Positions 1 to 26,903 of a stretch of 26,903 bases of DNA are shown piece after piece; position 1 is the stretch's first letter, and each line of letters opens with the position of its first letter. The stretch lies in the IMG/VR virus record IMGVR_UViG_3300050821_001288, positions 1-26,903 of that record; one strand, written 5' to 3'. A model generated the notes under the pieces. The model saw nothing but the letters and a program-made list of their open reading frames with translations. It did no database searches and was not told where the DNA came from. The position numbers and the translations under genes are program-made. Origin of the DNA: a virus.

Positions 1-1277
1 GTAACATTCCACGGATAGATGACTGGGTTGTTGCCGTTACATCCAGAACTAGCAATGCTTGTGACATTATTAGGAGATGTGTTGGCCAGATATTCGACTT
101 CCATCCAAAGTTGTGCGTTTGTTAGCGTATTGGCCGCAACGTTAGCATTACCGTAGATAGTTGCAGTCAAGGTATCAGAGGTATCACTGTTCCACTTAAC
201 GATTGGATTAGCTGTTGCAGGGAACATCGCAGACGTGTTAGCGTTATTGAATGTTGTGAGCGATTGGCTATAGTTATTACCAGTTGTTGTATCGTGTGCT
301 CCACCGACTCTAAATACGGTGTTCGTCATTTGTGACTGACCCCAATAGTCCAAGAACACGGAATTATACACACCGTTTGTGCGAGTCATCTGAACAGGAG
401 CCTGACTCATGTTGACAGGAGTTTCAACATAGTTGGCAATGTTTGCACTCCACTGACACTGATTGAAGGCAATATCATACATTTCGGCATTAGCAATACC
501 AGCATCATATAGATAAGTCGCTGTTACGTTTGCTAGATTACATCTGCTAAATCTAGTTCTAGAATACGATCCAACGCCACTAGCCTGATAGATGAATGTA
601 GTTGAATTGGCAGTGAATGTTGAATTATGGAATGATGCTAAGCCGCCATTGAACACTATTCTGTGGAGAGGCTGAGTCATGATAAAGTTACAGTTATTGA
701 AGATGAATTCGCATGGAACTGTAGCGGTTCCGCCAATAGTTAATGCAGGTCCAGTAGGGGTATTATTGCCTACCTGATTGAATGTGCAATTAATGAAACG
801 CTGCATTGATTGATTAGCAGGACTAATAGTGATAGCTCCGAACCCGCCTGCATTACCTGAGGCAGCATTAAAGTTAATGCCATAGAATGACATTGCGCCA
901 TTTGAAATAGTGAGTGTAAGGTCTCTACTTGTAATGTTTGCTGTAGTTGCCAAGTCGGTGCTCATATTAGGAGGAATGTTCCCTGATGAATGATTGGCAC
1001 AAATGATATAAGTAGGCGTAGTTACTGTGTTATTGTTTGTTGATAGGATCAATCCTACAGTAATCTGGTTCTCGGCGTGGTCATCCGATACCCAAATCGT
1101 GTCTCCAGGCTGTGTATTTGTGGCATTAAGTGCAGCGTTTACAGTTAGATAGGCATCAGTCCACTCTGCTCCGTTCGCAGAGCCAGAAGCTCCCGATCTT
1201 ACATACCAGTTGTTGGCTGAAGGAAATGTGAGAGCAATAATTGCTGGTGTCGCGAGGACTGTTGCACTACTAAGCAT
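1..1277 (-). CDS. Right-handed beta-helix (pectin-lyase-like) virion protein, C-terminus beyond window
   Basis: The frame is open from an ATG at 1277 to the left edge, so about 425 residues are visible and the C-terminus is missing. Near the N-terminus it reads NNWYVRSGASGSANGAEWTD and then PGDTIWVSDD. This is the usual entry into pectin-lyase-fold proteins of phages and bacteria ('YVR-G-G...W..A..t...A....GDTI.V'). The rest is Asn/Thr/Ser-rich with short regular strands (for example FINCTFNQVG, FNNCNFIMTQ, FNQCQWSANI), as expected of coils of a parallel beta-helix. The ATG overlaps the stop codon of the upstream LamG-like gene (ATGCTTAG), so translation is probably coupled. I infer a tail-spike or fibre-associated adhesin or glycan-binding protein. 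No catalytic residues can be assigned from the visible part. Confidence 0.75.
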   Translation of the reverse strand, partial: MLSSATVLATPAIIALTFPSANNWYVRSGASGSANGAEWTDAYLTVNAALNATNTQPGDTIWVSDDHAENQITVGLILSTNNNTVTTPTYIICANHSSGNIPPNMSTDLATTANITSRDLTLTISNGAMSFYGINFNAASGNAGGFGAITISPANQSMQRFINCTFNQVGNNTPTGPALTIGGTATVPCEFIFNNCNFIMTQPLHRIVFNGGLASFHNSTFTANSTTFIYQASGVGSYSRTRFSRCNLANVTATYLYDAGIANAEMYDIAFNQCQWSANIANYVETPVNMSQAPVQMTRTNGVYNSVFLDYWGQSQMTNTVFRVGGAHDTTTGNNYSQSLTTFNNANTSAMFPATANPIVKWNSDTSDTLTATIYGNANVAANTLTNAQLWMEVEYLANTSPNNVTSIASSGCNGNNPVIYPWNV

Positions 1278-2022
1278 ACCACAGTGACCATGGGCTTGCT
1301 GCCGCTTCCATTAGCGCAGCCTGTGAATAGAATGGTGGAGTATCGATAGGAAATGTGCCGTCTCCTGGCTGTCCCGCAGTTCCGCAGGCGAAACCTGCAT
1401 AAATGCGTTGATTAGATACGAGAGACGTATAAGGAACAAGGAAGTTAATTGGATAAGGAATGATATTACCTGATGCCGCTGGACCGTATATAGATAAAAC
1501 TTGACCTGATGTAATATCATAACAGAAGTTGACCATTGTTTGGCCTATTGATGCTGGACCATTGCAGAAAACCATAAAATACGTATGGCCGAGTACAAGG
1601 GCAGGAGTGGTCGATTTAACGCCACCAGCGATATTGAAGTTTGCCGTACTGTTAGCACTGTTCATCCAGAAACCTGTATTATTAGTAGCAGCAATTGTCA
1701 TCATGTAGGTTCTAGTGGTATCGACGTGTTTGAAGATCAGGCCAAAACAAACACCAGTAGTTCCTGCACCGATACCAGCGAAAGTGATCGTGCCACTTCC
1801 TGTTCCCGTGCTCGAACGTACATAAGGACCATTCTCATCAACGCCATTAACTACACCACCCGTTCCGATAGCTGTTATGCCAGTTACTAGATCAGTCATG
1901 CCGCCGTTCATGTTGGCAACGGCAGCGCAAGTGAAACCTCTTTGGCTATAGAGGGGATGTGCTGTGTTTAGTTTGGCTGGCTTATTTGGCCACCAATTTG
2001 AATTACGAAGAAACTCTCTCAT
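1270..2022 (-). CDS. LamG/concanavalin-like virion protein (250 aa)
   Basis: The N-terminus (NWWPNKPAKLNTAHPLYSQR, then a Gly-rich NMNGGMTDLVTG) has the pattern of phage LamG-like structural proteins: 'HPL', a gap, then 'GG..DL'. The middle is beta-rich without charged clusters. The C-terminus reads PPFYSQAALMEAAASPWSLW, which resembles the 'EI..LY.NPW.LF' ending common in these proteins. A role as a carbohydrate-binding or fibre-decorating virion protein is inferred from this resemblance and from the neighbouring fibre and beta-helix genes. The ATG overlaps the stop of the 165-aa gene as TAATG, and its own stop overlaps the next start, so the three genes form a tightly coupled set. No signal peptide or membrane segment is visible. 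Confidence 0.65.
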   Translation of the reverse strand: MREFLRNSNWWPNKPAKLNTAHPLYSQRGFTCAAVANMNGGMTDLVTGITAIGTGGVVNGVDENGPYVRSSTGTGSGTITFAGIGAGTTGVCFGLIFKHVDTTRTYMMTIAATNNTGFWMNSANSTANFNIAGGVKSTTPALVLGHTYFMVFCNGPASIGQTMVNFCYDITSGQVLSIYGPAASGNIIPYPINFLVPYTSLVSNQRIYAGFACGTAGQPGDGTFPIDTPPFYSQAALMEAAASPWSLWYA

Positions 2023-2519
2023 TAGGCATTTGTGTTCTGTTTATAGGTTGAAATCTGGCAAGCGTTGCCGGATGATGCAAGATTGAACCCACTCAGGTTC
2101 TGGACTACAAGAGCGAATTTGCGAGGAGGGATGACAAGGCCGATAACCGAACCAGCAACCTTTGTAACAGACGCTCCAGCAATGATAGGAAACCCGCCAA
2201 GAGAATTCATGAGAGGGGCGTAGTTGGTTTGCGTTCCTGCTGTGAGTCTGCCGTCGCCATATGTACTAGCGTCCTCTTGAAGGATATATAAGAAGAAAGC
2301 CATACCGGCACCCTGAACGATGGTACTGGAAGCGATGGTGCCGACGAATGAGATGTCCATGAACTGATCACCCTGAGACGTATTGTCGAATGCGGCAACA
2401 GACGATAGGACTGAATAAGTATTCGTCAAGCTGTTTAGGTCAGCGGCATTGAATGCTGACTGGAAAGCTGTAGAACTGGAATTAAGCAGGCCCCCTGTCC
2501 ATGCGGTCTTATTTGACAT
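2022..2519 (-). CDS. Uncharacterised virion-type protein, 165 aa
   Basis: I do not recognise a named family. The protein starts MSNKTAWTGGLLNSSSTAFQ and is rich in Ala, Ser, Thr and Asn. It has a strand pattern ending in KFALVVQNLSGFNLASSGN, a type of ending seen in small phage structural proteins. A clear ribosome site (AAGGAGAA) lies 8-10 nt before the ATG, and an AATAAATA late-promoter candidate (2547-2554) lies about 27 nt upstream, so this gene probably starts a separate late transcript after the giant fibre gene. It is followed without a gap by the LamG-like gene (TAATG). A small fibre- or baseplate-associated structural protein is inferred from context only. Confidence 0.6.
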   Translation of the reverse strand: MSNKTAWTGGLLNSSSTAFQSAFNAADLNSLTNTYSVLSSVAAFDNTSQGDQFMDISFVGTIASSTIVQGAGMAFFLYILQEDASTYGDGRLTAGTQTNYAPLMNSLGGFPIIAGASVTKVAGSVIGLVIPPRKFALVVQNLSGFNLASSGNACQISTYKQNTNA

Positions 2520-2546
2520 TATCTAATTCTCCTTTGATGTTTCTTG

Positions 2547-2554
2547 TATTTATT
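2547..2554 (-). promoter_or_regulatory. Late promoter candidate AATAAATA
   Basis: Minus-strand AATAAATA just after the stop of the giant fibre gene and 27 nt before the 165-aa gene. It differs by one base from the T4 late consensus TATAAATA. Confidence 0.6.
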
Positions 2555-2557
2555 GAA

Positions 2558-5500
2558 TTAAACGCCGATGGCGAGGAAGCACACGTTGGCACTGGCTGAA
2601 GTGTTTGCGTGGAAGGTTCCGTTAGTGAAGGACTGTAGAGTTGTAACAACAGCGGCACCACTTGGATCGATAGCTGTTAGTTGAACACTGTAAGCATTTG
2701 TTACGAATGTCTTAGGCCATGCGAATGATGTAGAAGTGGTAGTAGAAGCCATTACGCCCCAAACCATGAGCAAGCCATTTGTCAAATAACTATAACCGTT
2801 TACCGCCTGAACTTGAGCGAATGAGGTTGAGTTAATTGACGTATTGACTGTTGAGTTGCCGATACTTAGGATCGATCCCGCACCAGCACCACCTAGTGTG
2901 AGGGTCGTAGAGTTGGCAACAGTGTTTACAGTTGAGTTACCAACGCTGATGGCTGTCGTATTGATCGTCACGTTATTCGTTGACGCACCAACCTCAAGAG
3001 TTGTTGTAATAACTGGTGCAGACGTATTTGCATAATTAGATGCAGCCAATCCACCAAGATTTGTCGCATTGTTTGCTGTGGCATTATATACAGTCGAATT
3101 AACTGTTGAAACAACTGTTGAGTTGCCAATAGACATCGTACCAGTTGTTGTGTTCCAAACTAGGTTTGCGTCTCCACCGAAGGCACCTGAGTTATTGAAC
3201 TGAAGCTGTGTATTGGCACCGCCAGGAGTTCCACCGCCACCGCCGCCAGTTGTCCAGTAGACATTGCCTGTTGTGCCACCAGATGCAAGTACCTGTCCAG
3301 ATGTACCGTAACCACCGTTTGCCTGGATGGTATTTGTTACGGTAACAGAATTTGCAACGATGCTATTGACAACTAATGAAAGTCCACTAATAGCTGATGT
3401 GCCAATTGATAGTGAAGTTGAATTTAGAGAAGTATTTACCGTTGAGTTACCAAAGAATATAGCTGACGTGTTTACAATTACGTTTGCACCAACGGCAAGA
3501 GTTGTTGTGATAACTGGTGCGGAATTATTTGCGTAACTCGTAGAAACCAATCCGCCTAGGTTTGTTGCATTGTTAGCTGTTCCTGAATAGATCGTTGAGT
3601 TAACTGTAGATTTTACAGTTGAGTTGCCCAATAGGATCGCAGTTGTGTTTACAGTTACGTTATTACCTGATGCACCAACTTCAAGAGTTGTTGTGATAGT
3701 TGGGGTAGATGTGTTAGCATAACCAGACGCAGCCACACCACCTAGGTTTGTTGCATTGTTTGCGGTCATAGTTGCAACGTTAGCTGACAATCCTGCTGTA
3801 GTTAGGTAACTTGTAGAAGGTACACCACCTAGATTTGTTGCATTGAATGCGATACCAGAGAAGGCAGTTGAATTGATTGTTGAGTTAACTGTTGAGTTGC
3901 CAATGAATAGAGCACCTGCATTCAATGACAATGAAGTTGAAGTGTTAACTGTTGAGTTACCACTCCAGTAGTTCATCACCAAGTTCGCACCAGTGATCGT
4001 TGTGTTCTGTGTTGTGTTTACGACACCACTGACTACAAGGTTGGCGATCATGTTCAATGAGGCAGCAGTTCCACCAGTGTTTACGGTCATGCCCGTTGAA
4101 TTAATCGAAGTGTTAATTGATGAGTTACCAACTAGAAGGCCAAGAGGAGTTAATACGAGATTTGAAGTCGCATTACCCAAAGTCATTCCGGCAGTTGCGG
4201 TATTCCAAGTTAGGTTGGCATCACCACCGAAGCTTCCTGACGCGTTGAACTGAATTTGGGTATTCACGCCCCCAGGAGTGCCACTACCACCGCCACCAAG
4301 CTTCCAGTAAGCGTTAGCACCTGCTCCACCGCTGGTTAGGACGTATGAAGCGGTACCGACTGATCCGTTAGCTGAAATCTGTCCAGGGAATGCGGTCACA
4401 CTTGAGTTTGTAGTGAATGCAGCCGTTGAATTGCCGATTGTGATCGCTGTCGTGTTAATCTGGTTAACAGCACCAACGTTCGCACTGGTTGAGAATGTAG
4501 CAACTGAGGTATTCGCATAATTTGCGGCAGCTAGACTACCGAGATATTGCGCATTATTAGCTGATCCAGTGAATGCTGCTGATGTGATGGTTGAGTTGAC
4601 CGTTGAATTACCAATGGTCATCGTAGCAGTAGCTGTGTTCCAAGTTAGGTTGGCGTCACCAGACTCAACTCCTGAATTGTTGAAGGCGATCTGAGTGTTG
4701 GTGCCAACAGCACCAGCAGGCAATGTCGTCCAATAGTCGTTACCTGCACCACCTGAAGTCAACACCTGACCCGCAGTACCCACACCACCGTTTGCTGTGA
4801 TGCGTGTGCCGATCACAACGTTGGCGATGGATAGTGTTGTTGAGTTGGCTGTGGCATTAACCGTTGAGTTACCAACAGTTAGGCTATTGGCAGTCAAGAC
4901 AGTGATAGTAGCGGCTGAAGTGTTAGCATAACTTGCCGCAGGAACACCGTTCAGGTTAGTTGCGTTATTAGCTGTACCTGTGTAGTTTGTTGTGTTGATG
5001 GTTCCAAATACGGTTGTGTTGCCAAAGAAGATAGCAGTTGTATTTGCAATGACGCCATTTGAGAAGCCAGAACCAACCTGAATAGTACCGGAAATAACTG
5101 GTGCAGATGTATTTGCATAAGATGCAGCAGCAAGACCACCGAGAGATAGAGAGTTGTTCGCTGTTCCCGTGAATGATGTTGAGGTAACCTGAGTGTTAAC
5201 TGTGCTATTACCAACACTCAATAGGGCACTTGTATAATTCCAAGTTAGGTTAGAGTCTCCTGACTCGACTCCTGATTTGTTGAAAGGAATCTGAGTGTTT
5301 GAGCCAGTTGCGCCCGTAGTAATAGTCGCCCAATAGGCATTTGCGCCTGCACCACTTGAAGTTAGAACCTGTCCTGCTGTACCGTTTGATCCGTTAGCTG
5401 AAACAACAGGAGGTATTGCCAAGTAAGTTGAATTGGCAACAATGTTAACTGATGAGTTACCAATTGTCAATGAGGATAGGTAAGCTTGCCATGTGTTGCC

Positions 5501-8500
5501 GAACTGACCGAGAGCATATGAGGTATCCAATGTTGGGATAATGTCGCCCTGGACTAGAGCATTACCGGGACCGATAGACACCGTTCCATTAAGAGCAGAG
5601 TTGCCATTTACAGATAGACCTGACGCTGACACACTTGAAGAGTTAATAGAAGTGTTTACAGTTGAGTTGCCGATTAGAAGTGTTGAAGTGTTAAGACTTA
5701 CATTTGATCCGACATTTACAGATGTAGTGATTACTGGTGCAGAGTTATTTGCATAACTTGAAGCAGGTAGACCACCAAGGTTTGTAGCGTTATTAGCTAT
5801 TCCGGTCCAAGCAGTTGAGTTAATCGTAGAATTAACTGTTGCATTACCGATGTTGATGGCTGTTGTATTGATTGTGACATTATTTGAAGCAGCACCGACT
5901 TCAAGAGTTGTAGTGATAATTGGTGCAGAGTTATTTGCATAACTAGCCGCAGGCAATGATCCAAGGAATGCAGCACTGTTTGCTGTTAGAATGGCACCCG
6001 AGAAGGCAGTTGAGTTAATCGTACTGAAGACGGTTGAATTACCCATCTTGATTGTTGTTGTATTAACTGTGACGTTATTGCCTGCTGCTCCGACTTCAAG
6101 AGTTGTAGTGATTACAGGAGCAGATGTATTTGCATAACCGCTAGGAGCTACGCCACCAAGGAAGTTCGCATTATTTGCAGTTAGGGTAGCGACTGTTGCA
6201 GCTAGACTTCCACCACTTACGAAGCTTGCTAGGTTTGCAGCCAATTGAGCATTTGAAACAACGTTTGCCGCAGATACCGTACCGACGAAGAGCGTGTTGT
6301 TTGCAGTTAGGGTAGCGACTGTTGCAGCTAGACTTCCGCCACTTACGAAGCTTGCTAGGTTAGCTGCAAGCTGTGCGTTTGAAACGACATTAGCGGCTGA
6401 CACTGTTCCAACGAAGTTTGTGTTGTTTGCAGTTAGAGAACCTACGACACTTGGCATTGCCACTGTAGTCTGATAAGCTCCGAGGTTCGCAGTCAACTGC
6501 GCGTTTGAAACGACATTAGCGGCTGAGACTGCTCCGACGAAGAGGGTGCTATTTGATGTCAGAGTCGTTACGTTTGCAGCCAAACCTGCTGTTGTCTGAT
6601 ATGCAGTCAAACCTGCTGTAGTTGTATAGTTAGCTAGGTTAGCAATAAGCTGTGCGTTTGAAACAACGTTCGCAGCAGGGAGACCGCCAACAAGAGCGGC
6701 AGAACCACTGAATGAAGTTGAGTTGATTGAAGCATTTACAGTTGAGTTACCAATTGTATGCATAGTCGTGTTGATGACAGTTGATTGTGTTCCATCAGTA
6801 ATAAGCAATGAACTTGTTGCGCCTGATATTACAACTGTACTGACTGCGTTATTAGCAAGGATCAAGCCTGCCTGCGTTGCTTGGGTGTATGATGTTGCAT
6901 TTCCTGTTGCGAATTTTGATGCAGACATAACACTTGTGACTGTACCATTAGTTGCAACAAACTCATTAGTTAATGCATAAACGTTTGCACCTACTGAAAT
7001 GTTTGCAGTGAAGACAGGAGCAGATGTATTGGCATATGAAGCAGCGGCAAGCCCACCGAGGAATAGAGCATTATTAGCTGTGTTGGCTGTTGTAGCGTTA
7101 TTAGCATTAAGAGCGGTTGCAATAGTGCCACTGAATGAGGTTGAATTGATTGTTGAGTTAACTGTTGAGTTACCAATTACGATCTGATTGTTCTGAACTG
7201 CAACCGTGTTACCAGTCGATCCAACTGTCATTGTTACATTAGATGACTGCCATGTGAAGTTTGCATCGCCTGTTTCCGTACCAGCATTGTTATATGCGAT
7301 CTGATTGGGGTTGCCGTACACGCCATTTCCAGAGCCACCATTAGCACTGATGGTTGCCCAATATACGTTTGAGCCAGGACCGGCAGATACCAATGCCTGA
7401 CCTGTTAGACCGACAGAACCGTTAGCAACAACGATGTTTGGAACCAAGTTGGCAATTGTCAACTGAGCGTTCGTCATTACGGCTGAACCGATAGACAATG
7501 CAGATGTGTTGACCGTTACGTTGGCACCGACTGTAACCTTTGTTGTGAAGGCACCGTTTGAAGTGTTGGCTACAGAAGCCGCAGGAAGTGTTCCAATGAA
7601 TGCGGCAGAGTTCGCAGCCAATAGAGCTACGTTTGCTGCTAGTCCTGCTATTGTCTGGAGAGGAGCAATGTTCGCAGCCAATTGTGCGTTTGAAACAACG
7701 TTCGCAGCAGAAGTAGTACCCACAAATAACGTGTTGTTAGCCGTAAGAGTTGTTACGTTCGCGGCCAAACCTGCTGCTGTCTGGAGAGGAGCAATGTTCG
7801 CGGCCAATTGTGCGTTTGAAACGACATTAGCGGCTGACACTGTTCCAACGAATAGAGTGTTATTAGCTGTAAGAGTTGTTACAGCAGCAGACAAACCTGC
7901 TGTGGTTGTATAATTGGCTAGGTTTCCAACCAACTGACCGTTTGAAACAACGTTCGCGGCAGAGGTAGCTCCAACGAATAGGGTGCTGTTTGAAGTTAGA
8001 ACACCAACGGCAGCAGCCATGCCGCCAGTAGTCTGATAACTAAGCAAGTTACTTGATAGCTGAGCATTGGAAACAACGTTCGCAGCAGAGGTAGCTCCGA
8101 CGAATAGGGTGTTGTTGGCGGTAGCTGAATAGATCGTTGAGTTAACAGTTGCGGTGCCAACTGATATGGTGTTGATTGAAGCGGTATTAGCAACGAGATT
8201 CACAACAACCGCGTTAGAGGTATTTGCGTAACTGGCAGCAGGAATGCCGCCGAGGTTCGTTGCATTATTAGCTGTTAGGGCAAATGTTGAATTAGCAATC
8301 GTTCCAGAAAAAGATGTTGAGTTAATTGTTGAATTAACTGAAGCATTACCAATTGTGACGAATGAATTGCCTACTACGACGGTACTGGTTATAGCACCAA
8401 CAGTTAGAAGGCCATTAGATGTCTGCCATGTGAAGTTTGCATCACCTGTTTCGACGCCATTTGCATTGAAGGCGACTTGATTAGGATTACCATAAGGTCC

Positions 8501-10282
8501 GCCAGTACTGTTACCACCACCGCCATTGCCTGTACCTGCACCCCAATAAACGTTTGAGCCAGGACCACCAGATAGAAGTGACTGGCCAGGAAGACCGACA
8601 ATACCGTTTGCAATGATGATTGCAGTGATTGTGTTTGCAACGTTCAGGGTTGTCGTTGTAAGGCTGTTACCACTCAATAGGGTAGATGGACTCATAAAGA
8701 GCATTGAGGTGTTAACAGTTACGTTGGCACCGACAGAGAGGTTTGCAGAAATGACAGGTGAGGAATTATTAGCATAACTTGCCGCAGCCAATCCACCAAG
8801 GTGAGTCGCGTTGTTGGCAGTTAGGGCTGTGCCTGAGTAGCTCGTTGAGTTAATTGTGTTGTTGACGGTTGAATTGCCAACGGTTACGGCTGTTGAATTG
8901 ACGAACACGCTGTTTGCTACGCTACCGACCTGAACAGAGGTTACGATTGCGGGAGTTGATGTATTTGCATAACTAGCAGCAGGCAGACCACCGAGGTTCA
9001 GTGAGTTGTTAGATGTTAATGCGGCTACGTTTGCAGGCAAGCCTGCTGTGGTCTGGTAGTTCGCTAGGTTTGCAGTAAGCTGTGCATTTGATACAACGTT
9101 GGCTGCTGCTGTGGTGCCGACGAACTGAGCGTTATTAGCTGTTCCCGTGAAGGCAGTTGAGTTGATGATTGCGAATGTGCCAGAGTTACCGATCAGGATT
9201 GCATCTGAATTGAGTGAGACATTTGAAGTAGGACTTGATAGTACCGTAGATACCGAATTGCCCTGCTGGAATGCACTTGAGTTACCGATAAAGAAGGCAG
9301 TTGAATTGATTGTCGTGTTAACAAATGCGTTGCCCATTGAAAGGCCGTTTGATAGAATCAGATTACCGATAGTAGCATTAGCGATAGCTGCATTTGACGT
9401 ATTTGCATAAGAACTTGCTGGCAGACCGTTCAGGTTAACTGAATTGTTTACGGATAGGGTAGCAGCCTCTGCGTTCAATGCAGAAATTGTGATATAGTTC
9501 GCTAGGTTTGCAGTCAACTGGGCATTTGATACTAGGTTCGCCGCAGAAACACCACCGATGAATAGGGAGTTGTTGGCTGTTCCTGAATATGAAGTTGAAT
9601 TCATTGATGCGTTAACGGTTGAGTTGCCAACGGTCACGGCAGTTGAATTTACGAGGACGTTATTACCAACATTGCCCACTTCAAGTGAAGTTACGATTGC
9701 AGGGGTGCTTGTGTTCGCTACGGAGCCCGCTGGCAGGCTTCCGATGAATGCAGCACTGTTTGCTGTCAGAGCGGCTACAGCGGCTCCTAGGGTCACTGTA
9801 GGTTGATATTGAGCGAGGTTAGCCGCAAGCTGAGCATTAGAGACCACATTAGCCGCAGGAAGGGCACCGACGAACAGAGCACTGTTAGCCTGACCACTGA
9901 ATGCGGTTGTGTTGACTGTGGCACCTACTGTTGAGTTGCCGACCGTGATTGTGTTTGAAATGTTAAGGGATAGGAATCGATCAGTCGTGTTGCCGATTAC
10001 TGCAACAGCGTCCGTTGCAGGGATAAGATTTCCACCTGCGTAGCCGCCACCTGCTGCAATGATAACGCCGTTAACAGCTACCGAAGTCGTGTTGATCACG
10101 ACGCCAGAAGAGTTTCCAACGGTGATGGTTGTTCCAACTACAAGTGGTACTGAACTGAAGAGATTTTGGACAGGAACAATAACATCGTTGCCTGATGCTG
10201 GAGACCAAGCAAGAAATTGGTCATTCGCGTCCGCATATGTCTTTGGCTGTATTTGTGATACAGGCGATGAATTGTTTGCCAA
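2558..10282 (-). CDS. Giant modular tail-fibre/adhesin protein, 2574 aa
   Basis: This 2574-residue protein is built almost entirely of repeats and has very few charged residues; Asn, Ser, Thr, Ala, Val and Gly dominate. Three module types alternate. Module A is '(N)LGGLPAASYANTSAPVITT', about 15 copies. Module B is 'FVGtvSAANVVSNAQLaANL', 11 copies with a 42-residue period. Module C is 'ANGsvGTAGQVLTSGGAG...YW', followed by 'NTQIqFNnSGvesGDANLTW', six copies. They are linked by 'GNSTVNSTINST' strands. Similar LGG..A..Y and 'QFN..G.F.GD..L.W' motifs occur in long tail fibres of T4-like and cyanophage type. The last 85 or so residues (GYSYLTNGLLMVWG..., ending FLAIGV) resemble the C-terminal receptor-binding domain of gp53-like tail fibres. 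The start is TTG at 10282, preceded by AAGGAAGAG; no ATG fits better. I infer a long trimeric fibre for host recognition. Function is strongly suggested but the exact fibre class is open. Confidence 0.8.
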   Translation of the reverse strand: MANNSSPVSQIQPKTYADANDQFLAWSPASGNDVIVPVQNLFSSVPLVVGTTITVGNSSGVVINTTSVAVNGVIIAAGGGYAGGNLIPATDAVAVIGNTTDRFLSLNISNTITVGNSTVGATVNTTAFSGQANSALFVGALPAANVVSNAQLAANLAQYQPTVTLGAAVAALTANSAAFIGSLPAGSVANTSTPAIVTSLEVGNVGNNVLVNSTAVTVGNSTVNASMNSTSYSGTANNSLFIGGVSAANLVSNAQLTANLANYITISALNAEAATLSVNNSVNLNGLPASSYANTSNAAIANATIGNLILSNGLSMGNAFVNTTINSTAFFIGNSSAFQQGNSVSTVLSSPTSNVSLNSDAILIGNSGTFAIINSTAFTGTANNAQFVGTTAAANVVSNAQLTANLANYQTTAGLPANVAALTSNNSLNLGGLPAASYANTSTPAIVTSVQVGSVANSVFVNSTAVTVGNSTVNNTINSTSYSGTALTANNATHLGGLAAASYANNSSPVISANLSVGANVTVNTSMLFMSPSTLLSGNSLTTTTLNVANTITAIIIANGIVGLPGQSLLSGGPGSNVYWGAGTGNGGGGNSTGGPYGNPNQVAFNANGVETGDANFTWQTSNGLLTVGAITSTVVVGNSFVTIGNASVNSTINSTSFSGTIANSTFALTANNATNLGGIPAASYANTSNAVVVNLVANTASINTISVGTATVNSTIYSATANNTLFVGATSAANVVSNAQLSSNLLSYQTTGGMAAAVGVLTSNSTLFVGATSAANVVSNGQLVGNLANYTTTAGLSAAVTTLTANNTLFVGTVSAANVVSNAQLAANIAPLQTAAGLAANVTTLTANNTLFVGTTSAANVVSNAQLAANIAPLQTIAGLAANVALLAANSAAFIGTLPAASVANTSNGAFTTKVTVGANVTVNTSALSIGSAVMTNAQLTIANLVPNIVVANGSVGLTGQALVSAGPGSNVYWATISANGGSGNGVYGNPNQIAYNNAGTETGDANFTWQSSNVTMTVGSTGNTVAVQNNQIVIGNSTVNSTINSTSFSGTIATALNANNATTANTANNALFLGGLAAASYANTSAPVFTANISVGANVYALTNEFVATNGTVTSVMSASKFATGNATSYTQATQAGLILANNAVSTVVISGATSSLLITDGTQSTVINTTMHTIGNSTVNASINSTSFSGSAALVGGLPAANVVSNAQLIANLANYTTTAGLTAYQTTAGLAANVTTLTSNSTLFVGAVSAANVVSNAQLTANLGAYQTTVAMPSVVGSLTANNTNFVGTVSAANVVSNAQLAANLASFVSGGSLAATVATLTANNTLFVGTVSAANVVSNAQLAANLASFVSGGSLAATVATLTANNANFLGGVAPSGYANTSAPVITTTLEVGAAGNNVTVNTTTIKMGNSTVFSTINSTAFSGAILTANSAAFLGSLPAASYANNSAPIITTTLEVGAASNNVTINTTAINIGNATVNSTINSTAWTGIANNATNLGGLPASSYANNSAPVITTSVNVGSNVSLNTSTLLIGNSTVNTSINSSSVSASGLSVNGNSALNGTVSIGPGNALVQGDIIPTLDTSYALGQFGNTWQAYLSSLTIGNSSVNIVANSTYLAIPPVVSANGSNGTAGQVLTSSGAGANAYWATITTGATGSNTQIPFNKSGVESGDSNLTWNYTSALLSVGNSTVNTQVTSTSFTGTANNSLSLGGLAAASYANTSAPVISGTIQVGSGFSNGVIANTTAIFFGNTTVFGTINTTNYTGTANNATNLNGVPAASYANTSAATITVLTANSLTVGNSTVNATANSTTLSIANVVIGTRITANGGVGTAGQVLTSGGAGNDYWTTLPAGAVGTNTQIAFNNSGVESGDANLTWNTATATMTIGNSTVNSTITSAAFTGSANNAQYLGSLAAANYANTSVATFSTSANVGAVNQINTTAITIGNSTAAFTTNSSVTAFPGQISANGSVGTASYVLTSGGAGANAYWKLGGGGSGTPGGVNTQIQFNASGSFGGDANLTWNTATAGMTLGNATSNLVLTPLGLLVGNSSINTSINSTGMTVNTGGTAASLNMIANLVVSGVVNTTQNTTITGANLVMNYWSGNSTVNTSTSLSLNAGALFIGNSTVNSTINSTAFSGIAFNATNLGGVPSTSYLTTAGLSANVATMTANNATNLGGVAASGYANTSTPTITTTLEVGASGNNVTVNTTAILLGNSTVKSTVNSTIYSGTANNATNLGGLVSTSYANNSAPVITTTLAVGANVIVNTSAIFFGNSTVNTSLNSTSLSIGTSAISGLSLVVNSIVANSVTVTNTIQANGGYGTSGQVLASGGTTGNVYWTTGGGGGGTPGGANTQLQFNNSGAFGGDANLVWNTTTGTMSIGNSTVVSTVNSTVYNATANNATNLGGLAASNYANTSAPVITTTLEVGASTNNVTINTTAISVGNSTVNTVANSTTLTLGGAGAGSILSIGNSTVNTSINSTSFAQVQAVNGYSYLTNGLLMVWGVMASTTTSTSFAWPKTFVTNAYSVQLTAIDPSGAAVVTTLQSFTNGTFHANTSASANVCFLAIGV
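6175..6678 (-). repeat. Tandem 126-bp repeats in fibre gene, array 1
   Basis: Plus-strand units begin at 6175, 6301, 6427 and 6553, an exact 126-bp spacing (42 codons). The first two units are nearly identical for the first 60 bp (ttgcagttagggtagcgact onward). They encode module B around residues 1200-1370. The last unit carries an extra ~14-residue insertion. Confidence 0.85.
7600..8130 (-). repeat. Tandem 126-bp repeats in fibre gene, array 2
   Basis: The string gtctggagaggagcaatg occurs at 7653 and again at 7779, 126 bp apart, within about four consecutive module-B copies (residues ~720-895). Copies at 7653-7696 and 7779-7822 differ by only one base. Confidence 0.8.
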
Positions 10283-10308
10283 TTACTCTTCCTTTTTATG
10301 GTTCCGTA

Positions 10309-10317
10309 TTATTTATT
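10309..10317 (-). promoter_or_regulatory. Late promoter candidate AATAAATAA
   Basis: Minus-strand AATAAATAA 27 nt upstream of the TTG start of the giant fibre, between it and the stop of the 242-aa gene. Confidence 0.65.
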
Positions 10318-10332
10318 CTGGAGAAGAGCAGA

Positions 10333-11061
10333 TTACCCGATTGTTACTCCGGTGGCTTTAACTCCTGTCAATGTCAAAGTGATTGCCCCACCACCGCCAC
10401 CGCCTGTTGCTGCGAACGTTGCAAGGAGAAGCACATAGCCGCTACCCGGAGTCCAAGTTGGAGCATATGTGACGGCAGCATTTGTACTGACTATATTATA
10501 GGCCATGTTATAGCCGGTACTTTCAGGAGTTTGCCCACCCGCACCCGCATCTAAACCTGTAAACCCTGTTGACTCAGTGAAGCCTGTGAGAGTAGTGCCC
10601 AAAAATGTATATACTGCGAATGCGATTTCACTAGATGATGACAACGTTCCAGTAGTTGCAGAAGCGGTGGTGAATGAACCCGACGCTTGCATGACATTGG
10701 TTACAGACTGATCTAAGCCCCCATTCGCCCCGCTAACAGAATAGACTGCAAATGATAATCCTGAGGAGTCGCTATTCGTAATAGTTATCGTACTAGATGT
10801 TGTTATAGGATTCGGTGAATTTACGCAATATGCGATACACTGTCCATAAATTCCAGAAGTAGCAGGATTTTGTACCAGAAGATATGTATTTCCTGCACTA
10901 TCCGTAACGTTAGTGACTGTATTATCTGGATTTTGAAATGCTTCAATAATGACAACAATTAACGAACCTGCTGCAATGGCCGAAGTAAAGGTACTTGGAC
11001 TACCACTGTTTGTGAAGCCGTTGAATTCATTGAGACATAGAACTGGTGTACCGATAGCCAT
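10333..11061 (-). CDS. Beta-rich virion-associated protein, 242 aa, family not recognised
   Basis: The protein has regular beta-strand composition. It contains motifs such as VTDSAGNTYLLVQN and GSGYVLLLATFAATGGGGGG that recur in phage and bacterial surface proteins with a jelly-roll-like domain. It ends in a Gly-rich linker followed by a short tail (AITLTLTGVKATGVTIG). There is no signal peptide at the N-terminus (MAIGTPVLCLNEFNGF). The ATG at 11061 lies 3 nt after the TAA of the upstream beta-helix gene and has no strong ribosome site, so it is probably expressed by coupled translation. An accessory fibre or capsid-decoration role is inferred from its position directly before the giant fibre gene. 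Confidence 0.6.
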   Translation of the reverse strand: MAIGTPVLCLNEFNGFTNSGSPSTFTSAIAAGSLIVVIIEAFQNPDNTVTNVTDSAGNTYLLVQNPATSGIYGQCIAYCVNSPNPITTSSTITITNSDSSGLSFAVYSVSGANGGLDQSVTNVMQASGSFTTASATTGTLSSSSEIAFAVYTFLGTTLTGFTESTGFTGLDAGAGGQTPESTGYNMAYNIVSTNAAVTYAPTWTPGSGYVLLLATFAATGGGGGGAITLTLTGVKATGVTIG

Positions 11062-11064
11062 AGT

Positions 11065-13317
11065 TTAATATCCGCAACGTATAGTTAGGAGGCCAGGATT
11101 TTCTGTGAGTGTTGTACCGCCGCCCCACTGAAGAAGAATGAGCCCCTTCATCCATAGAGGGAAGTCAGTATATACTTCACCAGATGATGCGCATGATCCT
11201 GGCAACTGATACCCTTGAGAACTCATTCCACCTGTTGTTGGTGTGAGGTCTGAGATTGGAGTAGCAGAAGTTAGGGTTGATGTTGAATAATTCCAACCCA
11301 TGCATTTAGTAACCATATCGAAACCGTTGCAGTTTGGAGCACCAACCCAATTTGCCAACAAATCTGTCGTATTTGTATAGGCTGGTGAGGTAAATGTCTG
11401 TGATGTACCAAGCATGGCAGACGTTCCATTTGCGCCCGTGTTATCGCCAGTGTCGCAGAATGATAGGAGACAAGCTGACATGTTGCCTTTGAACACATTA
11501 GTAGTGTTTGTATAGGTTCCTGATGCAGCTACGTTTGGACCATAGATAAATGCATTCACTGACTGACCTGCAAGTCCAGCATTACCACTAAGTGAGGCTG
11601 AACCAATTGATATGTTTGTTCCCAGACCCGACGTGGCTGCTAAGGTTATGATCGTGCCTGACCCTGATGAAGCAGTTAGAGTGTAAGTCCCACTTAGTGT
11701 TGGTAGTAATGTAAGACCGTCATTGGTGCTTGTTCCACCATAAACGCCCGATACTGTAAAGTTTCCACTTGGTGATGCTCCTGCTGGAGCAGAGGAGAAT
11801 GGAAGAATAAGCACGCCACTTGATGAAACGTAATAACCACCAGAAATGATAATTCCTGTGCTATTAGTTAATGTCATCGTGCCAAGTCCTGTTGGGGCTT
11901 GAAGGTTGAGAACGGTACCAGAACCAGATACCGACGATACAGGCCAATTTCCAGTTAATGAGCCAACTGATCCGGTACCAGCAAAGCCACCTGTTCGAAT
12001 GACACCACCAGCCGTGATGGCTGCACCAAATGGTGCGGAAGAGAATGTTTCTGCCAAAATTCCAGTCGTAGAATTGTATGTCGCAGAAAGAACAGTGATT
12101 TCGTTCTCCGTATTTGCTGATCCATTGCTTGCAAGAGGCTGGTAAGCGATATTATTTGTGATCGTATATTGATAAGACGGTGGATTTTCAGCAGAAGGAT
12201 TAATTGTTATCTCACCGTCAATGAAGTCCGTTCCTGTGAACAAGTTGTTTCTATAGCATGTGAAATTCTCAATATGAATTGGAATAGTGTCAGCGTGCTG
12301 ACTCTGCTCTTCGACGTTGAGGCAGTGACGATCTCCACTCCATCCCATATTATTCGTAAAGACAAATTGAGTCTCAACATTGTGATTGTCTGGACTGTCG
12401 ATTAGGAAATCCTCAGTATCCGAATGAATTCTGCATATTGGATTTTGGTTCGCATAAGAGAAATTACCAGATACGAAGAAGTGTGTTCCTGCGGTCGCAT
12501 CGAAAATGCCGGGACTTACGACATCGATTGCTCCTAGACAGATGGCGTCTTGCGCGGCATTCTGAGCAATGCTACCGACTGTTGCGAAGTAATCTCCACC
12601 ATTAGTATCGGTAGGCGATGCACCATAGCCACAGTCGTCTGTATCATAGCCTTGTCCAGCATTCGTAACAATATCATTGACAAACGCCACATGATGAACC
12701 ACCGTTGATGTTGTTAGGCAAGCGTCAAGCTGGAAGCCTCTGGATTGGTTTCCGTTACCATTACAGGTCCAGCTAATAACTGCCCAATAGTTAGTACCAA
12801 TGTTCATGCAGGCAGAAGTGGCACCTCTACCGCCAGAGCCAACGTGCCCACCATTACATACTGCTGTTGAACAATTAATGTTACATCCATTAGTACCTAG
12901 GTCAGTTCCTCCGCAAAGTAGAATTGCAAAGCTAATTCCTCCAGTTCCGTCGATACCGCCTGTAGTTGAAGGACAATTCGACACGGCTCCCCACGTAGCG
13001 AAGTCGCCATTATATGTTCCTTTTGCAGCAACAATTACGTCACCACAATTCAATGCGTGATTTACTGTTGCCCAAGGAGTAGTTTGACTTGTTCCATTAT
13101 TTGAGTCACTTCCTGCACTCCATCCTGATGGTGGAGACGATGCGGGGGCTATATAATGAATAACATCACTGGTTGGTAAAGAAAATGCATTTCCGCCAGT
13201 ACTAACTTGAATAGTAATTGTAAAACTGTCGGTTACCGCATTTGAAATTGGAACTAACAGACCAATGAGAGCAAATACGGTCATGAATGTCATTAAGAGA
13301 TATTTTGGGAAGTTCAT
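11065..13317 (-). CDS. Exported cysteine-rich beta-helix protein with duplicated inserted domain (750 aa)
   Basis: I choose the ATG at 13317. The ORF opens further upstream, but that part lies inside the preceding gene, whereas from 13317 the protein begins with a textbook signal peptide: MNFPKY, a hydrophobic core (LLMTFMTVFALIGLLVPI), then a SNA/V cleavage site near residue 27. Residues ~55-100 contain SAGSDSNNGTSQTTPWATVN and ALNCGDVIV, the start of a pectate-lyase-like right-handed beta-helix. Residues 100-400 carry many paired Cys (GCNINCSTAVCNGG, for example) and helix-coil strands. Residues ~405-488 and ~494-578 are two diverged copies of one beta-domain, each with FSSAP and a later SGSGT(V/I)-(T)GLGT. 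Residues ~610-750 form another Cys-containing domain. Cysteines plus a signal peptide imply an oxidising compartment (periplasm or outside). A glycan-active or glycan-binding role is inferred. A signal peptide is unusual for a tail spike. Confidence 0.7.
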   Translation of the reverse strand: MNFPKYLLMTFMTVFALIGLLVPISNAVTDSFTITIQVSTGGNAFSLPTSDVIHYIAPASSPPSGWSAGSDSNNGTSQTTPWATVNHALNCGDVIVAAKGTYNGDFATWGAVSNCPSTTGGIDGTGGISFAILLCGGTDLGTNGCNINCSTAVCNGGHVGSGGRGATSACMNIGTNYWAVISWTCNGNGNQSRGFQLDACLTTSTVVHHVAFVNDIVTNAGQGYDTDDCGYGASPTDTNGGDYFATVGSIAQNAAQDAICLGAIDVVSPGIFDATAGTHFFVSGNFSYANQNPICRIHSDTEDFLIDSPDNHNVETQFVFTNNMGWSGDRHCLNVEEQSQHADTIPIHIENFTCYRNNLFTGTDFIDGEITINPSAENPPSYQYTITNNIAYQPLASNGSANTENEITVLSATYNSTTGILAETFSSAPFGAAITAGGVIRTGGFAGTGSVGSLTGNWPVSSVSGSGTVLNLQAPTGLGTMTLTNSTGIIISGGYYVSSSGVLILPFSSAPAGASPSGNFTVSGVYGGTSTNDGLTLLPTLSGTYTLTASSGSGTIITLAATSGLGTNISIGSASLSGNAGLAGQSVNAFIYGPNVAASGTYTNTTNVFKGNMSACLLSFCDTGDNTGANGTSAMLGTSQTFTSPAYTNTTDLLANWVGAPNCNGFDMVTKCMGWNYSTSTLTSATPISDLTPTTGGMSSQGYQLPGSCASSGEVYTDFPLWMKGLILLQWGGGTTLTENPGLLTIRCGY

Positions 13318-13331
13318 TTTCTTATATGCCC

Positions 13332-13646
13332 TTAACTTGCTGATAAAGTTATTGAATATGAACCAGCAGCGACATTGGCCGATCCAACGGTTAAATTGCA
13401 AGGATAATTCCCACTATTTGATAATGCGAATAGTCCTGCGTTAGTCCCACCGAGAGTAATCGGAGTATTCGGCACTTGACCGGGAGGACTCGTTATTACT
13501 GTGACGTTTCCAATCGTATCATTAGCATTCAACGCTGGCATGTTTAACAAAGTGTTAGATAAGCCAACAGCGAGAACTACTGGCCCTGTTACGAATTGAG
13601 CCGTAAAACTTACTGAACCATTTGAAAAGTTTAAGTTAAAAGACAC
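13332..13646 (-). CDS. Small Ig/cadherin-like beta protein (GTG start, or preceded by an in-frame TAA)
   Basis: The 104-residue open part ends in the pattern TPITLGGTNAGLFALSNSGN followed by AGSYSITLSAS. That matches the last strands of cadherin/Ig-like repeats ('F.l...G.l.v...l.aGsYsitv.A'). The likely role is a surface-exposed virion decoration or fibre-connector domain. The start is uncertain. The best ATG (13673) lies 12 nt after a strong AGGAGG but reads only eight codons (MSNSYIGQ) before TAA at 13649-13647. GTG at 13646 follows directly in the same frame. The choices are re-initiation at GTG, stop readthrough, or a recent nonsense change or sequencing error. The next gene starts 15 nt after its stop. 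Confidence 0.6.
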   Translation of the reverse strand: MSFNLNFSNGSVSFTAQFVTGPVVLAVGLSNTLLNMPALNANDTIGNVTVITSPPGQVPNTPITLGGTNAGLFALSNSGNYPCNLTVGSANVAAGSYSITLSAS

Positions 13647-13673
13647 TTACTGTCCAATATAGCTATTTGACAT
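13647..13673 (-). other. Eight-codon leader ORF in frame with the Ig-like gene
   Basis: ATG at 13673, encoding MSNSYIGQ, then TAA, immediately followed in frame by GTG of the next ORF. AGGAGG lies 12 nt upstream of the ATG. It could be a true leader peptide or the original N-terminus of the Ig-like gene. Confidence 0.5.
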
Positions 13674-13707
13674 GGGGGGAACCGGCCTCCTGTTTGGTTT
13701 CAATCTT

Positions 13708-13715
13708 TATTTATT
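13708..13715 (-). promoter_or_regulatory. Late promoter candidate AATAAATA
   Basis: Minus-strand AATAAATA 35 nt upstream of ATG 13673, serving the Ig-like/beta-helix/242-aa genes. It lies only 9 bp from the -35 box of the divergent plus-strand promoter. Confidence 0.6.
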
Positions 13716-13724
13716 CGAGCCCGC

Positions 13725-13753
13725 TTGACATCCCGGATTCCTTGTGGTAGGGT
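13725..13753 (+). promoter_or_regulatory. Sigma70-type (early) promoter TTGACA-17-TAGGGT
   Basis: Perfect -35 TTGACA at 13725-13730, a 17-bp spacer and a weaker -10 TAGGGT at 13748-13753. It is 25 nt upstream of the chosen start of the peptidase-like gene. Confidence 0.65.
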
Positions 13754-13778
13754 CCGCCATCATCGAAGGAGAATGTTA

Positions 13779-14192
13779 ATGGACGACATGATGACCCTCC
13801 CCCCTGATAACAAAGTCGGCCCCAATTGCGGCGTGACGTGCGTTGCGATTGCTGCTGGAGTCACTTTCGAGAAAGCCTGGAGAACGTTACGACCAATCCG
13901 TCGTGGTGGACGTGGCAGGTGGAACGGAGCCACGAGCCACTCCGAGCGAAAGAAGGCTCTCGATGTACTCGGTGTCAAGTACAAGCAATTGAAGGATAGC
14001 GACACCTATCACTGCACCCTCAGGGGCCTTTACGACAAATATCTGAGGACAGGAAAGCTCTATATGGTTCGCACTACTGGCCACGTCCAGATGGTCAGGA
14101 ATGGCCTTATTCTGGATCAGAGTGGTCTGCATAATATGGAGGGATGGCGTGCCCGTAAACGCGTCAGGGACGTTCTTTTGATAGGAGAGTGA
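13779..14192 (+). CDS. C39/papain-like cysteine peptidase-like small protein (137 aa)
   Basis: The start at 13779 is chosen because AAGGAG (13766-13771) lies 7 nt upstream; the ATG at 13773 would be too close, and longer forms would include the promoter. The protein has GPNCGVTCVAIAAGVTFEKA near the N-terminus (putative nucleophile Cys17 before a helix). Later come GHVQMVRNGLILDQ (His102, Asp113), a layout seen in C39-like and other papain-fold peptidases: Cys ... 'GH.v.v..g...D'. I infer a peptidase or a related cysteine-dependent fold; activity is not proven. It is the first gene behind a sigma70-type promoter, on the strand opposite to the virion genes, so early expression is likely. It overlaps nothing and is followed by a second small gene 1 nt after its stop. 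Confidence 0.65.
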   Translation: MDDMMTLPPDNKVGPNCGVTCVAIAAGVTFEKAWRTLRPIRRGGRGRWNGATSHSERKKALDVLGVKYKQLKDSDTYHCTLRGLYDKYLRTGKLYMVRTTGHVQMVRNGLILDQSGLHNMEGWRARKRVRDVLLIGE

Positions 14193-14193
14193 A

Positions 14194-14388
14194 ATGCGAA
14201 ATCTTATTCCAATTGGTCCTTATGACAAGCTTGTTTCGTCCGTTAGAATTGCCAACAAGCTTTTGGTATTCACTGAACGTGGACGAACGTTTTGGGTAGA
14301 ACCATTCACAGCGGAAGTGACTGAAATTGTGAGGCCGTCAGAGACCGACGATCAGGGCGACCAAGACGGCGAACGAAACAGCCAGTAG
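14194..14388 (+). CDS. Small uncharacterised protein, 64 aa, co-transcribed with peptidase-like gene
   Basis: The ATG follows the TGA of the peptidase-like gene after one base, with TAGGAGAG upstream, so the two are expressed together. The first ~45 residues look like a small beta-sheet domain (VSSVRIANKLLVFTERGRTF). The C-terminal ~17 residues are acidic and polar (SETDDQGDQDGERNSQ). The last 51 nt overlap, in opposite orientation, the 3' end of the membrane coiled-coil gene. No family recognised. Confidence 0.6.
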   Translation: MRNLIPIGPYDKLVSSVRIANKLLVFTERGRTFWVEPFTAEVTEIVRPSETDDQGDQDGERNSQ

Positions 14389-14835
14389 GCCCATCGCAAA
14401 TAGTGAGGGAATGGTATTGAATGCCATGAGTCCTGTTAATAGGGTCATGAATGTTAGAACCATGACGATAGAGTAGACTCGTCTCGCTCTGTGAATACTC
14501 TTTTGATTCAATTCTGCAATCTCATGCTGAGACTTGGCTCGTTCATGCTTAATTGTTTTAGAGACAGTCTCAGCGAGTTCTATTCTCTTTCCTTCAACTT
14601 CCCGAGCGATTGCCTGCGTCTTCTCCTCTACCTTTTGAGCAACCTCAGCCGTCTTCTCTTCGATTTTCTGTGTAACTGCTTGATCTACTACGGCTTTTGC
14701 TGCCTCAATATTTTTTACTTCAAGGATTTGAACAATCTCAGCGGTCTTGCCAGCCATGAGCTTAGAACGAAGTTCGAGAATCTGCACTCGATCTTCTAGT
14801 TTCTTGATGGCATCTTCTACCTGATTATATGCCAT
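14338..14835 (-). CDS. Coiled-coil protein with two C-terminal membrane helices (165 aa)
   Basis: Residues ~5-115 are highly charged and helical. Residues 57-89 are three successive 11-residue units (KIEEKTAEVAQ, KVEEKTQAIAR, EVEGKRIELAE), a hendecad pattern typical of right-handed or straight coiled coils. Two hydrophobic segments follow at ~120-139 and ~143-164 with a short NTIPS turn between, leaving almost no tail after the second. This predicts a membrane-anchored helical rod, probably in the inner membrane with the coil in the cytoplasm. A ribosome site (AGGGAGAA) precedes the ATG. It follows two small membrane genes and may be in one transcript with them. The function is unknown; possibilities are membrane remodelling, lysis control or superinfection exclusion. 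Confidence 0.7.
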   Translation of the reverse strand: MAYNQVEDAIKKLEDRVQILELRSKLMAGKTAEIVQILEVKNIEAAKAVVDQAVTQKIEEKTAEVAQKVEEKTQAIAREVEGKRIELAETVSKTIKHERAKSQHEIAELNQKSIHRARRVYSIVMVLTFMTLLTGLMAFNTIPSLFAMGLLAVSFAVLVALIVGL

Positions 14836-14847
14836 ATGGCATTCTCC

Positions 14848-14994
14848 CTAGATAATAAAGCCTACAATCACCATGACAAGCACGACAATTAGGAGAAGGT
14901 TAATAAGTCCGCCATCATTTACTTGTGGGCCGATACCACCAAGTCTTCCCGTAAGGAGAAGAATCAGGATGATGACCAGAATGATCGTGATCAT
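14848..14994 (-). CDS. Small DUF3309-like membrane protein, 48 aa
   Basis: The protein is two hydrophobic helices separated by a Gly/Asn-rich turn: MITIILVIILILLL, then TGRLGGIGPQVNDGG, then LINLLLIVVLVMVIVGFII. This closely resembles the DUF3309 layout (MxTILLIILILLLIG, Gly-rich middle, second helix) found in many proteobacteria and their phages; their role is unknown. The ATG at 14994 directly follows the TAA of the upstream gene (TAAATG), so translation is coupled. Confidence 0.7.
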   Translation of the reverse strand: MITIILVIILILLLTGRLGGIGPQVNDGGLINLLLIVVLVMVIVGFII

Positions 14995-15174
14995 TTAGAG
15001 TCCGAAAGCTTTAGCTGTCAGGTAGACGCCCAATAGGACGAGGACGACGATGAGAACTGTCAACGCCATGGCAGGGACGGTGATATGCATCATTCCAATG
15101 AACCATACGATTAGGAAGTAGGCACAGAACAGTCCTAGTAGTTGAATTAGTAATTGTGCGATTGTTGCGAGCAT
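14995..15174 (-). CDS. Small two-helix membrane protein, 59 aa
   Basis: MLATIAQLLIQLLGLFCAYF plus LIVWFIGMM forms one long hydrophobic segment. After HITVPAM comes a second one (ALTVLIVVLVLLGVYL), ending with TAKAFGL. A strong ribosome site (AAGGAG) lies 5-7 nt before the ATG. It is first of a run of three membrane-protein genes behind the gp23 terminator. Family not recognised; a holin-like or membrane-modifying function is possible but unproven. Confidence 0.65.
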   Translation of the reverse strand: MLATIAQLLIQLLGLFCAYFLIVWFIGMMHITVPAMALTVLIVVLVLLGVYLTAKAFGL

Positions 15175-15279
15175 TGAAGTCTCCTTTATATAACTCGTAG
15201 CAGTAGTTGGGACTTTGCCTTTTCTAGTTAGGGTTCCTATCCCTATTTAATAAAACGCTGATGCCTCCCATTTTGTTCC

Positions 15280-15310
15280 AATAAAAAAGGAGGCCGAAGC
15301 CTCCTTTTAA
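15280..15310 (-). terminator. Rho-independent terminator after gp23 with UUCG tetraloop
   Basis: On the minus strand the stem GGAGGC, loop TTCG, GCCTCC is followed by TTTTTTAT, with flanking A/T pairs extending the stem to 10 bp (15285-15294 with 15299-15308). It lies about 30 nt after the stop of the major capsid gene. cUUCGg loops are common in T4-type terminators. Confidence 0.85.
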
Positions 15311-15337
15311 TAAAACCAATAATTTGGTTATGTAATC

Positions 15338-16741
15338 TTACATCAAGTTCTGGATGATTACTCGGTTGTAGAACAAGTTACTGTCCTGAACCAATGCACC
15401 AACGCCCTTTGTCAAGCCCTGTGCGAATGGATTTGCGACAACGCCGTAACGAGTCTTGAAACCAATCTTTGGCTGCAATGAGGTAGGATCGACAGCCTTT
15501 AGAAGCTGTAGAGGTACGTATGGGCAGTAGAAGATACCTGCGTCGAATGCGTTTGAACCCTTGAAGCCCATAACTGCATAGTCGCCTGTACTATAAGGGT
15601 CGATATAGACCTTATAACGTCCGTTTAGAACGCCTGCGAATGTGTTGCCCGTGTCATCGATCTGAAGATCATTCTGATCAAGACGAGGAGTGAACTGAAG
15701 AACGCCAGCGGCATTCAAAGCAGCAGCCACGTTACTTGAGCAAAGGATGACGTTACCCTTACCACGACGTGTGTTCTTGGCAATAGCGTTAGCCTCAAGG
15801 TCGAGACGGAACATCATACCCTTGAACTTCTCAACCAACCAACGACCATCAGAGTCAACGTCAAGGTTGAAGATACCCTGAGATGTTGTACCTGACTGAC
15901 AGCCTACTGAAGCTGTAACGACGATGGTACGAATGATTTCGCGGTTGATTTCAGCAAGTAGTTCTGCTGAAAGAAGATTGGTCAACTCTGACTCAACGTC
16001 AAGACCGTGAATTGCCTTCAAGTCCTGTGCGAGTTCGATTGAGTACTCAGCCTTCAAAGCGCGCTCACCAGCGGTGACCGTTGTCTTCTCGATTGAGATG
16101 CCCATCTCAGGAATTACTGAGTTGTTGTAACCAAGGTCTTCACCAAACGCAGTAGACATAGCCTGTGCGTAGTTGTAAACTGAGTTACCAGCATTGTTTG
16201 ACCAGCCTGGAAGACCAGAAAGGTTACCGTTCGCGCCGCCTGCGAATACCTGAGTACCGCCAGCAGTTGTGTTACCTGCGTAAGTAACACCAGCAACGTT
16301 TGAGGTTGAATTCGCGCCAGCGTATGTTGAGAAGCCTGTGTTTACTTCGTTGTAGAAGTTTTCAGTGCCTGTCATGTTGTTGTAACGTGTACGTAGAGCG
16401 AAGATCAAGCCAGTTGGGCCAGACATTGGCTGAACGCCGCAGAGGTCATAAGCAATGAGGTTAGGCATTGTACGACGAATAAGTGAGATCAAGATAGGAT
16501 CGAACGTGTCGATGTTACCTGCACCTGCTGTTGAAGAAGATGTGCCCATAACGTTTGTTGGCTGCTCTTCCGTCAAGAGATTCTCAGACTGCAAAATCTT
16601 CTTTGACTCAATCAAGAATGGCTTTGAGTTCTCAAGAAGCTGAGCAAGAATGCGCTGCTTGCGAATGTTGAGTGGAGCGTACCCTTCCTTAACAAGGACT
16701 GGTGACCAATCTTCCACTAGTTGCTTAATCTTAGTTGCCAT
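15338..16741 (-). CDS. gp23: Major capsid protein (T4 gp23-like), 467 aa
   Basis: This is the HK97-fold shell protein of the T4 family. Diagnostic stretches are IRRTMPNLIAYDLCGVQPMS with GPTGLIFALR, EMGISIEKTTVTAGERALKA with EYSIELAQDLKAIHGLD, and the C-terminal KIGFKTRYGVVANPFAQG. The N-terminal ~58 residues (IRKQRILAQLLENSKPFLIE, then LLTEEQ) correspond to the prodomain removed by the gp21 protease in T4. LTE at 56-58 matches the (L/I)-x-E cleavage pattern, so mature protein probably begins at residue 59 or 60. At 467 residues it is shorter than T4 gp23 (521). An AATAAATA site and AGGAGATT precede the ATG, and a strong terminator follows. It is very likely transcribed late and abundantly. 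Confidence 0.97.
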   Translation of the reverse strand: MATKIKQLVEDWSPVLVKEGYAPLNIRKQRILAQLLENSKPFLIESKKILQSENLLTEEQPTNVMGTSSSTAGAGNIDTFDPILISLIRRTMPNLIAYDLCGVQPMSGPTGLIFALRTRYNNMTGTENFYNEVNTGFSTYAGANSTSNVAGVTYAGNTTAGGTQVFAGGANGNLSGLPGWSNNAGNSVYNYAQAMSTAFGEDLGYNNSVIPEMGISIEKTTVTAGERALKAEYSIELAQDLKAIHGLDVESELTNLLSAELLAEINREIIRTIVVTASVGCQSGTTSQGIFNLDVDSDGRWLVEKFKGMMFRLDLEANAIAKNTRRGKGNVILCSSNVAAALNAAGVLQFTPRLDQNDLQIDDTGNTFAGVLNGRYKVYIDPYSTGDYAVMGFKGSNAFDAGIFYCPYVPLQLLKAVDPTSLQPKIGFKTRYGVVANPFAQGLTKGVGALVQDSNLFYNRVIIQNLM

Positions 16742-16773
16742 TTTAGTTTTAATCTCCTTGTTATCTTTTGTTT

Positions 16774-16782
16774 TTATTTATT
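16774..16782 (-). promoter_or_regulatory. Late promoter candidate AATAAATAA for gp23
   Basis: Minus-strand AATAAATAA between gp22 and gp23, 33 nt before the capsid ATG, with AAGGAGATT between. Confidence 0.7.
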
Positions 16783-16800
16783 ATTTGAAATCTTTTACCG

Positions 16801-17967
16801 TTAGATTAGGTTCGCAACGGCTGCAATACTAGGATTGCGTGTTGCGGTCTTCTCTACAGCGTCTACAACTGGAGCAGTCTCAGTTAGAATGCCTGAGTCA
16901 GGCTTTGCGCCGTCCTTCAAGAAACCTTCCTTGATTACTGCAACTTTAGCAGCGAACTTCTCTGCACCGTCGAACTCTACAGTCTCAAGAAGCTTAGCAA
17001 GCTGAGCCTTCTTTGGTAGTGTTAGACCCTCAGATAGCTTAGCTACCTCAACTGCCTTCTCCAATACAACGATCTTCTTTGTGAGTTCCATCTTCTCAGA
17101 TACAACCTTGTTGATCTTCTCTTCAAGTGACTGATTCTCAGTTACAACAGCTTCAAGGACGTTTACCTTGTCTTCTGGAACTTCAATGTATGACTCGATG
17201 AATAGACCCTGAAGCTTACCAAGGAATTCCATGGTAATCTCGGTGCGGAGTGTTGACACTGCATTGATCTTGTTCTCTTCAAGCCACTCGTTTGCTGTAG
17301 CATCGATGAACTCATCAAGCTTAGCAACTAGTGTCTCGGTCAAGTCCTTTAGGCCAGCCTCGATAGCAGTGTCATACTTCTCTTGAAGCTCAGCTTCCTT
17401 TTCAGTAATAGCTGCGAGAACTGCTGTCTCAAACAATGTGCCAAGCTTTGGTAGAATTTCTTCTGAAAGACCAGCTTCCTTGAATACTTCTTCTGTCTCT
17501 GTCTTTAGGAAGCCATGACCTTCAGCAGCAGATGGCTTTGCAACAATTGTTGCACGGTTGGCGTCAACCTTACCGTCTGTAGCGTGCTCTGGAGCACCAC
17601 CGATTTGAGCCTGCTGAGCGGCGAATACCATTGCTTCCAATGACTCTTCTGAAGCAGATGCGAGCGAACCAATAACAGACTTGATCCAATCAATGCGTGT
17701 CTTTGGGTTACCGTCAGCCTGAGCACCGGGAGCAGTTGTTGAAGTATGTGCAGTGATTGTAGCTTGAGCAGGCGTTGCGTCTTCTGTAAGCTCTACTTTC
17801 TCGACATCATAACCGTCTGAGTCTAGTAGACTGGCAAGCTCGTCATTTGACATTTCGTCAATGCGCTCGTCTTCCCAGTTGATACGGATTGTGTTCTCAT
17901 CAACTTCACTGACGATGCCAGTAACGTTATTTTCCTTATCCGTAACCATGAATGCCATATTTGCCAT
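16801..17967 (-). CDS. gp22: Prohead core scaffolding protein (T4 gp22-like), 388 aa
   Basis: This is the internal scaffold on which the gp23 shell assembles; in T4 it is degraded by gp21 before packaging. The C-terminal two thirds is a long helical, Glu/Lys/Ala/Leu-rich protein. It contains the family's conserved block LDEFIDATANEWLEENKINA, then LRTEITMEFLGKLQGLF. A coiled coil is predicted by composition at ~270-315 (NQSLEEKINKVVSEKMELTK). The N-terminal ~130 residues (acidic, then Ala/Thr-rich) are longer than in T4 gp22 (269 aa). Position between the gp21 and gp23 genes is the T4 order. The start has GGAGATT 7 nt upstream, and the promoter motif overlaps the gp21 stop. Confidence 0.93.
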   Translation of the reverse strand: MANMAFMVTDKENNVTGIVSEVDENTIRINWEDERIDEMSNDELASLLDSDGYDVEKVELTEDATPAQATITAHTSTTAPGAQADGNPKTRIDWIKSVIGSLASASEESLEAMVFAAQQAQIGGAPEHATDGKVDANRATIVAKPSAAEGHGFLKTETEEVFKEAGLSEEILPKLGTLFETAVLAAITEKEAELQEKYDTAIEAGLKDLTETLVAKLDEFIDATANEWLEENKINAVSTLRTEITMEFLGKLQGLFIESYIEVPEDKVNVLEAVVTENQSLEEKINKVVSEKMELTKKIVVLEKAVEVAKLSEGLTLPKKAQLAKLLETVEFDGAEKFAAKVAVIKEGFLKDGAKPDSGILTETAPVVDAVEKTATRNPSIAAVANLI

Positions 17968-17995
17968 TACTTCAATCTCCTAATTCTTTGTCTGC

Positions 17996-18007
17996 TATTT
18001 ATTTATT
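17996..18007 (-). promoter_or_regulatory. Late promoter candidate for gp22 (overlapping AATAAATAAATA)
   Basis: Two overlapping AATAAATA octamers on the minus strand. The gp21 stop codon (17999-18001) is inside the motif. It lies about 29-33 nt upstream of the gp22 ATG. Confidence 0.65.
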
Positions 18008-18667
18008 AAAGCGGAGGGTTTTCAGATAGTTCTCAATGAGAGCCACCTTCTTGTCTTCAATCTCCTTGAGAGACAATCTGGCAACTTCCTGTTTTAGTGC
18101 TTCTGACTTCTCAGCGAGGAATGTGCCATGCGACTCGTCATAGAAATACTCGACATTCTCCATGATTCCGGCCATAACTGCACCGTGTGCAGATGGATCA
18201 GACACTATGTCGGAAGGAGTGATAATGCGATAATCGCGCTGAACTTCAAGAAGTCCCTCACTGATTTCTCTAACAGAACCGACGCCACGTGAAGATGAAC
18301 CGAGACGACCACCAGACTCAAGAAGTCCCTTTGCGATCTGGCCCATAGGAGTGTTACAAATCAATGACTTGCCCATCCAATTTGTGCCATCCTTGAACAT
18401 CTCGACAATACGGTGAGATACGTTCTTGAGGTTAATTGTGGCACCTTCTGGATGATCCAATTCGCCCCATCCGCGCTCTTCCTTCATCTTGTCGTTCATC
18501 CAAGTCTTTACGGCTGGATCATGGAACTCAGAGCGGTAGATACGACCGTTGCGATTGCCTGCGTCGAACTCTAGGAAAAGACCTTTGAGGTAGTGCTTCT
18601 TGTCGGCACCTTCTCCCTCAACAACCAGTTGAACTGGATTTGCGATTTGCTCTGCTAGGAGTTTCAT
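17999..18667 (-). CDS. gp21: Prohead maturation protease (T4 gp21-like), 222 aa
   Basis: This is the serine protease of the herpesvirus-assemblin/T4 gp21 fold that cleaves scaffold, capsid and core proteins inside the prohead. Signatures are LKGLFLEFDAGNRNGRIY, WGELDHPEG with catalytic His72, and LGSSSRGVGS with the nucleophilic Ser in the S124-S126 run. The C-terminus contains TFLAE/K (residues ~182-187), which fits the (L/I)-x-E self-cleavage pattern. Length agrees with T4 gp21 (212 aa). The ATG follows the TAA of the 364-aa gene after one base, with no promoter motif in between, so it is read as part of the 229-aa/364-aa/gp21 transcript. Confidence 0.95.
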   Translation of the reverse strand: MKLLAEQIANPVQLVVEGEGADKKHYLKGLFLEFDAGNRNGRIYRSEFHDPAVKTWMNDKMKEERGWGELDHPEGATINLKNVSHRIVEMFKDGTNWMGKSLICNTPMGQIAKGLLESGGRLGSSSRGVGSVREISEGLLEVQRDYRIITPSDIVSDPSAHGAVMAGIMENVEYFYDESHGTFLAEKSEALKQEVARLSLKEIEDKKVALIENYLKTLRFNK

Positions 18668-18668
18668 A

Positions 18669-19763
18669 TTACTTCTTACCCTTTAGAACGATGGACTTGA
18701 CGAATGCAATTTTTTCTGCTAGGAAATCCTTGTCAGAAACTTGTATACATTTTTCGGACAGAGCCTTCTTTTCGGCAATGGTTGACAACCAAGGTAGTGT
18801 CTCGTTCTCGCCAACAGCCTTAGGCTTGGGGAACTCATAACCTTGACGACGAGAGAAGTCGTTCAATCTTTCTGCGCCCTTGTTCTTGTTGTGTAGGGCG
18901 TATCTCTTTGAAGGAGAAAGCTTGTTCTTCGCAGGATGATCAAGGACTACGCCCTCGCCAACCTTGCCCCAACCAGTCTTCGCACGGATGGCGAAGTCGA
19001 TTTCTTTTGCACGCTTGCCTGTAGCAGTTTTGTGAGCCTTATGAAGGTCTTCAAGACTATAACCGTCCCACATGCCTTTTTTTGACTTAGGAGTTTCGTA
19101 ATCAGAATCCCACTTTTCGTTTCTTAGGAAGTCAATGAATCCTTCTTTGAAAGCTGCCTTTTCTCGGCCACGCTTTTGCATTTCCTTGGAGAACTTTGAT
19201 AGACCTTTCATGTCGTTTGTGTCGTGAAGGTGACCCATGTTGACGCGTTGACGAGCAGCCCATGCACGCATTGCTGAGTGGAATGAAATCTCGCCTGTAC
19301 GATCTGGATCGGTTGGGTCGTCTTTACCCCACATTTGTTGGTCCATCTTCTGGCCCATTTTCTTGGTGTGATGAATTTCGATACCGCCGAGTTGATCCTT
19401 GCGGGTCATCTCTGCAACAAGCTCTTCCTTCACATGTTTCTTAGAAACAGGCTTCTCGTCAATGAAAGCACGCTTCTTTCCAAGTGTTCTCTTGAAAGAG
19501 CGTATATGAACTGATTCGTTTTTGGATGCTTTTGGATCGTATCCTGCGATAGACTGAGCCTCGTCGTTGCCGAAGTGAAACTTCTTGCGATTGAATACTT
19601 TAACAGACTTAGAAGCTGACTTGCCAGACATACCGTCATTGCCGTTGTTGGCAAGCTTATCAGCATTCACGTCATCTGTAGTGTCGCGATGAATATTGAC
19701 AAAGTTACGTTCGCCAGCGGGTTTTGGCGTAATTGATGTTAATGACGGATTAGTCTTAGCCAT
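18669..19763 (-). CDS. Basic prohead-core-region protein, 364 aa, unrecognised
   Basis: This occupies the slot between portal and protease where T4 has the small core proteins gp67 and gp68, but I see no similarity to either. It is strongly basic and Lys/His/Asn-rich throughout (for example NRKKFHFGND, KRTLGKKRAFIDEKPVSKKH, KSKKGMWDGYSLEDLHKAHK). This suggests binding to DNA or to acidic scaffold. The C-terminus contains DFLAE/KIAF near residues 346-354, a plausible gp21 cleavage site, so it may be processed with the core. The start ATG lies 22 nt after the preceding stop, with a purine-rich AGAAGAAAGAAGACC upstream. An internal or core head protein is inferred from position and charge only. 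Confidence 0.7.
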   Translation of the reverse strand: MAKTNPSLTSITPKPAGERNFVNIHRDTTDDVNADKLANNGNDGMSGKSASKSVKVFNRKKFHFGNDEAQSIAGYDPKASKNESVHIRSFKRTLGKKRAFIDEKPVSKKHVKEELVAEMTRKDQLGGIEIHHTKKMGQKMDQQMWGKDDPTDPDRTGEISFHSAMRAWAARQRVNMGHLHDTNDMKGLSKFSKEMQKRGREKAAFKEGFIDFLRNEKWDSDYETPKSKKGMWDGYSLEDLHKAHKTATGKRAKEIDFAIRAKTGWGKVGEGVVLDHPAKNKLSPSKRYALHNKNKGAERLNDFSRRQGYEFPKPKAVGENETLPWLSTIAEKKALSEKCIQVSDKDFLAEKIAFVKSIVLKGKK

Positions 19764-19785
19764 TTAACTGGTCTTCTTTCTTCTA

Positions 19786-20475
19786 TTAAACGGTTGTTCC
19801 GAGTGTACCTTCAGGTGAGAAGTCAGCAGCACGGTCGTCAGAACTTGTGACTGTAAGTGCAGGAGCCTTACCACCAGTCCAAGCTTTCTTCTCTGCCTTA
19901 GCAGATAGAAGCATACGTGACTTGCAGTTTACGCCTTCTTCCATGAAGTTGCCTTGAGTGTGGTTGAATACGAACTTCTTGAGTTCATCCTTCATCGCAG
20001 CAATGGTATCGGTGAGCTTTGGCTCTAGAGCATTTGCGAAGTGCTCAGCGAATGTAGCTGGCTTGTCTTCGAAAGCTGACTGGATCATGGCCAGAAGTGT
20101 CTTCTGGTATTCGTCGTCTGTAGTCTCCAAAGCAGGTACCTCGTCTACGTTCTCGTTGATTGACTCGTTCTGTAGGTTATCGCGGTGAAGAGCTTCCCAA
20201 TGTGAAGCAGCTTGCTTGCGGTCAGATGTAGAAAACATCTTGTGCCAAACATCTTTACCACCTGAATGCTTACCGCAACATGACATAGCAGCACGGTCAG
20301 CATGATAACCCCAAAGCTTTGTAGCCTTCTCGGAGTCATAAACGCCGTTAGCGTGCTTCTTTGCAAGGTTCTTTATAATAGGCTGGTGAGACTGCCTATG
20401 TAGGTCTTGGTCGTTATCAGCGTGCAATACAAGGTCACGTGCCCCTTTGCTCATTGCGTCCCAATCTTTTGACAT
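19786..20475 (-). CDS. Prohead-core-region protein with conserved phage 'QPIIKNL' domain, 229 aa
   Basis: Residues ~15-63 read NDQDLHRQSHQPIIKNLAKK, then GVYDSEKATKLWGYHADRAA. I recognise this pattern from small uncharacterised phage proteins ('ND.dLYR...QPIikNL.kK...G.Yd..KA.kL..y..d..a'), and its function is unknown. A Cys/His-containing stretch follows (SCCGKHSGGKDVW), then an acidic helical region (~105-165) and an Ala/Ser-rich tail. The gene sits directly behind the portal and ahead of the 364-aa and protease genes, under its own AATAAATA motif, so it is probably a head or core component. The ATG has AGGAGAA upstream. Confidence 0.7.
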   Translation of the reverse strand: MSKDWDAMSKGARDLVLHADNDQDLHRQSHQPIIKNLAKKHANGVYDSEKATKLWGYHADRAAMSCCGKHSGGKDVWHKMFSTSDRKQAASHWEALHRDNLQNESINENVDEVPALETTDDEYQKTLLAMIQSAFEDKPATFAEHFANALEPKLTDTIAAMKDELKKFVFNHTQGNFMEEGVNCKSRMLLSAKAEKKAWTGGKAPALTVTSSDDRAADFSPEGTLGTTV

Positions 20476-20501
20476 TTGTTCTTTTCTCCTTGAATATGAT
20501 A

Positions 20502-20510
20502 TTATTTATT
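20502..20510 (-). promoter_or_regulatory. Late promoter candidate AATAAATAA
   Basis: Minus-strand AATAAATAA 27 nt before the ATG of the 229-aa gene and just after the portal stop. It probably drives the 229-aa, 364-aa and gp21 genes. Confidence 0.65.
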
Positions 20511-20516
20511 AGATGC

Positions 20517-22367
20517 TTATTTTTTAGAGGCTTTCACCTTAGCGAGTCGTGCAGCTACGTCTCTGATCTTACGGGTATCCCCAGATGTTCTCTTTTCCTG
20601 AGGAATCTGGCCAATAGCCTTCAAGACACCCTGAGTAGGTGCAAGCTTCTCTTCGCGGTCCATTTGCTTCTGGGCCATCTTATCCTGCATCTGCATTTTC
20701 TGCATCTCGCCTGCTTGCTTCTGCATATCAGCATCATTCTGCTGCTGCTGCATTTCAGCTTCCTGATCCTGTATACCCTGCTCATGTGCCTGATCTTCCT
20801 GAGCCATTGCTTCTTCAGGGGTTGGTTGATTATAGATTGGATTCTGCATCTCTTCCATAATCTCCATTGTCATCTCTTCGATGTCATCGTCTGTTTGTTT
20901 GAAGATATTGCGACGGACCCAACGGTTTGAAACATACTTTCCAATGATGCCAGTTTGTGCTAGACCGTCATAGGACTGGACGCGCATCTGGAGGATTTGC
21001 TGATCCTTAAGCTCTGCGAAATGGTTGTCCTGGGCGAACTCGTACTTGATCTGGCGTTCAATTGACTCGAACTCTTCAAGTGACATGATCCCGCGAAGGA
21101 CGCATTGCTTCTTGAGGGTGTCGCGGAATAGAAGCGAGAAGTCGGACTGAATGCGCTTGATAAACTTGTTGAACTTGACTTCTGCTCTTGAAATCTCAGA
21201 TGAGTTACCGATGTCGAATGGGTCTGACTGAAGACGCTCAATAGGCACGTTCAATGAATTATATAATAGCTTCTGGAAGTACACGATGTCATCGATCTGA
21301 CCCAGTGTCTGGCCAGCGGGAAGGGTCTCTACCTTCGTTCCAGAGCCATCTGCACGGCGTGGAAGCCAGTAGTCTTCAGTCATTGTCAAGAACTTACGTG
21401 AGTCTTGGATGGCCCCTGTATCAGCGTCATAGATCAGCTTGTTCTTCTGGTTGATCATGATGTCTCGGACAGCTTGGTCAGCCTTCAATGGCGGCAAGCC
21501 AGTTACGTCAACGTACCAAACACGACGCTCAGGGGCACGTGCGAGGCGGTAGATGACCAACGAGTCTTCGATGGTCTTTAGCTGTGATAGGATTTTGATA
21601 GCCTTCGTTAGATATCCCAAGCCCATTGTGGTATTGGTATCTGATAGGCCAGATGGAACGTGGACAACTGAGTCCTTCGAAATACGGACGCCCTGAGTTG
21701 CCATGCCACCGAAACCAACTTGGTAAGGTGCCTTGGCAGCGAAACCACGGTCATTATATAGATAATAGAGAGTTTTGGTCTGGTGGACTGCGGCTACCGC
21801 ATTCATATCGGTACCACCCTCGATACGTTTTTGAGCTACCTCTTTGATTTCTCTAATCTTTCGAGGATCGACATAACGCATCTCCTTGATGCCTTCCTCA
21901 AGATGCTTAGGATCAGTCACCGCATGGTAATAGAGACGACCGTCAACGTACCAACGACGGAAGACCCAGTAACCCTTGCGATTGAAATCCAGCATCTCTA
22001 AGATTTCATTATGAAAATCCTGTAGGACGCGCTTGCCATTCTCGTCTAATATCTTGACATCCGAAAGATCAAGCTTGACAACATAGTCGTCTTCTGTTGT
22101 AATAGCTTCGTTAGTTATTTCATCAACGGCGTTGTCAATCTCGGTCTGGGTACACATGTCACGATATTTGGTGACAAGATCGGCCTCTGCCTTAATAACG
22201 CCCTGCATATCGAGGAACATGCCAGAAGTAAACGAAGAGGCAATAACTGCCGCTGTACTTTCTGAATCTCTATCAACGAATGAGATTGCTTGATTGGCAA
22301 CGGGTTCGTTCTTGAGGTAGGAGGGGTCTCTTCTAAAGAACTCAAAGCCCCAAATTTTCACTGCCAT
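20517..22367 (-). CDS. gp20: Portal vertex protein (T4 gp20-like), 616 aa
   Basis: This forms the dodecameric DNA entry and exit ring and nucleates head assembly. Family blocks are visible: TEIDNAVDEITNEAI, RRWYVDGRLYYHAV, LRYVDPRKIREIKE-type (MRYVDPRKIREIKEV), VHVPSGLSDTNTTMGLGYLT, RLARAPERRVWYVDVTGLPP and GSGTKVETLPAGQTLGQIDD, with FDIGNSSEISRAEVKFNKFI towards the end. It is longer than T4 gp20 (524 aa), mostly because of a C-terminal tail of about 100 residues. That tail has a Gln/Met/Glu-rich low-complexity segment (~515-575) and a basic end (ARLAKVKASKK). The start ATG has a purine-rich AAGGAAAACCA upstream, and an AATAAATAA motif sits 27 nt before it. Confidence 0.96.
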   Translation of the reverse strand: MAVKIWGFEFFRRDPSYLKNEPVANQAISFVDRDSESTAAVIASSFTSGMFLDMQGVIKAEADLVTKYRDMCTQTEIDNAVDEITNEAITTEDDYVVKLDLSDVKILDENGKRVLQDFHNEILEMLDFNRKGYWVFRRWYVDGRLYYHAVTDPKHLEEGIKEMRYVDPRKIREIKEVAQKRIEGGTDMNAVAAVHQTKTLYYLYNDRGFAAKAPYQVGFGGMATQGVRISKDSVVHVPSGLSDTNTTMGLGYLTKAIKILSQLKTIEDSLVIYRLARAPERRVWYVDVTGLPPLKADQAVRDIMINQKNKLIYDADTGAIQDSRKFLTMTEDYWLPRRADGSGTKVETLPAGQTLGQIDDIVYFQKLLYNSLNVPIERLQSDPFDIGNSSEISRAEVKFNKFIKRIQSDFSLLFRDTLKKQCVLRGIMSLEEFESIERQIKYEFAQDNHFAELKDQQILQMRVQSYDGLAQTGIIGKYVSNRWVRRNIFKQTDDDIEEMTMEIMEEMQNPIYNQPTPEEAMAQEDQAHEQGIQDQEAEMQQQQNDADMQKQAGEMQKMQMQDKMAQKQMDREEKLAPTQGVLKAIGQIPQEKRTSGDTRKIRDVAARLAKVKASKK

Positions 22368-22392
22368 TGGTTTTCCTTCTGAATTTGCTAGA

Positions 22393-22403
22393 CTTATTTA
22401 TTA
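22393..22403 (+). repeat. 11-bp direct repeat flanking the plus-strand cassette (copy 1)
   Basis: CTTATTTATTA, identical and in the same orientation to 23370-23380. Both copies contain the late-promoter motif, so the repeat may simply be that motif. Confidence 0.6.
22394..22402 (-). promoter_or_regulatory. Late promoter candidate AATAAATAA for portal
   Basis: Minus-strand AATAAATAA 27 nt upstream of the portal ATG, back to back with the plus-strand sigma70-type promoter (10 bp to its -35 box). Confidence 0.65.
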
Positions 22404-22412
22404 GGAGAGGGC

Positions 22413-22441
22413 TTGACAGGAGCTTCGACAAGTGCTACATT
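22413..22441 (+). promoter_or_regulatory. Strong sigma70-type (early) promoter TTGACA-17-TACATT
   Basis: Consensus -35 TTGACA at 22413-22418, a 17-bp spacer and -10 TACATT (22436-22441), followed 39 nt later by the ATG of the acidic protein. It is oriented against the late genes. Confidence 0.75.
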
Positions 22442-22480
22442 CCATCCTGTGACGATTTACCCCAAACATGGAGATTGATT

Positions 22481-22918
22481 ATGGTTGACTTTGAAGATTT
22501 CGGTAGCGATGATTGTGATTGTGCTTCTTGCCGTCCAGAACTTTATCCTGCCGAGGTTTTGGGCCTGCCCTTCACTGCTCCCGTGGACAATGATGACGAT
22601 GCCCCCGCCGATGTGGATGAAGTTTTTGATGCGATCTTTGGCCTTTCTGATGAAGAGCTTGAAGCGTTGTACCCCTACAACGTGAACTTCAATGAGGACG
22701 AAATTCGCTCGATTAGTGCTGCACTACGCGTTCAGGGCACCTCTCTTGCTGAGAACGTGAGAACCGTTCTTAATCCAAAGATGGATGATGTCACGGACCT
22801 TCTATCTGACGAGGCTCTTGACGATGTGTCGCGCATTATTGTCGAAGCTCTCGATGAGAGTGTGAAGTGTCTCAATCTTTATAACTGGTTTGGTGACAAC
22901 TTCGGCATTCGCGAGTAA
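22481..22918 (+). CDS. Highly acidic small protein, 145 aa, unknown, early-type expression
   Basis: The start at 22481 has GGAG (22470-22473) 7 nt upstream; longer forms would run through the promoter. I count about 36 Asp/Glu against 8 Lys/Arg, so the protein is very acidic. The N-terminus has a small Cys cluster in an acidic context (DDCDCASC), then Asp-rich segments (DNDDDAPADVDEVFDAIFG), then predicted helices (DDVTDLLSDEALDDVSRIIV) and an aromatic end (LYNWFGDNFGIRE). Family not recognised. Its stop overlaps the next ATG (TAATG), so the two are coupled. Being early-type, small and acidic inside the late block, it resembles accessory anti-host genes; a DNA-mimic role is speculation. Confidence 0.7.
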   Translation: MVDFEDFGSDDCDCASCRPELYPAEVLGLPFTAPVDNDDDAPADVDEVFDAIFGLSDEELEALYPYNVNFNEDEIRSISAALRVQGTSLAENVRTVLNPKMDDVTDLLSDEALDDVSRIIVEALDESVKCLNLYNWFGDNFGIRE

Positions 22919-23295
22919 TGCGTCTCATCGAAGAGGCTCGATTATTAGCCGCAGAGGTTGAAGGTCGAGCCGCTGCCAAGAAACTGGCAGAGGAAAAGAC
23001 ACAGCGTGAATGGGAGTACCAACACGCTGTCGATATGCTTGCCAACATGAAGGCCGAACTGAAGGAAAAGGTTCTGGAAGCGGCACGCAAAGGCAATCGT
23101 TCGATTTCGTTGTCAATCTACTCGTGGTCGAGCACGGGACGCCCATATTGGGTCATGTATTTCAAAGGGCCATTTGAGAATTATCTAAACGACGAGGGCT
23201 TCGGTTTCGACTTTCAGGAGAAGATTGCCGAGACTCGCACTCACACTCGTGCTATGCCACAAGATGATTGCGGCTGGTATGTTATTTCTTGGTAA
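22918..23295 (+). CDS. Small helical/beta protein, 125 aa, unknown
   Basis: Residues 1-60 form a charged Ala/Glu/Lys-rich helix, probably a coiled coil (EEARLLAAEVEGRAAAKKLA, then LANMKAELKEKVLEAARKG). Residues ~62-125 look like a small beta domain with conserved-looking aromatic positions (SISLSIYSW, PYWVMYFKGPF, GWYVISW). The ATG overlaps the stop of the acidic protein, implying coupled production and possibly a complex. The stem-loop terminator begins 4 nt after its stop. I do not recognise a family. Confidence 0.68.
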   Translation: MRLIEEARLLAAEVEGRAAAKKLAEEKTQREWEYQHAVDMLANMKAELKEKVLEAARKGNRSISLSIYSWSSTGRPYWVMYFKGPFENYLNDEGFGFDFQEKIAETRTHTRAMPQDDCGWYVISW

Positions 23296-23298
23296 AGA

Positions 23299-23324
23299 AA
23301 AGGGGGGCTAAAAAGCCCCCCTTT
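23299..23324. terminator. Bidirectional stem-loop terminator between convergent genes
   Basis: Perfect 11-bp stem AAAGGGGGGCT / AGCCCCCCTTT around an AAAA loop (positions 23299-23309 and 23314-23324). It lies between the 3' end of the plus-strand cassette and the 3' end of the tail tube gene, so it can end transcription from both sides. The U-tracts are short. Confidence 0.8.
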
Positions 23325-23369
23325 AGTTCGCGTCCCTATTATATGTTTTTATGGTGGGACGTTTGTATT

Positions 23370-23380
23370 CTTATTTATTA
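23370..23380 (+). repeat. 11-bp direct repeat flanking the plus-strand cassette (copy 2)
   Basis: CTTATTTATTA, identical to 22393-22403. It overlaps the tail tube stop codon. Confidence 0.6.
23371..23379 (-). promoter_or_regulatory. Late promoter candidate AATAAATAA downstream of gp19 (no late gene directly behind)
   Basis: Minus-strand AATAAATAA overlapping the gp19 stop codon. The next thing downstream is the stem-loop and then the antisense strand of the plus-strand cassette. Confidence 0.5.
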
Positions 23381-23998
23381 CGTTGCTTGAGCATATGTTG
23401 TGGCATTGCCCTTTGCACCTTCAAGTGCAGGAACCATTGTGTCGAATGACACGGTAACAGGGAATTCCATAATGCGGTTGGTGTTGTCCCAATCAAGAGT
23501 CATTTCACCAATAACGCGAGGCCAAGCTCCAATCAGCGTGTACTGACGGATCGTTGATGTATCCTTGCCGTAGTGACTGATTGTCCAGTTTGACTTGTAA
23601 TTCTCTTCAGTGAAGCCCGCTAGGGTATTTGAAGGAGAAGTTGCGTCTTCTGAAGCAAGCATATCGTTTGAAACGAGTGAGTTGATTGAGTTATTCCAAG
23701 CCTCAAACATTGCACGAGTGTTGTAGTCCTCGTCCAACATAACCTGAATACGCCAGTCGTCCCATACACGATCACCAGATGATTTGATCTTACGACCAAA
23801 GTAAGGAATTTCTGCAACGCCTAGGGCGAAAGCAGGAATTGAAGCGGCTTTGCAGGTGAACTGAAGCTTCGCTGTTGAGGAGGGATCAATCGACCCCGCC
23901 AATACACTTGGCAAAGTTGCCTGAATGTCGAACTTTGAAGGACGTGCGCCCCCGTAGATCAAACCTTCCGCCAAGAACTGTCCTATATCAAAACCCAT
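23378..23998 (-). CDS. gp19: Tail tube protein (T4 gp19-like), 206 aa
   Basis: This is the stacked-hexamer inner tube of the contractile tail. The pattern fits the family: N-terminal positively charged ARPSKFDIQATLPSVL, then LQFTCKAASIPAFALGVAEI, PYFGRKIKSSGDRVWDDWRI, QVMLDEDYNTRAMFEAWNNS, and a C-terminal FPRVIGEMTLDWDNTN-like stretch (seen as WPRVIGEMTLDWDNTN) before the final strands. Length is near T4 gp19 (163 aa) with a longer middle loop. It lies next to the sheath gene, as in T4. AAGGAGAT precedes the ATG, and the promoter motif overlaps the sheath stop codon. Confidence 0.95.
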   Translation of the reverse strand: MGFDIGQFLAEGLIYGGARPSKFDIQATLPSVLAGSIDPSSTAKLQFTCKAASIPAFALGVAEIPYFGRKIKSSGDRVWDDWRIQVMLDEDYNTRAMFEAWNNSINSLVSNDMLASEDATSPSNTLAGFTEENYKSNWTISHYGKDTSTIRQYTLIGAWPRVIGEMTLDWDNTNRIMEFPVTVSFDTMVPALEGAKGNATTYAQAT

Positions 23999-24020
23999 GT
24001 GTTGCTATCTCCTTTTGAGA

Positions 24021-24029
24021 TTATTTATT
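24021..24029 (-). promoter_or_regulatory. Late promoter candidate AATAAATAA for tail tube
   Basis: Minus-strand AATAAATAA 23 nt before the gp19 ATG. The sheath stop codon (24025-24027) is inside it. Confidence 0.7.
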
Positions 24030-26154
24030 GAGTTGGCTCAATGGTTGAGAAACTAATACCAGTTGGGGTATTAACATAAGTGATCTTGATGAAGTTAATA
24101 CTCTTCGCAGGCTGGATGTAGATAGAGCATAGGAACTCATTCGCATCGATAACGTCTGGAGTGTTAACCGTACTGTCACAAACCACGTCGAAGTTGATGA
24201 TGCCACCTGAACCCTGGATATTACTTAGGTAAGGTGTAACCAAGTTCTTGAACTGGTTCTGAGTGAATACGTCGTTTAGCTCGAATAGTGTGTACTGAGC
24301 AGCGAACTTAATAGCACGCTCGACAACCAAGAACAAGCGACGAACATTGATACGACTGAAGCCTGTTGGCTGGATCGTGAATGTCTTATCTCCGTAAAGG
24401 TACGTGCCCTGTCCAGGGAATGTAACCACAGGGTTAATAGCCTGAGGATAGATAAGGTCGCGGTCTGACTCTTGTGGGTTGTAAGCAAGCTGGATAACGT
24501 TACTGATCTGGCCACGGTTGAAACCGGCTGGTGACTCCCATGGATAGCCAACATTGTCAGTGTATACGCAGAGACCTGCAACGTCGCCATTGAGAGGAAC
24601 CCAACGATTAACGTTGTTATACTGGTCGTACTGAAGCTTGTAGCCTGAGTCCATTGTTGCGTAGGTTGATGATGGAAGCAATGAAGCCCAGTTAATCAAG
24701 TCTGTTGCTTCGTTACCAGCATTGTTGATAACTGTGCCTGAGTCTGGTGAGAAGCAGAGCAAGCAGTCACGACGTGTCTGGACAATGTTTGAAATCAACC
24801 ACTGTGCCATACCGAAGTTGTTGTATGTCGTACTAAGCTGTCCAGCGACTGCTGATTGACCCAAAGGCTTGCCAGCGATAACAAGATCGATTGTGATCGT
24901 CTCGACGCCCTGGAACATAACCCAACCGTTAATCAATGTGCCCATAGGAGCAGTTGACTCTGAGTCGCCGTCCTGACCACCACTGAATACCTGATCGAAT
25001 GGAACTGAGCCATTTGTTACGGCAACCAATGAGCCTGAGTTAGCTGAAAGCGCACCAGTTAGGTCGTTAACATTCCAGACCCACTTTGACTGCTGGTTGA
25101 TTACGTTTCTGTAGTAGTTTGTTGTACCGTCACTGTTTAGTGCGTCGATAGAACGAGAAACGTTTTCGTAAATCTCAAGAACAGTGTTTGGAACACCTGA
25201 GATGTTGCCAGCATTGTCCACAACGATAACCTGAACGAGGTCAGCAACGCCTGGATTAGTTGAATGTGTCTGATATGGTGAAGTCCATGAAGCAGGAGGA
25301 GTAACTTGCTTGTAGTACTCCCATAGACGCTCAACTGTTGAAATCTGAAGATTTCCGCCACTGTTGTAAGGCTTACTGAAGTTAACAGTCATACTTGTTA
25401 CAGTTGCGTTTGTTACTGCGTTAGAGAATGCAGTTGTCTGAAGGTACTGGTAAGGATTACCGCGAATACCTGTTGTAACCTTCCAGTAGTCGCCTACTGA
25501 GAACGAGTTAACCAAGGTGTTGGCGAATGTGTTACCGGCAGGAACAGATGAACCACCAGCAGCGATGAATGACAATGTGCCTGAATTGGCACCTGAGTTC
25601 AATGAAAGCTGGCCAGTGTATGAGTTACCCTGAGATAGCCCACTTGTGATCGTGCCAGACAAAGAAACGTTTGAATGGTACTGATTAGCTGAAGAGCACT
25701 GTCCAAGAGCCAGAGAGTTGCCTAGGAAGCCTGATGGCCACTTTGCTACGTAGTTGACTGTTGAAGGCCAGCCGCCTGTCTGTGCCTGATGAGCCTGAGT
25801 TGTCTTGTTCAAGACAACTGAAGAAAGGATATCATTTGAAGAGAAGCCGGTACCAACGACAGCGTTCAATGCGCAGTTTGCTGTACCTGAGGTTGTATTA
25901 GCGGTACGAACAACGTATAGCTGATTACCGTATTCAAGGAAGTTGAAAGCTGAGAACCATGTCTCATAGTTCCAGCCCATTGGCTCACCGAAATATGTGG
26001 CTAGGAGTGACTGAGAACCGACTGGGAAAGGCTGAAAGAGTGGACCCCAAGCGAAAATGCCAGCGATAGCACCTGTCGTTGAACCAAGATTAGGTACAGT
26101 TACGCTGTAGTCTTGCTCGACATTATAGACTCCGGGTGAAATTGGGAAAGTCAA
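24025..26154 (-). CDS. gp18: Contractile tail sheath protein (T4 gp18-like), 709 aa
   Basis: This is the subunit of the contractile outer tail. The N-terminus FPISPGVYNVEQDYSVTVPN with TTGAIAGIFAWGP is the typical 'SPGVy..E.D.s..v....ts.a...G.f.WGP' sheath opening. The C-terminal sheath domain is clear: FLVVERAIKFAAQYTLFELN, NQFKNLVTPYLSNIQGSGGI, DFVVCD-type (NFDVVCD), DANEFLCSIYIQPAKSINFI. Length is slightly above T4 gp18 (659 aa); the middle (~160-260) is a Ser/Asn/Thr-rich variable insertion. The start codon is TTG at 26154, with AAGGAGAAG upstream, and no nearby in-frame ATG fits better. Confidence 0.96.
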   Translation of the reverse strand: MTFPISPGVYNVEQDYSVTVPNLGSTTGAIAGIFAWGPLFQPFPVGSQSLLATYFGEPMGWNYETWFSAFNFLEYGNQLYVVRTANTTSGTANCALNAVVGTGFSSNDILSSVVLNKTTQAHQAQTGGWPSTVNYVAKWPSGFLGNSLALGQCSSANQYHSNVSLSGTITSGLSQGNSYTGQLSLNSGANSGTLSFIAAGGSSVPAGNTFANTLVNSFSVGDYWKVTTGIRGNPYQYLQTTAFSNAVTNATVTSMTVNFSKPYNSGGNLQISTVERLWEYYKQVTPPASWTSPYQTHSTNPGVADLVQVIVVDNAGNISGVPNTVLEIYENVSRSIDALNSDGTTNYYRNVINQQSKWVWNVNDLTGALSANSGSLVAVTNGSVPFDQVFSGGQDGDSESTAPMGTLINGWVMFQGVETITIDLVIAGKPLGQSAVAGQLSTTYNNFGMAQWLISNIVQTRRDCLLCFSPDSGTVINNAGNEATDLINWASLLPSSTYATMDSGYKLQYDQYNNVNRWVPLNGDVAGLCVYTDNVGYPWESPAGFNRGQISNVIQLAYNPQESDRDLIYPQAINPVVTFPGQGTYLYGDKTFTIQPTGFSRINVRRLFLVVERAIKFAAQYTLFELNDVFTQNQFKNLVTPYLSNIQGSGGIINFDVVCDSTVNTPDVIDANEFLCSIYIQPAKSINFIKITYVNTPTGISFSTIEPTQ

Positions 26155-26187
26155 CTTTCTTCTCCTTTTATAAATATGTTCTTCTTT

Positions 26188-26196
26188 TTATTTATT
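26188..26196 (-). promoter_or_regulatory. Late promoter candidate AATAAATAA for tail sheath
   Basis: Minus-strand AATAAATAA between the 95-aa gene and the sheath gene, 34 nt upstream of the TTG start. Confidence 0.7.
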
Positions 26197-26213
26197 AAAT
26201 GGAGGTTTCTTCG

Positions 26214-26501
26214 TTAGCTCCCGCTGTTGAAGGCAATTGGCACAGCATAGATATTGTTCGCAGCCGAGTTACTTGATAGAAGTTCAGTTGGCTCTTTGCG
26301 GAAATACATCTCTTGGCCAGGAAATAGAGTCACTGAAGCAATGTTAACTGAAGAGTTGACTGCTCGTGTCAAAAGGAAGGCACCAGCAACGCCCGCCGTC
26401 GTGTTTGAGTTGAAAAGGCGGATCAGTGGGCTATTTCCGAATGTACTCTGGGTAGTGTTGCAGAACGACTCGTTTGCTACTGGCTTCAAAATCATTGTCA
26501 T
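26214..26501 (-). CDS. Small beta-rich protein, 95 aa, between terminase and sheath
   Basis: The pattern 'PLIRLFNSNTTAG...FLLTRA' followed by 'ASVTLFPGQEMYFRKEPTEL' and 'NNIYAVPIAFN' resembles small phage proteins of the type 'vri.N......vt......gs.tL.pge...i.K...d.l......v.at.va', whose role is unknown. It is likely a structural protein made with the tail genes. It has AGGAGAG upstream and an AATAAATAA motif that follows the terminase stop. Confidence 0.65.
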   Translation of the reverse strand: MTMILKPVANESFCNTTQSTFGNSPLIRLFNSNTTAGVAGAFLLTRAVNSSVNIASVTLFPGQEMYFRKEPTELLSSNSAANNIYAVPIAFNSGS

Positions 26502-26528
26502 TGGTAGGTCTCTCCTGATGGTCTTGTT

Positions 26529-26537
26529 TTATTTATT
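26529..26537 (-). promoter_or_regulatory. Late promoter candidate AATAAATAA
   Basis: Minus-strand AATAAATAA immediately after the terminase stop and 28 nt upstream of the 95-aa gene. Confidence 0.65.
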
Positions 26538-26539
26538 AT

Positions 26540-26903
26540 TTAGAAATTATGCATATGGAGAACTGGCATAACTCGGTCTTCCCAACTATCGAACCTATCC
26601 CTAGGGATGTTCATGTTGTGAACGGGTTGGAACTTCTGCCCGCGAATGTCGGTGTAATCATTCGTATCTTGGGCGACATAACCGAAGTTCAACAGGTTTG
26701 CCTGAATCTGATTCGCTGAGATTTCTCCAAGCGACTGCACCGTATTAATAGAGGTCCACTCATAGAAGAACTTTTGATCTGAAAGCCAGGAGAATAGAAC
26801 AACTCCCATAACCAAGTCGTCATTCTTGCCTTTGTCCGCCGACCATGAGTTCTTGTCCTTGACAAACGTCAACAACTCGTTTACGGTCTCGGTATCGACA
26901 ATT
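26540..26903 (-). CDS. gp17: Large terminase subunit (T4 gp17-like), C-terminal fragment
   Basis: The frame stays open to the right edge of the window, so only the last ~120 residues are visible and the ATPase domain is outside. The visible part, IVDTETVNELLTFVKDKNSW, then ADKGKNDDLVMGVVLFSWLS, is the end of the nuclease domain of the DNA-packaging motor. The DD of DDLVM corresponds to the last catalytic Asp (D542 in T4 gp17). The TTG near 26875 is internal, not a start. Position upstream of the sheath gene agrees with the T4 order gp17-gp18-gp19-gp20. Confidence 0.93.
   Translation of the reverse strand, partial: IVDTETVNELLTFVKDKNSWSADKGKNDDLVMGVVLFSWLSDQKFFYEWTSINTVQSLGEISANQIQANLLNFGYVAQDTNDYTDIRGQKFQPVHNMNIPRDRFDSWEDRVMPVLHMHNF

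Follow-up and report, generated by a model that had tools for sequence, protein, structure and literature searches.

Small accessory genes set between the conserved genes of T4-like phages have been described in several forms. One form, the PeSL element, is known from T4-type phages (Arbiol 2010, Comeau 2014; cited in PMC4503421); in the wording of the title cited there, these are "composite conserved promoter-terminator motifs", in which the promoter and the stem-loop make up one motif. In T4, segD is a homing endonuclease gene that lies backwards between genes 23 and 24 (PMC2988022). Homing-endonuclease insertions are found between gp19 and gp20 in Rhizobium phage RHph_I1_18 and, as endonuclease-like ORFs, in L193, L223, and L070, and Caulobacter phage Cr30 has a block of small reverse-strand genes between its terminase and gp18 genes.

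The locus described here is a fresh example of this already known kind of phage early-gene island, and it resembles each of these systems in part. As with PeSL, an early promoter and a stem-loop accompany small accessory genes that lie between conserved T4-like genes; measured against that title, however, this promoter and stem-loop are ~0.9 kb apart and flank two genes, the unit is present in a single copy in the sequence analyzed, and the stem-loop is probably older. Like segD, it is counter-oriented in a late head-gene block, but its two genes (ORF1 and ORF2) were not endonucleases by any library search and have their own early-type promoter. The insertion place is that of the gp19-gp20 homing-endonuclease insertions, which differ in being co-oriented with gp19 and gp20 and of endonuclease type. 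The likeness to the Cr30 block, small reverse genes in a T4-like late block, is one of gene layout; the Cr30 block occupies another junction and has unrelated genes.

A counter-oriented gene pair in the late block

The window, by which we mean the whole stretch of DNA that was analyzed (26,903 nt), is a fragment (26.9 kb) of a T4-like phage, and its late block lies on the minus strand. A preliminary description of this DNA reported two coupled plus-strand genes, a sigma70-type promoter (TTGACA-17-TACATT), and a perfect 11-bp stem-loop within that block, between gp19 and gp20. All of these were recovered in our analysis, and the identities of gp19 and gp20 were confirmed by PHROG and Pfam matches. 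The features of the region are as follows.

24025-26154, minus strand: gp18, late block
23378..23998, minus strand: gp19, tail tube (phrog_45, 3.9e-40)
23370..23380, minus strand: putative late promoter TAATAAATAAG that overlaps the stop codon of gp19; no other late motif of the window lacks a downstream ribosome site and start codon
23331..23361, minus strand: first hairpin, weak (CGTCCC/GGGACG) and with an A-rich loop, CATAAAAACATATAA; it lies between the late promoter and the putative terminator
23299-23309/23314-23324, minus strand: 11-bp hairpin AAAGGGGGGCT/AGCCCCCCTTT, then TTTTCTTT on the late strand; terminator-like for transcription from the gp19 side
22918..23295, plus strand: ORF2 (125 aa), which is coupled to ORF1 and weakly matches phrog_3012, a family of unknown function
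22481..22918, plus strand: ORF1, an acidic protein of 145 aa (pI 4.05) with CxCxxC at its N terminus, matching no family
22413..22441, plus strand: early-type promoter TTGACA-17-TACATT, host sigma70, extended -10
22393..22403, minus strand: putative gp20 late promoter TAATAAATAAG, in a back-to-back arrangement with the early promoter, 9 nt from its -35; gp20 ATG 27 nt downstream
20517..22367, minus strand: gp20, portal (phrog_213, 3e-162; PF07230, 7e-146)
Down to 15338, minus strand: gp21, gp22, and gp23, after gp20

We consider it likely that the two accessory genes of this unit form a lineage-specific island, expressed early via the host sigma70 polymerase and placed backwards in the late head/tail block. 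It would then be a clean case of a T4-like phage placing accessory early genes inside a rigid late block, one in which the insert's own parts (promoter, two genes, and extra late promoter) can be told apart from a hairpin that probably pre-existed.

The early-type promoter was assigned by a pattern match and by its conservation in a relative, IMG/VR contig 3300021405_000042, in which the hexamers, the TGC, and the leader are kept but not the 17-nt spacer, which has diverged. In the whole window, TTGACA-N14-TGNTANNNT is matched twice (0.01 expected), and the promoter at 22413 is not due to chance. As TGC directly precedes TACATT, giving an extended -10, the promoter is predicted to be stronger than was first described. 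It appears to be an early promoter of host type directed against the late genes, which is the arrangement of an early-gene island.

The gp19-gp20 junction in other phages

In contig 3300021405_000042, gp19 and gp20 are encoded at 96% protein identity and homologues of both ORFs are present at the same junction (ORF2 65% and ORF1 55% identical). Together with a third contig, L003, which ends inside ORF2, the unit is known from three contigs. Neither ORF was found in other viral contigs, in 50,697 phage records, or in bacterial genomes, with the exception of one weak partial match to ORF2. Both were also absent from about 147 more distant gp19-gp20 junctions (isolates and IMG/VR) among the matches listed. 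Gaps of >200 bp were present in 12 of the 147 distinct junctions, one being the clade relative itself, and the uninterrupted gaps had a median of 63 bp (range 19–129). As the distant junctions lack these genes and are typically this short, the island appears, from these comparisons, to be a lineage-specific, counter-oriented insertion. Inserts at the other junctions were co-oriented with gp19 and gp20, several of them being endonuclease genes or endonuclease-like ORFs, and a counter-oriented insert was seen in this clade only, among the matches listed. The nearest non-clade portals in those matches are ~50% identical, so that the insertion is not finely datable.

Two kinds of co-oriented insert recurred at this junction in other phages: homing-endonuclease-like genes in L007, L070, L193, and L223, and a common ORF of 135–140 aa (MANQL...) in L043, L045, L083, and L088.

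Flanking late promoters and possible mobility

The unit had earlier been read as a PeSL-like mobile cassette, whose promoter, genes, and stem-loop move as one through recombination between late-promoter copies. We regard this reading as unlikely. The identical 11-bp repeats on which it was built are exact at 22393-22403 and 23370-23380, and exact repeats also flank the unit in the relative. Furthermore, a deletion between the 11-mers would leave ~33 nt between gp19 and gp20, which falls within the range of the uninterrupted junctions. However, TAATAAATAAG is present on the minus strand of the window in two exact and six one-mismatch copies (eight versus 0.41 expected), and 11 of the 12 minus-strand matches to AATAAATA, which include two overlapping at one promoter, have both a ribosome site and a start codon in the next 80 nt, the sole exception being 23370-23380. 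It is on this basis that the 11-mer, by its motif, appears to be the ordinary late promoter of the phage. Its double occurrence would then be expected whatever the history of the locus, and the repeats, although exact, are weak evidence of a duplication. A deletion between them would also take out a hairpin of a kind that 58 of 133 uninterrupted junctions carry.

Other observations relevant to mobility were mixed. ORF1 has a higher silent-site divergence from the relative (pS 0.80) than gp19 (0.38) or gp20 (0.43), but u111 and u165 are as diverged as ORF1, and we therefore rejected this divergence as a sign of transfer. No copy of the unit was found elsewhere in the window, in the relative, or in the sequence collections searched. 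The promoter-leader is present once in the 26.9-kb window and once in the 31-kb relative, and it is the promoter type, not its sequence, that recurs at 13725. A comparison of gp19-gp20 junctions had been proposed as a check on mobility, and its outcome was equivocal: every close contig spanning the site has the unit and every distant one lacks it, and a close relative with an empty site was not among the matches listed, which may not include all relatives at intermediate distance. Mobility by late-promoter recombination is thus a possible history of the island, but one that the generic nature of the 11-mers and the lack of a close empty site among those matches do not favor. Nor does the composite-motif definition, as worded in the title cited above, fit this locus, since the 22413-22441 promoter and the 23299-23324 hairpin are at opposite ends of ORF1 and ORF2. 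The stem-loop also looks older than the genes, and no second copy of the leader was found in the window or the relative.

Hairpins between gp19 and the island

Perfect stems of at least 11 bp occurred at a rate of 0.075 per shuffled window. All three clade contigs retain the T-run that follows the 11-bp hairpin on the late strand, whereas that on the island strand is short or missing. For this reason, the hairpin resembles above all a terminator of late transcripts coming from gp19, rather than one belonging to the island. Stems that are perfect, at least 7 bp long, and with at least three G-C pairs were found in the 58 uninterrupted junctions mentioned above versus 0.6 expected from shuffles, and in some of these junctions a late motif at the gp19 stop is followed by a hairpin, in the same order as in the window. 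As these junctions are free of the island, the hairpin and promoter beside gp19 are probably an old feature of the junction that predates it. The sequence of the hairpin differs among all three clade contigs, and it could instead have been renewed along with the island and not inherited. Between L003 and the relative, the hairpin stretch has 8 mismatches and ~8 indels in 95 nt, versus 8 mismatches in the preceding 1366 nt. Over 23299-23380 and the matching stretch of L003 and L004 the stems change fast, and the late promoter, the CATAAAAACATATAA loop, and the T-run are fixed.

We also considered that the 23370-23380 promoter and the two hairpins represent a late small-RNA gene of ~75 nt that the island merely adjoins, which is improbable. 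This reading draws on the promoter being alone among the late motifs in having no gene start downstream, on the strong fold (z -6.1), on the conservation of promoter, A-rich loop, and T-run in three contigs while the stems change, and on a sub-threshold resemblance to terminator-ended small RNAs in Rfam. However, all of the Rfam matches score far below their gathering cut-offs, and the first hairpin, which shows one paired change in L003, has largely lost its pairing in L004. Moreover, in relatives that lack the island the leader of gp20 is arranged in this same way, with a late motif at the gp19 stop and then a hairpin, so that the 23370 promoter and the hairpins may be a leftover leader.

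Perfect hairpins were found to be common at the gp19-gp20 junction of T4-like phages in general (L015-L094 and L185-L261), where they may lower expression of the portal relative to the tail tube.

Coding capacity of the island

A reading of the unit as a degraded insert, with plus-strand ORFs that are not expressed as genes, would be in keeping with their lack of a family assignment but is very improbable, as both frames, the promoter, and the ribosome site are kept in the relative and ORF2 has a dN/dS of 0.23. The unit is real, conserved, and under coding selection. ORF1 is preceded by a ribosome site (GGAG at 22470), and its overlap with ORF2 is a single base (TAATG).

Domain and profile library searches, Pfam and PHROGs among them, gave no family assignment for either protein, the weak phrog_3012 match of ORF2 aside. 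Insertion of a homing endonuclease was rejected, as no endonuclease domain was matched by ORF1 or ORF2 in Pfam, PHROGs, or PADLOC. The structure model of ORF1 was unusable (pLDDT 47). The model of ORF2 (pLDDT 76) predicts a long helix followed by a strand-helix-strand-strand arrangement, and its best viral match is an uncharacterised protein of Sinorhizobium phage phiM7 (E 5.7e-5). A likeness of ORF2 to Alba-like proteins was set aside; the PDB matches are weak (Z < 7) and of a common arrangement, and we therefore claim no function from them. Small early phage proteins frequently act on host targets or defences, and because of this our working guess is that ORF1 and ORF2 have a role in host takeover or counter-defence.

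A second island and the back-to-back promoter pair

The early pattern is matched at one further place in the window, 13725, and there, as at 22413, the -35 starts 9 nt from a late promoter that faces away. The features at this second site are as follows.

13708-13715, minus strand: putative divergent late promoter, by motif, beside the second early-type promoter
13725..13753, plus strand: second early-type promoter TTGACA-17-TAGGGT, 9 nt from the divergent late promoter
13779..14388, plus strand: two genes, ORFa (13779-14192) and ORFb (14194-14388), that make up the second counter-oriented island

Relatives of ORFa occur in Sphingomonas and Roseobacter phages, which hints that the host is an alphaproteobacterium. 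A looser pair, with a ~30-nt gap, heads a block of reverse genes in the relative (early-type promoter at ~13.07 kb, late promoter at 13.10 kb), and the same looser pair is present in contig 3300050821_000741 (6.8 kb).

Based on the promoter geometry, a late polymerase at the 9-nt sites would be expected to overlap the early promoter. We tentatively suggest that the back-to-back pair could be a reusable switch, in which the late polymerase covers the early promoter and shuts the island while starting the late gene. If this is true, early islands could sit in late blocks without an early-gene repressor, and the recurring pair offers a simple idea of how they are switched off; if occlusion is wrong, this would be an ordinary lineage-specific insertion. 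When IMG/VR was scanned for the composite late/early promoter, 83 DNA stretches were returned. Of these, 80 were looked at; most proved to be AT-rich contigs of non-T4 type, late motifs were not clearly in excess, and so the module is not callable as widespread on that pattern, which missed the relative because the base before its TTGACA is a G.

We propose that the ancestral junction probably consisted of gp19, a late promoter over its stop codon, the hairpin, and gp20, the promoter and terminator assignments being motif-based. The island (about 22404-23296) would have inserted between the hairpin and gp20, with the second late promoter, at 22393, driving gp20. In the early phase, the 22413 promoter would give rise to an ORF1-ORF2 mRNA. 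In the late phase, polymerase on the 22393 promoter may mask the early promoter next to it and so silence the island, and the hairpin would end gp18/gp19 transcripts before they run antisense into the island.

The minus strand of the window also has two very long ORFs without a PHROG match, at 2558-10282 (2574 aa) and 11065-13401 (778 aa). The latter follows, in a different frame, the gene behind the 13708-13715 promoter (13332-13673, minus strand). That gene begins with ATG, eight codons, and TAA, and then has an in-frame GTG (ORF 13332-13646); it represents either a broken gene, unusual decoding, or an assembly error.
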